Shown here piece after piece: positions 1 through 64,000 of a stretch of 64,000 nt of DNA. The stretch covers positions 45,828 to 109,827 of IMG/VR virus record IMGVR_UViG_3300042564_002372; one strand, 5' to 3'. Each line of letters begins with the position of its first letter. Position 1 is the first letter of the stretch. The notes beneath the pieces were generated by a model. It worked only from the letters and a program-made list of their open reading frames with translations. It was not told where the DNA came from and ran no database searches. The translations under genes were made by a program, and so were the position numbers. This DNA is from a virus.

Positions 1-3000
1 CACTGGCTTGATATTCTTGATAAGCCTTCTTCATCTTTGCAAGAAGTGCTTCTTTGAACATCAATTCATTTGCATCTGATTTTAAAAATTCTTTTAGTGA
101 TTTTATCTCATCTAAAAGTTTATTCAACTTCTCCTCATTAGGAGAAATGTCCATATCCTCCGCTTCAGCAATGAGTCGTTCTAACTCACGTAAGTCTGAA
201 ATGAAATTTGGTTTTAGTTTTAAGAAGTTTGGATTATTTTTTAGGAATTCATTGAACTCCACTCCCATGATTGTTGGAGCCTTTGGATAGTTTGATTCAA
301 ACTGATCAACAAGGTTTCTCAAGAAGCCTATTGCAGAATCAAGAGTGTCTTCAATCTGATTTGCAAGTTTTGTTAGTGCACCAATCTGCTTACCATTTTC
401 TTCTATTGATTCTTTAAGAAGTTCTGTTTCAAACTCCAACTGATCAATAATAGATTTTGAATCCCCAGAAAGTTCTGAGACGTTTTGAACTGCATCTTGC
501 AAGTATGCAAGAAGTAATTCACCATCTTCCTTCTGAGCTTCGAGGTCAGCAATCTCTTGCAATAAATCTTCTTTAGCTCTTGACAAACGCATTGCTGCAT
601 CAAGAGCCTTTCTTACAGAAGACTTTAATTTTGTACCCTTCTTAGCTCTAGCATCATCTCCACCCTTCTCAATGGTCTTGTTGATTTTCTCAAGCTCTTC
701 TTCAATAGTTAAAACATCAGCTCTTTTCTGCTTAATTGTTTTTTCTAACTCAGCTTGTTTCTCAATAACCTCATTGTGGTAATCATTGATGAGTTCTGCT
801 CTAGCATCTTGGACATTAAGATCATAAAGTTTAGGAGCAGCTTCTGTTGCCTTCTTTTCTTTTGATCTTTTAATTTGCTCTTTCTCTGTAGCAGTTAGTT
901 CTCTGCCAAGAGAGAATATTCCTTTTTCAAATCCAGGTTTTGCTTCAAATGATTTTAAATCAATTGGTATTGATTTTACAACTCTTTTACCTTTCTTACT
1001 CTTGGTAACATAAGTAAACATGAGTTGATTTTTATCACTATCAAACTCAAGTCTTCCTTTTTTAATACCACCCTTATTTTTACCTGCATTCCATTCTACA
1101 ATGGTGTTAACATTATTCATGAAGAATGCAGCTATTGGATTATTCGCAACTGCTGAAACTTTTCCTAGTTTGTAATCCTGTAGCAATTCAGGATTAATAT
1201 CTCTTTCTCCTTTGTTATCTCTGATTCTAATTGTACCATCTGGATTTTGTCCAAGAATAGTAAGCTTTGGAAAACGATAAACTTCGTTTCCATTTGAATC
1301 ATATTCTACAACTTTACCAAGAAAGTATTCTTCGCCTATTTGAAAATTTTTCTCACCATCTTTAGTTACAATCTTTACTCTCTCGCCAATCTTCTCTTCA
1401 GGAATAACTGTATTTGGTTCTTTCTTCTTTGGTGTGAATTTCTCAGGAACAGATTTCATCTCAGAGTATTCATCAAGAAACTTCTTTCTCTTCATACCCA
1501 TTTCAACAAGCTCAAATAGATCTTGAGTTAACTCATCCTCATTGATTGAACCTTTTGCTTTAATCTCTGATACAACTTTCTCAACAGCCTCAGTGTTAGG
1601 AACTCCATTCAACAATACATCATTGAATAGCTCAGCAGTGTTTACACCAGCAGTTATTAACTTATTGTTTAGGCTAGGTATTCTATTATCGTAATCAAAT
1701 ACTTTAGAAGCAGCATAGGTGAGTTTGTCAATTACAGCATCACTGTAAACACGATCACCCTTATCATCAACAACACCTTTATACTTTAAGCTAATATCCT
1801 GATAAGCTTTATCAATATACTGTGCTTGACTTTCAATAACTCGAAGTCTATTCAAGAATGATTGTCTAGTATCAGTTTGATATGCATATCCTTCTTGTTG
1901 CAATTGCAAAAATCCTTCTTCTGTATTAGCAAGAGCTCTAAGTTCTTCAAGCTCAAGATTAACAAATTCTGTAGATGTGTACTTAGCACGATTTAATATT
2001 GTGCCAAAAAGAAAATCAAACTCAAGATCTTTTGATCCTGATACATCTCCTTGTGCAATCTTTTGTGCTCTTTCTTGTTGAATTGCTTCAGCAGCATTTA
2101 TAACTTTTGAAGAATCTTTAAGCTTATCTTTAATTAAAGAGTTATTGAATATAGTGACTGCTTCATCTCTAAGCTTTTTTTGCTGACCACCATATCCATC
2201 AAACCCTCTTTCTCTAAGAGAACCAGTCATACCAAGTGTTGGTATTCCAGATGTCATGATTGCTCCAGACACACCACCAATAAATAGGTTTAGTAAACCT
2301 TCATCATCAGTTAATGCTTCTCTAGCACCATTGAAAAATAAATCATTTAGAATAGAAGCATCTCCTGTCTCATCAAGTTTTGAGAAGTAGTTCTCTGTAC
2401 CAACTTGTGCAGCATATTGCGAAGCTTCTTCAAGTGCTTCAGTTGTATTAAATGCTAACCCAGCAATGTTTCTGGCTTTGTATAAAGTTTTAGCTAATCC
2501 TTTTTCAGGAAGTGCTGAGATATACTTCCCTTGTTTAAACATTACATTGTTAATAACATTCTTTTCTCCCTTAAATGTAGAAGAGAATATTTTAGGAAGT
2601 TGTATAAAGTTAGAGGCTGATAGTAATCCAATGTTTAGTCCATAAACTGTTTTACCAGCTCTTTCTGCAAGATTATCAATTTCTTTTAAATCTTCTCCCT
2701 GTGGGACATATCCATTGTTAGCAATGTATTTGTCAATCAATGATTGTCTGAATTCCTGAGAAGCGTTAAGAGCTTCTATACCAGCTTCACCAGCAGCACC
2801 AAATGTTGCTACAATACCTCTTTCAGCTCCCATCAATGCTCTACCAGCAGCAACTCTAGCGGATGCTCCTAGCCCATTTAATGCAGAGTTTATAGCTGAA
2901 AGTCTTTGTACTTGTGGAAGAGCATTAGCAGAGCCAACAGCAGCGTCAGCAGCAGCAGCCATAGTTCTTCCTTGTGCAACAAGTCTAGATGTTAGACCAA

Positions 3001-3610
3001 TTGCTCTAAAAGCACCAGACCATGCAAAACCACCTGCAAGAGCACCTGCTGCAAATCCAAGATTTTTAATAATGTTATCAGCTAAAAAGTTAGCTGTAAA
3101 TAAATTATCTGGTTCCCACCAGTTACCTTCTCTTTCTCTTTGAGTTTTGTAATTAGCAAAAGTGGTTTCTAGATATTCATTATTGAAATCATTCAATTCC
3201 CTGCTTACTGGATTATCAAACATTGCTTTGAACTCTCCAGTCTTTGCCCACTCACCCACTCCATATACTAAACCAGCTGTACCATTTACAAATGTTGAAC
3301 CAGCAATACCAACAAACTTAGCAACACCGTTACCAAGTTTTTCTAAAGCTCCTTGCCCTCTTGCATACAATTCCTCATTATCCAATGTGGCATACACCTT
3401 TGGATATTTTCCAGATAGGTCTAAGTTTCTTGTATTAACGTATGAGAAAGTTTGTCCTTGTTGAGGAGTGCTTTCGTTCATAAGTTTATAGAAAGTATCT
3501 ACTGCACTTTCAGACTTACCACCTGTGCCTGGGCTTTGAGGAGTTTTTACAAGATTCAGAGGCTCAACCCCCAAATTTACTGGTCCAAATATTCCTACTT
3601 CTTCTTCCAT
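1..3610 (-). CDS. Very large virion/ejection-type protein (partial, C-terminus beyond the left edge)
   Basis: An uninterrupted minus-strand frame starts with ATG at 3610 (MEEEVGIFGPVNLG...) and is still open at base 2, giving at least 1203 residues. The start overlaps the stop of the upstream gene by one base (TAATG). The first 450 residues or so are rich in Gly/Ala with short hydrophobic stretches (LAGGFAWSGAF; LLNLFIGGVSGA), and the last 350 visible residues are Lys/Glu-rich and look coiled-coil. Known of the group: crAss-like phages carry several proteins of over 1000 residues after the tail genes that are packed in the capsid and ejected, among them a virion RNA polymerase. I see no DxDxD polymerase motif in the visible part, so a cargo/ejection role is inferred from position, size and composition. 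Confidence 0.75.
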   Translation of the reverse strand, partial: MEEEVGIFGPVNLGVEPLNLVKTPQSPGTGGKSESAVDTFYKLMNESTPQQGQTFSYVNTRNLDLSGKYPKVYATLDNEELYARGQGALEKLGNGVAKFVGIAGSTFVNGTAGLVYGVGEWAKTGEFKAMFDNPVSRELNDFNNEYLETTFANYKTQREREGNWWEPDNLFTANFLADNIIKNLGFAAGALAGGFAWSGAFRAIGLTSRLVAQGRTMAAAADAAVGSANALPQVQRLSAINSALNGLGASARVAAGRALMGAERGIVATFGAAGEAGIEALNASQEFRQSLIDKYIANNGYVPQGEDLKEIDNLAERAGKTVYGLNIGLLSASNFIQLPKIFSSTFKGEKNVINNVMFKQGKYISALPEKGLAKTLYKARNIAGLAFNTTEALEEASQYAAQVGTENYFSKLDETGDASILNDLFFNGAREALTDDEGLLNLFIGGVSGAIMTSGIPTLGMTGSLRERGFDGYGGQQKKLRDEAVTIFNNSLIKDKLKDSSKVINAAEAIQQERAQKIAQGDVSGSKDLEFDFLFGTILNRAKYTSTEFVNLELEELRALANTEEGFLQLQQEGYAYQTDTRQSFLNRLRVIESQAQYIDKAYQDISLKYKGVVDDKGDRVYSDAVIDKLTYAASKVFDYDNRIPSLNNKLITAGVNTAELFNDVLLNGVPNTEAVEKVVSEIKAKGSINEDELTQDLFELVEMGMKRKKFLDEYSEMKSVPEKFTPKKKEPNTVIPEEKIGERVKIVTKDGEKNFQIGEEYFLGKVVEYDSNGNEVYRFPKLTILGQNPDGTIRIRDNKGERDINPELLQDYKLGKVSAVANNPIAAFFMNNVNTIVEWNAGKNKGGIKKGRLEFDSDKNQLMFTYVTKSKKGKRVVKSIPIDLKSFEAKPGFEKGIFSLGRELTATEKEQIKRSKEKKATEAAPKLYDLNVQDARAELINDYHNEVIEKQAELEKTIKQKRADVLTIEEELEKINKTIEKGGDDARAKKGTKLKSSVRKALDAAMRLSRAKEDLLQEIADLEAQKEDGELLLAYLQDAVQNVSELSGDSKSIIDQLEFETELLKESIEENGKQIGALTKLANQIEDTLDSAIGFLRNLVDQFESNYPKAPTIMGVEFNEFLKNNPNFLKLKPNFISDLRELERLIAEAEDMDISPNEEKLNKLLDEIKSLKEFLKSDANELMFKEALLAKMKKAYQEYQAS

Positions 3611-6300
3611 TAATATATTGGGAAATTAGTGGTTTCTTTAATAAAGGCTGCGGTTACACCATTGCTGAAGCTTTCCAACTGTGGATTTATTTGCCCATTA
3701 ATTTGTTTTGGTAAAGCAACATCTCCTATCAAAAATGATTTTCTCAAGGTGTTTGTATTTTTATCAAATATATAAATTCTTGGGTAAACTACATTTGGAT
3801 TTGCCACATCTTCTTCCAAATCTCCCATTAATGAATAGTTATCACTACTGAAATTAGAAAAGTCTTGAGTCTTGAAGTATGCAGTTGTAGGCTCACCTGG
3901 CTTACTTAAGTTTGTTGTGCCACGTGCATTTAATAAATCAAATGCATTTTTCAAGTTTGGATTTGCTGGAGGTTCATATCCAGTTAAGAATTTATAATCA
4001 TTTCTTTCAATTGGAACATCATAAACTTCACCATCTTTACCAGTAATTTGTAATATATAAGTTGATGGAGATTGTAAGGTTGTTCCAGGTTGAGTTAATA
4101 TACTTGCACCAAAATCTTCTCCTAAAACAACGGATGACAAATTCTGATACATTTCTGGGTCAGTTCCTCTAAACTTCCCAAGTACAGTTATGAAATTATT
4201 TTTATAGTCTTCAGTCTTTAAATCACCTTTGGAAATAGTTGCAATCTTTCCCATTGGAACAGCTCCATTATTTTGATAAGCTTGTGCTACAAACTTATCA
4301 ATATTTTTTTGGTCAGCATCTTTAAAAGATTTTGAAATTTGGAACATGAGTGTAGAAGGAAGTTCTGTCTGCAAACCAACTGTTGTTGATTTTCTAGGAT
4401 ACAAAACCTTCTCTATCTCTCTCATTTTTTGTTCTCCAAATTTAGAACTTAATCTAATTTGTGCCTGATTCCTAAGCATTTCCTGATTTTTATCAACCGT
4501 AAGGCTTCCAAAAAAATTATACATTTCTGGATGAAGATTAACATAATCAATGAGATCTTTTTGAGAAAGATTCACTGACTCCCCACTTGCTAATTTTATA
4601 GATTCAGGTTTAACAGAAGCTACAGCTTTATTGTAGGCTTCAACATCGACTCCTTGTAGAACAGCCATTTGTTTGGCATCTTCTTGAGCCTTGTTCATTA
4701 TTGATCTTTTAGCCTCTAAGCTTTTTGCAATAGCATCTTGAGCACCAATTAAACTGTGTAAAGTTACTGGGACCTTTTCAGGATTTGTTCTGTAAAGAGT
4801 TATTAATGATGATGCCATTATTTGAGCAGTATCATTAATCTCTCCAGAATTTGGATTATTTGTTTTACCACGATAGGCAGCTGCATCAGAAAGTTTTTTC
4901 AATAGCTCTTCCTCAGTGTCTCCTGGGTTTGCCATTCTCAATGTTTCTAATGCAAGTTTATTATTTACACTATTAAATTGTGAAGCCAATTCTGAATACT
5001 CACCTTCAACCATAGCTCTAATTGCACTAGGATCAGCATCAATTGGTGCATCAACTCCTCCACCTTGAAAGTATGCTTGCTGAGCTCTAATCTTCTCCAT
5101 CTCAGCATTATGCTTTTCTTGCTCTCGTCTATCTGAAGCGAGTTTTAAAGCATAATCAGCTTGCCATTGTCTCTGTCCTTGTTCAAACTTATTGATCTCC
5201 ATGCCTACAGTGAACCAAGGATTAACAGAATACTTTCTAGAAACTTCTTTACTAGAAAGAACTTCAGACATAGAGGAGAGATAATTATCTCTATATATCA
5301 TTCCTTTAACAGCCTCAGGATTTCTAGCAACTGCTGCTAGACTTTCTGATTTTGATTCTTCAAGTTCACGATTCAATCCTTCAAAATAACTAATCTCATC
5401 ACTTATTGATTTAATTAGATCTGCATCATATTCTTTAGTCTTGGCTTTGTTTTGTTGTTCAGCTAAACTAATTTTTAAGAACTCAATTTTGCCATTATTA
5501 AACTTTATATTTTTATCAGCTGAGCTTGTAGCAATCACTCCAAGTTGTTCAGGAGTAACATCTCTAAAATTATATCTACCTTCAATAGAAAGTTGTTCAT
5601 AGTCAGCTGGTGTTAAAGCACTTTTGAAAGCATTTAATATTTTTGAAGCATCTTTACCTCTCAAGGTTTCCTCAACCATAACATTATTTATTATGGGGTT
5701 TCCTTTTTCATCTCTTAGATATCTTCCTTGCTCATCTGTTTTAAAAAGATTTGGAACAGTCTTCTCATCAATGCCCACTTCTTTTGCAATGTCTTTAATC
5801 TTTCCCCAAACATCAACAGGAGTTGTATAGTAGCCAGTATAACTAGCTCCTACAGTTGGATTATTAAACCACTCTTGATCTGTTAGATTAAATAAATAAT
5901 TGTTTGCAGGATTGTATTTTCCAGCATCAATATCTTTTTGAATTTTTTCTTGTACAGCTTTTCTCTGAGCTGTTGATTGAACAGCTGAAATAATATCAGG
6001 ATCTTTCGCAACACTACCAGCCATTCCTGCTACAGAATTAACCAACTGATAATTAGAGAAGTCAGCAGCTGCAACAGTCTTTAACTTAGAGCCAAGATCA
6101 TTAAGTTTAGATTGTAGGTATTGCTTATCCTGAGGTCTAGCAATACTAAGCCCTGCAACTTGATCTATCTGAGATTGGATTCTTTGTAACCCTTGGTCGT
6201 AACGCTGTTGCTTCTCCATACCAACAGCAACCATAGCCTCAACAGGAAGCTGTTGAATGTATGGATTAAACTGAGGTATTACATCTGTGAATGAAGCCAT
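3610..6300 (-). CDS. Large virion cargo protein, 896 aa
   Basis: Mostly helical, Gln/Lys/Glu-rich protein with no signal peptide or membrane segment. The N-terminus (ASFTDVIPQFNPYIQQLP, followed by an EKQQRYDQGL helix) resembles the opening of large virion proteins of crAss-like phages that sit in the same place, between muzzle and polymerase genes. Long stretches such as ERELEESKSES and KHNAEMEKIRAQQAYF suggest coiled coil. It shares a one-base stop/start overlap with the next gene and lies 40 bases after the 973-residue gene, so it is in the same late operon. No catalytic motif is evident. A structural or ejected internal protein is the best call; exact role unknown. Confidence 0.7.
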   Translation of the reverse strand: MASFTDVIPQFNPYIQQLPVEAMVAVGMEKQQRYDQGLQRIQSQIDQVAGLSIARPQDKQYLQSKLNDLGSKLKTVAAADFSNYQLVNSVAGMAGSVAKDPDIISAVQSTAQRKAVQEKIQKDIDAGKYNPANNYLFNLTDQEWFNNPTVGASYTGYYTTPVDVWGKIKDIAKEVGIDEKTVPNLFKTDEQGRYLRDEKGNPIINNVMVEETLRGKDASKILNAFKSALTPADYEQLSIEGRYNFRDVTPEQLGVIATSSADKNIKFNNGKIEFLKISLAEQQNKAKTKEYDADLIKSISDEISYFEGLNRELEESKSESLAAVARNPEAVKGMIYRDNYLSSMSEVLSSKEVSRKYSVNPWFTVGMEINKFEQGQRQWQADYALKLASDRREQEKHNAEMEKIRAQQAYFQGGGVDAPIDADPSAIRAMVEGEYSELASQFNSVNNKLALETLRMANPGDTEEELLKKLSDAAAYRGKTNNPNSGEINDTAQIMASSLITLYRTNPEKVPVTLHSLIGAQDAIAKSLEAKRSIMNKAQEDAKQMAVLQGVDVEAYNKAVASVKPESIKLASGESVNLSQKDLIDYVNLHPEMYNFFGSLTVDKNQEMLRNQAQIRLSSKFGEQKMREIEKVLYPRKSTTVGLQTELPSTLMFQISKSFKDADQKNIDKFVAQAYQNNGAVPMGKIATISKGDLKTEDYKNNFITVLGKFRGTDPEMYQNLSSVVLGEDFGASILTQPGTTLQSPSTYILQITGKDGEVYDVPIERNDYKFLTGYEPPANPNLKNAFDLLNARGTTNLSKPGEPTTAYFKTQDFSNFSSDNYSLMGDLEEDVANPNVVYPRIYIFDKNTNTLRKSFLIGDVALPKQINGQINPQLESFSNGVTAAFIKETTNFPIY

Positions 6301-6340
6301 ATTATTATTGTTTTATCAAATTTAGTAGTAATAGTCCAGA

Positions 6341-9262
6341 TTACATGGATTTAATTGCCTTGACAAGAGCTCCGTTTTTACCTGTAGTCATCTTCTTCTG
6401 TTTTTCCTGAGCAACTTCCATTTGCTTTGCATACAATTCAATTTCCTTTGGAGTCATGTTTCCAAATGGTGTACCAGAATATCCTGATCCTTCTAAGTTA
6501 AACTGGGCAAGAGGATTCATATTCATTGCTCTGAAGCGTGGATCAAATCTGTAATTGTAAAGGTTTTCGTATGTTTGAAGGGTTCTGTTCTCAGCCTGGT
6601 TCTGTAGATATTTAGCAGAGATAGAATTGAGAGCAGCTTGAGTAATGGCCTTTGTATTAGAAAGAGCTTGTTGTTGTCTTCCGTATTGTTGATCAAGAAT
6701 TTGTAAATTTCCTAGACCAAAATCATTTAACATTTTTCTGTTATCAGCATACACTTGATTCTTCATAGCCTGATTTAACTTAAACTGCTCACCAAGAACT
6801 TTTTGATTGGCTGCATATTTCTGTGCATTCAACGCAGCTAATGCAGCTGGATTAAATCCAATCAATCTTTGAGCAGCTCTATAATCAGCTTGGTTTTGAT
6901 TAATATTCTCCTGTAGAGAAATATCAAACGGAACAGTTAGCTGTGGCTGTAAAGTTTGTGCTTGTACAGGCTCTAATTGATTTTGAGCAAGAGCTAGCAT
7001 CTCTCCAGATAGCTGACGTGGATCAAGAGCTTCTGCATCAGTTGGTCTAACATAAGGAAGAACTTGATTAACTATATTCATCCAATTAAATTTTTCTTCA
7101 GCAGCGGGCTTAGGTCTCTGTTTAATTCCTGCCTTATCAACACTTTCAGGAACTTTAATTTCTAAACTTCCTGGTCCTCTTTGCATTTCTCTTTTACCAA
7201 GTACATTAACTCCTGGTAAATTAATGTATTCTGGATAAGTCTGTAGTTGATTTTCTAACATGTATCTAACTCCAGGTTCCAATGCTAAAGCATTTCTGTA
7301 TATTTTATCGCTAATGTCTTCACCGCCTTGAGCTTTCTTAACCGAAGCTCCTTTCTTAGCCTTTTTCACTTTACCCTGTGCTAAATCATCAGCTACAAGA
7401 TTGTATTCTTCAGCAGTGTCATTAATAGCAGATTGTAGATTAGCTAGTTTTATTTTCTCATCAGCAATAGTCTTGAGCGTTTGATTTCCTCCATACGCAT
7501 TTGCTTTCAATGATTCGAAAGTGAGTAGGTCGTATGGACTAGTAACATTTAAGTTGTCAAGTTCTGTAACAGACTTATCGATAAGTTTATTTTGTTTCTG
7601 CTCAGTTTTAGATAGGTCAGCAACATAGTTTTTAAACTTCTTACCTGCTGCTTTAGGAATACCAATCATCTCAGCACCAAACTTTGGAACTTTTAAGTTA
7701 CCAAATACTGTAAGACTAGTATTTCCTGTACCATCTTTTAATTTAACAGCAGGTTCTTCTCCTTCCACTTCAACACTTGCTTTTCCAGTAGCAGCATCTG
7801 TACCGTATTCTGCATAATCTGTATAACTATCGTTTCCTGTATCACCAAAAGAAGCACCTATTCCAGTTCTTCCCTTTCCATCAGACTCATCATGAGAATT
7901 ACCTTTAAACATTACAGTTTCTCCTCCTTCAGGAAGATGATGATTATATGAAATAGGTTCTGCATATCCACCCCAATGAGTTTTAAGATCACCACCCATA
8001 GCAAATTTATCTCTTCCTGTATACATTGCACGTTCGCTAGGAGGGGTGTAACTTTTTAAATGTCCACCTGCACGTAGTGTATCCATTGTTGGATCTGGAG
8101 CAAACAATCTAGTTAATGGTATACCTTCAAGTTCTGTTGCCACCTGTGGATTTGCAATACCACCATCTCTCATATAAGAGTAGTTTTGTTGTTGCAGTCC
8201 TTGAGTGCCTTGATCAAAAGCCATCTGCTCAATGTTACTTTGAGTTTTTCTATTAGCAGCTTCTGTTTTTCTAACATTTCCGCTGCCTACAAGATTACCA
8301 AGAGTCTGACCAGCAAACTTTCCAATCATACCTCCAACTGGACCACCAAGCAATGTACCTGCTACACTTCCAATTCCAGCACCTACTTTTCCAGCACCAG
8401 TAACGCCATATCCTTTTGGACTTCCGAGTCCAGCAGTGAGTTGAGAAAGAGCATCTCCTCCTCCCTGTTCTTGAAACTTAAAGATGTCAGTTTTTTGACC
8501 AGACGAATTCATTTTCAAAAAATCAGGATTGGTTTTGAAGTTTGAAAACATACCACCATCAGCAGCTTCTTCCAAGTCTGTGTAAATAGTGTTAGGAGCA
8601 AATGTGTTTGCTATCTCTGTACCATTCTTTGCAACAGTGGTTCCTACGCCATAGATGGGAAAGAACTCTCCTCCTGTATTAATATTATCTTCTGGACGTA
8701 CATATTTTCTTTGAACTTGCTCAGGACGTGTCATAGAAGCTTTACGAGCAACACCACTAACTTCAGCCATTTGCTGTGCTTGTTGGCGCATGTCTTTTTC
8801 TTCGCCCATTTGTTGGATACCACTAACTACGTCACCAGCTGCTTGAGCAACAGCCATTGGTCCACCAGCTTTACCAACACCCTTACCAATTTTTCCAAAC
8901 ATGTCAGCCATGCCTGATTTACCCATTGGCATTGTCTCATCACCAAAAAGAGCCTTCTTCAACTTCTTGCCATTCTTAGCACCTTTCTGTTGTGAAGCAA
9001 GTTGTGCCATTTTTAAAGCTTCCTCATCACGCATATCTTGTGTTGAGCCAGTGATGAACATATCATTCTGGTCATACAACTGTTGAAAGTTGATTGGTTG
9101 AGGATTAAACTGAAGAGATGTATTTCCTTGAATCATAGCTCCCATCTGAGCTTTCTTCAAAGCTTTCCCATGAACCTTCATAAAAGATTCTTCTGTAGGG
9201 AATTTTTTGTAAAATTCTTTCTCAGACTTAACACCTGCTATCTTTAAAATTTCAGCCTTCAT
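6341..9262 (-). CDS. Large virion cargo protein with GG-tag repeats, 973 aa
   Basis: Second of four consecutive giant late proteins. The N-terminal third has Gly/Ala-rich stretches (residues about 290-330, VGAGIGSVAGTLLGGPVGG) that resemble membrane-inserting segments of ejection proteins. The middle holds a His/Gly/Asp-rich portion (HHLPEGGETVMFKGNSHDES), and the C-terminal third is Gln/Asn-rich and helical. Short tags of the type Q/M-G-G or D-G-G recur (EQGGGDALS, RDGGIANPQ, FAMGGDLK, KAQGGEDIS), a trait shared with the adjacent 1433-residue protein. The gap to that gene is one base. The C-terminus ends Lys-rich (KKMTTGKNGALVKAIKSM). No enzyme motif seen; an internal virion protein delivered with the DNA is inferred. 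Confidence 0.7.
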   Translation of the reverse strand: MKAEILKIAGVKSEKEFYKKFPTEESFMKVHGKALKKAQMGAMIQGNTSLQFNPQPINFQQLYDQNDMFITGSTQDMRDEEALKMAQLASQQKGAKNGKKLKKALFGDETMPMGKSGMADMFGKIGKGVGKAGGPMAVAQAAGDVVSGIQQMGEEKDMRQQAQQMAEVSGVARKASMTRPEQVQRKYVRPEDNINTGGEFFPIYGVGTTVAKNGTEIANTFAPNTIYTDLEEAADGGMFSNFKTNPDFLKMNSSGQKTDIFKFQEQGGGDALSQLTAGLGSPKGYGVTGAGKVGAGIGSVAGTLLGGPVGGMIGKFAGQTLGNLVGSGNVRKTEAANRKTQSNIEQMAFDQGTQGLQQQNYSYMRDGGIANPQVATELEGIPLTRLFAPDPTMDTLRAGGHLKSYTPPSERAMYTGRDKFAMGGDLKTHWGGYAEPISYNHHLPEGGETVMFKGNSHDESDGKGRTGIGASFGDTGNDSYTDYAEYGTDAATGKASVEVEGEEPAVKLKDGTGNTSLTVFGNLKVPKFGAEMIGIPKAAGKKFKNYVADLSKTEQKQNKLIDKSVTELDNLNVTSPYDLLTFESLKANAYGGNQTLKTIADEKIKLANLQSAINDTAEEYNLVADDLAQGKVKKAKKGASVKKAQGGEDISDKIYRNALALEPGVRYMLENQLQTYPEYINLPGVNVLGKREMQRGPGSLEIKVPESVDKAGIKQRPKPAAEEKFNWMNIVNQVLPYVRPTDAEALDPRQLSGEMLALAQNQLEPVQAQTLQPQLTVPFDISLQENINQNQADYRAAQRLIGFNPAALAALNAQKYAANQKVLGEQFKLNQAMKNQVYADNRKMLNDFGLGNLQILDQQYGRQQQALSNTKAITQAALNSISAKYLQNQAENRTLQTYENLYNYRFDPRFRAMNMNPLAQFNLEGSGYSGTPFGNMTPKEIELYAKQMEVAQEKQKKMTTGKNGALVKAIKSM

Positions 9263-9263
9263 A

Positions 9264-12200
9264 TCAGTTGTATTTATCCAGCCAGTTATCCTTGTCTGGG
9301 TTATTTGTAAAGTTAAGTAATTGATTTAATTTTTTCATTGGTTGGGCATCTAATTGATTGATTCCCAATTCAGCAACTGGATACTCTGTCACCTTCTTTC
9401 CTTTGAATTTATAATTCTTTCCTGGCTTCATAAGCTTTGTATCTCCTGCATCAGAAACACCAACAACATCGTAAGGAACTCCTTCCATAGTGATGTAGTT
9501 GCTATCAATCTCTGTCACTTTTCCAGGATGTGCCCATTGACCTCTGTTGTCTTTTATCACTCCTCCTTTTCTTTTCTTTGGAAGATAGAATCTATCATAT
9601 ATTTCAATAGGGTTCATCATTCTATTCAAAGCAGGATTATTAAAATCATACTTATCATAAATAGAAACATAAGAACCATCAGGACTCTTCTGTAATGTAA
9701 ATCTTTGTAAAGGATCTATATCTCCAAATTTTACATTCTTATCTGTGTCTGCATTTTCAGAATACCACTTACTATCTAAGATTGGTAACAAACCATTCAT
9801 TTCCATTTTCTCACCAGGTTTTAAATCCTTAGTGAGGTTCATCAACTCATAATCATCAATAACATCTCTGATAGTGTAATACTTAGCATCAGGATCTTTT
9901 GCTACAGAAGGTTTGTACTTTGACTCTTTTAGATATTGTCTTTCGCCAGGGATGTTCATTGCTGTTGCCCAGAACTCTTCAGCCAAGTGTGGTTTACCAC
10001 TTTTAGTTTTCAATGGTTCAGATTCATTACCCATTAAATAATTATATGCATATACAGGAAGTTTTAATGCATTAGGATAATCTACTGGCCTAACAGTTTT
10101 ATACACCTCTGTATTACTTAAAGGTTTTAACGCATTTAATAAACTAAGAGCCTTTGTTGTAACAGGATCAGATATTTCTTCAGATACAAACTTTGTTGCT
10201 TTTTTTGCAAAACTTTCTTCTCCACCATCCTGCATACTCTTTGGTTTCCAATCCAATCCATTCTGGTAGAATTTCATTTCTCCACCATTCTGTTTTTTAG
10301 GAACTTCATTCTTTGACTCTTCTGATTTTTCTTTAGCTTTTTTATGCATGTAGCTAGAACCACCTATTATTCCAGCTCCTGCAACGCCAGCTCCTTTAAA
10401 GTATTTGTTATTTTGAGCATTATTCCAATCTTTCAAAACATCCATTTGCTTTTCATCAGCAATCTTAGGTGTGCTAAGCATTACAGCATCAACTGCTTCA
10501 TTTTCTTTTGCTACACCTTTTGGAAAGCTTTGGACTTTCTCAATCAACTTATTATTGTTGTGATCAAAAAAGTTTCCAGCATCATCATAGTATATTCTAT
10601 TTTTTAAATCAAAAGGTGCTCCTCCAGTTAAAGAAGACACTTCAAATTCTTTTAATTTTTTTGGTAATCCTTTAATTGGTTGAAGAGGTTGTAAGTCCCA
10701 AGTGTCTGTGAAATCAACAAATTTTCTACCTTGTTCATCCACTCCTTTTGTAATCCATCCATTACCATGAACGGCACCAAAATTAAATTCTGGTCGAACT
10801 TCCATTGTCCCAAATGAAGACTTAGGATTATCAACTATAGATTGTAAATCTTCCTTTCCAATTCTAAAATCATTTATTGCTAATGTATTATCTGCATTTT
10901 TAGAAAATGTATCATAGTTAGGTTCTAATCCATTATATAATCTCCAAGCATCAAATCTATTTTTAGTAGCATGTGTCTTAGGTTTAAATTTTAAAAAATT
11001 TGGAGTTAGTAATTCTGCTGGGGAAGCTAAAACTGTAAAAGGATCATAGCCTATAGGTGTGATACTTCTATTTACAACTTCTCCTACTTGTTTTGTTAAA
11101 TTTTTACCAAGTTGTTTACCAACTAATTTAGATCCTCCCCCAATCAATGTTGGATCAATTGCTGATAGTCCAATGTTTGCAGCATTCTGTAAAAACCCTT
11201 CTGGATTTTCATAGCCTAGAACATCAGAAAGATCTCTTTGACTGCTTCCAAATTGTCCAAAGTTTGGATTTACATTACTGAAGTTATAAGGCTTACCTGT
11301 CAACATTGCAACAGTTTCTGCTAATGCTGCTGTAGGAACTTGCTCAAGCTTCATTAGGTTTTCAGGAATGCCATATAATGCTGCTGTTGTAAAGTCACGC
11401 AATGAGTCCATTGTGTAACTTCTAGGAGCTGTGACAGTTACTTCAGGTAAGTCAGGTAGAGTGAATGCACCATCATAGTATGTGCCCACTTGCCTGTTCC
11501 TATACATCTCTGGATAGCGGGGATCGTTTATAGATATTCTTTCTATGTCATCGCCCTTTTGCGCAGAAGGTATTCCTCCACCATTTTGAAATCCATCAAT
11601 TGGGTAGTATGATTTTCTACCATATACTTCACCAGTTTTTTCTCCAGACTTAGAGTTTATATAATTTGCAAGCTTCTTAGCAGTGGCAGCAGGACTCATG
11701 CTTTCAGTCTTTGTAGGTAGAGGTTGTGATTTAGGATATATTAATTCAACATCACCACTAGGATATACTCCTTCAATATCACTACTACTAATTACATTAG
11801 GTGAACTTGTTTGAGACATTACATCATAAGCTGTTTCTGCACCTAGTGCTCCAAGAAGACCTCTATTCCACAGCAATGAATTATTTGTCATTCCTTTCAC
11901 ATTACTAAAAAGCTCCAAATACCCTGTATCAGTTTTGTTTAAATTTATAGGGGAGTTGGCAGCACGTCTTGCTTGTTCTGTTAATGGATACAATGGATCG
12001 CCAGGTCTTAGCATCATTGCAGGTCTTCTAAAAGTGTTTGCTCCTAGGAATGTTGGTAAAGCAACACTAGCCAAATTAATTCCTGCATTTAAGTAATTAC
12101 CTCTATAAGCCTCATCAGCACCTTGTAATCCATCTACAATCATTCCAGCAATATTGCCAACTCTACCAACAGCTTGTGCAGTTGGATGAGGAATAAAGTT

Positions 12201-13565
12201 TCCCATTTGCATTACATCAGTTGCTACATCAGCATACCCAAGCCCTTGTCGTATCAATTCTTCGCCACGTCCAGGAGCTTGTTTTAGCTGAGGTAGGCTT
12301 TGTAGATATTTGAAATATTGATATTCTGGATTTTCTTTAAGTTCTAGTCCTGCAATTTTATTAGCAATATTAGTATCTATATTTGTTTCATCTTTTTCAA
12401 TCTTTTTTCCTTTCTGTGCTGAAGCCATTGTCTTCTTTGCATACTTTCCTTTGCTAGGAGCAGAACCAGCTGTACGTGCGTATGTAAATCCTACAGAGCC
12501 AGGAATAGACATACCACCCATTGCAATTGGTGTAATTTCTTCATCACCTTTAGCAATGATGTTCATTAGCTTGATAAAGTTTTCATCACCTGTCAACATG
12601 AGTGTTCTGTCAAGTGATTCATTATTCTTTAATTGTTTTTTTGCTTTATCCAGATCTTCTTTTGTAAACTCTTTACCTTTTCTAATATCATAAATATCTT
12701 TATCATACATTAGGAATCTAAGAGCATTTAAGTCAGATCTTAACTCACGAGGTTTTTCTAAATGTTGAGCATCTTGTACTTTTGACCAAAGTTCTGGAGT
12801 TAAAACTTTAGGAAGTTTCTTAGTCCAGTTTGGATCTATTGATGATCTTAGTAAATTAATTTCTTTACTACTAAGATCTGATTCGTATGTATCTATTGCA
12901 TGTGCAATTTCATGGGCCTTTACTGTATTTACATCTCCATCAAAATCTCTTGGATTAATATTAGCTACTCCCTCACCCTCAAAAAATTCAGATCTTTTTG
13001 TTGGATCATAGGTTATAGCACCTGGTCGTTGAAGCTTTTCTAGTTCTAGAAAGTTACTTCTCATTTCCCTATCAATTAAACCACCGCTATATGGATCAAG
13101 TATTTCATCTCCTGTAACAGGGCTATATTCAGGAAATTCTTGATAACCTGTTTCTATTTTTCTTCTTCTATATTCTGGACTAGTAATCCAAGATTTGAAA
13201 AACTCTACTGGATCTTTTGTTTTTTCTAAATAAGGAACTGTGGGTATAGGAGTATATTCAGGCATTCTAGCTGCTTGATCAAATGGAGAAGGATCTCTAA
13301 AGCCTTGTACAACCACTTCAGGAAGATTATATTGAGCTGCAATGCCCCTGTCCTTCTCCTCTTGCATTTTCTTATTCATGTAGGCAGTTACACCACCTTG
13401 AGCAATTGGAATAAGTTCACCACCATCTTGAAACTGTCCTCCCCATGCGGGAGAATAGTTTCTTCCTTTAGTGTTATATCCTAGTCCAACAAAGCCTTCA
13501 GGAAGGCTAACGTTTGAATCATTAGCGTTGTCTGCTTTCCCAAAGTTATCTAACCATCCTTTCAT
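9264..13565 (-). CDS. Large virion cargo protein with HEIAH zincin motif, 1433 aa
   Basis: The clearest functional motif in the cargo block: HEIAH at residues 218-222 in the context VKAHEIAHAIDTYES, the HExxH signature of zinc metallopeptidases, with a downstream acidic segment (RELRSDLNALR) that could supply a further ligand. The region before it (YDPTKRSEFFEGEGVANINP) fits a small peptidase domain at about residues 150-330. The rest is a mosaic with repeated tags: FQDGGELIP, FQNGGGIPSAQKG, KKQNGGEMKFYQNG, QDGGEESFA, AQKGKKIEK, and two LPEV-x-V motifs (LPEVVVQG; LPEVTVTA). crAss-like phages are known to encode predicted zincin virion proteins; ejection and cleavage of host or virion targets is inference. 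Confidence 0.75.
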   Translation of the reverse strand: MKGWLDNFGKADNANDSNVSLPEGFVGLGYNTKGRNYSPAWGGQFQDGGELIPIAQGGVTAYMNKKMQEEKDRGIAAQYNLPEVVVQGFRDPSPFDQAARMPEYTPIPTVPYLEKTKDPVEFFKSWITSPEYRRRKIETGYQEFPEYSPVTGDEILDPYSGGLIDREMRSNFLELEKLQRPGAITYDPTKRSEFFEGEGVANINPRDFDGDVNTVKAHEIAHAIDTYESDLSSKEINLLRSSIDPNWTKKLPKVLTPELWSKVQDAQHLEKPRELRSDLNALRFLMYDKDIYDIRKGKEFTKEDLDKAKKQLKNNESLDRTLMLTGDENFIKLMNIIAKGDEEITPIAMGGMSIPGSVGFTYARTAGSAPSKGKYAKKTMASAQKGKKIEKDETNIDTNIANKIAGLELKENPEYQYFKYLQSLPQLKQAPGRGEELIRQGLGYADVATDVMQMGNFIPHPTAQAVGRVGNIAGMIVDGLQGADEAYRGNYLNAGINLASVALPTFLGANTFRRPAMMLRPGDPLYPLTEQARRAANSPINLNKTDTGYLELFSNVKGMTNNSLLWNRGLLGALGAETAYDVMSQTSSPNVISSSDIEGVYPSGDVELIYPKSQPLPTKTESMSPAATAKKLANYINSKSGEKTGEVYGRKSYYPIDGFQNGGGIPSAQKGDDIERISINDPRYPEMYRNRQVGTYYDGAFTLPDLPEVTVTAPRSYTMDSLRDFTTAALYGIPENLMKLEQVPTAALAETVAMLTGKPYNFSNVNPNFGQFGSSQRDLSDVLGYENPEGFLQNAANIGLSAIDPTLIGGGSKLVGKQLGKNLTKQVGEVVNRSITPIGYDPFTVLASPAELLTPNFLKFKPKTHATKNRFDAWRLYNGLEPNYDTFSKNADNTLAINDFRIGKEDLQSIVDNPKSSFGTMEVRPEFNFGAVHGNGWITKGVDEQGRKFVDFTDTWDLQPLQPIKGLPKKLKEFEVSSLTGGAPFDLKNRIYYDDAGNFFDHNNNKLIEKVQSFPKGVAKENEAVDAVMLSTPKIADEKQMDVLKDWNNAQNNKYFKGAGVAGAGIIGGSSYMHKKAKEKSEESKNEVPKKQNGGEMKFYQNGLDWKPKSMQDGGEESFAKKATKFVSEEISDPVTTKALSLLNALKPLSNTEVYKTVRPVDYPNALKLPVYAYNYLMGNESEPLKTKSGKPHLAEEFWATAMNIPGERQYLKESKYKPSVAKDPDAKYYTIRDVIDDYELMNLTKDLKPGEKMEMNGLLPILDSKWYSENADTDKNVKFGDIDPLQRFTLQKSPDGSYVSIYDKYDFNNPALNRMMNPIEIYDRFYLPKKRKGGVIKDNRGQWAHPGKVTEIDSNYITMEGVPYDVVGVSDAGDTKLMKPGKNYKFKGKKVTEYPVAELGINQLDAQPMKKLNQLLNFTNNPDKDNWLDKYN

Positions 13566-13566
13566 A

Positions 13567-14433
13567 TTACTTGTACGAGATTTGTGCTGGAGCTATAATG
13601 AATTGTGAAACTAAATGAGCGTCTGAACGATTGTCAAGAATGTGTCTGATTTTCAATTCTTTAGCTCTAAGGGGTTCTTTCTTAAATGATCTTGATCCAT
13701 AGTCCATGTTGATTTGATTCACTTCTTTATCAAGAGAAAGTGATTGACATGTTCTGACAAAGAGTGGTATGCTCTTGTCTTTCACTACAGACCAGAATGT
13801 ATTGTACTGATAGAAGTTATCACTCTTAGTAAATGTGATAGTCTTGCTTTCAGCATTTAATATAGGATATTGTAAGTAGGATTTCAAATTATTGATTGGT
13901 TTTGGCACCAGCTCCAATACACCTGTACTCTGCTGTCCATTGTAAAGAACAGCTTTATTAAACCATATATTGTCAAGTTCTATTCTTGATACATCATTTG
14001 ACACACCATAAGGATCACTAAAGTATTTGTACACCTTAGTGTAGTCTTTTACATTCTGAAGAATCTCATCTTGATATTGATATGCAAAAGGATATTCAAT
14101 AATGTATGGCTCTATGTGTCCATAGAATGTATTGTAGATAGTGTGATCTAGAAGATGTCTCCAGACACAAGCTGTCTGAATAGTTTCTAAAGGAGTGTTT
14201 TGATATTGATCCTGCGTAATAGTTGTGACAGGGAATGATTTTTGGTACGCACACTTTCCTTCAGATGTAATTGTAATCAAGTCAACACTATCATCTACAA
14301 TGAAACTAATGCCTGTAGTTACTTCAGAGAGTGTTACACCTGAGGCAATAACATTCCCATACGCATCTGTGATGGTGAAAGGCCCTGAGTTAGGGCCTGT
14401 CTTTGTTAGTTTTATAGCGATAGTCTTTGACAT
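13567..14433 (-). CDS. Tail-associated protein with N-terminal 'SGPF' beta-domain, 288 aa
   Basis: I use the ATG at 14433, which lies one base after the preceding stop (TAACATG); an in-frame ATG 15 bases upstream would overlap that gene, and the shorter start aligns with two paralogues. Residues about 1-80 (MSKTIAIKLTKTG...GPFTITDAYGN...ITSEGKCAY) match the domain that makes up the proteins at 14435-14890 and 28181-28432: a Gly-Pro-Phe core and a C-terminal STG/SEGKC turn. The remaining 200 residues are beta-rich with many aromatics (EPYIIEYPFAYQYQDE; DNIWFNKAVLYNG). Location next to the muzzle gene suggests a virion surface or tail accessory protein. Function unknown. Confidence 0.6.
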   Translation of the reverse strand: MSKTIAIKLTKTGPNSGPFTITDAYGNVIASGVTLSEVTTGISFIVDDSVDLITITSEGKCAYQKSFPVTTITQDQYQNTPLETIQTACVWRHLLDHTIYNTFYGHIEPYIIEYPFAYQYQDEILQNVKDYTKVYKYFSDPYGVSNDVSRIELDNIWFNKAVLYNGQQSTGVLELVPKPINNLKSYLQYPILNAESKTITFTKSDNFYQYNTFWSVVKDKSIPLFVRTCQSLSLDKEVNQINMDYGSRSFKKEPLRAKELKIRHILDNRSDAHLVSQFIIAPAQISYK

Positions 14434-14434
14434 G

Positions 14435-14890
14435 TTATGGGCATCCAATATTTAATGTTTGTTGAATCGAGGCGTTATAACCACCTGGAGCAATACAACT
14501 TGTTATACTAGCTCCTGTGTATGTATAATACCTAACTGGTGAACCAGGAAGAATATATTGTTGACCTGCGCCAAGAGTTGGTTGAATCAATGTAAATCCG
14601 CTGTCCGCTGGATCACATCCTGCAAGTTGATAATATGTACTACATGTAGTTGTTGTTGTAGTAGTTACAGGAAATGTGAGAGTTATGTCTATAAAGTTAG
14701 TACACAAGCCAGTGGACTTCACACGAACAATTGTAGTTCCTACAGGAGCTAAAGTTGTTGTGTAGCCAGCTAAAAGAGCTGTTCTAGACACACCTGTTAC
14801 AAATGCTGTAGTGTATCCATCTATATTAGAGAAGAGGCTAAATGGGCCTGTATCTACCCCAGCTGCGCTCAATGTTATTGTTATAGTCAT
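14435..14890 (-). CDS. Small 'SAG-x-GPF' beta-domain protein with poly-Thr linker, 151 aa
   Basis: Residues 1-73 form a domain with the pattern ITLSAAGVDTGPFSLFSNID...LLAGYTT...STGLCTNF. A near copy occurs at 28181-28432, with a divergent one in the neighbouring 288-residue protein. A run of eight Thr follows (VTTTTTTTC), then a second Cys-bounded module of about 70 residues (CSTYYQLAGCDPADSG to IGCP). This 'domain, poly-Thr, Cys-bounded module' plan recurs at the C-terminus of the 1897-residue tail protein. No signal peptide. Probably exposed on the virion; whether the modules bind host glycans or other virion parts cannot be told from sequence. Confidence 0.6.
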   Translation of the reverse strand: MTITITLSAAGVDTGPFSLFSNIDGYTTAFVTGVSRTALLAGYTTTLAPVGTTIVRVKSTGLCTNFIDITLTFPVTTTTTTTCSTYYQLAGCDPADSGFTLIQPTLGAGQQYILPGSPVRYYTYTGASITSCIAPGGYNASIQQTLNIGCP

Positions 14891-14927
14891 GTTTCAAATT
14901 TTAACGCTATTGCTTATTTATTTTATT

Positions 14928-17900
14928 TTAAGATGGGCAATTACATTCAGGATCAAAACAGCCAACACCTTGTGACAAGAATCCACAATCATCACTTATG
15001 ACTTCAGTAACACATGCTATGAAACACAATCCTTCATCTTGAGGAGGTATATTGTAGGTAATTGTTACACCATTTTCATTCTTGAAGACAAATGTACATC
15101 CACCAAATGGAGCTGATGTTAATATATGACAATCAGCTGGTATCTGAGTAGTTGTTGTAGTTGTAGTTGTGCTTGTAGTAGTAGTTGTTGTTGGAGTAAT
15201 TGGATTTTCAGTAGTTGTTGTAGTTGTTGTAGGTGCCTCAGTAGTGGTGGTTGTGGTTGTAGTTGGGATAGTTGTTGTTGTAGTTGTAGTCCCACACGTT
15301 CCAGCAAACACTTGAGTTATCTCATTTGTATAATTTGTATGTGCACCTGATTGCAAAGAATACAAAGTGCTCAAATTACCATTTATATAATAGAAGCCAT
15401 TAGCATAATTTGTAAATGACCAGAATGGTTGAGGATTCGTAGTATCACAATTTACATCTATATCATATACAAAGAATGTATATCGAGGAGTGGCTGTAGT
15501 TGTAGTGGTAGTTGGAGGCGTAGCGGTAGTAGTTGTAGTGGTAGTAGTAGAACATGGAGTACCATTATCACTTGTGCTACCGCTTTGGAAGAACCAATAA
15601 TTTGTTCCATCAGAGTAGTATCCATCAGGTATAGGAGTGGTTAAACTACTATCAGTATATAAGAATGTACCACTTACAATATTAGGTCCATTAGTAGATG
15701 ATGCGTAGAATGTTGCTCTATTAAATGCAGCATAATCAGCACAAGCCAATGGTCCAGTACTTAAATTAGGAGTACTATTCAACAAGAAACTATAAAATGC
15801 TACTGTTGTCGTTGTTGTTGTAGTTGGGGTAGCAGTTGTTGTTGTCGTAGTAGTTGTTGGAGCAGCTGTAGTAGTTGTAGTTGTTGTAGAGCTTGTTGTA
15901 CTAGTAGTAGTTGTACTAGTAGTACTAGTTGACGTTGTAGTTGTTGTAGATGTGGAGGTTGTAGTAGTTGTTGGTCCAACCAAAATACAATCTAAAGATA
16001 CAATCACTCCAACACCTGCTAGAGAACAGTTTATCTCCCGAACTGTAGCTGTTATGTTACACTGCAAAGGAGCAACAGTAGTTGATGTTGTAGTTGTTGT
16101 TAATCTTGTAGTTGATGTTGTAGTGGTAGTAGTTGGATTAGCAACTAATGTTCCTACTAAGAAATCAAAGTCTTCACAGCAATTGTTTTGTCCAGAATAG
16201 AAGAAGTTATTCTCTGCAATATAGAAGTTTGGAAGATAGCTGTGAAAGCTTATCCAACTATTCGTGTTCATGTTAAAAGACAATGTCCACGATACATTGC
16301 AGAAGTATTCTTCATCACTAAGACTAATGTCTTGTCTGATGGTTAGACCATTGACAATATTGTTGATGTAGAAACTTTGTTCAACTGGATCATACAGAAT
16401 GTTTTTTGACTTTGGTGCATAATCAAGTTTTGTAATAATCACTCTATCGTATACAGCATCATAGACACCATGTAATCCTATTCCTTTGAAGTGATTATCA
16501 ATATTCACTTCTGGGAAATTTTTGTAGATTATAAATGGTAGATGCTCAACAAAGAATCTATTCATTCCTGATCCAAATCCAGACAAGTCAGTCACTTGTG
16601 TTCCTTGAATTAAGAACACTTGTGCCCTCTTTGCATCCACTGTAATCTGACCTTGAGGAATCTTCAAAAGCATTCTATGCTGACTTCCCACATACCCAAG
16701 ATCAGTTTCTGCAAAGTCAATTGGAGGAGCACCTCTAAACAATAATGGATTACCTACATAAGCAGCTTGAGGGTTGCTTGTGTCAATAGTCAATAGATTA
16801 TTGTACAACAATGTCTTATTCTCAAATCTGGCCAGAATAGCTTTATTCTGTATACCATCTAGGCTTATAAGATTTCCATAGTTCTGTGGGAAATCAAAGT
16901 AAGAAATAGCTCTGTAGATGAGCCAGTTGTTCACTCTGTTGTCAGCATCGATATTCTGAGCATCAGAATAGATTGTTCTGAATGGGTAGTTTGTGAAACA
17001 AAGTCTCGCTTCCCAGTCAGGAGGTAGGTGAGTGAATGTGTTCTCTCTATTTTGCTTTGAGAATGTTGTATTGTAGTAATAGGTATTGTCTTGAGCAATA
17101 GGAACAAAGCTCTGTTGCAACCAGTCATCTGGAATGTCTGTACTAACATGTGGCCAGAAGTCTCCCTCTCTATTGTTAAACGCTTGTCTTAAATCAAGAT
17201 TGTAAGAGCTCTCGCAATAGAAGTTTGGAATGCCATAGGCAAACAGATAGAAGTAACCATCGTAATATGTAATAGTTGAGCTTGGTGTTACTCCTCCAGA
17301 TCCACCTTGAGGGAAAGTTGTACTAGTGGTAGTGGTGGTAGATGTAGATATAATCACATCTGTTCCCACCTCATTAGGACAGTCGAAGTTGTGTGCTTTG
17401 TAAGAAATGATGTTAGCCATCACTCCTTGTCCAGGAATGCTGTAGTTCTCGAGAATTGATCTCGCAGAGTGCCAGTATCTAGGATATGCAACGTTACCTA
17501 TCTCATCATAGAAGATGTCGCTATCATCAGGAGCGTTCACTCTGTTATCAATAAAGAATGGAAGCTTTGTTTTGAATGCGAATCTGCTAATAAATGTGTC
17601 ACCACCAAACACAGTGGTGGTTGGATTAGGTGAGTTAATTATGTATTGATAACCTGTATCAATTGTTTCGTATGAATAGATTTGTCCCCACTGATTGATA
17701 ATCATGTCTTTCAGTGATGCATAATATGAAACAACCTGTATCGGTTCTTCCTTAGCTGGTGTTCCACAGTTTCCTATTTCTGAAATAGTGAATCTTGATC
17801 TATCTGAAACAATACTTGTTGTTCCAGAAAGCATGTTTGGACTCTGGTTAGGAAATGGTAAAGCTGTAGTGTCTTCGTTTGTTTTTACAAAGACAGAGCT

Positions 17901-20621
17901 TTCTCTGTTCCAGTTATTGATTGGTAAATCATCACCAACAGCTTGTACACCTGGAATTAAATATCTAGATATGTCGAGTTCTCTTTGTTTGATTCCTTGA
18001 TTATCAGGAACACCTACGCCATAATTATAGTCAGCTATAGAGTTAAAAGAGTAAGCATAATTCTTTCTAGTGATGCCATTGATATAGATAGTTAAATAAG
18101 ACTGATATGCAGTGAACATAGCTGTTGCACTGAATGGTGTAGTGATACCTCCAAGTCTAGCAGAACTATCAAGAGCAGCCTTTTGTGCAGCTTCAGAGAG
18201 CAATTTATATTTAGCATTGTCTTTCACTTCTACAAAGTGAGCTTTACCAGTACCAAACATTACACTTTCAAGCTTGAGAATGTCTGCTAGGAATGGTTGA
18301 CCAAATGATGTCTCTGGGGAGTTGAAGATTTGTCTATATCTATTCTCATCTTTAAAACCATCAAGTAGTGTTGTGTTACCACAATTTGCGTCAGATCTCA
18401 CTTTTGATATCAAACGTATTTGAGAAGTTGCACAATCTGCTGTACATATCACTGCTGTATCAGCAACTACCTCAACAGTAACTTCTGAAGCACCAACACT
18501 TCTAACTGTTGGTCCTAAAAATCTATCATCATAAGATGCTGTAAATGTAGCAAGTGCATAATCATCTAATTCATAGACATCATAGTCAGCATATCCTACA
18601 TCGCCTGCACCAATGATAATTGTTGGCTTTCCAACAGAGCAAATCTCGTCATTCTGTATAGAAGTGTAATCCTTGTAGACAAGTTTGTTATTCTCGCAAG
18701 AATAGTATTGAATTCTAGCCAATGGAGCACCAGTAATTAGGTCAATTCCTAGGCTAGTGATGATTACATCAAATGGCTTACACTCACTCTGGTAAGCATT
18801 GTTTGTTGTTGTAAGGAATGGATCTTCGTTAAGATCGTTGTAAGGATAGTTAGGGAAATAGAACGATTGTTCTTCTCTTTGATACTCACCAACGTTTCTT
18901 AAAATACCTTTAGCAACAATAGACTTATTAACACTTCTATCACCACGAACAATCTTAAATCCTACAATGTCAGCTTTCTGATCATCTGTAAGATTTGATA
19001 TTTGAATTAGATTTAATATTTGAGAAGGATCAAGTTTTACACCAATAGGAAATACAGCATCATTCCCCATCACCATTGATTGTGGTGTGGAGAACACTTT
19101 ACTTTCATAAATAGCTGAGATGTTTACATCTGGGAACTTGTGGTGTCTGATTTTTTGTCCTGCAAGGTTTCCCCACACGTCTGTGTTGCATGGATACTCT
19201 TCAACAGATTCCCAATAGGCAAATTCGCCAAATTGATATGGTCCTTTGTAAGCATCATTTGCTGAATATTCTGAAGAGAATCCTGTGACAGAAGCTGTGT
19301 TATAAATCTTCCAATACGGTGCATCATTAGTTAATGGGTCTGGTTCTCCTATAAAATCTGGGTTAGTATCAGGGATTCTTGGCAAGAGTTGCTCAAAAGA
19401 TGTAATAGCTCTACCTGGAATGTGAAAACCATCTGTTTGTTTTCCATTCTTCAATAGAAATACAATCTCAAAAGCATACACTTCATCACGAAGATATCCT
19501 CTTAGATTCGTTGCGTTTATTTCGTTTGCGTAGTTCTCTGTTGGAGGAATTCTCCAAGATTCCCATTGCAATGTAATTTGACTAGCAATTTGTTGATAGT
19601 TGATTCTATCAATAGACGTTAACTGATCCCATACAAGAACATCTTGGACAGCAGTTAAGTCTTGAGCAATCTCATAGAATGGAAACTTCTCAAAGATGTC
19701 AGCAATGTCAAGAACAATTGTTGATTGACCTGTGTATGTAATCTGTCTAATACTGTTGTCAATAAAGTATGTACCAACAAGATCAACAGATGTTACACCA
19801 TTGATTGTTTTGATTACAGCAAGATTGAAATATTCAAATTGTCCAGTTGTATCAAGGTTGTCAATAGTAACAACAATAGACTTTCCTACAGGATAGTTGA
19901 AGTTAACTGATGTAATAAACTCATCAGCAATAGGTGTAGGATTGGTAACTGAGTAGTAGGATGTGAATGGATTACCAGCTGGATCAGAATACTGAATAGC
20001 AAACTGATATGTACCAGCAATAAGGTTTCCACCACTAACAACGTCAGTGATTACTATCTCAGGAATGTTAAAGTTAGGCTGAAGCTTGAGTTGATTACAA
20101 TCAAGATCATCTGTATAGATTGGGCTACAAAGAGGACTTCCTGATCTAAGAATCTTAGGAATGTCATCAATGTCCAAGTATCTTCTAGGGTTGTAACCAT
20201 CTGTCCAATAAATCTCTGTATTACAGTTTGTGATTCTGTGGACAATCTTATGTATAGGATAGTTGATGTTGAAGTTTAAGCAAGGAGCATTTACCAACAC
20301 TCTATACACACAATCATTATTATCCATGTAGCCAATCTGGCTATCTCCTGTGGAGGGATTAGTAATGAAGAATATGTGTTTGTTCTTTTCTATAATGAAG
20401 TGCTCACCTATAACAACAAATCCTTCAGGTACACGAAGACAAAATTCGTTACCAGATTCGTTCTGATAGTTTACAGAATTAGAATCAAAGTTTTCAACAG
20501 CAGCGTTTAGAGCATAAGTTAGCCTCCCCTTTTGAATTTGATTCAGTGACTGATCAAGATTCAATCCTGTAGTGGCATTGTTATACTCCTGTCTGACGTT
20601 ACCTTCTTCTTGCTCAGCCAT
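14928..20621 (-). CDS. Tail muzzle / tail-stabilisation protein with poly-Thr modular C-terminus, 1897 aa
   Basis: Residues 1 to about 1490 are a continuous beta-rich protein full of short repeats of the propeller type (for example NCNTEIYWTDGYNPRRYLDI; ENKHIFFITNPSTG-like strands). Length, position directly after the ring genes and the N-terminal GLNLDQSLNQIQKGRLTYA motif fit the crAss-like tail stabilisation/muzzle protein that closes the distal tail (P22 gp10-like role). From about 1494 to 1897 the architecture changes to Cys-containing modules of 30-90 residues joined by Thr-rich linkers of 7-25 residues. Module 1 (FYSFLLNSTPNLSTGPLAC...) resembles the C-terminal half of the protein at 28452-28961. 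The modular tail is probably exposed and variable. Confidence 0.75.
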   Translation of the reverse strand: MAEQEEGNVRQEYNNATTGLNLDQSLNQIQKGRLTYALNAAVENFDSNSVNYQNESGNEFCLRVPEGFVVIGEHFIIEKNKHIFFITNPSTGDSQIGYMDNNDCVYRVLVNAPCLNFNINYPIHKIVHRITNCNTEIYWTDGYNPRRYLDIDDIPKILRSGSPLCSPIYTDDLDCNQLKLQPNFNIPEIVITDVVSGGNLIAGTYQFAIQYSDPAGNPFTSYYSVTNPTPIADEFITSVNFNYPVGKSIVVTIDNLDTTGQFEYFNLAVIKTINGVTSVDLVGTYFIDNSIRQITYTGQSTIVLDIADIFEKFPFYEIAQDLTAVQDVLVWDQLTSIDRINYQQIASQITLQWESWRIPPTENYANEINATNLRGYLRDEVYAFEIVFLLKNGKQTDGFHIPGRAITSFEQLLPRIPDTNPDFIGEPDPLTNDAPYWKIYNTASVTGFSSEYSANDAYKGPYQFGEFAYWESVEEYPCNTDVWGNLAGQKIRHHKFPDVNISAIYESKVFSTPQSMVMGNDAVFPIGVKLDPSQILNLIQISNLTDDQKADIVGFKIVRGDRSVNKSIVAKGILRNVGEYQREEQSFYFPNYPYNDLNEDPFLTTTNNAYQSECKPFDVIITSLGIDLITGAPLARIQYYSCENNKLVYKDYTSIQNDEICSVGKPTIIIGAGDVGYADYDVYELDDYALATFTASYDDRFLGPTVRSVGASEVTVEVVADTAVICTADCATSQIRLISKVRSDANCGNTTLLDGFKDENRYRQIFNSPETSFGQPFLADILKLESVMFGTGKAHFVEVKDNAKYKLLSEAAQKAALDSSARLGGITTPFSATAMFTAYQSYLTIYINGITRKNYAYSFNSIADYNYGVGVPDNQGIKQRELDISRYLIPGVQAVGDDLPINNWNRESSVFVKTNEDTTALPFPNQSPNMLSGTTSIVSDRSRFTISEIGNCGTPAKEEPIQVVSYYASLKDMIINQWGQIYSYETIDTGYQYIINSPNPTTTVFGGDTFISRFAFKTKLPFFIDNRVNAPDDSDIFYDEIGNVAYPRYWHSARSILENYSIPGQGVMANIISYKAHNFDCPNEVGTDVIISTSTTTTTSTTFPQGGSGGVTPSSTITYYDGYFYLFAYGIPNFYCESSYNLDLRQAFNNREGDFWPHVSTDIPDDWLQQSFVPIAQDNTYYYNTTFSKQNRENTFTHLPPDWEARLCFTNYPFRTIYSDAQNIDADNRVNNWLIYRAISYFDFPQNYGNLISLDGIQNKAILARFENKTLLYNNLLTIDTSNPQAAYVGNPLLFRGAPPIDFAETDLGYVGSQHRMLLKIPQGQITVDAKRAQVFLIQGTQVTDLSGFGSGMNRFFVEHLPFIIYKNFPEVNIDNHFKGIGLHGVYDAVYDRVIITKLDYAPKSKNILYDPVEQSFYINNIVNGLTIRQDISLSDEEYFCNVSWTLSFNMNTNSWISFHSYLPNFYIAENNFFYSGQNNCCEDFDFLVGTLVANPTTTTTTSTTRLTTTTTSTTVAPLQCNITATVREINCSLAGVGVIVSLDCILVGPTTTTTSTSTTTTTSTSTTSTTTTSTTSSTTTTTTTAAPTTTTTTTTATPTTTTTTTVAFYSFLLNSTPNLSTGPLACADYAAFNRATFYASSTNGPNIVSGTFLYTDSSLTTPIPDGYYSDGTNYWFFQSGSTSDNGTPCSTTTTTTTTATPPTTTTTTATPRYTFFVYDIDVNCDTTNPQPFWSFTNYANGFYYINGNLSTLYSLQSGAHTNYTNEITQVFAGTCGTTTTTTTIPTTTTTTTTEAPTTTTTTTENPITPTTTTTTSTTTTTTTTQIPADCHILTSAPFGGCTFVFKNENGVTITYNIPPQDEGLCFIACVTEVISDDCGFLSQGVGCFDPECNCPS

Positions 20622-20626
20622 AGGTA

Positions 20627-21604
20627 TTAATTATATCTTCTTCTGTACCCCCAACGATTTGTTCTGTTAGGAAGCTCATACATAGCAAATTTATTCAATT
20701 GTTGTCTTATTCTACGCTGCTTAGCCCAGACATCTTGTTTCTTAATTTCAATGTCTGCCATGATGAATGCCTCGTCAGAAAGACTCTTGTAATATACAAG
20801 CTTTTGTTGAAGCTGATTAAATGTTTCATCATTGGTTTGATTAACCAACATTTCAAACACTTTGTATTTAATAAAGTGTTCTAGATATTCTCTAATACGA
20901 TAATTATCAGGAATAAGCTGGTTTCCAAGACTGTCGTAATCTTGAGCATAGAAAACAAGGTGGACAACACCATTTCTGAAATTTGTAACGAACTTGTTGT
21001 CTCTAATATCGAATGAATCATAAGTAGATGAACCTGGTGTAAAGTTATGAATTGGAACAGATCCTTGACCATACATCTCCCAGTTTTCTGTATAGTTAAC
21101 ATCACAATGTCCTCTTGCAGAAATGTTTCCTGGCTTTAGAAGATATTGTCTCTGGTAGGTCATTGCTGTCTCATTGTTTGTCTTGTAGACAGTTTGCATG
21201 AACTCAGGCATACAAGAACCATCACATCCTACATTTCCACAGCAAGGGCTTTCAGGAGAACAAGCTGTAGTGATTGGACTCACCTGTATAGTGGTTTGTG
21301 TAGATGCTTGAGAATAGAATGAGTTAGCTGTTTGATATGGGAAACCATTAACAACTGTACACATCCATGCTTCACGAACAGCATAAAAGTTATCTGGAAG
21401 TCTTGCTTCGAAGTTATCAACAACAAGAGCTGTCTCAGCTATCACGTATGTAGCTCTTCCCAGCTTTCTAAGACATTTGTCTAGATAGGTGGGGAATAAT
21501 AGATCATCTACAGCACCTGTATCAAAGTAGCTTTTCAATTCTTCTTTGACAGTGGAGTAGATTGGATCTGGGCTTACGAAGTTAAATTTATAGTAATAGC
21601 TCAT
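20627..21604 (-). CDS. Tail ring/connector protein, 325 aa
   Basis: Lies between the muzzle gene (five-base gap) and the HU-like tail gene. The N-terminus (YYYKFNFVSPDPIYSTVKEELKSYF) and the helical C-terminus (LEHFIKYKVFEMLVNQTNDE to KKQDVWAKQRRIRQQL) bracket a Cys-rich insertion (TTACSPESPCCGNVGCDGSC, about residues 112-131). The central RLPDNFYAVREAWMCTV resembles the beta-core of P22 gp4-like tail accessory proteins, and the Arg-rich C-tail (NRWGYRRRYN) is typical of head-tail connector proteins. In crAss-like phages several ring proteins of this type stack to form the tail barrel; which ring this one forms is not resolvable here. Confidence 0.65.
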   Translation of the reverse strand: MSYYYKFNFVSPDPIYSTVKEELKSYFDTGAVDDLLFPTYLDKCLRKLGRATYVIAETALVVDNFEARLPDNFYAVREAWMCTVVNGFPYQTANSFYSQASTQTTIQVSPITTACSPESPCCGNVGCDGSCMPEFMQTVYKTNNETAMTYQRQYLLKPGNISARGHCDVNYTENWEMYGQGSVPIHNFTPGSSTYDSFDIRDNKFVTNFRNGVVHLVFYAQDYDSLGNQLIPDNYRIREYLEHFIKYKVFEMLVNQTNDETFNQLQQKLVYYKSLSDEAFIMADIEIKKQDVWAKQRRIRQQLNKFAMYELPNRTNRWGYRRRYN

Positions 21605-21606
21605 CT

Positions 21607-22086
21607 TTAATTACGATTCCATGTTGCATAAATATGTTGATACTTCTCGTCAACTTTCAGATAGTGGTTAATCAATCTAGAGTTTTGTCTTGTTGGTTTG
21701 AATAGCCACAAGTCAGAAAACTTAAATCTACAAGATCTTTTAAACCACTTCCATCCAAAGAAATATCCTTCTGTATGGTAGTTGAAGTTGTAAATATACT
21801 TTCCCTTCTCTCTAGTTTTTTTCCAGTCGATTGGAAGATTTATATACTCTTTACCATTGACCACTGTGGTCTTCACTCTTTTCTTTTTGTTGATTGCAAA
21901 GTCTCCTATTCCACATGGGAGTTTTACCTTCTCCCCTGTTTCAAGCATGTGTTCAACAAACATCTCATTGAAACCATAAACAACTCTCTTCCAGTCATCG
22001 AAAGAGAGGTTTATTTCAGGTTTCTCACTCTTGAAATTATTGTAGTTTTCTTTTGAGGCACTTCGCCAATCTATTGGTACTCTCAT
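21607..22086 (-). CDS. HU/IHF-like protein within the tail operon, 159 aa
   Basis: Residues 30-70 (DDWKRVVYGFNEMFVEHMLE, then GEKVKLPCGIGDFAINKKKR) match the HU/IHF pattern of two helices followed by a 'G-x-x-V-x-L-P-G-x-G-x-F' beta turn and basic strand. The C-terminal half is aromatic and basic (GYFFGWKWFKRSCRFKFSDLW), unlike bacterial HU. Its ATG overlaps the upstream stop (ATGA) and it precedes the 325-residue ring gene, so it is co-expressed with tail proteins. IHF-like proteins at this locus are a known crAss-like trait. It could act as a structural tail component with a reused HU fold rather than as a chromosomal protein; this is inference. Confidence 0.65.
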   Translation of the reverse strand: MRVPIDWRSASKENYNNFKSEKPEINLSFDDWKRVVYGFNEMFVEHMLETGEKVKLPCGIGDFAINKKKRVKTTVVNGKEYINLPIDWKKTREKGKYIYNFNYHTEGYFFGWKWFKRSCRFKFSDLWLFKPTRQNSRLINHYLKVDEKYQHIYATWNRN

Positions 22087-22811
22087 CTAAATTGTGGGGC
22101 ATTAGGTGATTGACCATCTATTCCATCATCAGTCATGTCAGTCTTCAGATTGAAATAGCTCTGTAGAAGCTTCTGTGAGGTTAAGTCTAACACTTGCTTC
22201 TCCAAGTATCCTGGGAGAGCAAACTCTTTATCTAGAGGGTTCTGACAAAGCTGGTCAGTCGTATAACTTGGAGTTCCACATCCGCATTCTGGGTACATGA
22301 TGCTATTAGGTATATCTTCTTCAAAAAGAGCTACAAACCTAACAGCCTGTAATGCTGGATTGCTGACATAAAGATAACCATTTGAAATCCAGAAATACTG
22401 TTCTTTTTTAATAACAGGAAGTTTTAATAGGTTGAGATAACGATTGACAGTTATCTCTTTTATCTTAGTGCCTTGTCCAGACATTGCGTTTATTGAATAA
22501 ACACCTTGAATGACATATTGATAATTTCCTTCAGATATTCTAGGAAGTTGATATTTTGATCTTGCAACAGAGCAAGGATCTGCATAATCGCAGCATTCTG
22601 AGATGGGCACCTCACACATTTCCAAACATGGAATTGTTGTAAAAAGTGTATCTGTTGCCCAAAGTTTTCTAAGATTGGTTTCTCTTTTTATCAACAATAA
22701 TGCATTATTTCTCACCTCAGAGGCAATTGCTCTGTCTGTGATGAGACTATCCGTTGACATGATCTTGTGTGTTGCTCGCACATCAGATACTAATTTTCTT
22801 AATGTTGACAT
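22083..22811 (-). CDS. Tail ring / P22 gp4-like tail accessory protein, 242 aa
   Basis: First gene of the tail barrel sub-block, after a terminator and a promoter-like site. The helical start (STLRKLVSDVRATHKIMSTD) followed by DSLITDRAIASEVRNNALLLIKR is typical of tail-tubular/gp4-like proteins. The central portion has several Cys (CLEMCEVPISECCDYADPC) and a Cys-Gly motif (YPECGCGTP). The C-terminal helix (GYLEKQVLDLTSQKLLQSYF) is like that of the 243-residue protein at 32323-33054 (ELEEYLEDELVDLTVQNLAMY), suggesting the two rings are distant paralogues. Role: tail barrel assembly below the portal, inferred from family and place. Confidence 0.65.
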   Translation of the reverse strand: MSTLRKLVSDVRATHKIMSTDSLITDRAIASEVRNNALLLIKRETNLRKLWATDTLFTTIPCLEMCEVPISECCDYADPCSVARSKYQLPRISEGNYQYVIQGVYSINAMSGQGTKIKEITVNRYLNLLKLPVIKKEQYFWISNGYLYVSNPALQAVRFVALFEEDIPNSIMYPECGCGTPSYTTDQLCQNPLDKEFALPGYLEKQVLDLTSQKLLQSYFNLKTDMTDDGIDGQSPNAPQFR

Positions 22812-22844
22812 CTTGTGTTACTGATTTTCAGAGTTATATCTACT

Positions 22845-22852
22845 CAAATTTA
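22845..22852 (-). promoter_or_regulatory. Promoter -7-like element upstream of the tail-ring operon
   Basis: On the minus strand the bases read TAAATTTG, matching the Bacteroidetes -7 form TAnnTTTG, 33 bases upstream of the ATG at 22811 and just downstream of a terminator. No good -33 TTG at the usual spacing is visible, so this is only a candidate. Confidence 0.3.
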
Positions 22853-22865
22853 ATCATTTTTCCAA

Positions 22866-22897
22866 ATAAAAACTCCCAGACATTAAATGCCTGGGAG
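22866..22897 (-). terminator. Intrinsic terminator after the 108-aa gene
   Basis: On the minus strand CTCCCAGGCA pairs with TGTCTGGGAG (ten pairs, one G-U; 22888-22897 with 22873-22882) across a 5-base loop, followed by a TTTTTATTT run. It separates the appendage cassette from the tail-ring and cargo genes. Confidence 0.85.
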
Positions 22898-22953
22898 AAA
22901 CTCTACAAAACCAATAAAGTAGAGTTTATTTAATTTAGTTGAAATTGGTTTTA

Positions 22954-23280
22954 TTATTCACCTTCTACAATAGCTGTAGTTGTGCTAGTGGTAGTTGGTA
23001 CAGGGGGAATATAATCACCTGTGATGGTTAGGTTCAGCTGTGCTGCAACCCAATCCCATGCGTAGGAGTCCACTTCCCACTGAGTGTAAGCTTCGCCTGT
23101 CATATTCAAGTTTCCCTGAGCTACTTGTTGGCCTACATAACCCTCTGCTGTTTCAGATAGTAATTGATAATAAAATGTTGCACTTGTTCCTAGTGTTACA
23201 TTAATAGCATAAGCATTTAGAATCTTGGCCTCAATCACTTGTCCATTGTCCCAAATTGATACGGGTTCGATTGTTTTCAT
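22954..23280 (-). CDS. Small appendage-cassette protein with Thr-rich tail, 108 aa
   Basis: Last gene of the appendage cassette, 24 bases after the long fibre gene and followed by a terminator. Residues 1-90 form a beta-rich domain (VIEAKILNAYAINVTLGTSATFYYQLL...) ending with a helix (EVDSYAWDWVAAQLNLTI). The C-terminus is PVPTTTSTTTAIVEGE, a short version of the Thr tails found on several neighbours. The 'x-N-x-T-L-G-T-S-A-T-F-Y-Y' core and placement after a fibre gene suggest a fibre accessory or chaperone-like subunit, without direct proof. No known family recognised. Confidence 0.6.
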   Translation of the reverse strand: MKTIEPVSIWDNGQVIEAKILNAYAINVTLGTSATFYYQLLSETAEGYVGQQVAQGNLNMTGEAYTQWEVDSYAWDWVAAQLNLTITGDYIPPVPTTTSTTTAIVEGE

Positions 23281-23304
23281 TTGTTTGTTTGTTTTAAAGT
23301 TATT

Positions 23305-26300
23305 TTATAATGCTGCTGCTCCTATTGTAAATAGTGCTCCATTAATTTCAACAATTATTTGATGTGTCTCACCTGGCTGAGTTCCTATTACTGCTCTTCC
23401 TAATTTCCAAAATCCAGAAACATACCCTGTATCAAGAACTCCTGTTCTAATGGCTCCATTTATCTCTAATTTAGCTCCTGTACTTGTTGTCGTTCCAATC
23501 AGCACGTTGCCACCAGTAGTAATTGATAAATAATTAGTTGGCCAACTTGAAAATGTACTTGGTGAATTATTTGCTCTATATCCTATTCCAAAAGAATCTG
23601 CAACTCCCCAAGCAGCGGTTACCTGACCTATAGCCCAACTATGATTGGACACATTGCTATAAAATAAAACAGAAGGTCTGTCACCACCTGTTGAACCTGT
23701 AGAAAAATCAGATACAATACCATAACTATGATTACCCTCTCCATTTCTAACTTTCAATGCAGGAAAATAAACTCCACCAGCAGATTTGCTGTTGTTTATA
23801 TTTACTAAACCTTCATTGTTTGTGGAATCACCAATAACAGATAATCTTGATAATGGGCTAGTAGTTCCAATACCAACATTTCCATTCTCAGCAATAGTTA
23901 ATTTTGCATCTGCTAGTGTTGCACTACCAGCACTACCTTGAGGACCATTTAAAATATGTATCTTACCCTGTGCATCATTAGCCGTTAAGTCTGTTCTTTG
24001 AAATACAATAGCAGACTTTCTATATGCAGTGTTGGATTCTCTATATCCAAAATGGATACCTGACCACTGACCAATCCCCATTTGAGAAACCCCTACAGAA
24101 ACAAAATCATTAATATTTGATATTGCTTCCAAAGGTTTTTGAGGACTAATTGTTCCTACACCTACATTTCCATAAAATACAGAACTTTGATCTCCTCTAA
24201 AATCAGCAACATTTATAGGAACAGCATTACCTGTAGTACCTGGATATGCTCTAATTCTTAAAGTATTAGTTACGGCAGATCCTGCTGTTACAGTTGCATC
24301 TATACCAATCCATCTATTTACAGCTCCTGTTCCACTTTGTAAATCTGCTGCAAATCCGTATTTAATTAAATTTTCAAAACTCCCATCAACCCCACTAACA
24401 CTGCAATATTTTGCTATTTCTCCTGCTACTGAAAGTCTTTGAGCAGGATTAGTGGTATTAATTCCAACATTGCCATCTTGAAAAGCATACAACATTGAGG
24501 AGCCTGTAAACTTTATAGTGAATCCGTTTGAATATCCACTTTGTCCTGCTAAAAATATATCTCTTGCTCCTCCTGCTGAACCAACAGCAACAAGTCCATA
24601 TCCTGAAGTTCCTGTTGAAGTTATTATAGCAGCATTAGCACTTGATGAAGCTAAAAATTGTGCAGCCGTCACACTACTTGAAAAGCTAGCATTTCCTGTA
24701 TTTGGTACAATACGTAAAACGGTATTATTATTAGCTACATCATAAATACTAAAGTCACTATTATTAGCAGCATTTAGACCACCTACTAAATCCCAACTAT
24801 TACCACTTGTGCTATTTTGTAGTCTTAATCTTACGTTTGATTGGTCGTTATCATTAACAATAAGTGAAGGTGTTGCAACTCCACTAACTCCAAATAAAGC
24901 TTTTTTTGCCTGAACACTATTGCTAAAGGTTGCTGCGCCTGATGTATTAATTGTTAATAAATCAGAATATGATATTGTATTTCCTGCTGTTCCTGCGGCA
25001 TATCTTATCCTAAATAAATTTGCATTCCCAAAATCTGCCATCCAAGATGTATCAGTTACTTTAAACTGATAGGTATTGCCTGTTGAAGTATATTGAATGT
25101 TGTATCCTAATGCTGGATATCCACCTCCTGATAGACCTAAATCTACAGTACCAATCGTATTTGTAACTGCTGAAATATTCCCAGCAGATATGTTTCCGTT
25201 AACCTGCAACCTTTGCCCAGCGTCTGTAGTTGTGTTTACAAGTAGGTTTCCAGCTGAACTCATCACCATTCTAGCAGTAGATGCTGTTATATCATAAAGA
25301 TAAAATGAGCCTGAAAAACTACCATTTGCAGACCCAGCTACAGATAATTCATAAGCTCTGCTACTTGTGTTAACTATTGCTAAAACTGTTTGTGATGTAT
25401 TACTACTTGATAATCTTAATCCTGGACTTGTCCCATTTTGAAAAGCACTTCCAAAAATTTCAACTAAGGCAGTTGTATTGCTTGCAGTACCAATACCAAC
25501 ATTTGTTCCATTATCAAATATGTTACTATTACCAATAGAACTTGTGCCTGTAAACTTAGATAAATAGTTAGTTGTACCAGTTCCTGTAACTGTTCCGCCT
25601 CCATCTATTACCTCGATAACATTACCTGAAGAATCAACAGCTAAATTACGAGTTGCAGTTCCTGTAAATGTGCCTGCTCCATAAGCGTTAAGCCTTAACC
25701 CTCCTGAACCATTTATTCTTAATCTTGTGCTACTATCAAGAGCTGACCATGAATTTGCTATTTTAAAACTATCTCCATCAGAATTATCGATGCCTGCACT
25801 CCACCCAATAACACCGTTAATATCCCAAGAAAGAATTGGATCACCCCCTCCTGCCCCTGATGTTCTTAATGCTAAAAATGTATTTGCAGTTGTAATTGAA
25901 CTATTAGTATTATGAATATAAATACCAGGAACATCACTTGAAGCAGGAGATGTATAAGTTGAACCTGAACCTTCAATATGTAATTTAGCTAATGGAGTAA
26001 TTGTACCAAGTCCTATGTTTGTTCCATTGTCAAATAGTAAACTATTCCCAATTGTTGTAGAGCTTGTAAATTTAGTTATTGTGTTAGTTGTTCCAGAAAC
26101 TGCTACAGAGGTTCCAGAACTTCCTGATGTACCTCCACTGCCATTTGTTCCACTAGTACCACTAGTACCTCCAGTGCCTGATGTTCCGCTAGTACCTGTG
26201 GTACCAGATGAACCACTGGTGCCAGCTGTACCGCTAGTACCAGAAGTGCCACTCGTACCTGTTGTTCCAGATGTTGCACTTGTTCCTGACGTACCACTAG

Positions 26301-28152
26301 TTCCACCTGTTCCGTTAGTAGCTGATGTTCCACTGGTTCCACTTGAACCAGAAGTCCCTGTAGTACCTGATGTTCCTGAGGAGCCACTGGTGCCAGTAGT
26401 TCCACTCGTACCGCTTGATCCACTTGTTCCATCTATTCCACTACTGCCAGATGATCCACTACTACCAGATGTGCCAGTTGTACCACTGGTACCTGAGCTA
26501 CCGCTAGTGCCTGTAGTACCTGAAGTTCCAGCTGTTGCGCTAGTACCTGAGGTGCCGCTTGTTCCAGATGAACCATCTCCACCTGTAGCACCATCAAGAT
26601 TGACTTGCCATGTGCTGTATGTACCAGAACCAGTTAGTCTAAATACTATAAAGCTTAATGCCCCTGTTGATGGGTTGTAAGAAACAACTTCAGCCTCGTT
26701 GTGATTATTTGCATCGTATGCAATAATTATAGATTGTGCTACAGTGTATGCTAGTCCAAGACCCACTGTAATGGTTCCTGAGTTCCCTGGTGCTTGTAGT
26801 GTGTATGTTGAGCTTGATGTAGTGGCAAATCTATCTCCAGATAAGCCAGAAGAACCTGATGTACCAGTCGTTCCACTAGTACCTGCTGTACCACTTGTTC
26901 CAGTAGTACCGCTCGTGCCACTAGTCCCACTAGAGCCTGTTGTACCACTAGAGCCACTTGTACCATTACTACCATCAAGACCAGTAGTTCCGCTAGTTCC
27001 AGAGCTACCACTTGTTCCAGTGGTTCCACTTGTCCCTGAACTACCAGATGTACCTGTAGTGCCTGAAGAACCAGATGTTCCTGTTGTTCCACTTGATCCT
27101 GAGGTTCCAGTGCTTCCACTAGTTCCACTTGTACCACTAGACCCTGAAGTACCGCTAGTACCATCTGTTCCGCTAGTTCCACTAGTTCCTGTTGTACCTG
27201 AACTTCCTGATGAGCCTGAAGTACCAGTGGTACCACTACTTCCTGAAGTACCAGATGTACCAGATGTACCAGTGCTACCTGAAGTACCGCTACTACCTGA
27301 TGTTCCTCTTGTACCTGAGGTACCAGAGGTTCCTGCTGATCCTGTGCTACCAGATGTACCTGAGGTTCCAGCTGTACCACTTGTACCTGCTGGGCCTGGG
27401 ACATAGCCAAGAATTGTATATATATCAAGATCAGTTATAGGGCTCGCTGCTGTAACTAATCCTTTTGCATTTACAGAAAACTTTAATGGCGTTACACTTG
27501 TGTATGGATTAGCATTTGCATTTTGTAATGTAAGTGTTATTGTGCTCTGTGTAAAGCCTGTACCTACCACATCTCCTGTGAATGTAATGGCTTGTGGAGA
27601 AACTACTAATGGTGTTGTTGTAAGACTTGTAACTAATCCTTTAGCATTAACTGTTACCACTGGAATCAATTGGCTAGCACCAAATGTTCCTGGGTTTATA
27701 TTTACAGTGTTGAGTGTGAAAGCTACAGCACCAGGGCCTGTTGCTACACCATCACCAGAAAGAGCTGTGATGTAGTTTCCTGGAGGTTGGAAAGATGAGC
27801 TGTCTAGTGTACCATCACCTTTAACGAATTGAGAGGATGTACCACCTGTTGTTATATGTCTTGCAGCCTGAACATTACCCTGTAGTGTAAGTGTGAAATT
27901 TCCTGCGATGGTTGTGTTCTGAATTAAACTACCACCTAACTGCACTGGTTGACTTAATCCTGATTGAATTAAACCATTGTTGAAGATGTAACCCATCTGA
28001 GCATTTGTAAATGCTTGGTTAATCTTCTGTAAAGCAGTTTGGAAACTGTCGTTTGTATTTACACCAATATATAATAAATTCTCACCTTCATAGAAAACGC
28101 AAGAAGATGATAATAAAAGAGGGCATGGCTCAGATCCACATATAACGCTCAT
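23305..28152 (-). CDS. Collagen-like tail fibre, 1615 aa
   Basis: Domains in order: a Cys-rich N-terminal anchor (CGSEPCPLLLSSSCVFYEGENL-type, with LYIG and LQKINQAF, residues 1-50); a beta-rich shaft (about 50-250); a collagen-like run of Gly-X-Y triplets, mostly GTS/GSS/GTT (about 251-436); a globular insert of about 85 residues (TTSSSTYTLQAPGN to WQVNLDGATG); a second collagen-like run (about 523-685); then repeated trimeric-fibre units with N-V-G-I-G-T and L-x-V/I-x-G motifs to the end. There is no S74 chaperone motif at the C-terminus. Gly-X-Y runs form triple helices in known phage fibres. Probably a host-binding appendage; synonymous codons within the repeats are strongly mixed. Confidence 0.8.
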   Translation of the reverse strand: MSVICGSEPCPLLLSSSCVFYEGENLLYIGVNTNDSFQTALQKINQAFTNAQMGYIFNNGLIQSGLSQPVQLGGSLIQNTTIAGNFTLTLQGNVQAARHITTGGTSSQFVKGDGTLDSSSFQPPGNYITALSGDGVATGPGAVAFTLNTVNINPGTFGASQLIPVVTVNAKGLVTSLTTTPLVVSPQAITFTGDVVGTGFTQSTITLTLQNANANPYTSVTPLKFSVNAKGLVTAASPITDLDIYTILGYVPGPAGTSGTAGTSGTSGSTGSAGTSGTSGTRGTSGSSGTSGSTGTSGTSGTSGSSGTTGTSGSSGSSGTTGTSGTSGTDGTSGTSGSSGTSGTSGSTGTSGSSGTTGTSGSSGTTGTSGSSGTSGTTGTSGSSGTSGTTGLDGSNGTSGSSGTTGSSGTSGTSGTTGTSGTAGTSGTTGTSGSSGLSGDRFATTSSSTYTLQAPGNSGTITVGLGLAYTVAQSIIIAYDANNHNEAEVVSYNPSTGALSFIVFRLTGSGTYSTWQVNLDGATGGDGSSGTSGTSGTSATAGTSGTTGTSGSSGTSGTTGTSGSSGSSGSSGIDGTSGSSGTSGTTGTSGSSGTSGTTGTSGSSGTSGTSATNGTGGTSGTSGTSATSGTTGTSGTSGTSGTAGTSGSSGTTGTSGTSGTGGTSGTSGTNGSGGTSGSSGTSVAVSGTTNTITKFTSSTTIGNSLLFDNGTNIGLGTITPLAKLHIEGSGSTYTSPASSDVPGIYIHNTNSSITTANTFLALRTSGAGGGDPILSWDINGVIGWSAGIDNSDGDSFKIANSWSALDSSTRLRINGSGGLRLNAYGAGTFTGTATRNLAVDSSGNVIEVIDGGGTVTGTGTTNYLSKFTGTSSIGNSNIFDNGTNVGIGTASNTTALVEIFGSAFQNGTSPGLRLSSSNTSQTVLAIVNTSSRAYELSVAGSANGSFSGSFYLYDITASTARMVMSSAGNLLVNTTTDAGQRLQVNGNISAGNISAVTNTIGTVDLGLSGGGYPALGYNIQYTSTGNTYQFKVTDTSWMADFGNANLFRIRYAAGTAGNTISYSDLLTINTSGAATFSNSVQAKKALFGVSGVATPSLIVNDNDQSNVRLRLQNSTSGNSWDLVGGLNAANNSDFSIYDVANNNTVLRIVPNTGNASFSSSVTAAQFLASSSANAAIITSTGTSGYGLVAVGSAGGARDIFLAGQSGYSNGFTIKFTGSSMLYAFQDGNVGINTTNPAQRLSVAGEIAKYCSVSGVDGSFENLIKYGFAADLQSGTGAVNRWIGIDATVTAGSAVTNTLRIRAYPGTTGNAVPINVADFRGDQSSVFYGNVGVGTISPQKPLEAISNINDFVSVGVSQMGIGQWSGIHFGYRESNTAYRKSAIVFQRTDLTANDAQGKIHILNGPQGSAGSATLADAKLTIAENGNVGIGTTSPLSRLSVIGDSTNNEGLVNINNSKSAGGVYFPALKVRNGEGNHSYGIVSDFSTGSTGGDRPSVLFYSNVSNHSWAIGQVTAAWGVADSFGIGYRANNSPSTFSSWPTNYLSITTGGNVLIGTTTSTGAKLEINGAIRTGVLDTGYVSGFWKLGRAVIGTQPGETHQIIVEINGALFTIGAAAL

Positions 28153-28180
28153 AGCTTGACTTTTTAAAATTTTCTATCAA

Positions 28181-28432
28181 TTACAGTGGTCCTGTAGTGG
28201 TAGTAGTTGTGGTTGTGACGCTTACAGTTACGTTAATAAAGTTTGTACACACTCCTGTGCTCATTATTCTTACAGTGGTTGTACCAGCTGGAGCAGTTAC
28301 AGTATACCCTGCTAATAAAGTTGCTTTAGGAACATTTGTAGCAAATGCTGATATATATCCATCAACATTTGAATAAAGATTAAATGGTCCTGAATCTGCT
28401 CCAGCTGATGTAAGAGTTATGTATATGAACAT
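28181..28432 (-). CDS. Small 'SAG-x-GPF' beta-domain protein with poly-Thr tail, 83 aa
   Basis: Nearly the same domain as residues 1-73 of the protein at 14435-14890: ITLTSAGADSGPFNLYSNVD, AFATNVPKATLLAGY, and STGVCTNFINV. It ends in eight Thr and GPL with no following module. It sits between the collagen-like fibre gene and the 169-residue Thr-linker protein. Two copies 14 kb apart, flanking the tail genes, indicate duplication and reuse. Function is unknown; a small surface or fibre-associated subunit is the simplest reading. Confidence 0.6.
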   Translation of the reverse strand: MFIYITLTSAGADSGPFNLYSNVDGYISAFATNVPKATLLAGYTVTAPAGTTTVRIMSTGVCTNFINVTVSVTTTTTTTTGPL

Positions 28433-28451
28433 GCACTTTTTAATTTAATAG

Positions 28452-28961
28452 TTAGCAAGAAGTTGCTGCACTCAACACTCCTCCACTTGATACTGTCCAC
28501 TTAGTACTTAAATTGGTTATGTAAATATAACCACTATAAGGAATGGTTCGTGCACTATTAGTGTACAATACTACACCATTAGCTAACACAGGTACAGATG
28601 TGTACAATGGAGGCAACAATACAGCTGATGTGCAAGGACTAGAAAGATTTACCAAACCTCCTAAATACCAAGTGTAAAATGCAGGTCCTGTAGTAGTTGT
28701 TGTACTAGTTGTTGGACGAGCTGATGTACTAGTTGTGGTAGTTGAAGATGGTGTTGGAGAAATTTGTGCTTCTATGATAGCAATTGCATTGTCAATTTTC
28801 TGCAATACGACTGTAAGGTCATCACAGCTTTGTATTCCTGTTCCTGCTAGGTTTGGACCTATGTATTTTACATTCTCAGAAGAAACAAATTTGCATTGAT
28901 CACCGCTGCAACCACATGGACCTAGAGATCCACATCCTGGGCAATTAACATTAAATGGCAT
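28452..28961 (-). CDS. Small appendage protein: Cys-rich anchor, Thr linker, beta-module, 169 aa
   Basis: Residues 1-63 form a Cys-rich anchor (NCPGCGSLGPCGCSGDQC, then KYIGPNLAGTGI and LTVVLQKIDNAI) that parallels the N-termini of the two neighbouring fibre proteins. A Thr/Ser linker follows (SSTTTTSTSARP, STTTTTTG) and then a module of about 80 residues (AFYTWYLGGLVNLSSPCTSA to AATSC) that resembles a module in the C-terminus of the 1897-residue tail protein (AFYSFLLNSTPNLSTGPLAC). It thus joins one anchor type to one interchangeable head. Likely a short tail or head appendage; receptor unknown. Confidence 0.6.
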   Translation of the reverse strand: MPFNVNCPGCGSLGPCGCSGDQCKFVSSENVKYIGPNLAGTGIQSCDDLTVVLQKIDNAIAIIEAQISPTPSSTTTTSTSARPTTSTTTTTGPAFYTWYLGGLVNLSSPCTSAVLLPPLYTSVPVLANGVVLYTNSARTIPYSGYIYITNLSTKWTVSSGGVLSAATSC

Positions 28962-28965
28962 AATC

Positions 28966-30051
28966 TTATGGGATAAACATTATATAGTAAGCACCAATTG
29001 TAGGTTGGATATTGGTATGGCTTAATCCACCTCCTGAATTACCTATTACTGTATTTACAGTAATATTTGTTGTAGCACTAGCTGTTTGTAGTGTAGATAA
29101 TTGATACACTGTAACTTCTCTTTCAGTGTTAGAAAATTGAGCTCTGTTATTAGTTATTCTAGTTTCATAATTGTGCTGATGTCCTGGATCAATAACATTA
29201 CTCGTAGCACTGTGTGTGTGAGAAGGAATTTGAGAAGCTGTAAGAGTCACGTTGTTCAATCCCTGCACACTATTCAGTGCGTAACTTGGGTTACCTGGTG
29301 TAGATGGATTAACTACTGAACTCATTGGAATTGAGCCAGCCATACTACCATCTGTAGTTCCTACAGCAACACGTCCTCTCTTGTCTGGTGTACCATTGCT
29401 ACCATTACACAAATACACATCTACAAACTGTCCTGAGCCTTTTCCTGTAACATCAAAGCCTGTAATAGGACCATAGTATTCATACGCAATGTATGGTACC
29501 ATTCTGTTCTTGTACAGATTGGATGGAGCAATGCTATTCAAATAAGCTTGAATAAGACTATTCAAATCAGCCAGTTGAACATAGTTTGTTTCAACATCAA
29601 GCTCTAGTGCTGCTAGATCAGCAGCTGTTAAACACAACTTGTTGATAGCTGCTTGAAGAATAGCATGTGTATCAGACGATGCTGTTACACCTGTCAAACA
29701 TCCAATTGTGTAATCAGCATTAAGGGTGGTGAGTGTTGATTCAATTGCTGTAACACTGGTTTTTAAAGAGCAAATTGATTTTATCAGGGCTGAAATAACA
29801 TTATTAAGTGTAATGGTACCAGACCCTGGAAGAAACCCACTCACCAATGGGCAGAGATCAGCTGGATTAATGACAGGAATAACGCCATTACCAGTAGACA
29901 AGTTTATGATGAAATTTGCAATTTGTAATTCAACATGGGCAAGAGTATCGCCATTTGAAATACCAAGAGCAGGAATACCATATCCTGTATATTTTACGCA
30001 CTGATCAGATATAATTTCAGTGCATCCATTAAAGCAATTAGAGCAGCTCAT
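28966..30051 (-). CDS. Tail-collar-type fibre protein, 361 aa
   Basis: N-terminal residues 1-50 are a Cys-rich anchor (SCSNCFNGCTEIISDQC, then VKYTGYGIPALGI) like that of its two neighbours. A helical/beta stalk follows. The C-terminal third has the phage tail-collar/short-fibre signature: KRGRVAVGTTDG, then QIPSHTHSATSN and PGHQHNYE (His-x-His pairs that bind metal in T4 gp12-like tips), and the ending SHTNIQPTIGAYYIMFIP, characteristic of this family. The gene starts one base upstream of the previous stop's end within the same operon. A receptor-binding short fibre is likely. Confidence 0.75.
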   Translation of the reverse strand: MSCSNCFNGCTEIISDQCVKYTGYGIPALGISNGDTLAHVELQIANFIINLSTGNGVIPVINPADLCPLVSGFLPGSGTITLNNVISALIKSICSLKTSVTAIESTLTTLNADYTIGCLTGVTASSDTHAILQAAINKLCLTAADLAALELDVETNYVQLADLNSLIQAYLNSIAPSNLYKNRMVPYIAYEYYGPITGFDVTGKGSGQFVDVYLCNGSNGTPDKRGRVAVGTTDGSMAGSIPMSSVVNPSTPGNPSYALNSVQGLNNVTLTASQIPSHTHSATSNVIDPGHQHNYETRITNNRAQFSNTEREVTVYQLSTLQTASATTNITVNTVIGNSGGGLSHTNIQPTIGAYYIMFIP

Positions 30052-30318
30052 TTATTTATATTTTAGAAGTTTTACTTTACTAGCTATTTGACATACACTA
30101 AAGTTTTTAGCGTAATCTGGGTTACAATACTTATATGTCAAGATTCTTCTATAGTTGAGAAGATCTATCATTGTTGTATATGGAATAGGCATATTCAATG
30201 CAAACACAGTGTTGTTGTAAAGATTCTTTGCAACTTCTGTAATCTTACATTCAATATCTTGTAGCAAATCAGGAATTTCACCACATTCAGAACAGGAAGT
30301 TAATCTAGGTTGTAACAT
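30052..30318 (-). CDS. Small Cys-containing structural-operon protein, 88 aa
   Basis: Abuts the collar-type fibre gene (stop at 30052, next ATG at 30051) and follows the 43-residue zinc-ribbon-like gene by two bases. It has five Cys, including CSECG near the N-terminus, and is otherwise helical (IPDLLQDIECKITEVAKNLYNN; MIDLLNYRRILTYKYC). No family recognised. Size, tight packing and Cys content suggest a minor virion or assembly protein that partners the Cys-rich anchors of the adjacent fibres; that link is inference. Confidence 0.55.
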   Translation of the reverse strand: MLQPRLTSCSECGEIPDLLQDIECKITEVAKNLYNNTVFALNMPIPYTTMIDLLNYRRILTYKYCNPDYAKNFSVCQIASKVKLLKYK

Positions 30319-30320
30319 GT

Positions 30321-30452
30321 CTATTGATTTTGAGATATTGGTGGTTGCACTGTGATTTCATCCTTTTTCTTCTGTGCACAATACGCACACATTCCATTTT
30401 TCAGATTGCATCCACATCCTACACTTGCTCCACAGCTTGAACACTTTGCCAT
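30321..30452 (-). CDS. Tiny zinc-ribbon-like protein, 43 aa
   Basis: ATG at 30452, TAG at 30321-30323. The sequence has C4-x2-C7, C13-x-C15 and C22-x2-C25, enough for one or two zinc knuckles, and a hydrophilic tail (KKKDEITVQPPISQNQ). It is packed between the 188-residue gene (one-base gap) and the 88-residue gene (two-base gap), which strongly supports that it is translated. The Cys pattern resembles the Cys-rich anchors of the fibre proteins downstream. It may be a small scaffold, metal-binding or anchor component; no family known to me. Confidence 0.6.
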   Translation of the reverse strand: MAKCSSCGASVGCGCNLKNGMCAYCAQKKKDEITVQPPISQNQ

Positions 30453-30453
30453 A

Positions 30454-31020
30454 TTAGTAATACGTTGTTACAGTTGCATAATTATTTCCTGAGCACCCAC
30501 AGTTGTTTCTCATGAAGTTGCTCAGCATTTTATCAGCTTGAAGATACAATTTATTTGCTTCAACTGTAGCACAATTATTTGCAGCTGCAATAGCTCCATT
30601 GATAAAGAATGATATAGTTGTAAGCTCCACCTTAGCTTGTGTCTTAATTGCTCTGTCACACTCCATCATGTCAAGCTTCATAAATGCTTCGTCAAACTTC
30701 TCTTGAAGTCTTTCCACACGCATGATAGTTTTCTTAACAAAGTTTACGTTTGCTGGAGCCACTGAATACTTTAGATAGTAGATACCATCAGGAAGTGGAT
30801 CGTTACCAAGTGTTGAAATTCCTAAGTTGGAGGTTGTAAAAACATTCAACTCATTAACAACAAATGGAAGATTTACTATCCCAAAGTTAGGAACATTTAT
30901 CTCAATAGATGGAGATGTAACGTTTGGTGGTGTAGTTGGGTAGGTAGATGCATCAGCAACAGCAAGCGTTAGCGTGTTGTATGTTGGAACTACGAGAATG
31001 TCTAGTTTCAGAGTTGACAT
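30454..31020 (-). CDS. Tail structural protein, 188 aa
   Basis: The start is taken at 31020 (STLKLDILVVPTYNTLTLAV) because the upstream in-frame ATG at 31080 lies inside a terminator stem. Residues 1-100 are beta-rich (SIEINVPNFGIVNLPFVVNELNVF), residues 105-180 helical with several Cys (MECDRAIKTQAKVELTT; NNCATVEANKLYLQADKML), ending NNCGCSGNNYATV. The beta head plus helical stalk fits small tail hub or connector proteins of crAss-like phages. It is the first gene after the terminator behind the abundant 395-residue protein, so it is likely expressed at a lower level. Confidence 0.6.
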   Translation of the reverse strand: MSTLKLDILVVPTYNTLTLAVADASTYPTTPPNVTSPSIEINVPNFGIVNLPFVVNELNVFTTSNLGISTLGNDPLPDGIYYLKYSVAPANVNFVKKTIMRVERLQEKFDEAFMKLDMMECDRAIKTQAKVELTTISFFINGAIAAANNCATVEANKLYLQADKMLSNFMRNNCGCSGNNYATVTTYY

Positions 31021-31031
31021 AGGAGTTATAA

Positions 31032-31080
31032 AGAAAAATGCCAGAGGACTTTGAGAACTAATCCTCTCACCCTCTGGCAT
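31032..31080 (-). terminator. Intrinsic terminator after the 395-aa structural gene
   Basis: On the minus strand ATGCCAGAGG (31080-31071) pairs perfectly with CCTCTGGCAT (31047-31038), followed by TTTTTC. It probably sets a step-down in transcription between the abundant 395-residue protein and the downstream tail genes. Confidence 0.85.
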
Positions 31081-31109
31081 AGGTTATAGAAATTTTAACT
31101 TACCTACTA

Positions 31110-32297
31110 TTAAGGAATCAAAGTGCTAGTAGTGGTAGTAGTTGATGGAGGTGTAGAAGTGGTAGTGGTAGTTGTAGTGATACAAGCGTTGTTATCAAGT
31201 ACAGTACCAAGAGCAGCTTCAAGAACAGCTTCAACAGCAGTAGAGATACCAGCGTTACCTGGAGTAGCAGCGTTAGGAACAGCAATAATTACCATGCTAT
31301 CTTCATAGATGTAATCACCCCACTGGTAAACAGATTTGTCAAACTGGTTGAATCTGATGTAGTAGGTGTTGTAAATAACGTTGTTGCTTACATAGGTCTC
31401 GAAGTTCTCATTGTAACCATTCATTCTGTACAAGTGCTTCAAGTAACCAGCCTGATAGCTGTAGAAGTTCTTCTCAAGCTGAGCAATTTCGTCAGCAGTA
31501 CCAGTTGGGTAAGAAGATCTCTGAACAACAACAGGGTTAGCTACGATGTCACAGTTGTCAGCAACGATGAAGTCAGCAGTGGTAGCAGGACCTTGGTATA
31601 CAAAGGTACGGAACCACATTCTGTCATATTCCCAAGGGAATGCAGCAATATCGCAAGGCTGGCCATATTTGGTAAGAGGCTTACCAGAAATACGAAGAAC
31701 AGCACTAGCATTGTTACCAATTCTTTGGAATGTGTAGAAATCAGACAATGTGATGTTGTCAGGGTTGTTGCCAGGAGCTGCAAGATTCAATTGGAAAATA
31801 AATTGATCAATCAATGCAGGTACGTTGACATCAGCGCAAGGATCAGCACCACAATCACAGCAAGGAGCTTGTACAGTTACAGAACGGGTGAAACCGTTGA
31901 AGTACAAGGTGTCAAGATAACTAGAGTGGCCTCTTAGAGTAAGAGTTACAACTTCTCCACACTGTACATTCCAATTACCTACATCGGTAATTTGGACAGC
32001 AGGAGTAGAGCAACCTGATACTTTGTACCATTCAGTTACGTTGGAAGAGCAACCTGAACCAGAAGGACAACCCTTGATTTTATCAGAACGCTTAGAGCCT
32101 TGTAGGTAGGTGTTTTGTCTACCTTGAGCTACATAGAAGTATGGAGCAGCAGCAATGTTGCCAGCTGTAGCCACACTGTAGTCGTTTCTGAAGAAACCAA
32201 CTTGACCAGCAGTTAGATCCTGAGTAGAACCAGCACTAGGGAGCGAAGTTTGCCCTACTGGAACTACAAAAAGGGTGGTTAACGAGAAATCAGCCAT
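31110..32297 (-). CDS. Abundant structural protein with Thr-rich C-terminus, 395 aa
   Basis: Codon choice is visibly more even and GC-richer than in neighbours, as in the MCP gene, which suggests high expression. An A-rich leader (AACAAACAAACAAAAAA) precedes the ATG. The protein is beta-rich with a Cys cluster (APCCDCGADPC, about residues 144-154), many Gly/Ser/Thr, and a C-terminus of ACITTTTTTTSTPPS and TTTTTSTLIP. It is followed by a strong terminator. Its place two genes after the MCP and its expected abundance suggest a major head or tail decoration protein or the main tail protein. The exact role is not decided by sequence alone. Confidence 0.65.
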   Translation of the reverse strand: MADFSLTTLFVVPVGQTSLPSAGSTQDLTAGQVGFFRNDYSVATAGNIAAAPYFYVAQGRQNTYLQGSKRSDKIKGCPSGSGCSSNVTEWYKVSGCSTPAVQITDVGNWNVQCGEVVTLTLRGHSSYLDTLYFNGFTRSVTVQAPCCDCGADPCADVNVPALIDQFIFQLNLAAPGNNPDNITLSDFYTFQRIGNNASAVLRISGKPLTKYGQPCDIAAFPWEYDRMWFRTFVYQGPATTADFIVADNCDIVANPVVVQRSSYPTGTADEIAQLEKNFYSYQAGYLKHLYRMNGYNENFETYVSNNVIYNTYYIRFNQFDKSVYQWGDYIYEDSMVIIAVPNAATPGNAGISTAVEAVLEAALGTVLDNNACITTTTTTTSTPPSTTTTTSTLIP

Positions 32298-32322
32298 TTT
32301 TTTGTTTGTTTGTTAAGTTTAT

Positions 32323-33054
32323 TTATTCATTTGTTTGTATTCTGAACTGGGCACTTTGTACCGCAGCTGCATTCTCTGTATACATTGCAAGGTTTTGGAC
32401 AGTTAAATCGACTAACTCGTCTTCTAGGTATTCTTCAAGTTCGCAATTAACATCCGTAGATGGTTGGCCGTCAAACCTGATGTAACCTGCCTTATCAATG
32501 TAGATTGGATATCTCATATAAGAGATGTATATCGCACTAGGAGTGAACGTTCCGTCTGTGAATATACTAATTTCATCTGAGGAGATAAAATTAAATGTCT
32601 CTTGATATTCGAAAGATGGTTTATAGTGAACGTTGTTCAATAAGAACTGCAAATCACCATGTTTTGCCAAATCTTTGTTTATCCAAATTTGTCGATCCTT
32701 ACATGGGCCTTTGTCAGCTAAAACATAGCTGTCAATGTAGAACATGTATTTTGGATCAAGCTTATCAATATCAGCTGCCCACTGATTCAATGTTTCATTC
32801 TTAATGTATAGGTCCAACTTACCACGATTGTAATTAATTACAAGTCTTTGTAGGTCTTCGTAACGCTTTTTAAAAGAGTCTAGTCCTAAACCACTAACAA
32901 CACTAAATCCATCAACCTTCTGTTTGATGAGCTTTATTTGCGCTTCGTTAAGCGCAAGTATTTTATCTTCTAGTTGAATCTGTTGATGCTCATTAGTTGA
33001 TAGTTTATTTAGTTTTTGATCAATCTTATATAATAAACTATCTACAGGTATCAT
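32323..33054 (-). CDS. Tail ring/connector protein, 243 aa
   Basis: N-terminal coiled-coil helix (DQKLNKLSTNEHQQIQLEDK and KIDQ/ALNEAQIKLIKQ), then an alpha/beta core (QIWINKDLAKHGDLQFLLNN; ISIFTDGTFTPSAIYISYMR) and a C-terminal helix (ELEEYLEDELVDLTVQNLAMY). The YISYMRYPIYIDKAGYI strand pattern is typical of head-tail connector/gp4-like proteins. Its ATG overlaps the upstream stop (ATGA). It lies next to the MCP block, so a ring directly under the portal is a reasonable inference. Confidence 0.6.
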   Translation of the reverse strand: MIPVDSLLYKIDQKLNKLSTNEHQQIQLEDKILALNEAQIKLIKQKVDGFSVVSGLGLDSFKKRYEDLQRLVINYNRGKLDLYIKNETLNQWAADIDKLDPKYMFYIDSYVLADKGPCKDRQIWINKDLAKHGDLQFLLNNVHYKPSFEYQETFNFISSDEISIFTDGTFTPSAIYISYMRYPIYIDKAGYIRFDGQPSTDVNCELEEYLEDELVDLTVQNLAMYTENAAAVQSAQFRIQTNE

Positions 33055-34019
33055 ACAGAAGCGAGTTTCTTAGATTTCAACTTTTGTTCTAGAGTGATTA
33101 GTTCGTCTTGATTATCATCGTTAGCCAAGAACTTCACCAATTCCTCTTCGTCTTTTGCCACTTCATATTCACCTTCAAAGATACGTCCGCTGGACTTAAC
33201 TCTGTAAACTGAATGTGCAATAGCTTGCTTAACCAAATCTTTGATATGGAGTAAATTTTCCTTCATGTCTGCAAATCTGTTAAACACTTCGATTGTTGAC
33301 AATCCTTGGTATTTACCAGACTTGAATTCAGTCTGCTTGAGAATATTATCCACTTGATTATATACAAAATCTTCTTTGGAATCTTCTGTAATTGGAAGTC
33401 CTAGAAGTCTTGCTACTTTTCTTTTCTTCTCAGGAGACATTGTATCAAACTTGGAGATTGCCTTGTTGATCAATTGTTTCTTCTTGAAGATTACAGCATT
33501 TTCGATATCATCATCTACAACGTAGAATTGTGTATCTGCTGGATAGTCACCTCTTTCCCATGCTTGGTAAGAACTAGCAACAGTTGGATGAACTCTCAAC
33601 CAAGAGAACGCAAGTTCTTGAAAAGGTATTGTCAAATCGAAGTAGTTATCACCATCAAGAAGTTTCACAGGTTGGACATGTGTATTATCATCTGTAGACT
33701 TAGATAAGCTGTAGTTCCAGAAAGGAGCTCTTGGTCCAAGATCAATTCCTCCTAGAGCATTTTCAAGTTTCTGTCTTAGCTCTGTTACACGCTCAACTTC
33801 TAGTTCACGTTCTGTAGGATCAGCAATTCTTCTGATGTAAGCAGCATCAGGATCTAAACCTGTTCTGTATCTTCCATCAAGTTCCTTGTAAGGATATTTA
33901 AAAACTCCAGTTCCTGGAATTCTTGATAACCCTCGTTGTGATAATCCTCCTTGCATGGTTTGCATGCCAGCACTGTTGTACTCCTTCTTAATCGTGGAGA
34001 TTTTCCCTAATTTACCCAT
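33051..34019 (-). CDS. Conserved structural protein downstream of the MCP, 322 aa
   Basis: Basic, Gly-rich N-terminus (GKLGKISTIKKEYNSAG; SQRGLSRIPGTGVFKY), a middle with PERELEVERVTELRQKL-like helices, and a helical acidic C-terminus (AKDEEELVKFLANDDNQDEL). The EFYVVDDDIENAVIFKKK-like core resembles the conserved protein that follows the MCP in crAss-like phages, of unknown function. It is separated from the MCP by a terminator and a second hairpin, hence possibly expressed by readthrough. Candidate adaptor or portal-associated protein; assignment is from synteny only. Confidence 0.55.
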   Translation of the reverse strand: MGKLGKISTIKKEYNSAGMQTMQGGLSQRGLSRIPGTGVFKYPYKELDGRYRTGLDPDAAYIRRIADPTERELEVERVTELRQKLENALGGIDLGPRAPFWNYSLSKSTDDNTHVQPVKLLDGDNYFDLTIPFQELAFSWLRVHPTVASSYQAWERGDYPADTQFYVVDDDIENAVIFKKKQLINKAISKFDTMSPEKKRKVARLLGLPITEDSKEDFVYNQVDNILKQTEFKSGKYQGLSTIEVFNRFADMKENLLHIKDLVKQAIAHSVYRVKSSGRIFEGEYEVAKDEEELVKFLANDDNQDELITLEQKLKSKKLASV

Positions 34020-34053
34020 TACGTAGTTATTTGATTATTATTGGTTTGTTTGC

Positions 34054-34096
34054 AGAGTGCGCCAATCAAATGGCTAGGCTCACTGACCCACACTCT
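34054..34096 (-). promoter_or_regulatory. Stem-loop in the leader of the 322-aa gene
   Basis: On the minus strand AGAGTGTG (34096-34089) pairs with CGCACTCT (34061-34054), eight pairs with one G-U, enclosing a smaller GCC/GGC hairpin. No U-run follows. It lies between the MCP terminator and the next start codon, so it may be an RNA processing site or a leader structure. Confidence 0.45.
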
Positions 34097-34111
34097 GTTT
34101 TAAAGAGGGAA

Positions 34112-34135
34112 AAAGTGCCCCTCGCTTTGAGGGGC
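34112..34135 (-). terminator. Intrinsic terminator after the major capsid gene
   Basis: On the minus strand GCCCCTC (34135-34129) and GAGGGGC (34123-34117) form a seven-pair GC-rich stem with a five-base loop, followed by ACTTTTTCCC. It sits ten bases after the MCP stop and would raise MCP transcript over downstream genes. Confidence 0.85.
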
Positions 34136-34144
34136 TCTTTCCTA

Positions 34145-35698
34145 TTAGAACTGTGGAATTTCTTCAATAAGAACAGTTCTTGACAAGTCTTCGATGAATA
34201 CATCGCAACGATCTTGCATCCAGATTTCATAGCCTGGGAATTTGTTGGCAGAAGACATACCCTGAGACTTAGCAAAGCCTAGGTGGTGTCTACGTCCATC
34301 AATGTAACCCCAAGTCATAGAAGGAGCACCCTTCATACGTACTTCACGAATGTTGTTAACCATAGAGCCATCAGACATTGGAGATACGTCAAATACCATG
34401 AACACAGGAGTTGATTTCTTGTTCTGTCCAAATTCCAAGTTGGATTGAGGAAGATCAAGTTCTTTCAAGTGGATAAGTTCAACACGACCAGTCTCACGAG
34501 TTACCATTGCATCGAATGCAAAGTTGTAAGTGATGTGCTGTCCTTCTCCTTGCATATAACGGTTACCGCTATCTGCCATGAAAGTAAGACCAGAATTCAA
34601 AGCATCTGCTTTAAGAGCTTGCTGGAACACATCGAAGCCAGCTTCGTTAGTGTACATTTTAACTCTTCTATCCTTAACATCCACACGTCTGTAGAACAAG
34701 TCTCCAAATACGGAACGGATAAGGTTTGCGGAGAATTCTCCACGATTGTATTGTACCAAGTTACCATTGTTACGCATTCTGTGGTAAACACCAGCAGACA
34801 CACGCTTCAATTCTTGCTTAGATCCATTAGTTTTTACAGTGCCTGGCTTAGACCAGATCATTCGCTTCACCTTAAGTTCAAGCATTGCTTTTCTCAACAT
34901 AAATTCTACGAATGGCTCCCACTTAACATCGTTACGAGTTAGAGGAAGTTGGTTTCTACGCTGAGGGGCGTATACCAAGATATCAAGAGGTTTGCCAGAA
35001 GCATCACGCATAGTCTTATCATCAGCCCATGCAGTAACTTGGTGCTCAAAACCATATCCAGAACCAAGAGATTCGAACATAGTGATTTTCTCACCAAGTC
35101 TTGGTAAACCAAGAAGGTCCTGATCAAATTCACCAATTGCAGCATCAACCAATTCTAGTTCGATACCAATTTGCAAGAAGGTAGGGCTTACGAAATCCAA
35201 GATTGGGTTATCAGACACCAATGTGAAAGTGTAAAGGAAACCTGCATTCCATGGAACTGGATCTTTTACAGCGTACCATCTTGGACCATACTGACGAGAA
35301 CCTACAGAAACGATAGCGTTCTTAGAGAATTCGTTAGTGTCCAATACCACCTGAAACTCCTGACCATCGATACCTGGCTTGCTCAACTCAGCAGTGGAGC
35401 TAGGGATGTCAATGATTTTAGGGAATTTGTAAGGAACTTGAACGTCCCACTTCCAAGAATCGCTGTTGTTGTCGATGTAATAAGGAGTGGACTTGTTGAT
35501 CATATCAAGGAAGTCATTGCTGTACAATGAGCTCTGAGTGTACAAGGAGATGATCTTCTTGTCATAGTCAGCTGGCTCAGTAGAGTGGAATGACTCCAAG
35601 TGATTTGAATCAGTTAGCTTTCCTACTGCACGCTTGTCCATTGACGCAACACGGGCATAGGTAAAGCCAGTTAAACCTGGGATTGTTTGAATTGCCAT
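34145..35698 (-). CDS. Major capsid protein (HK97-fold, crAss-like type), 517 aa
   Basis: Length, place (after portal and scaffold-like genes, before ring genes) and sequence style fit the crAss-like MCP. The N-terminus AIQTIPGLTGFTYARVASMD is followed by domain sequences with GSRQYGPRWYAVKDPVP and QFQVVLDTNEFSKNA, and the C-terminus MQDRCDVFIEDLSRTVLIEE. Codon usage is more even and GC-richer than in the rest of the window, as expected for the most abundant virion protein. An A/T-rich leader precedes it and a strong terminator follows. Role: forms the icosahedral shell around scaffold and portal. Confidence 0.85.
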   Translation of the reverse strand: MAIQTIPGLTGFTYARVASMDKRAVGKLTDSNHLESFHSTEPADYDKKIISLYTQSSLYSNDFLDMINKSTPYYIDNNSDSWKWDVQVPYKFPKIIDIPSSTAELSKPGIDGQEFQVVLDTNEFSKNAIVSVGSRQYGPRWYAVKDPVPWNAGFLYTFTLVSDNPILDFVSPTFLQIGIELELVDAAIGEFDQDLLGLPRLGEKITMFESLGSGYGFEHQVTAWADDKTMRDASGKPLDILVYAPQRRNQLPLTRNDVKWEPFVEFMLRKAMLELKVKRMIWSKPGTVKTNGSKQELKRVSAGVYHRMRNNGNLVQYNRGEFSANLIRSVFGDLFYRRVDVKDRRVKMYTNEAGFDVFQQALKADALNSGLTFMADSGNRYMQGEGQHITYNFAFDAMVTRETGRVELIHLKELDLPQSNLEFGQNKKSTPVFMVFDVSPMSDGSMVNNIREVRMKGAPSMTWGYIDGRRHHLGFAKSQGMSSANKFPGYEIWMQDRCDVFIEDLSRTVLIEEIPQF

Positions 35699-35723
35699 TG
35701 TTTTTTACTTTGTTTTATTTAAT

Positions 35724-36959
35724 TTATAAGAACCATGAGTTCGCTTTTCCAGGATTGCCACCAGAACCAGGTTTTTTACTGGTCTGCCTTGCAACTTCCT
35801 CAAACAACTGGGTTGACTTCTTAGTCACTCCTGTTCTTTGTATGGTAGATAGCGTAGGATCTTTTTCCAAAATCTTAAGGAGAAGTCCCAGCTTAACTTT
35901 CATAGCGTGGTTCTCAGGTCTCTTAAGTTCCAGGATAGTCTTGTCAAAATCTGTCAGGGTTTCGCCTGAAGGAGTTTTGTACTTGTCTACCAAAAGGAAG
36001 TCTTGTAGTTCTGATGCCAATTTGGGGTTTAATGGAATTCCATCAAACTCCTTTGTTTTCAATTTGTCTTGTAGGACAGACTGAACGTTTTGTATATACT
36101 GATTTCGAATCATTGCTTTCTGCTGAAGTTGTTGTTCAGCTTGTTGCTCCATTTGTTGCAACTTCACTGCTTCCTTCTTGACAAGCACTTTATGATGCTT
36201 GCTAGCAACTGTTTCTAAATCACCGTAGTTTCTAAGTCTTTCAACTTCTGTAGTGATGTCTTCATTATCAAATCCCTGGTCTGCCAGAGCTTGTTTAATC
36301 ACTCTCACCTGATTGTCTTCATTAGAAAGATCCAACTCAGCGAAACTCACCACATTGTTGTATACACCAAAATAATCTTTAGGGTTTACACCCTTTACAA
36401 ATATGGCATCAAACGCTTTCTGGTAATCTTCTCCAAATTGACCTATGAAGTTATCAACAATTTCAATTGCACCTTTTTTCTTTTCTGAATTGAACTTCTC
36501 CAAGAATTGTTCTGGGGTTTCAATTACAGCATCCTCTTCATCATCATCTTGTGTAAAAACACCAAGTTTGAAAAGGTCTTTCGATAAAGAAACGAATGGT
36601 GATTCTGCAACATCTTCATCTTCTTCCTCAGCTTCTGCTTTGGCTGGTGGTGTTACAACATCGTCTTCTGTTTCTTCTTCATCTTCATCATCTCCAAGAA
36701 AGTTTTTCAAAACATCTTGTTGAGTGGTTTCCTCACCATCTAGCTTCTGGACAACTTCTTTACCTTTTGATACTTCTGGTTTCTTAGGAGCTTTTGGTTC
36801 TTCCGCTGTCTTTACAATTGTCTCTAGTTTGTCAGGATCTTCTGTAGAAGTTTCTGGAGAGAATAAATCGTCCAACAGCTGCGTGTTACCTACTCCCATC
36901 TCCATAGTATCTTCAATACCAAAGTTACCAAATGACGGAGTGTCTAGGTTGTCTGCCAT
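35724..36959 (-). CDS. Scaffold-like acidic protein upstream of the MCP, 411 aa
   Basis: Sits between portal and MCP, the usual place for a scaffold. Residues about 70-130 are extremely acidic (GDDEDEEETEDDVV; EAEEEDEDVAESPF). The middle contains long helices rich in Gln/Glu (VKLQQMEQQAEQQLQQKAM), and the C-terminus is basic and Gly/Pro-rich (RQTSKKPGSGGNPGKANSWF). Acidic N-terminus, coiled-coil centre and basic C-tail that could bind the MCP are classic for scaffolding proteins. No protease triad is evident. Known crAss-like scaffolds were not compared directly. Confidence 0.65.
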   Translation of the reverse strand: MADNLDTPSFGNFGIEDTMEMGVGNTQLLDDLFSPETSTEDPDKLETIVKTAEEPKAPKKPEVSKGKEVVQKLDGEETTQQDVLKNFLGDDEDEEETEDDVVTPPAKAEAEEEDEDVAESPFVSLSKDLFKLGVFTQDDDEEDAVIETPEQFLEKFNSEKKKGAIEIVDNFIGQFGEDYQKAFDAIFVKGVNPKDYFGVYNNVVSFAELDLSNEDNQVRVIKQALADQGFDNEDITTEVERLRNYGDLETVASKHHKVLVKKEAVKLQQMEQQAEQQLQQKAMIRNQYIQNVQSVLQDKLKTKEFDGIPLNPKLASELQDFLLVDKYKTPSGETLTDFDKTILELKRPENHAMKVKLGLLLKILEKDPTLSTIQRTGVTKKSTQLFEEVARQTSKKPGSGGNPGKANSWFL

Positions 36960-37052
36960 ATATGTAGTTAATTATTTGATTGGTTTGTATGATATAAATG
37001 TACTTTCGTTTATAAAATAATCAAATAAGGAATAATCAAAATTGTTGTATTT

Positions 37053-37077
37053 TTGACACGTATAGCATTAATGTCAA
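37053..37077. promoter_or_regulatory. Inverted repeat TTGACA-N13-TGTCAA in the portal/scaffold gap
   Basis: The 133-base gap between the portal gene and the scaffold-like gene is the longest within the head block and very AT-rich. It holds a palindromic pair, TTGACA and TGTCAA, spaced 13 bases. This could be an operator or part of a promoter for the scaffold-MCP operon read on the minus strand. Nothing else stands out in the gap. Confidence 0.35.
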
Positions 37078-37092
37078 TTTTTCCATATTTTA

Positions 37093-39687
37093 TTATTTCT
37101 TATCGTTTTTAGATGCTCTATTTGAAGCATTTATTTTAGCCACTTCAACATCATTCTTCATATTCTCTCTAGCAACATTTAGTTTTTCTTTTTCAAGTTG
37201 CATCTTCTGCATAGCTTGAGTGTTTTTAGATTGAATATCCTGCATCTTTAATTGATAATCCTGAGCTGCTTTTGACTGTTGCATAGATAGATTTGAAATC
37301 TCTAATATATCAGGAGTTCCTGATTCATCAACATCAGCTGTTGCTGCTTCGCCTCTTGCCGCAGCATTAATAAGAGCTATTTCTTTCTTATTAATTCTAT
37401 CAAGTTCTTTCTGATAGTTCTCATTGGCAAGTGCTTCTTGAGCTTGTTGTTGCTGAGCCTGTAGCTGAGCACCTGCAATTTGTTGTTGTTGCTCAAGCTG
37501 CTGCTGTTGCATTTGCATCTGCTGGTCTTGCATTTGCTGCTGACGATCTTTGAGATTTTTGAATGTCTTCTTCATCTCTCTCATAGACTTAGTAGAATAC
37601 AATTCTATTACATCATATAGTGTGCCACCATTCTGAATGACAGCCTGAGATAGCTGACGAAGCTCATTAAACATTTGTGTATCTTCTGGTCTGTTAGTTA
37701 CAAACACTTTAAGATCACGAAGCTTCAAATCATTACCATTTACTTGTATAAATGCAGATTCTCCTTCAGATGTAATGTATGATAATGTAGACATAGGTTT
37801 AGCACTTTCTACATATTGTGCAGCATCTACAATAGCTTGATATAACTGACCTAATACATACTCGTGTGCAATGAATAGGGGCTCTGTCTGAGCGTATGAC
37901 TGACTGACAGCTGTGTTAACACCTGTGGCAGATTCGCTCGCTTGTACGGTGCCTAAACGCTGTCTAGAGATGCCTATCAGTTCCCAACATTCGCTCTTTA
38001 ATTGGAGAGCAAGGTTATATCTAGACTGGATTTCACCAGTTCTTGTCAAGTCTATGTTTCTTGCAATAGTGGTGTTGGAGACAGCAGCCTTTGTATTCTC
38101 TGGACTGTCATCATCAAATATAATACCACGCTCTCTTGCTTCCATTTCCCATACATCTAGAGCATCTTGATCATCTCCATCTTTTAGTCTAGGAACACGT
38201 CTAATATTTACAGAAGCTACATTACCAATTTCTTTTTCTAGTAGTTTGTAGAGCTGATTCATGCAAATGTTGTACAACACCTGGAATGGCTTCATCAAAT
38301 CCACTAATGATTTGGCTTCTGTGTTCTTCACCTCAAACGTAGTGCCTATAATAGGGCAATAGTTAAGGATTTTTAGAGGTTTGATGTGGTAGATGTCTGG
38401 ACCAATCTTTGTTCCTTGATACCACTGGTTAATCCAGCCCCATTCAAGAGAGATTTGTGTAGGAATAGTGTTTGCCTTGTAGTTTTCATCAACAAGAACA
38501 CTTTGCTCATTACCCATTTCATCTAAATAGGTGAGTTTACCAATTTTTCTCTTGCTAATCCAATATGCTCTAACAACAACATATTTGTATCCAAATGTAG
38601 ACACGTTTGTTGTTAGTCCTAAGAAGTCTTTTAGTCCATCATTGTTCTCCTTCATCTCACTTTCAATCATCATTCTTGTCTGAAGGACAAGAGGATCAAA
38701 TGTGTCGTATTGAATAGAGTCAATACCATCAGCAGCATTAGGATTACCAAGGTTGGATTCACGAACGTTGATAAGTCCGTAGTCTTGCAATGAGCTTCTT
38801 AGGTGATCAATCTCTTCTTTAGTGAGATCTGGGATAGATTCAATAATTTCAGAAAGTTCCATAACTTGCACAGTACCAGCAGCATACGCTCCTTGGTTTC
38901 TTCCTGTTGGATCAGAAATCCACTTTCTATCTGGCGTAGTGAGGAACCATGTATTCTTTGGGTTTGCCACCTCTATGTTGAATCCAAGCTTAGAGTTGTC
39001 TTCATAGATGTGATAGAACTCTCTAGCAGAAATAAGAAGATCTCTGAATGCATCCTCTGATTTTTCTTTCAGGTTGAATTCAGCTTTTTGACATGTAAGA
39101 ATGTGATTAGCCCATTTCTCAGCTACAGAAGTGTAAGAATCTAGCTGATCCTTCACTTGCTCCATTGTCATTTGGTTAAGCTGTTCTTCGTCAATCTCTT
39201 GACCCTGCATAGCAAGCTTCTGCAATATGTTCTGTCTAGCTTGAGAAATAATAAACTCCTGAAGAACATCTGTTTTGAATTGTAGTTCTTCAGCTTGGCT
39301 ATCATCATCAAATGCCTTTACACGAAATGTATCTGGACGCTTAGATATTTCACCTACAAGGTTATTGATGGGAGTAGTTACAATAGAATAATGCTTAACG
39401 TATGATGGCAAACCTAAATCTGCCTGAAGCATCTCTGTAAAAGATTTCACATCTGGCTCTTGATAAAAGTCTTCCATTCTCAGGATGCCTTTTACAAGGT
39501 CATAGTTTTTAACAAACGTGTCACGACTCTTCATATATTCCGCATACGACTTGTTTGCGAAATAATCCATCGTGTTTTTCACCCAACTCTCATCCCGCTT
39601 TTCTTTCTCTGTCTTGAACTGATCAGGGAAAATGTTAAGATAGGCATATCGTATGGTTGCGTCCTTTGTATATCTAATGATTGCCAT
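37093..39687 (-). CDS. Portal protein, 864 aa
   Basis: Follows TerL with a one-base TAATG overlap. The N-terminal two thirds are alpha/beta with the portal-like pattern LPSYVKHYSIVTTPINNLVGEISKR, and the region WEMEARERGIIFDDDSPEN. The C-terminal 250 residues are a long Gln-rich coiled coil (QQQMQDQQMQMQQQQLEQQQQ region) then Lys/Asn-rich, like the barrel and crown of large podovirus portals. Length is typical of crAss-like portals (about 800 residues or more). Function: dodecameric DNA channel at one vertex, docking TerL for packaging and then the tail rings. Confidence 0.85.
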   Translation of the reverse strand: MAIIRYTKDATIRYAYLNIFPDQFKTEKEKRDESWVKNTMDYFANKSYAEYMKSRDTFVKNYDLVKGILRMEDFYQEPDVKSFTEMLQADLGLPSYVKHYSIVTTPINNLVGEISKRPDTFRVKAFDDDSQAEELQFKTDVLQEFIISQARQNILQKLAMQGQEIDEEQLNQMTMEQVKDQLDSYTSVAEKWANHILTCQKAEFNLKEKSEDAFRDLLISAREFYHIYEDNSKLGFNIEVANPKNTWFLTTPDRKWISDPTGRNQGAYAAGTVQVMELSEIIESIPDLTKEEIDHLRSSLQDYGLINVRESNLGNPNAADGIDSIQYDTFDPLVLQTRMMIESEMKENNDGLKDFLGLTTNVSTFGYKYVVVRAYWISKRKIGKLTYLDEMGNEQSVLVDENYKANTIPTQISLEWGWINQWYQGTKIGPDIYHIKPLKILNYCPIIGTTFEVKNTEAKSLVDLMKPFQVLYNICMNQLYKLLEKEIGNVASVNIRRVPRLKDGDDQDALDVWEMEARERGIIFDDDSPENTKAAVSNTTIARNIDLTRTGEIQSRYNLALQLKSECWELIGISRQRLGTVQASESATGVNTAVSQSYAQTEPLFIAHEYVLGQLYQAIVDAAQYVESAKPMSTLSYITSEGESAFIQVNGNDLKLRDLKVFVTNRPEDTQMFNELRQLSQAVIQNGGTLYDVIELYSTKSMREMKKTFKNLKDRQQQMQDQQMQMQQQQLEQQQQIAGAQLQAQQQQAQEALANENYQKELDRINKKEIALINAAARGEAATADVDESGTPDILEISNLSMQQSKAAQDYQLKMQDIQSKNTQAMQKMQLEKEKLNVARENMKNDVEVAKINASNRASKNDKK

Positions 39688-41711
39688 TATGAAAATAATT
39701 TATTTTTCCTCGTATTGAACATATTTTTAGAGCTGCTGAACAGCTTCCCACTCTTTAACTTTTTTGAATATAACGATTTAACTCGTTCATCACTAGTTCC
39801 TCCAATCTTTCCTAATATAGGGTCCATCTTAAGTGCCTGAGCTATAGCAAGTTCCGCTGCTACAATTCTATCGAAGTTTCCCTCATCGTTATATTGGATG
39901 ATTTCTTCAAGAAGCATTGGGTCAAATATCTTACTCACCCCTGTAACTTCTTTAGTTATTTTACCATCATCATCTTTCTCAGAATAAATAACATCGTCCA
40001 TGTATCTTTTCAGACATGTATGTAGATAGTCAATTATTTTCTGAGCTGATCTGTGAATTCCATACTCTCGTTTCACAGTAGTGTTAGGAATCACTTCTAA
40101 CAACCATTGTGGTTGTTTCTCTAGATAGTGTGCATCACCTTTGCTTTTCATGTATTCAATGAACGAAATGTCGTCATTCTCACAAAGAGCTCTAGCGTTG
40201 TAATATTTAATCAGTAATCTAGCCTGTTCTTCCCACGTTTCCTTCTTATCAGGTCTTGCACAATACGAAGCTACGAACATATCCTGATATTTTTCACCAG
40301 TGAGATCGTGCATTCTCTTGTAAATATACACAGAACCTAGTGAAGTTGAATACTTTGCCTGTCCTTGTCTATAGGGGTCAACTCCTGCAACGTACAATCC
40401 ATAGGGAGGATTCTCTATAGGAAACTCATATATCACTATAGGAGCATCCTTTCTATCTGTACTCTTGAGAGGAAAGTTTGTTATAGGCATGTTGTCTGTA
40501 AACTCATGTCCAATCTTTCCTTCGTCACTAAATAATATAACAGGTGTTCCTGTTCTTTCGTTCTGCAATAGTCTGATTTTCTGTCTTTTAGCAGCTTCTA
40601 TATCAAAGATGTTGGTGTCTTCATTGAGGAATATGTCATCCACCTTCTGTGGATAGTACATCTTCTCTTTTAAATAAGCCACTCTATCACCAGCCTTCTT
40701 TAATCTTTCTAAGTTATCGTTAGTGATTTTGTCAGCTTTCTCTTCATTAGACACTAACATCTTCACATTATGAAGCTCGCTAGTTTTTGGAGCATCTACA
40801 TAAGCTCCTAACGTAGAATCTTCTTTGGCTTCCATTCTATATTTATTAGAAATGAATAGCCCATGCACACGCTTTGTATCCTCTTCGTTATTATATGTTA
40901 GGAAGTTGTAATTGTCAACATCAAACATCAATGACTTAGCATCCATAAAACGCTTCATATCACCGCCTGTACCTGTAAGAATTGGGGAACAGCCCCATCC
41001 AAATGGCGTTGTAAAACCAGGAACAGCAGCCTGTAAGCCTCTCAAGAAAGATCCTTTACCAATCTCATCAATAATGAGCTTACGTGGCTTTGTACCAGCA
41101 ATAGCTTCTTCGTTATTACCCTCATCTAAGTTACGAATAAGAATTTGAGAGAATGGTATTCTCTCTCCTCCCCTTGTCTTTATTCCTAACGTCACCTGAT
41201 TCTTCCAATTATCCTCTACACGCTGCCATCTAAAGTATTCAGGAAGGAAGTTGAGGCCCTTATCAAGCTTATCTGTAATTAGTTTAATATCTGGAGCATT
41301 CAGGCCAGCAATAACGTTCTGTGAGTTCTCATCAAATGTGGCACCCCAAGCAATGTAACTTGCTTCAAGCACAGACTTAGCAAAACGTCTAATACCCAAA
41401 ATGACCAACCCACGCTTCTCAGCATGGGCTCTGTCTATTTCATTTGTAACTAACCATTCATTGTCTCTCAGAGATGGGTTTGCATATTTCTGATAGATTC
41501 GTCCTCTATCATCCATAACATCCACTTCTGTATGCCACAGATTCAAATGCCAATACAGAAAGGGGTTGATGAACACACCATCCATCATAAATCCATCAAG
41601 ACACAGCTTCTTATGAAAGTCAAAGAAGGGCTTGTATTCCTGTGATGTCTTATCAGGAAGGCGTGTTTGGTTAATCAACCACTCACTGTATTTAACATTT
41701 TCTAGATTCAT
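39687..41711 (-). CDS. terL: Terminase large subunit, 674 aa
   Basis: Residues 106-113 (GIRRFAKS) are a phage-type Walker A loop, and 212-216 (LIIDE) the Walker B strand with catalytic Glu216, followed by GKGSFLRG. The C-terminal nuclease domain carries YVAGVDPYRQG (about 440-450) with the first metal-binding Asp, and further acidic residues follow (CENDDISFIEYM; the MDDVIYSEKDDDG stretch). Order ATPase then RNase H-like nuclease is standard. It packages DNA into the prohead through the portal, encoded directly downstream. The four-base overlap with the 110-residue upstream gene suggests translational coupling to a small-subunit candidate. Confidence 0.93.
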   Translation of the reverse strand: MNLENVKYSEWLINQTRLPDKTSQEYKPFFDFHKKLCLDGFMMDGVFINPFLYWHLNLWHTEVDVMDDRGRIYQKYANPSLRDNEWLVTNEIDRAHAEKRGLVILGIRRFAKSVLEASYIAWGATFDENSQNVIAGLNAPDIKLITDKLDKGLNFLPEYFRWQRVEDNWKNQVTLGIKTRGGERIPFSQILIRNLDEGNNEEAIAGTKPRKLIIDEIGKGSFLRGLQAAVPGFTTPFGWGCSPILTGTGGDMKRFMDAKSLMFDVDNYNFLTYNNEEDTKRVHGLFISNKYRMEAKEDSTLGAYVDAPKTSELHNVKMLVSNEEKADKITNDNLERLKKAGDRVAYLKEKMYYPQKVDDIFLNEDTNIFDIEAAKRQKIRLLQNERTGTPVILFSDEGKIGHEFTDNMPITNFPLKSTDRKDAPIVIYEFPIENPPYGLYVAGVDPYRQGQAKYSTSLGSVYIYKRMHDLTGEKYQDMFVASYCARPDKKETWEEQARLLIKYYNARALCENDDISFIEYMKSKGDAHYLEKQPQWLLEVIPNTTVKREYGIHRSAQKIIDYLHTCLKRYMDDVIYSEKDDDGKITKEVTGVSKIFDPMLLEEIIQYNDEGNFDRIVAAELAIAQALKMDPILGKIGGTSDERVKSLYSKKLKSGKLFSSSKNMFNTRKNKLFS

Positions 41712-42040
41712 CGTCTACCTTTAAGGAAATCTTCAGCCATAGAGCCAAGCTCACCATTACCACGTATTTCCACCTTAGATTCTTCTTTCTCTCTAAGCTT
41801 ATCTACCACTTCAAGAAGAGCTAGATAGTTCTTCATTGTCTCCTGAATAAACTTACCCTGAGATTCAATGCTAGCAATCACCATAGGCAACATTCCACCC
41901 TTAGCTGTAGGCTTCCATTCTATCCTGTCTGTCAGCTTATGCAGAGGATTGGCATCAACATATTCCTTCCATGAAGCAAGTTGTTGTTCAGCCCAATCGA
42001 GCTCTGTATTAACGTACGTAGTTTTCTTTGGAGCAGCCAT
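41708..42040 (-). CDS. Small protein upstream of TerL, candidate terminase small subunit, 110 aa
   Basis: Overlaps the TerL start by four bases (ATGA) and the gene before it by one (TAATG). Helical and charged: DWAEQQLASWKEYVDANPLH, then IESQGKFIQETMKNYLALLE and VDKLREKEESKVEIRG. It lacks an obvious helix-turn-helix, so the small-subunit role rests on size, helicity and place alone. The phrase WKPTAKGGMLPMVIASIESQ recalls coiled-coil oligomerisation regions of small terminases. An alternative is a packaging accessory protein. Confidence 0.5.
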   Translation of the reverse strand: MAAPKKTTYVNTELDWAEQQLASWKEYVDANPLHKLTDRIEWKPTAKGGMLPMVIASIESQGKFIQETMKNYLALLEVVDKLREKEESKVEIRGNGELGSMAEDFLKGRR

Positions 42041-42234
42041 TACGATAGGGTTACAATACCAGCAGCAGCAGTTTTTAGCTCTGTGACAGACGTTTGTATT
42101 GGACCGCTGAGCAGCTCCTGAATTTGCTTGTTAGCAATATCCTTTGTCTTCTCATCAATACCAGGTGTAGCACACAACGCTGCCAATCTTTCAATAACGG
42201 ACATTGATTCTTGTCCAACCATAGCTCTATTCAT
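42040..42234 (-). CDS. Small helical protein of unknown function, 64 aa
   Basis: Joined to both neighbours by overlaps (ATGA upstream, TAATG downstream), so it is part of the terminase leader operon. The sequence is helical with no Trp or metal-binding motif (SVIERLAALCATPGIDEKT; DIANKQIQELLSGPIQTS). No family recognised. Coupled translation with the 110-residue protein and TerL suggests a role in packaging or its control. Confidence 0.5.
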   Translation of the reverse strand: MNRAMVGQESMSVIERLAALCATPGIDEKTKDIANKQIQELLSGPIQTSVTELKTAAAGIVTLS

Positions 42235-42467
42235 ATTAAATTGTTTATATCCTCATCAGATAGTGGTTTGTCTTCTTCCTCATCATACACATCATTTTCT
42301 TCCTCTGACATGTATTCTTCTTTCACAACAATATTAATGACATCTTGATCTTCTCCTTGAATACCAATGATATCAACATAATCAGCCCCAGCGTCCCACA
42401 GATGCGTTAACGTATCAAGAAGAAGCTCTAAGCTAATTTTTCTAAAACGCATTTCTTTATTCGCCAT
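42231..42467 (-). CDS. Small acidic protein of unknown function, 78 aa
   Basis: N-terminus with mixed charges (ANKEMRFRKISLELLLDTLTHLW), a beta segment (DYVDIIGIQGEDQDVINIVVK) and a strongly acidic C-terminus (EEENDVYDEEEDKPLSDED). It overlaps the upstream zinc-ribbon gene by 11 bases and the downstream gene by four. No family recognised. The acidic tail resembles DNA-mimic or protein-binding tails, but no function can be assigned. Confidence 0.5.
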   Translation of the reverse strand: MANKEMRFRKISLELLLDTLTHLWDAGADYVDIIGIQGEDQDVINIVVKEEYMSEEENDVYDEEEDKPLSDEDINNLI

Positions 42468-42735
42468 CGATTTCCTCCTCTTGTTCTCTTGTCATCACTG
42501 ATTTCCATTTCTCTGTAGGACACGCACAAGACAAGCATTTTGTTTTAGCAGAAAGTGTACATCCACAATGTGTACAATGTTCATCAAAACGTATCGTCTT
42601 ATGATGTTTAGAATGAAACTTGCATTCATTGCAAATTGCCATTCTTTCAGCTGACACCTGATCAATCTGTTCCTTTAGTTTTTCTTCTGGAAGCAGATTG
42701 TTTTTCCAACCTTCGTAAATCTGTGTTAAGCTCAT
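42457..42735 (-). CDS. Small zinc-ribbon protein, 92 aa
   Basis: Two Cys knuckles and more: CNECKFHSK at 35-43, then CTHCGC (about 56-61) and KCLSCACP (about 67-74), enough for two zinc sites. The N-terminal SLTQIYEGWKNNLLPEE and ERMAICNEC form the recurrent layout '...GW-x-N-x-L...R-x-x-x-C-x-x-C' of small zinc-ribbon proteins found in phages of Bacteroidota. The start at 42735 overlaps the HU-like gene by 74 bases but preserves that layout; an internal Met at residue 32 would avoid the overlap. Probably nucleic-acid binding or transcription-linked; role unknown. Confidence 0.6.
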   Translation of the reverse strand: MSLTQIYEGWKNNLLPEEKLKEQIDQVSAERMAICNECKFHSKHHKTIRFDEHCTHCGCTLSAKTKCLSCACPTEKWKSVMTREQEEEIDGE

Positions 42736-43075
42736 TTATCTTATTCATTAATATTTTACGCTTCAACAACATCTGATCAATATCATCATTCCACTTCTCC
42801 GTTTTAACATCACTATCAGAATTGGAAATCCTATCCCTAAAACTCCTAATCTTCTCATCTAAAACATCAAGCTTTTTCTGGGCAGCTCTATCATTCCATT
42901 TCAATGTACCAAACCCAGAAATCTCCACTGTCTTATTTTTCTGTAAAGCTGCCAATGTGCTGTCAAACTGATGTCGTATTATTTGATCAACAATATTAAC
43001 ATCCATGTTTAAGGACTCGGAGAGCTTTCTAACAAACCAATCCCTATGGGACATTGAATTAGGCTTTTCCTTCAT
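42662..43075 (-). CDS. HU/IHF-like DNA-binding protein, 137 aa
   Basis: Residues 9-60 fit the HU/IHF fold: SHRDWFVRKLSESLNMD, VNIVDQIIRHQFDSTLAALQ, then NKTVEISGFGTLKWNDRAA with the diagnostic G-F-G-T turn at 54-57. The residues after that diverge: a long Lys/Glu helix (EKIRSFRDRISNSDSDVKTE; MLLKRKILMNKINELN) replaces the usual second arm. Members of this family are a recurring feature of crAss-like phages. It is second in the promoter-proximal regulatory group before the terminase, and could bend phage DNA for packaging, replication or transcription control. Confidence 0.75.
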   Translation of the reverse strand: MKEKPNSMSHRDWFVRKLSESLNMDVNIVDQIIRHQFDSTLAALQKNKTVEISGFGTLKWNDRAAQKKLDVLDEKIRSFRDRISNSDSDVKTEKWNDDIDQMLLKRKILMNKINELNTDLRRLEKQSASRRKTKGTD

Positions 43076-43406
43076 GCAAAATCTTTATCTCTAATGTAAT
43101 GTCACTGGAGAAATCTAATGATATGAGGGGATTGACAACAATCTTTCCATCCTTCTTAAGAAGCAAGTTTCTTTTTTTGAGCTTAGACACCATGTTGTTC
43201 ACTGTAGCTCCTGTGGTTTCATAGGTTGAACAAAACTTCTCTCTATTACTTGGAACAGAAATACTTCCAGAAACAGCAATGAAAGACATCAGCTGAACTT
43301 CCCGTGTTGTAAGCATCAAATCGTTCAATGCAGAAAGAACAGAATAATACCTGTACGACACATCCGTGTCATTCTGTAATCCCTTCTTTAATCGTTGTAC
43401 AATCAT
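43059..43406 (-). CDS. Winged-helix-like regulator, first gene of the late block, 115 aa
   Basis: Start taken at 43406 (ATG), because the in-frame TTG upstream lies inside the -7 promoter element. Residues 20-85 give a winged-helix pattern: LSALNDLMLTTREVQLMSFI, a recognition region SNREKFCSTYETTGATVNNMVSKLKKR with the look of replication or transcription HTH proteins, then a wing KKDGKIVVNPLI. It overlaps the HU-like gene by 17 bases. As the first gene next to a divergent promoter, it may act as a regulator of the early-late switch or a replication initiator; no family name can be given. Confidence 0.6.
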   Translation of the reverse strand: MIVQRLKKGLQNDTDVSYRYYSVLSALNDLMLTTREVQLMSFIAVSGSISVPSNREKFCSTYETTGATVNNMVSKLKKRNLLLKKDGKIVVNPLISLDFSSDITLEIKILHEGKA

Positions 43407-43424
43407 TTCCTTATTGGTTTCTAA

Positions 43425-43456
43425 CAAATATAAAACATCCTCCGTGAAAATAACAA
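43425..43456 (-). promoter_or_regulatory. Bacteroidetes-type promoter for the minus-strand late block
   Basis: Minus strand: TTG (43456-43454), 21 bases, then TATATTTG (43432-43425). This matches the Bacteroidetes -33 TTG and -7 TAnnTTTG form. Start of transcription would fall near 43418, giving a leader of roughly 12 bases before the ATG at 43406. It fixes the start of that gene, since the TTG alternative start would be within the promoter. Confidence 0.6.
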
Positions 43457-43648
43457 ATTTTATTATTTCTGTTTTTGAATCAAGGCCCCACCCAGGTGAT
43501 GAGTTGTAAAGAAACCCCCCACCAAAATTTTCAAAATTTGGAAAAATGTTGTGTCAATGGGAGGGGAGGTTACTTCCAGTTGCAACCCCACGCAGAGTTG
43601 GGGTAGTCGAGGGACTCCCCCTTAAACACACTTAACCAATCAAAAATC
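43457..43648. promoter_or_regulatory. Divergent intergenic control region
   Basis: No gene. The first half is AT-rich; the second half has unusually G/C-rich patches for this genome (GGGAGGGGAGG; CCCACCCAGG). It contains a hairpin ACCCCA (43585-43590) / TGGGGT (43599-43604) in the leader of the plus-strand gene and an AT-rich imperfect palindrome near 43521-43540. The strand polarity of genes flips here, so it must hold promoters for both directions. It is also a candidate replication origin, without direct evidence. Confidence 0.5.
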
Positions 43649-44026
43649 ATGTTACAACACTTAGCACCAACAAAATCAATTGAGGTAATTGGCACTCTTG
43701 CTGAAATCGTAGGAACTGGAGGTAAAGTATTCTACTCTCCAGGAAACTGGGATGGAGATAAGCGCATCTTCCTTGAACTAAGAACCGCTTCTGGACAGGA
43801 AGGTAGAATCTTCTGCTCACCTGCTGTGAGCAAGCACCTTCGTGAGAAGACCATGAAGCCATCTCAGTTGTTTGGAATGCCTGTCGCTCTTATCACTAGA
43901 GTTGATAAGACCAAAGGTTACACCGTTACTTTGCCTGGTTCTCAACTTGTGGAACTTGCAGTTCCAACTGAAGTTGAGACTTGGACTCAACCAGCAACAT
44001 TAGAAGAAGTAGAGAGGGTTTCATAA
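43649..44026 (+). CDS. First plus-strand gene, unknown 125-aa beta-rich protein
   Basis: Isolated gene between the divergent control region and its own terminator. Residues 8-110 look like a small beta-barrel: KSIEVIGTLAEIVGTGGKVFYS, KRIFLELRTASGQEGRIFCS, then MKPSQLFGMPVALITRVDKT and GYTVTLPGSQLVELAVPTEV. Codons are more even and GC-richer than in the small genes that follow, suggesting strong early expression. The beta pattern with two V/L/I-rich strands recalls single-strand nucleic-acid-binding barrels, but no signature allows a firm assignment. No signal peptide or membrane segment. Confidence 0.65.
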   Translation: MLQHLAPTKSIEVIGTLAEIVGTGGKVFYSPGNWDGDKRIFLELRTASGQEGRIFCSPAVSKHLREKTMKPSQLFGMPVALITRVDKTKGYTVTLPGSQLVELAVPTEVETWTQPATLEEVERVS

Positions 44027-44037
44027 CCCTCTTTTCT
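44013..44037 (+). terminator. Intrinsic terminator overlapping the stop codon of the 125-aa gene
   Basis: AGAGGGTT (44013-44020), loop TCAT, AACCCTCT (44025-44032), then TTTTCTTC. The eight pairs are perfect and the TAA stop lies at the loop/stem border, so a terminating ribosome would sit on the hairpin. It insulates the gene from the structured-RNA region downstream. Confidence 0.85.
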
Positions 44038-44076
44038 TCTCTATATACAGGGTGGGAGTAAAAACGTTTGGGTGGG

Positions 44077-44198
44077 CTAGTTACACAGAGATTGTATCTG
44101 TGCAAATCAGACATATATTATAAATACAATGAAGGGTTCTACGAGGCCAAGCATGTGGTAATGCGTTGTAATATATATGGTGTGATCTGTGTAACTAG
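44077..44198 (+). ncRNA. Structured RNA candidate, element 1 (122 nt)
   Basis: Closed by a perfect 13-pair helix: CTAGTTACACAGA (44077-44089) with TCTGTGTAACTAG (44186-44198). Inside, ATATATTA (44113-44120) pairs with TAATATAT (44169-44176) and GCAT (44151-44154) with ATGC (44161-44164). A second TCTGTG at 44097-44102 can pair with CACAGA (44084-44089) around a 7-base loop, so two folds compete for the same strand. No credible gene lies here: the open frames on either strand are short and cross the helices. The strand is assumed from flanking genes; it could be DNA-level structure. Confidence 0.55.
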
Positions 44199-44209
44199 TT
44201 TATCCTTAC

Positions 44210-44288
44210 TAAAGTACAACGAATGTAGGGTAATGTACAATTTAATAAAGTTTTACACGGGAAAACTAAAACTTCATGTTGTACTTTA
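44210..44288 (+). ncRNA. Structured RNA candidate, element 2 (79 nt)
   Basis: Closing helix of 11 pairs: TAAAGTACAAC (44210-44220) with GTTGTACTTTA (44278-44288). Inside is a five-pair hairpin with a 7-base loop, GTTTT (44250-44254) / AAAAC (44262-44266). It starts 12 bases after element 1. No coding potential seen. Confidence 0.5.
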
Positions 44289-44302
44289 TCAAGAATTTGT
44301 TG

Positions 44303-44377
44303 AGTGAATAAGAGTAGGAGTGACACCACACACGTAATAATGACATGTTTTCGTAAGTGTCGTTTTTACTATTCACT
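44303..44377 (+). ncRNA. Structured RNA candidate, element 3 (75 nt)
   Basis: Outer helix AGTGAATA (44303-44310) with TATTCACT (44370-44377), eight perfect pairs. A nested helix AGTGACAC (44319-44326) with GTGTCGTT (44357-44364) has eight pairs including two G-U. The apical part holds CACACACGTAATAATGACATG. The nested order and G-U pairs favour an RNA rather than a DNA palindrome. Confidence 0.5.
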
Positions 44378-44399
44378 ATTTTATATAGCATTAACAAAC

Positions 44400-44472
44400 A
44401 ATTGTATGTGGCCACGTAGTGCCTTAATCCATCCGTGATGCATGTGTAAGCATGTAGGATGGACATACAATT
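44400..44472 (+). ncRNA. Structured RNA candidate, element 4 (three-way junction, 73 nt)
   Basis: Outer helix AATTGTATGT (44400-44409) with ACATACAATT (44463-44472), ten perfect pairs. Directly stacked inside are hairpin A (GGCCAC / GTGCC, 44410-44423, one bulge) and hairpin B CCATCC (44429-44434) with GGATGG (44457-44462), which ends immediately before the outer strand. Hairpin B has an inner ATGC (44438-44441) / GCAT (44450-44453). This is a compact cloverleaf-like junction without tRNA signature bases. Confidence 0.55.
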
Positions 44473-44476
44473 TCAA

Positions 44477-44625
44477 TGCACCATTCTCACTTCCCAAGGG
44501 TGAGCAGTTGTAATAGATGAAGCGTCAGCAAAATGGGTCAATGCAGAAATAATTTCACAGCGACATAACCAATGGGTCATGCTGTAATTGTTTGCCTGTG
44601 ACATAATCTATTACAATTGAGTGCA
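44477..44625 (+). ncRNA. Structured RNA candidate, element 5 (three-way junction with internal repeat, 149 nt)
   Basis: Closing helix TGCAC (44477-44481) / GTGCA (44621-44625). Inside: hairpin CTCAC (44486-44490) / GTGAG (44500-44504), then directly a 14-pair helix CAGTTGTAATAGAT (44505-44518) / ATCTATTACAATTG (44606-44619, one G-U), leaving one base before the closing helix. The 14-pair helix encloses two diverged tandem copies starting ATGGGTCA (near 44533 and 44572) and ending CGACATAA or TGACATAA, with ACAGC/GCTGT pairing between them. Confidence 0.6.
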
Positions 44626-44645
44626 GAGGGATTTGGAGGGTCAGA

Positions 44646-44671
44646 TGCTCCCGAGCAGGTGCAAGGCCTGC
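44646..44671 (+). ncRNA. Terminal hairpins of the structured region
   Basis: Two mutually exclusive hairpins: TGCTC (44646-44650) / GAGCA (44653-44657) and GCAGG (44655-44659) / CCTGC (44667-44671) with a 7-base loop. The second is followed by ATTTATTATTT, so it might act as a weak terminator or processing boundary before the small-gene cluster. Confidence 0.4.
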
Positions 44672-44704
44672 ATTTATTATTTAATCATTTAAACGCACAA
44701 CAAC

Positions 44705-44884
44705 ATGTTAAAATCAATTTTAATTTTCTTGTTTCCTAAGACTATTGCTTCTATTAAGAAGGATAGTATTAATGAATATCTCTGTAATCATGAAGATCCA
44801 GAATTTGATCAAATGCAGGCTGATTATTATGAGATGATGAGTATTGAACATCAACAATGGCTAGAACAAGATGAAAACATTTAA
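44705..44884 (+). CDS. Small protein with hydrophobic N-terminus, 59 aa
   Basis: ATG at 44705 in the leader TTAAACGCACAACAACATG, whose AAACGCACA element recurs before other genes of this cluster. The N-terminus (LKSILIFLFPKTIASIKK) is a short hydrophobic stretch followed by Lys, possibly a membrane anchor; the rest is acidic (NHEDPEFDQMQADYYEMMS). The C-terminus overlaps the next gene by 14 bases. No family recognised. Probably a small early host-takeover protein, judged only from location. Confidence 0.5.
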   Translation: MLKSILIFLFPKTIASIKKDSINEYLCNHEDPEFDQMQADYYEMMSIEHQQWLEQDENI

Positions 44885-45161
44885 TGATTTAGTCTTTATA
44901 GATGAGATTATGTATGGCGACTTAAAATGGAGTCGCTCATACATGATATTTGATAATGGATATGGTATATCTGTTGTAAAAGGTCCTCATAGTTATGGAG
45001 GTAAATTAGGCTTATATGAAATTGCTGTCTTAGATAATGATGGCTACATCACTTATGAAACACCTATAACTGATGATGTAATAGGCTTTCTTAAGCCTGA
45101 AGATGTTAGTAAACACATGATTGAAATTCAAGAATTACCAATTGCACACAAAAACACATAA
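44871..45161 (+). CDS. Unknown 96-aa early protein
   Basis: Beta-rich small protein (MKTFNDLVFIDEIMYG; YMIFDNGYGISVVKGPHSYGG; YEIAVLDNDGYITYETPIT). The pattern 'F-D-N-G-Y-G-I-S-V' followed by a Gly/Ser/Tyr loop and a second 'L-Y-E-I-A-V-L' strand is one I have the impression of seeing in small phage proteins, though I cannot name a family. It overlaps its upstream neighbour by 14 bases and is followed by a five-base gap to a membrane protein gene. No signal peptide or membrane segment. Confidence 0.55.
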   Translation: MKTFNDLVFIDEIMYGDLKWSRSYMIFDNGYGISVVKGPHSYGGKLGLYEIAVLDNDGYITYETPITDDVIGFLKPEDVSKHMIEIQELPIAHKNT

Positions 45162-45166
45162 AACGA

Positions 45167-45472
45167 ATGAACACATTAAAAGTAGTTAGGGCTATAGCAG
45201 TGGGAACTGCTCTCCTTGCAGGAATTCTATCTGTTCTCATTATTATGTTTGCTGGAACAGCACTTGAGATGGGTGTAACAGATGAACAGTTCTTATTCAC
45301 TGTCATCATCTTTTTCATTTCCACATTATATTGGTTGGCTGTTGATGCTCTTATTAGAAGAGATGAGGCTGATACAGAAGCAATGAAGAAGATTCATCAA
45401 ACAACATTCAATCAGGCTGCTGTATTGATGATTCTTTCTATTATTGGAACACTTTCTCTGGTATTCTTATGA
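45167..45472 (+). CDS. Small membrane protein, three predicted helices, 101 aa
   Basis: Three hydrophobic segments: residues about 7-29 (VRAIAVGTALLAGILSVLII), 42-61 (FLFTVIIFFISTLYWLAVDA) and 82-101 (FNQAAVLMILSIIGTLSLVF). Between them lies a charged loop (LIRRDEADTEAMKKIHQ). It ends in a four-base ATGA overlap with the next gene. A holin is one possibility for a small three-helix phage membrane protein, but it lies in the early cluster without a lysin next to it, so a host-envelope function is equally possible. Confidence 0.55.
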   Translation: MNTLKVVRAIAVGTALLAGILSVLIIMFAGTALEMGVTDEQFLFTVIIFFISTLYWLAVDALIRRDEADTEAMKKIHQTTFNQAAVLMILSIIGTLSLVFL

Positions 45473-45675
45473 AGTATGCCAGAGAGTGTTCTATTACAGG
45501 TGAAGGAATGAATGAGGGATGGGTGGGAGATGATGGATGTGTCTATTTTAAATATGAAAAAGATGCAAAGCAATGGTGCATAAGCAGAGGATATAGAGAT
45601 ATTGATGATGCTTATGTTGATGATGTAATTTATTACACAGAATGGGATGAGTTTGAACTAGACTTTGAAGAATAG
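45469..45675 (+). CDS. Small Cys/Trp/Tyr-rich phage protein, 68 aa
   Basis: Pattern CSITGEGMNEGWVGDDG, then YFKYEKDAKQWCISRGY and DVIYYTEWDEFELD. The order 'C-x-x-T-x-x-G-M-x-x-G', a short helix with W-C-x-x-x-G-Y, and 'Y-Y-T-E-W-x-x' recurs in small orphan proteins of phages in Bacteroidota and others. It is coupled by ATGA to the membrane protein gene. The function is unknown; metal binding is doubtful since only three Cys are present. Confidence 0.6.
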   Translation: MKYARECSITGEGMNEGWVGDDGCVYFKYEKDAKQWCISRGYRDIDDAYVDDVIYYTEWDEFELDFEE

Positions 45676-45677
45676 CC

Positions 45678-45887
45678 ATGATTGTAGCAAGACAAAGTAT
45701 TATATCTGGTAAGGTTTATCAGATGGAATTGGATATCACTCAACAACAGTTGGATGATTTTGCTAATGATAAACTTGGATTGATTCAAGAAGCATTTCCT
45801 CATTTGTCTATTGATGAACGTGAATTCATCATATCTGGTATCCATCCAATAGAATGGAGAGAGTTATTTGGAGAATTAGAAGAATAA
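45678..45887 (+). CDS. Small conserved phage protein, 69 aa
   Basis: Recognisable orphan pattern: SIISGKVYQMELDITQQQLD, then IQEAFPHLSIDEREFIISGI and HPIEWRELFGE. The 'SGK-x-x-x-M-E-L-D-x-T-x-x-Q' start and 'A-F-P-x-L-S-x-D-E-R-E-F-I-x-x-G-I-x-P-x-E-W' end are shared by many small phage proteins of unknown role. It starts two bases after the previous stop. No domain of known function; the second half looks helical. Confidence 0.65.
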   Translation: MIVARQSIISGKVYQMELDITQQQLDDFANDKLGLIQEAFPHLSIDEREFIISGIHPIEWRELFGELEE

Positions 45888-45901
45888 AAAACAAAACGCA
45901 C

Positions 45902-46018
45902 ATGAAAAAATTAACTAAAAAAGAATTCAGTGAAAGAGTAGTATTCTATAGTCTACTATCAGCACTAGTCATCATGCTAATTGTATGGTGGATTGAGTTT
46001 ATTAAATACTTCCCATAA
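45902..46018 (+). CDS. Single-span membrane peptide, 38 aa
   Basis: ATG at 45902 preceded by AAACGCAC. Basic N-terminus (KKLTKKEFSERV) followed by one strong hydrophobic helix (YSLLSALVIMLIVWWIEFI) and KYFP. Basic-in orientation is expected. The leader matches that of the neighbouring genes, which is the main support besides the membrane segment. Role unknown; small one-helix proteins of this kind may modulate host envelope enzymes or lysis. Confidence 0.5.
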   Translation: MKKLTKKEFSERVVFYSLLSALVIMLIVWWIEFIKYFP

Positions 46019-46075
46019 ATCATATTCTAATATGATTTGTGCGTCTGCTGAGCATCAGAATAAACTGCTCAATTA
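46017..46075 (+). promoter_or_regulatory. Two hairpins in the gap before the 91-aa gene
   Basis: AAATCATATT (46017-46026) pairs with AATATGATTT (46029-46038) around two bases, overlapping the preceding stop codon, and TGAGCA (46050-46055) pairs with TGCTCA (46070-46075). The first could be an AT-rich terminator. The 113-base gap otherwise shows only A-rich leader sequence. Confidence 0.4.
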
Positions 46076-46131
46076 TTATAGCATTAATTAAAATCAAAGC
46101 AAATAAACAAACAACTAAAGCAAAAACGCAC

Positions 46132-46407
46132 ATGAAAGCACACCAAACAATTGCAGATGTGTTGATGGACATCAATACGCCTGATGCAGCAAAGAAGTTC
46201 GTTGTGATTACAGATCACGAGAACACGTTTTACTTTTCCTATCCAGGAGAAGATGAGTTTAATCCTTTAAGAGGACAGGCTTTTCTTACACGCACATTTA
46301 TTCCTTTCGCAATTAGCGTGCATCAAGAAGTGGGATCTCATTTCGTTTACAAATGGGATACAATGAATGAAGTGGTTGATCATTTTGACTTACTATTTAA
46401 CTCTTGA
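46132..46407 (+). CDS. Unknown 91-aa early protein
   Basis: Start chosen at 46132, where AAAAACGCAC directly precedes the ATG, rather than an in-frame ATG at 46039 that would add 31 low-complexity residues. Alpha/beta content: HQTIADVLMDINTPDAAKKF, VVITDHENTFYFSYPGED, then FIPFAISVHQEVGSHFVYKW. The Val-rich strand followed by HENTFYFSYPG suggests a compact fold. No family recognised. It is followed by a five-base gap to the next gene. Confidence 0.55.
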   Translation: MKAHQTIADVLMDINTPDAAKKFVVITDHENTFYFSYPGEDEFNPLRGQAFLTRTFIPFAISVHQEVGSHFVYKWDTMNEVVDHFDLLFNS

Positions 46408-46412
46408 TAGCC

Positions 46413-46676
46413 ATGAAAGTGAAGAATAAAGAACAACTCGACAAGTTTATCATTACAATGGTAAAACTCTATCCTACCAATCTCACTTATGCATTCAAGC
46501 GTGTGAGTGATATCACTGGGGTTAAACCTTTAGTTATATCAAATAGATGGTACACCAACATTAGACATCGTTCTGATGTAATTTACAGGATAGTTACAGA
46601 TGAGGTGGAAATTAAGAACACCAGAGTGATGAGGTCAGATCTGATTGAGAAACTTATGAAAATCTTTAGGATATGA
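46413..46676 (+). CDS. Unknown basic 87-aa protein
   Basis: Start at the ATG 46413; an in-frame TTG at 46404 is less likely. Basic and helical: VKNKEQLDKFIITMVKLYPTN, TYAFKRVSDITGVKPLVISN, then RWYTNIRHRSDVIYRIVTDE. The segment 'TYAFKRVSDITGVKPLVISNRWY' resembles a helix-turn-helix of the type that reads early promoters, and the charge supports nucleic-acid binding; this is a guess. It ends with an ATGA overlap to a membrane protein gene. Confidence 0.55.
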   Translation: MKVKNKEQLDKFIITMVKLYPTNLTYAFKRVSDITGVKPLVISNRWYTNIRHRSDVIYRIVTDEVEIKNTRVMRSDLIEKLMKIFRI

Positions 46677-46918
46677 AACCTCAACTAAAAGAACACATGA
46701 AAAATATGACAAGTTTTATTGCATTGATGCTCTCGTTTTACATATTTGTGTATTACATGATCACATTTGCAATGATAATTACATGGAGAACATTTGATCT
46801 CCATCCATCTCTTGGCTTTTTGGCTCATGTAATAGCTTCACTAGTGATCCTATTAACAATATACATGTATGAGCCACGTAAAGATAAAGATGATAAAACT
46901 CACAGAAGAAGAGATTGA
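46673..46918 (+). CDS. Small two-helix membrane protein, 81 aa
   Basis: Two hydrophobic segments at about residues 13-37 (TSFIALMLSFYIFVYYMITF and beyond) and 47-66 (SLGFLAHVIASLVILLTIYM), with a basic C-terminal tail (EPRKDKDDKTHRRRD). Coupled by ATGA to the previous gene and overlapping the next by 29 bases. The hairpin of two membrane helices with a charged tail is compatible with a pinholin or an envelope modulator. No family recognised. Confidence 0.5.
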   Translation: MKPQLKEHMKNMTSFIALMLSFYIFVYYMITFAMIITWRTFDLHPSLGFLAHVIASLVILLTIYMYEPRKDKDDKTHRRRD

Positions 46919-47036
46919 GAACTTTAGAGCAATTGCTGACAAGTTCAATGTCAAATTTGATGTAAAACAAGTAAAAAACAATTATTATGTTACAGCCCCT
47001 GAGGATAAACTAATCCAATGGGGCTATTACGAATAA
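46890..47036 (+). CDS. Small unknown protein, 48 aa
   Basis: ATG at 46890, within the end of the membrane-protein gene. The sequence IKLTEEEIENFRAIADKFNV, then KFDVKQVKNNYYVTAPEDKL, is an amphipathic helix plus two strands and looks like a real folded small protein. Start at an overlap of 29 bases and a four-base gap to the following gene support translation. No known family. Confidence 0.45.
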   Translation: MIKLTEEEIENFRAIADKFNVKFDVKQVKNNYYVTAPEDKLIQWGYYE

Positions 47037-47040
47037 AATT

Positions 47041-47184
47041 ATGAGCGCATTTACAGAGGAAGAAATAAACACTCTCATAGAATTGTGGCGTGATAAGCTT
47101 ACAATCAAAGAGATGGCATGGACAATGAAAAAGAAGCCTACACAAGTGTATTATCAGCTTAAGAAGCGTTCATTAGTAGGGTAA
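47041..47184 (+). CDS. Small HTH/Myb-like DNA-binding protein, 47 aa
   Basis: The entire protein is one helix-turn-helix unit: SAFTEEEINTLIELWRDKLT, then IKEMAWTMKKKPTQVYYQLK and KRSLVG. The pattern 'T-x-E-E-I-x-x-L-x-x-L-W', 'I-K-E-M-A-W-x-M-x-x-K-P', 'V-Y-Y-Q-L-K-K' matches Myb/SANT-like or GcrA-like small HTH domains. Such a short stand-alone HTH could regulate phage early genes. It immediately precedes the first tRNA-like element. Confidence 0.6.
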   Translation: MSAFTEEEINTLIELWRDKLTIKEMAWTMKKKPTQVYYQLKKRSLVG

Positions 47185-47239
47185 AATAGATAGGGTTTGA
47201 TGTTAATCTAAGTCGCCAGTGCTTTCCAGTGGCAAATTT

Positions 47240-47376
47240 AGTCAGGTGGCGGAAAGTGTGCCCTGTTATTACGGGAAGTACATAGGAAGACGCTAATCAC
47301 GGAAACCTAGTGAGGTAGTGAACGCAAGTGAAAGATGTCTGCGGATATCATGCATGTTCGAATCATGCCCTGACTA
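47240..47376 (+). ncRNA. Expanded tRNA-like element 1 (137 nt)
   Basis: Acceptor AGTCAGG (47240-47246) pairs perfectly with CCTGACT (47369-47375), discriminator A at 47376. T arm is perfect: GCATG, loop TTCGAAT, CATGC (47352-47368). TGGCGGAA follows the acceptor as in Leu/Ser-type tRNAs. But about 100 nt separate D-arm start and T arm, some 50 nt more than in any ordinary tRNA, with a hairpin CCC/GGG (near 47271-47285) but no clear anticodon loop. No encoded CCA. It may be a tRNA with insertion or a mimic. Confidence 0.5.
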
Positions 47377-47392
47377 CTAAAAATTAAAAGTT

Positions 47393-47494
47393 ATGAATAA
47401 AGAAGAAATTAAAGAATGGATTGACAGATGGTCAAAACTAGAACCATCCCCTAAAAGGGATGCTATAATTAAGATTTGGTCTAGGCTTCTGTAA
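47393..47494 (+). CDS. Tiny protein between the tRNA-like elements, 33 aa
   Basis: ATG 47393, stop TAA 47492-47494. Sequence NKEEIKEWIDRWSKLEPSPK then RDAIIKIWSRLL: charged, helical, two Trp. Supported only by an open frame with plausible composition and its tight fit between the two tRNA-like elements (16 and 6 bases). Could be spurious. Confidence 0.3.
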   Translation: MNKEEIKEWIDRWSKLEPSPKRDAIIKIWSRLL

Positions 47495-47500
47495 TTAAAT

Positions 47501-47609
47501 AGTCAGGTGGCGGAATTGGTAACGCACATACAACGAAGGGTGTGTACAGCCCAACCATAAAGAGAGTTGTATGGTGGTATAAATGTGGGTTCGAATCCTA
47601 CTCTGACTA
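47501..47609 (+). ncRNA. Expanded tRNA-like element 2 (109 nt)
   Basis: Same acceptor as element 1: AGTCAGG (47501-47507) with TCTGACT (47602-47608, one G-U), discriminator A. D arm GCG-GAATTGGTAA-CGC (47510-47525) has the GG of real tRNAs, and the T arm GTGGG-TTCGAAT-CCTAC (47585-47601) is canonical. Between them are 59 nt. CATACAAC (47527-47534) pairs perfectly with GTTGTATG (47566-47573), and inside lies a four-pair hairpin GGGT/GCCC with loop GTGTACA, which would put GUA (Tyr) in the anticodon position. No CCA encoded. Likely a tRNA with an enlarged anticodon arm or insertion. Confidence 0.55.
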
Positions 47610-47628
47610 CACACTAAAAACAAAACAC

Positions 47629-47790
47629 ATGGAACTACTAATTAGCATACTAATTGTCACCAGCATTTCTACATTCATTGCTGTATTTTGGATAAAAGGC
47701 ATAAACGACATGCATGAAAATTATCCTGATTACAAAGGAGAAGATTTGTTTGATGAAGATTTGAATAAAAATAAACAAACAAACACATGA
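47629..47790 (+). CDS. Single-span membrane protein, 53 aa
   Basis: Start at the ATG 47629 after the leader ACAAAACAC; a longer in-frame start would run back through the tRNA-like element and is rejected. N-terminal membrane helix (ELLISILIVTSISTFIAVFW) then an acidic/Asn-rich tail (NDMHENYPDYKGEDLFDEDL; NKNKQTNT). The next gene overlaps by four bases. Role unknown. Confidence 0.5.
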   Translation: MELLISILIVTSISTFIAVFWIKGINDMHENYPDYKGEDLFDEDLNKNKQTNT

Positions 47791-47993
47791 AACAGACAGC
47801 AGTAGATTGGTTGTTCAACAGACTATGGGAAACACCAAAAGATAAGTTTGCATGGCAAAGTATTTTAAAAGAAGCCAAAGAAAGAGAAAAGATGCAAATT
47901 GAGAGAGCAAATTTAAACGGTGCCTCTGCTACTCTTTTGCACAAATTTGAATTAGGAAAGTATTATAACGAAACATACGGAGAAGATGCCTGA
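47787..47993 (+). CDS. Small helical protein, 68 aa
   Basis: Coupled by ATGA to the membrane-protein gene. Sequence TAVDWLFNRLWETPKDKFAW then QSILKEAKEREKMQIERANL is helical with Trp residues in the first helix. The 'A-V-D-W-L-x-x-x-L' opening is common among small orphan phage proteins of Bacteroidota phages, often next to membrane peptides. No function assigned. It overlaps the next gene by eight bases. Confidence 0.5.
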   Translation: MKQTAVDWLFNRLWETPKDKFAWQSILKEAKEREKMQIERANLNGASATLLHKFELGKYYNETYGEDA

Positions 47994-48183
47994 CATAACA
48001 ATGTGCCCAGGGACAAATTGTCCCCAGAAAGAAAATTGCTACAGATTTACAGCAAAACCTAGTGACTACCAATCTTATTTTATGGAGTCACCCATCAAAG
48101 ATGGTAAGTGTGATTACTATTGGGGAGAGAACGCAGAGAGAATCTGGAATCAACTCAACAATATTGTAAAAGGAAAAGAATAA
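47986..48183 (+). CDS. Small Cys-rich protein, 65 aa
   Basis: CPGTNCPQKENC near the N-terminus and C-x-Y in the middle (KDGKCDYYWGE). The spacing C-x4-C-x5-C and then a further Cys after about 28 residues suits a metal-binding site. YRFTAKPSDYQSYFMESPI is typical of a small orphan family in Bacteroidota phages with the layout 'C-x-x-x-x-C-P-x-x-x-x-C-x-R-F'. The gene ends at a strong terminator, closing the first small-gene run. Confidence 0.55.
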   Translation: MPDITMCPGTNCPQKENCYRFTAKPSDYQSYFMESPIKDGKCDYYWGENAERIWNQLNNIVKGKE

Positions 48184-48216
48184 ATGTCCAGTTTTAATCG
48201 CTGGACATTTTTATTT
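48182..48216 (+). terminator. Intrinsic terminator after the Cys-rich gene
   Basis: AAATGTCCAG (48182-48191) pairs perfectly with CTGGACATTT (48201-48210), followed by TTATTTT. The stem starts at the stop codon. Confidence 0.85.
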
Positions 48217-48223
48217 TAGCACT

Positions 48224-48448
48224 ATGGAAATCTATTTAGGAAAACAAGCGAAAAGTCTATTCTATGGTAGAGATGTTCCTATTAATTCAATAGGAGTGTT
48301 TCAAACTATAGGAGGAGACTGGTTGTATTGGTTCAATGATAATTGGACGTATGATACAGGGGTGGCTGACACAGAAGTGGAGGCAATGGAAACAGCAAAA
48401 AAGAATTTTAGACCGTACAAAAAACCAAACAATGATGAAACTATTTAA
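48224..48448 (+). CDS. Unknown 74-aa early protein
   Basis: First gene after the terminator, with TTTAGCACT before the ATG. Beta-rich and Trp/Tyr-rich: EIYLGKQAKSLFYGRDVPIN, then GVFQTIGGDWLYWFNDNWTY and ADTEVEAMETAKKNFRPYKK. The C-terminal helix is followed by a 17-base overlap with the next gene. No family recognised; the aromatic-rich strand pattern suggests a compact binding domain. Confidence 0.5.
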   Translation: MEIYLGKQAKSLFYGRDVPINSIGVFQTIGGDWLYWFNDNWTYDTGVADTEVEAMETAKKNFRPYKKPNNDETI

Positions 48449-48593
48449 AGCAAACAAAGGAATTAAAAGAACAGGAGATTTAGCACCAAGAGGTGTAAAA
48501 AGCACAATTAGAGGAAACTACGGTTTCAATGAAGTAATGGAACATATATTTAACGAAGCAAGAAAACCAGATCCATCATGGAAAAAGAAATGA
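48432..48593 (+). CDS. Small basic protein, 53 aa
   Basis: Start at ATG 48432 (MMKLFKANKGIKRTGDLAP), inside the end of the previous gene; a longer in-frame start at 48336 would be a shadow of that gene. Lys/Arg-rich with the segment RGVKSTIRGNYGFNEVMEHI and the tail EARKPDPSWKKK. The next start (48590) overlaps the stop as ATGA. Possibly nucleic-acid binding. No family recognised. Confidence 0.45.
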   Translation: MMKLFKANKGIKRTGDLAPRGVKSTIRGNYGFNEVMEHIFNEARKPDPSWKKK

Positions 48594-48817
48594 ACACCTA
48601 CAAGCATTGGGTAAATCTACATCTAGATAAGGACAATGCAGACAAATTCTTTGCTAATATGGCAAGTCAAAGACCAGTGTTAGATCCTTCAGGAGAAGTG
48701 TTAGAAGATGAATTTATCTATTCAGCATTTCTTTGGGAAAAATCAAACGAGGGTCATGACTATTGGCAAAATATTCAAGAAAAACTAGAGCAAGATAATG
48801 GGTGGGTCGTTATTTGA
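48590..48817 (+). CDS. Small unknown protein, 75 aa
   Basis: Start at 48590 gives the ATGA coupling that is the rule here; an ATG 12 bases upstream is the alternative. Contains a helix and an acidic end: NTYKHWVNLHLDKDNADKFF, ASQRPVLDPSGEVLEDEFIY, then EKLEQDNGWVVI. One-base gap to the next gene. No family recognised. Confidence 0.45.
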   Translation: MNTYKHWVNLHLDKDNADKFFANMASQRPVLDPSGEVLEDEFIYSAFLWEKSNEGHDYWQNIQEKLEQDNGWVVI

Positions 48818-48818
48818 T

Positions 48819-49316
48819 ATGAGACATCTCATGTGGTTAGAGGCTAACTTAAAGGTTAGCTTCTACCAACCTGAGAAGCTTGAGCAGGGTATGATCTTTA
48901 TGAATAGTTTATACCCAGGAACAGACAGAGAGTTTGTTGAGCTATGGTTGCTTGAAGAAGACATCATTGAAGAAGAGTATGACAACTTTATAAACAAGAA
49001 TGGTTTTCCTGTTGAGATGATGGTTACACTAGAGATGAAAAATCCTGATGAGCCTGATTTAATTGTGGCATATCCGCCAGAAATAGGATGGATTCATCAA
49101 AATGACGATTCAATCAGAGAGTTTGATGTTGATGATGCCAATTGGATTATTCAGAATAATAATGGTGTGGTGCATGTATTGATTGATGAAGAAGCTTATG
49201 ATCAAGATGGTACAATCTACACTATCACAGAAGACCAAGAAGTGATTATGAAATACCAATTTGATGATGATATATATGACGATGATTATGATTGGGATGA
49301 ATACTTGGAAGAATAA
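48819..49316 (+). CDS. Acidic unknown protein, 165 aa
   Basis: Start at 48819, one base after the previous stop (TGATATG). Very acidic: LLEEDIIEEEYDNFINKNG, VAYPPEIGWIHQNDDSIREF, and an ending DDDIYDDDYDWDEYLEE. Mixed alpha/beta core (VEMMVTLEMKNPDEPDLIVA; YTITEDQEVIMKYQFD). The net charge resembles DNA-mimic anti-restriction proteins, but that is inference from composition only; crAss-like phages have not been shown to use this protein so. Followed by a 39-base A-rich gap. Confidence 0.5.
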   Translation: MRHLMWLEANLKVSFYQPEKLEQGMIFMNSLYPGTDREFVELWLLEEDIIEEEYDNFINKNGFPVEMMVTLEMKNPDEPDLIVAYPPEIGWIHQNDDSIREFDVDDANWIIQNNNGVVHVLIDEEAYDQDGTIYTITEDQEVIMKYQFDDDIYDDDYDWDEYLEE

Positions 49317-49355
49317 CTAAAATTATGTATTTTACTAACGAAAAAAATTAAAACG

Positions 49356-49964
49356 ATGGCAGTAGAAATTTATTTAGAACCTGAACTAGAAGAGATGGTT
49401 GGTTCTGTAGAAGTAACAGAAGAGTGGAAGCAGCTTGCTGAAGAACTTGGTATGGAAGGTCAGTTGAAACTGATTACACCAAAGTCAGGAGAAGAAAGTG
49501 ATAAGAATCCTTCTCCATACATCCACATGAACGCTAAAGCAGAGCGTGTATTTGCAATCCTTTGTCCAGAAGTGGTTGATTACAAGAAGTATGACAAGTC
49601 TACTATCCCAAGAGATGTGCTCAGAGAAATTGCTATGGCTGAAAGACTCAAGTTCTTTGATAAGATTTGTATTTGGTATGATGATGCTTCTCCAGATCCT
49701 CTTGTAGTTGGTTACATCAAAGTGGGAAACTATGAATATGTAAAGCACATGATTGCTAGATTTGGTGATGAACTTCTTCCATTTGAAGAATTAGAACGTA
49801 AGTCAATCAACAGATTAAAGAAGAGAATGACAGATAAGCTGAAGTCTGCTCTATCTAGTATTGATTCTACAGTGGATGAGTTCTTCAATCCTACCAGATA
49901 CAATTCAGAAGTTTTGAGAATTGAGTTCAATGGTGTCACTTACAACCATAGATGTGGTAGTTAA
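49356..49964 (+). CDS. Unknown 202-aa protein directly upstream of the DNA polymerase
   Basis: Preceded by the A-rich leader AAAAAAATTAAAACG. N-terminus acidic (EIYLEPELEEMVGSVEVTEE), then alpha/beta (AERVFAILCPEVVDYKKYDK; ICIWYDDASPDPLVVGYIKV), and a Lys/Ser-rich helix near the end (RLKKRMTDKLKSALSSIDST). Its stop overlaps the DNA polymerase start (TAATG), so expression is coupled to replication. Codons are more even than in the small genes. No family recognised; a polymerase-associated factor is a reasonable guess. Confidence 0.6.
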   Translation: MAVEIYLEPELEEMVGSVEVTEEWKQLAEELGMEGQLKLITPKSGEESDKNPSPYIHMNAKAERVFAILCPEVVDYKKYDKSTIPRDVLREIAMAERLKFFDKICIWYDDASPDPLVVGYIKVGNYEYVKHMIARFGDELLPFEELERKSINRLKKRMTDKLKSALSSIDSTVDEFFNPTRYNSEVLRIEFNGVTYNHRCGS

Positions 49965-51931
49965 TGAATGTCTTAATCTATGACATAGAAACTCTAAAAG
50001 AAATGTTTCTCGTGGGGATTTATATTCCTCACGAGAATACATATCATGAGTTTGAGGTGAGCAAAAGCAAATATGATCTGGATAGGTTTGTAGAGTTCTC
50101 AGAGAAGTATAAAAACTTCTATTGGGTGGGCTATAACAATCTAAGATTTGACTGCCAAGTTGTTGAATGGATCTTGAGAAAGTGCCATGACTGGGGAGAA
50201 AAATCTAATCTAGAAGTAGCAGCCATGATTGCTCAGAAAGCGCAGGACGTTATTCATGATGCTAACTATGATGTGTTTGCTGAATATCGTGAAGAAGATC
50301 TTACACTCAAGCAGATTGATTTGTTCAAGATACATCACTTTGACAATAAGAATAGACGTGTTAGTCTAAAAAGACTAGAGTTTGAAATGGATCTTGAGAA
50401 CATTGAAGAGATGCCAATTCATCACACAAAGGTGGGAATGACTCTAGATGATAGAAAGCTCACACGTCAATATTGTAAGAATGATGTTATGGCCACTTAT
50501 GAATTCTATAAGGTGACCATAGGTGAAACAGATCATCCGTTGTACAAGGGTAATGATCAGATACAGCTTAGACTAGATATAGAGAAAGAGTTTGACATTC
50601 CATGTATAAACTATTCAGATAGTAAGATTGGTGATGAGATCATCAAGAAATACTATTGTGAAGAGAAGAGAATGGATGTTAAGACACTTCCTAGAAAAGG
50701 TCACTTTAGAAAATACATCTTCATCAGTCAATGTATTGCTCCGTATGTACAGTTCAAGACTGTCCAGCTCACTGAGTTTCTTAAGAAGATTAAGAAGATG
50801 CGTCTAGAGCTTACAGATGATTTCAAAGAACACATACACTTTTATGACAATGTGTATTCGTTCATGAAGGGTGGATTGCACACAGAAAACAAACCAGAAG
50901 TGTTTGAAGAGGATGAAGACCATTTGATCATTGACTGGGACGTTTCTAGCTACTATCCTGCCATCATCATCAACAACAAGCAGTATCCATATCATTTAGG
51001 AAAAGAGTTTCTTACAGGCTATAAAAAGATGTATGAGAAGCGTCTCGAACTAAAGCCTTTTGCAAAGAAGGATAAGAAGATTAAGGGTATTGTTGGTGCG
51101 TTGAAGCTTGCTGTAAACTCTGTGTATGGTAAATCTAGTGACATGAATAGTTGGATATATGATAGACAACTTACTATGTTTACAACCATCACAGGAGAAT
51201 TGTCCTTGATGATGCTTATTGAAGCGTATGAAACTAAAGACATACGTGTCATATCAGCAAACACTGACGGTGTTACAATTTACATCAACAAAAGCAAACT
51301 TGCTGAGATGGATAAGATTAATGCCTGGTGGTGTAAGATTACAGGATATGAACTTGAGAGAGCTGATTACAAGAAGATTATATTCTCAACAGTTAATGAC
51401 TACCTAGCAATCAAAACAGATGGAGAAATTAAAAAGAAAGGGGATTTTCTCACGGATTTTGAACTTCATAAGAACAAATCCGCCAGAATTGTCCCTCTTG
51501 CTCTTGAGCGTTACTTTGTTGATGGTGTTCCTATTGCTGAAAGCATTACTCTTCATAAGAATCCTTTTGATTTTTGCATAAGACAGAAATCAACAAGTGA
51601 TTTTCATTATGAAGGATATAGAAAAGGCATGGAACCATCCATTTACAATAAGCTTATTCGTTATTATGTAACAAGTGGTAGCGATGGTGAGAAACTATTG
51701 AAAATTAAGAACCAAGACTCACAGTCAACTGCACCAAACAGTTCACAAGTGGAGGCTGGTGATTGGTTATGCAAGGTGGTGAACTATCTTCCTGCAAGTA
51801 CAGATGTCAAATCAATGGATATCAACTATGACTATTACATTGATAAGGCTGAAAGTCTTGTGCTTAAGATTGTTACAAAAGGTAAGAAGCGAAAAGTAGA
51901 AAGAATCCCTAACCAAATTTCTTTATTTTAA
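49964..51931 (+). CDS. Family B DNA polymerase with 3'-5' exonuclease, 655 aa
   Basis: Exonuclease motif I is IYDIETL (Asp7, Glu9), exo II GYNNLRFDC (about 55-63), exo III with YCKNDVMATYEFY (about 169-181). Polymerase motif A is DWDVSSYYPAII (Asp326), motif B KLAVNSVYGKSSD (about 383-395), motif C SANTDGVTIY (Asp about 434; Thr-Asp-Gly rather than the common Asp-Thr-Asp). Length is short for the family, as in other crAss-like type B polymerases. It copies the phage genome; helicase, primase and ssDNA-binding candidates follow on the same strand. Confidence 0.92.
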   Translation: MNVLIYDIETLKEMFLVGIYIPHENTYHEFEVSKSKYDLDRFVEFSEKYKNFYWVGYNNLRFDCQVVEWILRKCHDWGEKSNLEVAAMIAQKAQDVIHDANYDVFAEYREEDLTLKQIDLFKIHHFDNKNRRVSLKRLEFEMDLENIEEMPIHHTKVGMTLDDRKLTRQYCKNDVMATYEFYKVTIGETDHPLYKGNDQIQLRLDIEKEFDIPCINYSDSKIGDEIIKKYYCEEKRMDVKTLPRKGHFRKYIFISQCIAPYVQFKTVQLTEFLKKIKKMRLELTDDFKEHIHFYDNVYSFMKGGLHTENKPEVFEEDEDHLIIDWDVSSYYPAIIINNKQYPYHLGKEFLTGYKKMYEKRLELKPFAKKDKKIKGIVGALKLAVNSVYGKSSDMNSWIYDRQLTMFTTITGELSLMMLIEAYETKDIRVISANTDGVTIYINKSKLAEMDKINAWWCKITGYELERADYKKIIFSTVNDYLAIKTDGEIKKKGDFLTDFELHKNKSARIVPLALERYFVDGVPIAESITLHKNPFDFCIRQKSTSDFHYEGYRKGMEPSIYNKLIRYYVTSGSDGEKLLKIKNQDSQSTAPNSSQVEAGDWLCKVVNYLPASTDVKSMDINYDYYIDKAESLVLKIVTKGKKRKVERIPNQISLF

Positions 51932-51933
51932 CT

Positions 51934-52440
51934 ATGGAAGAGAAATCTTACACACAAATAGAAACACTACCTCCTGTTAATTTTATTCCTGTACATCGAA
52001 GATCAATGAAGATTCCAATCCAAAGAGGTAGCAGATACTTTGATCTGTCTGGTGTAGTGCATGTGGTGATATATTCTAAGCCAGATGTGATTAAGTTGAT
52101 GCCACTCAAGCATAATGCAATGGTTGATGTTTGGGAAGTGGATGAGTTTAAGAACCAAGTGAGGCTTTTAAAATTCACACATGTTCCACACCCTCCAATA
52201 AACAGAACTAATGTTTCAGAACATCTTCTGGAATACCAGTTCAACATTATTGGTAAGACAATGGCAAACACTGTTACAGAACAAGCATGGAAGAAAGAAT
52301 GGAAGTTGACCAAGAAGCAAAAAGAAATGTTCAAGAGCTATGCCCTTGGAATATTAAAAAAAGTTTTTAGATTCAATGGTGCAAAGGCTCGTGAGACGTA
52401 TGAGTTCTTTGATAAAAACTTTGGACTATTAACGCTTTGA
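51934..52440 (+). CDS. Unknown 168-aa protein coupled to the DNA polymerase
   Basis: Two bases after the polymerase stop. Beta-rich centre (RYFDLSGVVHVVIYSKPDVI; VWEVDEFKNQVRLLKFTHVP) and basic helical C-terminus (EQAWKKEWKLTKKQKEMFKS; FRFNGAKARETYEFFDKNFG). The Lys-rich end suggests nucleic-acid contact. Adjacent to polB in the same transcription unit, so a replication accessory role is likely, but no family is recognised. Confidence 0.55.
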   Translation: MEEKSYTQIETLPPVNFIPVHRRSMKIPIQRGSRYFDLSGVVHVVIYSKPDVIKLMPLKHNAMVDVWEVDEFKNQVRLLKFTHVPHPPINRTNVSEHLLEYQFNIIGKTMANTVTEQAWKKEWKLTKKQKEMFKSYALGILKKVFRFNGAKARETYEFFDKNFGLLTL

Positions 52441-52443
52441 TTC

Positions 52444-52536
52444 ATGGCCAGTTTTCTTCTAATCTATTTTTTGTTTAGTACTGGATTGCTAATTGCACTA
52501 GTAGAATTTATAATTAAACACGATAGAAAACGATGA
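52444..52536 (+). CDS. Single-span membrane peptide, 30 aa
   Basis: ATG at 52444, three bases after the previous stop. Nearly the whole peptide is a membrane helix (ASFLLIYFLFSTGLLIALVE) with a basic C-tail (FIIKHDRKR), and it ends with an ATGA overlap into the next gene. Short but fits the pattern of the many one-helix peptides in the early cluster. Confidence 0.45.
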   Translation: MASFLLIYFLFSTGLLIALVEFIIKHDRKR

Positions 52537-52709
52537 ACACAAACCAAGATTACGAACACGATCCAATTAGAGAAGCTGCAATTATACGCTTGCAGATGAG
52601 AGAAGAAGTGGAACAAGCAAACCACGAGTATGAGAAAATAAAACCTGCAAAAATCATCGTAACCACAGAGAAGAACAATGAAGTTCAATGTGACACCCTC
52701 CCATTTTGA
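52533..52709 (+). CDS. Small charged helical protein, 58 aa
   Basis: ATG 52533 in an ATGA overlap. Sequence NTNQDYEHDPIREAAIIRLQ then MREEVEQANHEYEKIKPAKI is a charged helix, ending in EVQCDTLPF. It overlaps the start of the next gene by 32 bases. Resembles small helical adaptors; no family recognised. Confidence 0.45.
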   Translation: MNTNQDYEHDPIREAAIIRLQMREEVEQANHEYEKIKPAKIIVTTEKNNEVQCDTLPF

Positions 52710-53301
52710 ACAACTTCTCAAACAATCCTATAGTCTAGATCACATTTTCTTATTGAAGCTTGTAGAGGCCAATATTGACATACAACCATTAACAGATGGA
52801 AGTATGAAGATAGCTGGCCTCTATCAGTCTTTGATCAGGAAAGGTCTTATCTCTGATGTAACACAAGAAGTTACACAGCTAGGAAGAGAGTTGTTGACAT
52901 TTGCTGATTCAGAAGTGAAACAGCCTATGAAAAAACTGAAGCAAAAATCATCAGACTTTGAAAATTGGTGGAATGCATTCCCATCTACAGACAACTTTGA
53001 GCACAAAGGAAAGAAGTTTCCTGGATCAAGAGCCTTGAAGAGAGCTAGAGAGGATTGTAGAATTAAATTCAATAAGATTCTTGCTGAAGGAGAATATGTG
53101 GCAAAGGACATCATTGATGCTACTAATCTAGATGTATATCTAAAGAAGGAAGCTTCTTTGCGAACAGGTGATAATAAGCTCAGCTTTTTGCAAAATAGTC
53201 TCACCTATCTTGCACAGAGAAGTTTTGAGCCGTTTATAGAAATGATTAAAACAGGAGTGGAAGTACCTAATGCACAAACAAAAAGATCAATTGATATATG
53301 A
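52678..53301 (+). CDS. Candidate replication initiator / helicase-loader-like protein, 207 aa
   Basis: Winged-helix-like first half (VTPSHFEQLLKQSYSLDHIF; GSMKIAGLYQSLIRKGLISD; QEVTQLGRELLTFAD) then a second domain with the pattern DFENWWNAFPSTDNFEHKGK and RALKRAREDCRIKFNKIL, like the 'F-x-x-W-W-x-x-F-P...K-x-x-A...R' segment seen in DnaD/DnaT-like helicase-loader proteins. It lies two genes before the RecA-fold helicase, which suits a loader. The resemblance is by eye, so treat the role as probable rather than proven. Confidence 0.55.
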   Translation: MKFNVTPSHFEQLLKQSYSLDHIFLLKLVEANIDIQPLTDGSMKIAGLYQSLIRKGLISDVTQEVTQLGRELLTFADSEVKQPMKKLKQKSSDFENWWNAFPSTDNFEHKGKKFPGSRALKRAREDCRIKFNKILAEGEYVAKDIIDATNLDVYLKKEASLRTGDNKLSFLQNSLTYLAQRSFEPFIEMIKTGVEVPNAQTKRSIDI

Positions 53302-53681
53302 CTGCTAAATTTAAAAATGCATCATGTTTTCTCATGTTCTCAGCTCTGTCTGAAATAATGCTTGACATGTATGAACACGTAAAGCCACTGAGTCAATATG
53401 ACCCAGCATTACACACAAAGCTTATTAACTTAAAAGTGAACTTTGAGCGTGTTAGTAAGAAAGCATTTCTTATGTTCCCTGAAGAAGAGCAACTAAGCTT
53501 TATGAAGATGATCACTGTATTTGAAAAACTAATCGAATCGTCTAATGATGAGAAGAAGTTTTTCCAATTAATGGGACTCATTGAATCTTGGCAAAGTGGC
53601 ACTCTTACAGTGGTTAATACAAAAGAAGAATTGGTCAAGGTGGCTGATGATGTTAAGAATGATAAAATAGATATTCTATGA
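53298..53681 (+). CDS. Unknown helical protein between loader-like and helicase genes, 127 aa
   Basis: ATGA-coupled on both sides. Entirely helical: CFLMFSALSEIMLDMYEHVK, FERVSKKAFLMFPEEEQLSF, and EKLIESSNDEKKFFQLMGLI. No motif. Tight coupling with the helicase gene suggests a subunit or modulator of the replisome, but nothing in the sequence proves it. Confidence 0.5.
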   Translation: MTAKFKNASCFLMFSALSEIMLDMYEHVKPLSQYDPALHTKLINLKVNFERVSKKAFLMFPEEEQLSFMKMITVFEKLIESSNDEKKFFQLMGLIESWQSGTLTVVNTKEELVKVADDVKNDKIDIL

Positions 53682-54760
53682 GTTTTGAAGCTCTTAAACG
53701 AGAAGTTGACAATGGTTTAAATGGTAGGAATAATGGTATTCCTATGGGGTTTCATCGTCTTAACAGATACATAGGCATTCGTAAGAGAATGTACTTTGTA
53801 ACAGGTGGTTTAACAGGCTCAGGCAAGACTAGCTTTGTTGATGATGCGTTTGTTTTGAATCCTTATGACTGGTATATCAGTCAGAAAGACCCAAAATTCA
53901 AACTTCGTATCATATATCGTTCAATGGAACGTAGTAGAACATACAAACTTGCTAAGTGGATATGTAGAAAGATCTTTCTGGATCATGGTTATATCATTCC
54001 TGTGAGTAAGTTGTTGGGCTGGACTGAGAAGATGACAAAGGATGAGCATGACATATTTCTATTGTACAAGCACTACATGGAACAGATGGATGATGTCATC
54101 ACCATTATAGATGGTCCAGAGAATCCTGTTGGTATTGCCAAAGACTTGAGAAGTCATGCAATGAATCATGGTGTTATTGAACAGCTTGACGAATACAACA
54201 AGATTTACATTCCTAATGATGAGAACGAAGTGACCATTGTTGTTGTAGATCACCTAGGATTGCTCAAGACTACCAAAGAGCTCACTACAAAGAAGCAAAC
54301 TATTGACAAGATGAGTGATGAACTCAGATATGCAAGAGACTTCTTTGGCTACACCATTGTAGCTGTGCAGCAGTTCAATCGTGACATATCTAATCCTATT
54401 AGAATCAAGAACGGTGATGTAGAACCACAGCTAGAAGACTTCAAAGAGTCATCAGTACCTCAAGAAGATGCTGACGTTGTGCTAGCACTATTTGATCCTA
54501 TGAGATACAAGGTGTCAGATCCCAGTGGTTACAATCTTGACAAGTTGATTGATGAATATGGTGGTAAGTATTTTAGATCACTAAGACTCATCAAAAATAG
54601 CTATGGTGAAGATGATGTAAGAATTGGTCTTGGCTTTCTTGGCCAGATAGGTATGTTCAAGGAACTTCCCAAGAGGAAGGATATTACAGATGTAGACTAT
54701 GAAAATGTCGTAAACAAAAGTTTCTTCTTAAATGATCAGCATAGCTCAACATTGCGATAA
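53678..54760 (+). CDS. RecA-fold replicative helicase (SF4, DnaB-like), 360 aa
   Basis: Walker A GGLTGSGKTS at residues 43-52, Walker B VTIVVVDHLGLL (Asp about 192), and VAVQQFNRD (motif H4, Gln then Arg finger context, about 226-234). The 40 residues before Walker A (GFHRLNRYIGIRKRMYFVTG) match the DnaB-type entry 'G-x-x-x-L-x-x-x-x-G-x-x-x-G-x-x-x-x-x-x-G'. No N-terminal DnaB domain is present, so it is a core-only helicase or a related ATPase. Unwinds DNA at the fork. Confidence 0.8.
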   Translation: MSFEALKREVDNGLNGRNNGIPMGFHRLNRYIGIRKRMYFVTGGLTGSGKTSFVDDAFVLNPYDWYISQKDPKFKLRIIYRSMERSRTYKLAKWICRKIFLDHGYIIPVSKLLGWTEKMTKDEHDIFLLYKHYMEQMDDVITIIDGPENPVGIAKDLRSHAMNHGVIEQLDEYNKIYIPNDENEVTIVVVDHLGLLKTTKELTTKKQTIDKMSDELRYARDFFGYTIVAVQQFNRDISNPIRIKNGDVEPQLEDFKESSVPQEDADVVLALFDPMRYKVSDPSGYNLDKLIDEYGGKYFRSLRLIKNSYGEDDVRIGLGFLGQIGMFKELPKRKDITDVDYENVVNKSFFLNDQHSSTLR

Positions 54761-54878
54761 GTGTAAGAACATCACGAGTCACACCTTGAATAATGGTGTG
54801 ATTTTGTGTTTAAAGTGCAAAAAGCAAATGAAATTAAAGAACAATGAAACAAACAAGGAAAACAAAGAAAATAGATAA
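54732..54878 (+). CDS. Tiny zinc-ribbon-like protein, 48 aa
   Basis: ATG 54732 inside the helicase end, stop TAA 54876-54878. CDKC at 8-11 and CLKC at about 29-32 form a single zinc knuckle pair, with a Lys/Asn-rich tail (KQMKLKNNETNKENKENR). It overlaps the next small zinc-ribbon gene by 35 bases. Support: Cys-x2-Cys pairs at ribbon spacing. Might also be only a fortuitous frame. Confidence 0.45.
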   Translation: MISIAQHCDKCKNITSHTLNNGVILCLKCKKQMKLKNNETNKENKENR

Positions 54879-55062
54879 AATACAGAAAATATGTTCTGAT
54901 TGTGCTTCTACTTCTGTATTAGTCCATGCAAATAAAAAATGGGATTTTAATAAACAAGAATGGATTGATAGAGAAATCAGTAGTTTTGGATATTGTGAGA
55001 ACTGTGAAGCTTCCGTATTTATTACAGATGTAAAAACTAATATAGGTTTTGGATTTATGTAA
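54844..55062 (+). CDS. Small zinc-ribbon-like protein, 72 aa
   Basis: CSDC at about 17-20 and CENC at about 51-54 are separated by 30 residues, the spacing of a zinc ribbon. Basic N-terminus (KQTRKTKKIDKIQKI) and beta-rich centre (TSVLVHANKKWDFNKQEW; EASVFITDVKTNIGFGFM). Lies between two helicase genes, which suggests nucleic-acid binding in replication or transcription. No family name. Confidence 0.55.
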   Translation: MKQTRKTKKIDKIQKICSDCASTSVLVHANKKWDFNKQEWIDREISSFGYCENCEASVFITDVKTNIGFGFM

Positions 55063-55068
55063 AAATTT

Positions 55069-56172
55069 ATGAAAGAAAAAACTTTAAGAGATATTCGACA
55101 AGAGGAGTTTGCAAAATCTTGGAAAGACAAAGGAGAATATGGTATTCTCTATTTGTGTCCACGATTTGGTAAGATTAGAACTAGTATCAATGTATTGAAG
55201 GAGTTTCCTAAAGATGCAAGTGTACTTATTGCTTATCCAGACAATAAGATTAAGCAATCCTGGTTAGATGATTTTGAAGCTCTTGGATATGATAATGACA
55301 ACATCACGTTCACCACACATCTTTCATTGAAGAAATATGCAGGAAAGAAGTTTGACTTAGTGATTGTAGATGAGATACATCTTCTTAGTGAAGCACAAAT
55401 TGAGGTGTGTCAAGACTTCTTTGACATCAATCAGAAAGTGTTGGGACTAACAGGAACTCTTGCTAAAGAAACAAAGAATGTATTAGCAGAATATTTAGCA
55501 CTGAACATCGTTGCTGAATACCCTCTTGAGAGAGCAATAGAAGAAGGTATCATTGTAGACTATGAAATCACTGTTGTTACAACACCATTAGATAATGTCA
55601 CTAATCAAATGTTTGGGACCAAGTCCAAAACAGAGAAGCAACAATATGACAGCTATGGATGGGTGATTAACAAGATGCAGTCAGAACGCAGAGATACTAT
55701 GTTTCTCAGACTAGCAAGGATGAGACTCATACAATCATCTTTAGCAAAGAAAAATCTTACCAAGAAGTTGATTAGCAAGCACCAGGATGAGAGAATGCTC
55801 ATATTCTGTGGTGTAACAAAGGTGGCTGATGATTTAGGAATTCCTTCCTATCACAGCAAGTCCAGCGAAAAGAAAATGTTCAATGATTTCGCTGAGGGAA
55901 AAGGTAATCACATGGCTGTTGTGAAGATTGGCAACACTGGTGTGACATACAAACCCTTGAATCGTGTTATAATTAATTACTTCGACAGCAATAGTGAGAA
56001 TCTTGCTCAGAAAATACAGAGATGTACAGCTATGGAATACAACAACCCTGATAAAAAGGCTCAGATATACATCATATCAAGCAATGAAGAGGTGGAGTTG
56101 AAGTGGTTGCAAAAGTCTCTAGAATTCTTTGACAGAAGTAAAATTAAGTTCATCGACTCTAGGAATTTATAA
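55069..56172 (+). CDS. SF2 DNA helicase, 367 aa
   Basis: Motif I is reduced (RFGKIRTS, residues 32-39, Gly-Lys kept but not GKT), motif II is DEIH (101-104) after KFDLVIV, motif III LGLTGTLAKE. Motif VI is NLAQKIQRCTA (about 326-336). The two RecA-like lobes are complete at this length, so it is a compact DEAD/H-type helicase. Probably acts in recombination-dependent replication or repair with the adjacent Sak4-like ATPase. The divergent Walker A is unusual and may alter ATP use. Confidence 0.8.
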   Translation: MKEKTLRDIRQEEFAKSWKDKGEYGILYLCPRFGKIRTSINVLKEFPKDASVLIAYPDNKIKQSWLDDFEALGYDNDNITFTTHLSLKKYAGKKFDLVIVDEIHLLSEAQIEVCQDFFDINQKVLGLTGTLAKETKNVLAEYLALNIVAEYPLERAIEEGIIVDYEITVVTTPLDNVTNQMFGTKSKTEKQQYDSYGWVINKMQSERRDTMFLRLARMRLIQSSLAKKNLTKKLISKHQDERMLIFCGVTKVADDLGIPSYHSKSSEKKMFNDFAEGKGNHMAVVKIGNTGVTYKPLNRVIINYFDSNSENLAQKIQRCTAMEYNNPDKKAQIYIISSNEEVELKWLQKSLEFFDRSKIKFIDSRNL

Positions 56173-56226
56173 CTAAAAAAGTTAAATTTACTAATCAAGA
56201 AAATTAAAAACTAAAACTAAAAGCAA

Positions 56227-56898
56227 ATGGCAAGTAAACTGATTGGGATTGTTGGAGAAACATCCACAGGAAAATCAACATCAATCAAACACCTAAATCC
56301 AGATGAGACTTACATCATCAACGTAGCCAAGAAGGAACTTCCCTTCAAAGGTTCTGAGAAGATGTACAGCGCAGAAAAGAAAAACTACAAAGAAGTGGAT
56401 GATGCCAACGAGATTTCTAGGCTTCTGAGAACCATTTCTGAGAAAGCACCACACATCAAGAACATCGTGATCGAGGATTCAAACTACATCATGGGTTTCA
56501 CTATGGTTTCTAAGGCCACAGAGGTAGGTTACCAAAAGTTCTCTATTATGGCTAAGGACATGGTGGATTTATTTAGGACAGCAAGAATGCTCAGAGATGA
56601 CATTGTTGTGTTCTATTTCACTCACCCAGAAGTGATTGAGGATTCTGGTGAAATCATTGGTTACAAGATTAAAACAGCAGGTAAGTTGATTGACAACCAA
56701 GTGTTGTTAGAAGGTTTGATGACTGTATGTCTTTACACTCTTGTAGAAGAGCAGAAGGATGGTACAGCTACATATAATTTTGTAACAAACAGGTTTAGAA
56801 AGATGCCAGCTAAATCACCAGATGGTATGTTTTCTGAATTGAAAATACCAAACAACCTACAACTGGTTGTGGATAATGTAAACGAGTATTATAAATAA
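56227..56898 (+). CDS. Sak4-like/AAA ATPase (single-strand annealing type), 223 aa
   Basis: Walker A GETSTGKSTS at residues 10-19, Walker B-like HIKNIVIEDSN, then VFYFTHPEV with a polar residue after the strand as in Rad51-like phage ATPases (the 'phage nucleotide-binding protein' family). Length fits Sak4. The next gene is a candidate ssDNA-binding protein, the typical partner of Sak4 in recombination. A 54-base A-rich gap precedes it. No accessory domain. Role: DNA strand annealing/recombination, likely. Confidence 0.7.
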   Translation: MASKLIGIVGETSTGKSTSIKHLNPDETYIINVAKKELPFKGSEKMYSAEKKNYKEVDDANEISRLLRTISEKAPHIKNIVIEDSNYIMGFTMVSKATEVGYQKFSIMAKDMVDLFRTARMLRDDIVVFYFTHPEVIEDSGEIIGYKIKTAGKLIDNQVLLEGLMTVCLYTLVEEQKDGTATYNFVTNRFRKMPAKSPDGMFSELKIPNNLQLVVDNVNEYYK

Positions 56899-56921
56899 AA
56901 AACAATTAAACAATTAAAGTT

Positions 56922-57815
56922 ATGTCAGGAATTGGCGGTTCAAAAAGAGAAAGAAAAGAAAGCGGAAGCGAGTTTCCAAAGAAAGTTGGCTTATTCGAAG
57001 CTAGTGTCATTGCAATCAATCCAACGATTGAGCAGTATAAGGACATTCTTGGAATCGAATTGAAAGAAGAAAGCAAAGCAACTGAGTATCTTGGTGAGAG
57101 TAGAGATGGTAATACTACCATTAGGATTAGCGTCTGGTTGAAAGATGTTAAGTCTGGTCAGAATTTCAATATCAACTACTATCTAGAAGATAAAGAGCGT
57201 GAGAACAAGGATGGAACCAAAAAGCAATACATTAACCAACTAGGACTTTGCGCTTGGGCAGCTGATGAAGATGGTCTAGCACAATGGTTTAAAGGAACTC
57301 CTGACAATCCAAAAGATTACAGAGTGGCTTATGTTGGTGAAGAAGAATTCTATGAATTCCTACGCAACTGGTTGTGTGAACTAGACTATGGTAAGAGCGA
57401 TACAACTCTATCATTGGATTGGAAAAAGCTAATGAGAGGAAACGTGAAAGAAATCACTTCTCAAATCGATGGTCATTATTGTGGAAACTTTGTAGCAATG
57501 GCTACAATCACAACTAAAGACAAAGATGGAGAAGTGAAGGAGTATCAGAGTGTGTATAACAAAGCATTCCTTCCTGCATATTCTTTGAAGCAGTTCAGAC
57601 TTAAAGAGAATGATTACAATGATTCATCTCGTGTCAGTGCACTACTTACTAAGAAGTCAAAAGATCTTCGTCCACACGAAAGATTTGTTGTTAAGATTGC
57701 TGGTGAGTATGGATGCAAAGACTACTATACGTTCAAGGACTTGCATGATTATGATCCAGAGATGAACATCGCAGCATCAGATAAAGTAATTGCTGACGAT
57801 GATGCTGATTATTGA
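56922..57815 (+). CDS. Candidate ssDNA-binding protein, 297 aa
   Basis: Basic start (SGIGGSKRERKESGSEFPKK), then a beta-rich OB-fold-like body (RISVWLKDVKSGQNFNINYY; RVAYVGEEEFYEFLRNWLC) and an acidic C-terminus (AASDKVIADDDADY), the acidic tail being a hallmark of phage ssDNA-binding proteins such as T7 gp2.5-like ones. It follows the Sak4-like ATPase by 23 bases and ends in a terminator. OB-fold assignment is by pattern only, but tail, length and neighbour agree. Confidence 0.65.
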   Translation: MSGIGGSKRERKESGSEFPKKVGLFEASVIAINPTIEQYKDILGIELKEESKATEYLGESRDGNTTIRISVWLKDVKSGQNFNINYYLEDKERENKDGTKKQYINQLGLCAWAADEDGLAQWFKGTPDNPKDYRVAYVGEEEFYEFLRNWLCELDYGKSDTTLSLDWKKLMRGNVKEITSQIDGHYCGNFVAMATITTKDKDGEVKEYQSVYNKAFLPAYSLKQFRLKENDYNDSSRVSALLTKKSKDLRPHERFVVKIAGEYGCKDYYTFKDLHDYDPEMNIAASDKVIADDDADY

Positions 57816-57834
57816 TAAATAATCTTTTAAATTC

Positions 57835-57863
57835 AAGGCTCTCAGAAATGGGAGCCTTTTTTA
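57835..57863 (+). terminator. Intrinsic terminator after the ssDNA-binding candidate
   Basis: AAGGCTCT (57835-57842) pairs with GGAGCCTT (57851-57858, one G-U) around an 8-base loop, followed by TTTTATT. It separates the recombination pair from the primase operon. Confidence 0.8.
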
Positions 57864-57872
57864 TTACACACT

Positions 57873-58265
57873 ATGGCAAAAGTAATTTGGATACCTGGAA
57901 GCATTGGGGAGCTACTTGATAAAGTGAGCATCCTCAATATTAAACGTGTCATGATCAGTGACACAGAGAAGCTAGCAATGGTAAAGGATGAGCTACAAGA
58001 GTTAATGGATGTAGCAACACCCTTTTTAGAAAACAAAGAAGTAGAAGAGTTGTATGATCTTCTCCTGATGGTGAACAAGAATCTCTGGGACGTAGAAGAT
58101 GTCCTTAGAAAAATGGAAGCTAATAAACAATTTGATGAAGAATTTATTGCGAAAGCCAGAAGTGTCTATTTCCTAAATGACAGACGATTTGAACTAAAAA
58201 GTAAAATCAATGCTGCAATGGGATCTAGAATAAACGAGGTGAAACAATATGTGAATTATCAATGA
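57873..58265 (+). CDS. DUF6165-like protein, 130 aa
   Basis: Sequence layout WIPGSIGELLDKVSILNIKR, then EDVLRKMEANKQFDEEFIAKARSV-type helix and YFLNDRRFELKSKINAAMGS matches the family I know as DUF6165: start I-P-x-S-x-G-E-L-x-D-K-x-x-I-L-x-I-K, middle N-x-x-L-W-D-x-E-D, end 'N-D-R-R-x-x-L-K-x-x-I-N'. In bacteria these genes often lie with glycosyltransferase or sugar loci, where their role is unclear. Here it opens the primase operon after a terminator, with an ATGA coupling. The function in the phage is unknown. Confidence 0.65.
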   Translation: MAKVIWIPGSIGELLDKVSILNIKRVMISDTEKLAMVKDELQELMDVATPFLENKEVEELYDLLLMVNKNLWDVEDVLRKMEANKQFDEEFIAKARSVYFLNDRRFELKSKINAAMGSRINEVKQYVNYQ

Positions 58266-59269
58266 TTACTGGGGAAAAATTAGAACAGCTGAATTTTGAA
58301 ACCATACTTTCTAAGATATCTGAGTATGATATATTCAGATGGTATATGCCTAATAAGAAATGGGAAGTTAACAGAGTGACTTATTCTCCATTCAGAAATG
58401 AATCTAGGCCCTCTTTCACAATCTATTCTAAAGATGGTAGGTTATTCTATCTGGACTTTTCAGACTCACACTACAGAGGAGGATGTTTTAATTTTGTAAA
58501 GCAGCTATTCAATGTAGGACACAATGAATGTCTGGAAATGATTGATAGAGATTTCAATCTAGGAATTAGAATAAAGAAGAGGGATGATCTTCCAAGTCAT
58601 ACAGAGATTGTTTCTAAGTATGAACAGCCTGAGAAGTTGGAGAAAAGGTATTCGCATATTCAGGTGATCACTAGAAAATTCACTAGCGAAGAGTTAGAAT
58701 ACTGGAATCAATATCATCAAGACATCCAAGATCTAAAGGAGAATAATGTCTATTCTATCAAGAAGCTTTATTTGAATAGAAGCATTGTCCATCTAAAAGA
58801 AACTGAACTTAGATTTGGTTATTTCTATGATGGGCATTGGAAGATCTATAGACCTTTCAGCAAAGATTCTAAATGGTTTCCCAACAATACACCAATCACT
58901 GCTATGGATGGTAAGGATAATCTTGACAAAACCAAGATGGCTTTCATAAACAAGAGTAAGAAAGACTATATGGTGATGAAGAAGATTTATCCTTATTCAT
59001 GTGCTGTTCAAAACGAAGGAGTGGCTTGCTTCTCTGAAGAGAATGTTGACTTCTTGAAGCACAACTCAAGCAGCCAAATCCTTTCTTTTGACAGTGATGT
59101 TGCTGGTGTAAAAAATTCTAAAATGGTAACAGAGATGTTCAACTTTGATTATTGTAATGTACCAAGGTATTATCTACAAGAAGGAATCAAAGACTGGGCA
59201 GATCTGGCAAAGAAGTATGGAATGCAAATTATCGAACATTATTTAAAACAAAAATTTATAATACCATGA
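58262..59269 (+). CDS. DNA primase with TOPRIM-like core, 335 aa
   Basis: N-terminal part keeps the primase zinc-domain outline YSPFRNESRPSFTIYSKDGR, then YLDFSDSHYRGGCFNFVKQL, but lacks the CHC2 cysteines. The TOPRIM-like region has NEGVACFSEENVDFL, then ILSFDSDVAGVK (about 278-289, D-x-D with Ala-Gly) and KDWADLAKKYG. Basic middle helices may form the polymerase lobe. It primes lagging-strand DNA for the type B polymerase; coupled to the upstream and downstream genes by ATGA. Helicase is a separate gene. Confidence 0.8.
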   Translation: MITGEKLEQLNFETILSKISEYDIFRWYMPNKKWEVNRVTYSPFRNESRPSFTIYSKDGRLFYLDFSDSHYRGGCFNFVKQLFNVGHNECLEMIDRDFNLGIRIKKRDDLPSHTEIVSKYEQPEKLEKRYSHIQVITRKFTSEELEYWNQYHQDIQDLKENNVYSIKKLYLNRSIVHLKETELRFGYFYDGHWKIYRPFSKDSKWFPNNTPITAMDGKDNLDKTKMAFINKSKKDYMVMKKIYPYSCAVQNEGVACFSEENVDFLKHNSSSQILSFDSDVAGVKNSKMVTEMFNFDYCNVPRYYLQEGIKDWADLAKKYGMQIIEHYLKQKFIIP

Positions 59270-59457
59270 GTGGAGAAATAAAAGAGTTAGCAGAATGGTG
59301 CGCAGAGCGTGCTAAAAATTGCCCATCGTTAAAAGAAGAGATACAAGATCTACTAGACTTAGCAATCAATGAGATTGAAGAAGGGGGATCGATGTATCAT
59401 GAAATAAGCCTATGTATGGCAGATGTAGAAGAACTAATCAAAGAAAACTGTAATTAA
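59266..59457 (+). CDS. Small Cys-containing protein, 63 aa
   Basis: ATGA-coupled to the primase. Cys-rich N-terminus (ELAEWCAERAKNCPSLKEEI) followed by acidic helices (LLDLAINEIEEGGSMYHEIS; VEELIKENCN). Four Cys in the whole chain, without ribbon spacing. No family recognised; the association with primase suggests a replication accessory protein. Confidence 0.5.
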   Translation: MSGEIKELAEWCAERAKNCPSLKEEIQDLLDLAINEIEEGGSMYHEISLCMADVEELIKENCN

Positions 59458-59459
59458 TT

Positions 59460-60263
59460 ATGTCAACTTATTCAACAACTAAATATTTTCTCACAGGTAC
59501 GGAACTTCCTAAAGAAACAAGAACATATAAGCCTGTTTCACATGGTCAATTAATTGACCTCACCCTGGAGAGCATTCATCAAGCAGGATTTAAGCTTGAA
59601 TCAGAAAAGTATTCTGCTGCAAGAGATGGTAATGTCGCTAATGGTAGATTCACTATTAGCAATGTAGCTGATAAAGAGATGCAGCTACAGATTGGCTGGC
59701 AGAACAGCTATGACAAGAGTCTTAGCTTAAAGTTTGCTATTGGTACACAAATCATTGTTTGTCAAAACGGAATGGTTAGTGGTGACTATGGTGCGTTCAA
59801 AAGAAAGCATCAAGGAGATGTACAAGAGTTTACACCAAGTGCTATTGTAGAATACATTAAAGCTGCTGGTGATGGATTCAGAAAGATGCAGAATGAGCGT
59901 GAGCTTATGAAGCACGTTCAGATTGATGCTCGTGTAGCTGCTGAGCTTGTGGGAAGAATGATTCTTGAGAAAGAATTTATTGAATCTACACAATTGAATA
60001 TAATCAAGCGTGAGTTGAAGAATCCAACGTTTGATTATGGTGCTCCAGAAAGCTTATGGGAGTTGTATCAACACACCACCTATTCAATGAAGGAAGTTCA
60101 TCCTACATTATGGATGGGTAACCACGTTGATGCTCATGAGTTCTTTGTAACTGCATCTGGTGAGTTAAAAAGTAAATCAGTTAACATCTCATTTGAAGAG
60201 TCGACAACTAGGAGACAGTTGACAATCTTTGATCAAATCGCAGAAGCAGATGTTGTGGGATAA
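59460..60263 (+). CDS. DUF932-like protein, 267 aa
   Basis: Recognisable outline of phage/plasmid DUF932 proteins: an N-terminal segment with THxQLID-like YKPVSHGQLIDLTLESIHQA, then MQLQIGWQNSYDKSLSLKFA and IGTQIIVCQNGMVSGDYGAF, the 'G-x-x-x-x-V-C-x-N-G' core, and Lys-rich helices. It ends IFDQIAEADVVG. The family lies commonly in phage replication regions but has no settled function. Here it is two bases after the small gene, and the next start lies in its last 14 bases. Confidence 0.65.
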   Translation: MSTYSTTKYFLTGTELPKETRTYKPVSHGQLIDLTLESIHQAGFKLESEKYSAARDGNVANGRFTISNVADKEMQLQIGWQNSYDKSLSLKFAIGTQIIVCQNGMVSGDYGAFKRKHQGDVQEFTPSAIVEYIKAAGDGFRKMQNERELMKHVQIDARVAAELVGRMILEKEFIESTQLNIIKRELKNPTFDYGAPESLWELYQHTTYSMKEVHPTLWMGNHVDAHEFFVTASGELKSKSVNISFEESTTRRQLTIFDQIAEADVVG

Positions 60264-60969
60264 ATTCAAAGAACACTTTCACGAGAGTTGGCACGATGTA
60301 ATGCGTCCATTTATTGAGAGTGAAGAGTGTGATGAGATTTATGCATTTCTAAAGTCAGAAGGAAGAAGGGGCAAGAAAATTGCCCCTCTTTCGTCTAACA
60401 CCTATAGATGCTTTAAAGAAACTCCACTTGACAAAATGAAAGTGGTGCTACTAGGTATGTGCCCATACCACACACAACTTAATGGTGTGCCAGTAGCAGA
60501 TGGTTTGTTAATGGGATGTTCTGTTACAGATAGGCTTCAGCCTTCACTAGAGCAGTTTTACAATGCTGTAGAGAAAGATTGTTACAAAGGATTGAATCTG
60601 AAATACAAGAAGAATACTAATGTATTATATCTAGCTGAACAGGGTGTACTAATGCTTAACGCAGCTCTCACTACAGAAATCAATAAAGCTGGTTCTCATT
60701 TGAAGATATGGGAGCCATTTATCAAGTATGTATTTGAGAATGCTATTGCTCCAAGCAGAGTGCCTGTTGTATTTCTAGGTAAAGAAGCTAGCAAGTTTAA
60801 ACGTTATATGCCCCCGTTAACATGGTCCTTCGAATTGAGTCACCCAGCTAGTGCTTCTTACAAGAATACTGATTGGGATTCAGAAGGTGTATTCACAAAA
60901 GTAAATAGAGTGCTATTAGATGAAAAGAAAACACAAATCTGGTGGTTAGATGAAGATCTGCCATTTTAA
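60250..60969 (+). CDS. Uracil-DNA glycosylase-like protein with altered catalytic motif, 239 aa
   Basis: Start taken at ATG 60250 (MLWDKFKEHF). The family-1 UDG outline is clear: motif 1 at 69-74 reads GMCPYH where GQDPYH is usual, followed by PVADGLLMGC (pocket), then LMLNAALT with Asn137 (motif L-L-N), WEPFIKYVFEN, and SHPASASY with His198 (usual HPSPLS). Thus the catalytic Asp of the water-activating motif is replaced by Cys71, while Asn137 and His198 stay. A catalytically weak or repurposed, possibly DNA-binding role is inferred; crAss-like phages do encode UDGs. Confidence 0.8.
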   Translation: MLWDKFKEHFHESWHDVMRPFIESEECDEIYAFLKSEGRRGKKIAPLSSNTYRCFKETPLDKMKVVLLGMCPYHTQLNGVPVADGLLMGCSVTDRLQPSLEQFYNAVEKDCYKGLNLKYKKNTNVLYLAEQGVLMLNAALTTEINKAGSHLKIWEPFIKYVFENAIAPSRVPVVFLGKEASKFKRYMPPLTWSFELSHPASASYKNTDWDSEGVFTKVNRVLLDEKKTQIWWLDEDLPF

Positions 60970-60981
60970 ACAAAACACATT

Positions 60982-61299
60982 ATGATAACAGAATTAGTTA
61001 ATGATTTAGAAGAACTAGAGGTGGGAGATGTGGTAGTCTATGCTTCTGGTGTTGGAATGAGAACTGCAAAGATTGATAGAAAGCCTGAGAAACATTCTCC
61101 TACAGCTAGTTGGTATAAATCTACTAGATGTAGAGTGAATATCACTATCAACACCTATCCAAGAAAGATTTGGCAAAATGGAGCTTATGTTGTACATGGA
61201 ACGAGAACAACTAAGACACAAAACTTTAATGTTGAAGAGTTCAATAATGTGAAATACATTAGGCTTTCTGCTCCAATACTTAGACTAGTTGAGGTATGA
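60982..61299 (+). CDS. Unknown beta-rich protein, 105 aa
   Basis: Acidic start (TELVNDLEELEVGDVVVYAS) then beta strands: GVGMRTAKIDRKPEKHSPTA, RCRVNITINTYPRKIW, KYIRLSAPILRLVEV. The layout 'L-x-x-x-D-x-V-V-Y-A-S-G' resembles small proteins that occur in tandem in phage replication regions, but I cannot name it. ATGA-coupled to a second small beta-rich gene. It lies between the UDG-like gene and rIIA. Confidence 0.5.
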   Translation: MITELVNDLEELEVGDVVVYASGVGMRTAKIDRKPEKHSPTASWYKSTRCRVNITINTYPRKIWQNGAYVVHGTRTTKTQNFNVEEFNNVKYIRLSAPILRLVEV

Positions 61300-61613
61300 C
61301 GTTTGAAAGCAAATACACTGGAACAGTAAGAAAAGGTGATTTGATTGCAATAGGATATGACAACTACATGCTTCTTGGAATTTATGTAGGACGTGGAAAA
61401 ACAGGAACTATTCAATACTATTCACTTTACGCCTTAAGTGTTTTCTATAAAGAAAATAGACATCTCCATAATTATAGTAAGTCTTATGTCAATGCACCGC
61501 ATGTAACAAGGATAGTTAAGGTGAATGTCAATGACTTGAATGAAGAAACACTTGAGCAGTACAATGAAGCAATGATTTATTTAGAACAACAAAAATTTAA
61601 AATTGAAAGATGA
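61296..61613 (+). CDS. Unknown beta-rich protein, 105 aa (tandem partner)
   Basis: Same length as the preceding gene and similarly beta-rich (TGTVRKGDLIAIGYDNYMLL; GIYVGRGKTGTIQYYSLYAL), with a helical end (EETLEQYNEAMIYLEQQKFK). Sequence identity with the neighbour is low, so I would not call it a paralogue without alignment. The ATGA coupling at both ends links it to the RIIA-like gene. The 'G-D-L-I-A-I-G-Y-D-N-Y' core looks like an SH3-type barrel. Confidence 0.5.
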   Translation: MTFESKYTGTVRKGDLIAIGYDNYMLLGIYVGRGKTGTIQYYSLYALSVFYKENRHLHNYSKSYVNAPHVTRIVKVNVNDLNEETLEQYNEAMIYLEQQKFKIER

Positions 61614-63919
61614 TACTAGAAAAACAAAAAGAAGCAATGGTTTTCGCTGATGGCGAAATAAACGAATCAATTGGAATGTCTTTAGACTTGGATTCTGCTC
61701 AGATTTTGATGCAGATGTTAAGTAAGAATCTCTATTCAGATTCAATAGGCTCAACTATCAGAGAGTGTGCAAGTAATGCACTAGATAGTCACAGAAGAGC
61801 TGGTGTGGAAGATCCAATTGTTGTAAGTTTTAAACTAGATGACAATAACAACTATGTTTTCTCTGTAGAGGATTTTGGTATTGGTCTAGATGCTGATGAT
61901 GTGAAGAATATCATTAGTAAGTATGGTAAGTCTACCAAACGTAACTCTGATACAGAACTAGGTATGATGGGTCTTGGCTTTAAGGCCCCTCTTGCTTACA
62001 CATCTAGTTTCTATTTCATCTGTCGTAAAGATGGCATGGAACGTAAGTATATGATGTACGAAGGTGAAGACACAAACACTATCGATCTTCTGTATGAAAG
62101 ACCTACAGAAGAGAGAAATGGTGTTAAGGTGATTGTTCCAGTTAAATGGAGTGATAGAAGTAGCTTCTACATTAAGATTCAGGAGCAACTCGCTTATTTT
62201 GATAGTGTGTATTTCGATGTTACAGCAAATGGGAATAGTGTTAATAACAAGTTCACCATCTATCGTGGTGAGCACTTTCAGTATTCTGAAATGTCAAAGG
62301 ATGATTACCTCCACATTTGCTTGGACAACGTGTATTATCCATTAGACTTTAACAAGCTTGGTATTTCTAATTTAGAGTTTCCTGTAGCATTGAGATTTAG
62401 TTTGACTGATGGAATATTTCCAACACCAAACAGAGAAGCTATCAGGTATACACAAGAAGCTAAAGACATTATTCTCAAAAGATTGGGACAAATGTCTGAC
62501 TTCTTCATTGAGAAATACAATCGTGAGATGCAAAACTGCTCTACATTTGATCAGGTGATAGAGTATTACACCAGCAAGAAAAGAAGTGTAGAGATTGTTC
62601 CTGGCAAGTCTTTGAACGTTGGTTACCTATCTATCTTCAGCGATATAGTGATGAATGAGCCTAAAATGGAAGGTGTAAAACATCTTGATCTAAGAAAGCT
62701 TGTTGATAAGAGTGAATACATTCTAAATGAGTATGCTGTAACATACACTCTCAACAGAGGAAAGTTCAAGGAGGTGAAGAGTGGAAGCTGGGAATCGAAT
62801 GTTAGTAGAAACAATGTTATGGGTAACAACACATACATGTATTCTTCTAGGATCTCAGAGTTGAAGAAGGCGTATCTAAGAACTCATTTACAGAATGGTA
62901 CATTCAACAATTACTATTTTGTGAAGAAGATAGCAACATTCTCTTTGTTCAATAAGACTGCTGCTTCTAATTATATGAAAAGCTTGAAGCGTGATAACTA
63001 CTATCAACTGCTAGAGCTTTCTAAAATTAAGAAAGAACACTGGAGAGAAGCAATCATAGAGTTTCAGGGTATTGTGAATTCTATGATTTCTGGATTCAAG
63101 AACCTTGATGATGTGGTTGTTCCAGACAGCTTTATTCAGTCTAGAAAGCAAATTAGTGGTAGAACAGGAGTGAATAGACGTGAGAAACTAGCTGGTGACA
63201 TCATCGTCAAAGAAGCAAGACAGCTAGAAAGGTTTGTTGATGGTAAGAACTGTAAGTTTGTTCCTGACACATGGTCTTTGAAGGATATACCAAAGAAGAA
63301 AACTCTAATAGTTTATGGTCATCATGACGATAGCCTAGATCTTGATAAGTTGTATAGCATCACTTGTGGTAAAATGAACATCACTATAATTTCGCTATCA
63401 ACAAAAGAAATAAAGGTGCTTGAGAAACTAGAGTTGAACAATGTAATGTCTTATTCAAAATTTATGGAAGGTAAAAGTAAACCATTCAAGAAGCTTGTTA
63501 CTGCCTATCTAATCAATAAGCTAATACTTAATCAATCGTATGTTTTCAGAAAATCTGATTATTTGAAAAGCATATCCACTGAATTATCAGATAAAATGGA
63601 TTTGCTCGAGAAATATAGAAACACAAACTATAGAGATGGGTCTACTGAGATTTACAAGGCTATGATTGATTTAGCAGAAGAGAATAAACTTTTCGATTAC
63701 AGTATATACCACGAGTATATACGAATGAAGGAAACACTCGAAAGGTTGTATTTTCTAAATGCTATTATGGGATCACTCAATTTCTATTCTTACAACAGTG
63801 GTATGTCTCCAGGTGTTGAAAGAGCTATTGTAGACTTGATGAAGTATCACAAATTCAAAGTGAATCTTGATCACTACACTCGTCTTGAAGAAGATAAATT
63901 AGAAGAACAATTTTGTTAA
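61610..63919 (+). CDS. RIIA-like GHKL ATPase, 769 aa
   Basis: GHKL ATP-binding motifs: N-box RECASNALDSH (51-61, Glu52, Asn56, Asp59), G1 box DFGIGL (88-93) and G2 GMMGLGFKAP (118-127). Length and domain order (ATPase head, then long helical C-terminus) match the T4 RIIA-like family, known in crAss-like phages where rIIA and rIIB lie together. The next gene begins 68 bases downstream, beyond a terminator, and may be rIIB. Role in T4: resisting host RexAB-type exclusion and membrane integrity; here inferred. Confidence 0.85.
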   Translation: MILEKQKEAMVFADGEINESIGMSLDLDSAQILMQMLSKNLYSDSIGSTIRECASNALDSHRRAGVEDPIVVSFKLDDNNNYVFSVEDFGIGLDADDVKNIISKYGKSTKRNSDTELGMMGLGFKAPLAYTSSFYFICRKDGMERKYMMYEGEDTNTIDLLYERPTEERNGVKVIVPVKWSDRSSFYIKIQEQLAYFDSVYFDVTANGNSVNNKFTIYRGEHFQYSEMSKDDYLHICLDNVYYPLDFNKLGISNLEFPVALRFSLTDGIFPTPNREAIRYTQEAKDIILKRLGQMSDFFIEKYNREMQNCSTFDQVIEYYTSKKRSVEIVPGKSLNVGYLSIFSDIVMNEPKMEGVKHLDLRKLVDKSEYILNEYAVTYTLNRGKFKEVKSGSWESNVSRNNVMGNNTYMYSSRISELKKAYLRTHLQNGTFNNYYFVKKIATFSLFNKTAASNYMKSLKRDNYYQLLELSKIKKEHWREAIIEFQGIVNSMISGFKNLDDVVVPDSFIQSRKQISGRTGVNRREKLAGDIIVKEARQLERFVDGKNCKFVPDTWSLKDIPKKKTLIVYGHHDDSLDLDKLYSITCGKMNITIISLSTKEIKVLEKLELNNVMSYSKFMEGKSKPFKKLVTAYLINKLILNQSYVFRKSDYLKSISTELSDKMDLLEKYRNTNYRDGSTEIYKAMIDLAEENKLFDYSIYHEYIRMKETLERLYFLNAIMGSLNFYSYNSGMSPGVERAIVDLMKYHKFKVNLDHYTRLEEDKLEEQFC

Positions 63920-63940
63920 TTAATTAAAAATCAATAACTT

Positions 63941-63968
63941 AAGGGAGGCTTAGTCCTCCCTTTTTCAT
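63941..63968 (+). terminator. Intrinsic terminator after the RIIA-like gene
   Basis: AAGGGAGG (63941-63948) pairs with CCTCCCTT (63955-63962) around a 6-base loop, followed by TTTC. Strong stem and U-run. Confidence 0.85.
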
Positions 63969-63987
63969 TTAAAACCAAAACAAAACT

Positions 63988-64000
63988 ATGTCAATTTTCA
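63988..64000 (+). CDS. Start of next gene (partial, candidate rIIB)
   Basis: ATG at 63988 after an A-rich leader (AACCAAAACAAAACT) reading MSIF before the right edge. Four residues cannot identify it. In crAss-like phages rIIB commonly follows rIIA, so that is the prior expectation. Confidence 0.35.

What the first reader, a model, noticed from the sequence alone, without database searches (positions are those of the whole stretch)
44077..44671. Array of at least five structured RNA elements in a gene-free stretch after the early terminator
About 600 bases hold five consecutive units, each closed by a long helix (13, 11, 8+8, 10 and 5+14 pairs) with nested hairpins; G-U pairs and junction geometry in three of them argue for RNA. 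No gene with sensible length or composition fits. Position: just past the first terminator, next to the strand-switch. Large ornate phage RNAs such as GOLLD and ROOL sit in comparable settings with tRNAs nearby, and tRNA-like elements lie 2.6 kb downstream here. I cannot show it belongs to either; it may be new.
Basis: partly seen in the sequence, partly recalled or inferred. Interest (0 to 1): 0.8.

Follow-up and report, generated by a model that had tools for sequence, protein, structure and literature searches.

The report
Twister-like ribozyme in phage RNA array
Right after the first early gene of a freshwater crAss-like phage lies a gene-free array of folded RNAs; one of them is a widespread, previously unlisted relative of the self-cutting 'twister' RNA, carrying an exchangeable arm and often lying beside other known self-cutting RNAs.

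Summary
44077-44671 is gene-free, lies between two + strand terminator-like hairpins, folds better than shuffles (z -5.0) and contains the five units described. Three (A, D, E) show compensatory changes in relatives; B and C rest on folding alone. No Rfam family matches, so it is not GOLLD or ROOL.

The fifth unit, E (44469-44635), can be explained. At least 110 viral loci carry it. Tested distant carriers are crAss-like phages (portal 25-33% identical), with 1-3 copies per genome, and in the 14 loci inspected it lies in the first kilobases of the early genes. Its anatomy is that of a type-P1 twister self-cleaving ribozyme: covarying P1, UAA, P2, P4 hairpin with loop UUCCCAAGG, GAGGG after P2. 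A pseudoknot joins loop CCC to GGG; all 18 elements with loop CAC and a readable 3' end carry GUG. A hypervariable arm (25-180 nt) occupies the twister P5 position. Rfam's twister models miss it; its L2 is CA, not GC. Known hatchet, pistol and twister-P1 ribozymes lie on the same strand within 3 kb of E in 10 of 69 records.

Best reading: a divergent twister-like ribozyme subclass cutting early phage transcripts. Cleavage is inferred. The window copy has C at -1 and a weak P1.

The parts
44011..44034 (+). terminator-like hairpin ending the first early gene (ORF 43649-44026)
44043..44076 (+). TATATA followed by GGGTGGG-N13-GGGTGGG; conserved leader, in other loci with a small self-complementary hairpin between the two G blocks; possible start of the noncoding transcript and G-quadruplex
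   Evidence: about 30 loci; function inferred
44077..44198 (+). unit A: 13-bp closing helix, conserved 7-nt loop (U/A)GCAAA(U/C) on a covarying hairpin (44097-44111), variable arm
44211..44287 (+). unit B: hairpin region, two mutually exclusive pairings for GTTGTACTTT; sequence conserved, no compensatory changes
44302..44394 (+). unit C with conserved 3' motif TATATAGCATTAA (44382-44394); weak structural support
44400..44472 (+). unit D: three-way junction RNA with conserved UAGUGYCUUAA and GUGAUG; elsewhere stands alone or replaces the variable arm of E
44469..44635 (+). unit E: twister-like ribozyme candidate, flanking P1 positions included
44474..44476 (+). predicted cleavage site C-1/A1 (U/C)AA, between 44474 and 44475
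   Evidence: homology to twister UAA; not tested
44477..44481 (+). E P2 5' strand TGCAC, pairs with GTGCA 44621-44625
44486..44504 (+). E P4 hairpin with loop TTCCCAAGG (44491-44499); CCC 44493-44495 pairs with GGG 44628-44630 (pseudoknot T1)
44505..44619 (+). E hypervariable arm at the twister P5 position (base helix CAGTTGTAAT...ATTACAATTG)
44626..44630 (+). GAGGG directly after P2, as in twister internal loop L1
44655..44671 (+). terminator-like hairpin at the 3' end of the array (part of unit F)

Best explanation
The stretch is a noncoding, early-transcribed array of modular RNA domains in crAss-like phages, and unit E is a divergent twister-type self-cleaving ribozyme. E folds as P1 - UAA - P2 - P4 hairpin - variable arm - P2' - GAGGG - P1', with the P4 loop CCC docking on GGG to build the twister active site. 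It would cut the early transcript between pyrimidine -1 and A1 (window 44474/44475). The upstream RNA (leader, A-D) would end in a 2',3'-cyclic phosphate. The downstream RNA would begin with the folded ribozyme and a 5'-hydroxyl, which could separate the array from the next mRNA and protect its 5' end. Shown: fold, covariation, distribution, position and co-occurrence with known ribozymes. Inferred: cleavage, and its role in processing early transcripts. Not explained: why the arm is hypervariable.
For: Covariation including P1 and the pseudoknot: 19 of 27 pairs with compensatory changes, 0/500 shuffles reach any measure (without P1). Flanking bases pair exactly in the P1 register (z 4.8, 6.8, 5.4, 3.3, 2.5 on one diagonal). 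All 18 elements with loop UUCAC whose 3' end could be read carry GAGUG; over 90 unique elements 74 are CCC/GGG, 14 CAC/GUG, 2 other. Shared with the RF03160 consensus: UAA directly before P2, loop UCCCAAG, GAGGG directly after P2; -1 is U in 86 and C in 4 of 90. Known hatchet, pistol and twister-P1 matches, partly below Rfam cut-offs, all lie on the strand of E with a gap of 113-2857 nt in 10 of 69 records. Clustering of ribozymes near ribozymes led to pistol, hatchet and twister-sister (PMC10085705). About one E per crAss-like genome, in the first early kilobases. A mode of 24-50 nt to the next start codon, with 57 such downstream proteins in 40 families, argues for gene-independent processing.
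Against: No Rfam twister model matches E even at E <= 10. The L2 dinucleotide is CA instead of the GC that forms pseudoknot T2; a CC/GG alternative is unproven. P2 has a fifth covarying pair, and the literature suggests extra P2 pairs may disturb the site (PMC5408937). The window copy has C at -1 and only 2 of 5 P1 pairs, although -1 is the less conserved position and P1 is dispensable for cleavage in tested twisters (PMC5408937). A near relative (L205/L226) has lost P4. No transcript or cleavage data.
Confidence: 0.75

Rival explanations
1. E keeps a twister-like fold but no longer cleaves; it is a compact scaffold that presents an exchangeable arm, a trans-acting phage RNA (decoy or antisense) made early against the host.
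For: The arm is hypervariable, modestly structured (mean z -0.8 over 108 arms) and swapped independently of the core (identical arms on different P2/P4 types); D can replace the arm. About one copy per genome, in the early region.
Against: The conserved positions are those needed for twister catalysis (UAA, GAGGG), which a mere scaffold would not need. P1 is maintained only in the twister register. Known ribozymes cluster with E.
Confidence: 0.13
2. E and the other units are cis-acting 5' leaders (ligand-responsive or nuclease-blocking folds) of early mRNAs without cleavage.
For: 43% of E elements lie 15-70 nt upstream of a start codon. The three-way junction plus loop pseudoknot superficially recalls exoribonuclease-resistant RNAs.
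Against: Downstream genes are unrelated (40 clusters of 57). Many copies are followed by other RNAs, tRNA-like genes or terminators. The twister match accounts for positions this reading leaves unexplained.
Confidence: 0.08
3. The repeats are DNA-level features (recombination or integration sites, attC-like inverted repeats) that happen to fold as RNA.
For: Units are reordered, inserted and swapped between phages.
Against: G-U pairs, junction conservation and a pseudoknot with compensatory changes; always on the strand of early transcription in the loci inspected; the base of the E arm runs GTT...AAC, opposite to attC sites (attC comparison from memory).
Confidence: 0.03

Closest known systems
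twister ribozyme, type P1 (RF03160)
   Same: P1, UAA, P2, P4 hairpin with loop UCCCAAG, loop-GGG pseudoknot T1 and GAGGG in the same order
   Different: not matched by Rfam models; L2 CA instead of GC so canonical T2 is not met; 5-bp P2; no P3 (78% of annotated twisters have it) and a hypervariable arm at the P5 position in every copy examined (1% have P5; PMC6154101); CAC/GUG version of T1; a long form with a 60-260 nt domain in the P4 loop
[quoted passage not shown]
   Same: pistol and hatchet members lie in the same arrays on the same strand; found originally by such clustering (PMC10085705)
   Different: different folds; no twister-sister match in the 69 records
theta (HDV-like) ribozymes of gut phages (PMC10879173)
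   Same: phage-encoded self-cleaving RNAs, often next to tRNAs; E precedes tRNA-like genes directly in some loci
   Different: HDV-like fold; cleavage site adjacent to tRNAs
GOLLD and ROOL
   Same: phage noncoding RNA near tRNA genes
   Different: single very large RNAs; no model match here

Membership tests
twister ribozyme | (U)AA cleavage-site segment directly 5' of P2 | tested here: met
   A A invariant; -1 is U in 86 and C in 4 of 90; window has C
twister ribozyme | P1 helix flanking UAA and GAGGG | tested here: met
   diagonal; all 5 pairs show double changes; window copy 2 of 5 pairs
twister ribozyme | P2 and P4 with loop UCCCAAG | tested here: met
twister ribozyme | GAGGG (L1) directly 3' of P2 | tested here: met
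twister ribozyme | pseudoknot T1 between P4 loop and L1 | tested here: met
   CCC/GGG with CAC/GUG compensatory set
twister ribozyme | pseudoknot T2 between GC of L2 and GC of the P4 loop | tested here: not met
   L2 is CA in 89 of 90; CC/GG alternative inconclusive
twister ribozyme | score above the Rfam model cut-off | tested here: not met
   no twister match on E at E <= 10
twister ribozyme | self-cleavage at U-A | not testable with these tools
   needs an in vitro assay
GOLLD / ROOL | covariance-model match | tested here: not met
tRNA | covariance-model match in the array | tested here: not met
   only 47501-47609 matches

The most novel reading that the evidence does not exclude
These phages carry a ribozyme-punctuated early noncoding locus in which several of the modular units (A, D, the neighbouring family G, and E in two architectures) are new self-cleaving ribozyme classes or subclasses that share a 'fixed core plus exchangeable arm' design.
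Probability: 0.25. Interest if true: 0.92.

Novelty: new variant of a known kind. Interest (0 to 1): 0.74.

Why it matters
If E cleaves, a ribozyme subclass missed by current models is a standing part of many crAss-like phages, about one per genome, at the start of the early region. It would give a concrete system in which to ask what self-cleaving ribozymes do in phages; Eckert et al. (PMC10085705) call the reason for such ribozyme associations still unknown. The arrays mix hatchet, pistol and twister with unclassified RNAs, so they are a place to look for further ribozyme classes. The variable arm raises a new question: what does a ribozyme gain from an exchangeable domain?

Tried and rejected
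GOLLD, ROOL and every other Rfam family for the window array (a RAGATH-8 match to unit B at E = 2 was treated as chance). Nucleotide search in named phages gave nothing. A scan of bacterial genomes gave 2 hits: one true E on a 4.6 kb contig in a lake MAG, one chance match in Herpetosiphon. Exoribonuclease-resistant-RNA-like function was considered from topology and set aside once the P1 diagonal and the twister anatomy appeared. The first-reader helix of unit B as a conserved outer stem was rejected (A.C mismatches in relatives). An apparently permuted form of E (3' half without the usual 5' half) is no permutation: in most cases the 5' half lies upstream and the P4 loop holds a 60-260 nt insert. 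Twister-sister and Hammerhead_1 searches were empty, but their controls rang nowhere, so this does not show absence. Gene-specific riboswitch rejected because downstream genes are unrelated.

Full report
WHERE IT LIES. The window is part of a 109,827-base virus record of a crAss-like phage (portal, terminase and major head protein families). Structural genes run on the minus strand up to about 43.4 kb, early genes on the plus strand from 43.6 kb. The noncoding stretch follows the first early gene (43649-44026) and sits between terminator-like hairpins at 44011-44034 and 44655-44671. It opens with TATATA and GGGTGGG-N13-GGGTGGG, a leader found in about 30 related loci, in which the spacer is often self-complementary while its sequence differs.

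THE OBSERVATION. The helices are there. Folding of 44027-44705 gives z -5.0, with unit values A -3.8, B -1.8, C -2.1, D -3.2, E -2.0. Blastn against relatives shows the units as separate blocks: in L003, L004 and L005 short ORFs lie between them, L004 has two copies of E, and L005 has E before D. This is a modular array rather than one RNA. Compensatory changes support A (10 sequences), D (8 sequences) and E (46-47 sequences). B and C are conserved in sequence within 12 close relatives but show no compensatory pairs. No Rfam family matches any part.

UNIT E IS WIDESPREAD. They share UAAUGCACCA, a hairpin with loop UUCCCAAGG, CAGUUGUAAU...AUUACAACUGA, GUGCA, GAGGG, with mostly 25-180 nt of unrelated sequence inside the CAGUUG/CAACUG arm. 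A covariance model found 97 and 93 matches in two sets of fetched loci, overlapping loci included. In whole records there are 1-3 copies. Twelve of the 13 distant carriers tested encode a portal homologue, at about 25-33% identity. In the 14 loci inspected E lies in the first kilobases of the early genes, on the early strand. One genuine copy was found in the bacterial genome collection, on a short contig of a lake MAG.

UNIT E HAS THE TWISTER ANATOMY. Matches to known ribozymes in neighbouring arrays (hatchet in L228; twister-P1 in L149 113 nt upstream of E) led me to compare E with the twister-P1 consensus printed by cmscan: ccuu-UAA-cgCc-GCC-[P3]-GcCGGUCCCAAGCCCGgg-UAAA-gGcg-GAGGG-aagg. E reads N5-(U/C)AA-UGCAC-CA-NN-[P4: CUCAC-UUCCCAAGG-GUGAG]-[arm: CAGUUG...CAACUG]-A-GUGCA-GAGGG-N5. 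The comparison predicts an unseen P1 between the flanks. Testing 125 flank pairs, only the predicted diagonal is enriched (u1-d1 to u5-d5, z 4.8, 6.8, 5.4, 3.3, 2.5). Counted formally with P1 and the pseudoknot, 92.5% of cells pair, 19 of 27 pairs have double changes, and no shuffle of 500 reaches any of the five measures; slid controls pair 30-51%. The pseudoknot has its own test. A scan for loop UUCACAAGG, chosen by the 5' side alone, returned 18 unique elements with a readable 3' end, all with GAGUG instead of GAGGG. Across 90 unique elements the pairs are CCC/GGG 74, CAC/GUG 14, other 2; most of these had been fetched by their 5' side, so the 18 are the cleaner test.

KNOWN RIBOZYMES IN THE SAME ARRAYS. 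In 69 E-bearing records hatchet is found in 3 (above cut-off), pistol in 4 (2 above), twister-P1 in 3 (E 2e-14 to 3e-11, below the strict cut-off), and no second match elsewhere. All ten lie on the strand of E, with gaps of 113 to 2857 nt in records of 10-128 kb; the product of chance shares is about 1e-11, a post hoc figure. Clustering of ribozymes near ribozymes is established and was used to discover pistol, hatchet and twister-sister (PMC10085705).

DIFFERENCES FROM TWISTER. The L2 dinucleotide is CA, not the GC that pairs in T2 (PMC5408937); CC/GG pairing is possible but the first of these C's covaries with P2, so T2 is inconclusive. P3 is absent and a large arm at the P5 position is universal in the copies examined, whereas P3 occurs in 78% and P5 in 1% of annotated twisters (PMC6154101). 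Rfam models do not see E. A long form keeps P1, P2, P4 and GAGGG but carries a 60-260 nt domain starting GUGGAUAU-AAGAC and ending CCAC-CUGAUUAA...UUAAUCAG in the P4 loop (19 of 23 candidate hits aligned, a few of them ordinary short forms). The window has the short form and its close relative L211 the long one. I therefore call E twister-like and do not file it as an Rfam twister.

THE WINDOW COPY. It keeps the AA of the cleavage site, P2, P4, loop, T1, arm and GAGGG, and the R1 model scores it 88 bits. It has C at -1 and 2 of 5 P1 pairs. In tested twisters the -1 base is the less conserved one and P1 is dispensable for cleavage (PMC5408937), so activity is possible but less certain than for other copies.

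MECHANISM AND ALTERNATIVES. Cleavage 5' of the AA would leave E at the 5' end of the downstream RNA. 55 of 129 elements lie 15-70 nt before a start codon, with a mode of 24-50 nt, and 57 such downstream proteins fall in 40 families, which fits gene-independent processing. The arm is modestly structured beyond its base (mean z -0.81, p 4e-11), is swapped independently of the core, and can be replaced by the D domain (L101, L163, L270). Its purpose is unknown; a trans-acting or regulatory role is the main rival.

Noticed in passing
loci such as L100:882-1005, L134, L095:3362-3460: A second RNA family (G) recurs beside E in at least 28 loci: UACUCUCAUCCAAGCAGG-variable-CAAGG-GUUGCAA-CCUUG-UGAGAGUAC, with compensatory changes in L095 (CUCUUG/CAAGAG and CAGGG/CCCUG).
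   Followed up: partly
window 44043-44076 and about 30 loci: TATATA-GGGTGGG-spacer-GGGTGGG, where the spacer is a small hairpin whose sequence changes but stays self-complementary in many loci; G-quadruplex candidate or early promoter.
   Followed up: partly
window 47238-47376 and 47501-47609: Two tRNA-like genes with recognisable acceptor and T arms but long or disrupted anticodon regions; ARAGORN finds none, Rfam finds the second.
   Followed up: no
L225 about 4620-4790 (early orientation): A tRNA-Leu-like gene sits directly before E, following a partial copy of the E 5' half.
   Followed up: no
L226 about 4906-5011 (early orientation; same phage as L205): A copy of E without the P4 hairpin, in a close relative of the window phage.
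   Followed up: no
L107, L211, L268, L284, L300 and others: Long form of E with a 60-260 nt multi-helix domain inserted in the P4 loop.
   Followed up: partly
window 44382-44394: TATATAGCATTAA recurs at the end of the leader RNA and again within the early region of relatives; possible promoter or processing signal.
   Followed up: no
window 44691, 45898, 46124: AAACGCACA recurs just before early start codons.
   Followed up: no
L163:6169-6338 and L267:1822-1936: The D domain appears nested inside itself and as the arm of E.
   Followed up: partly
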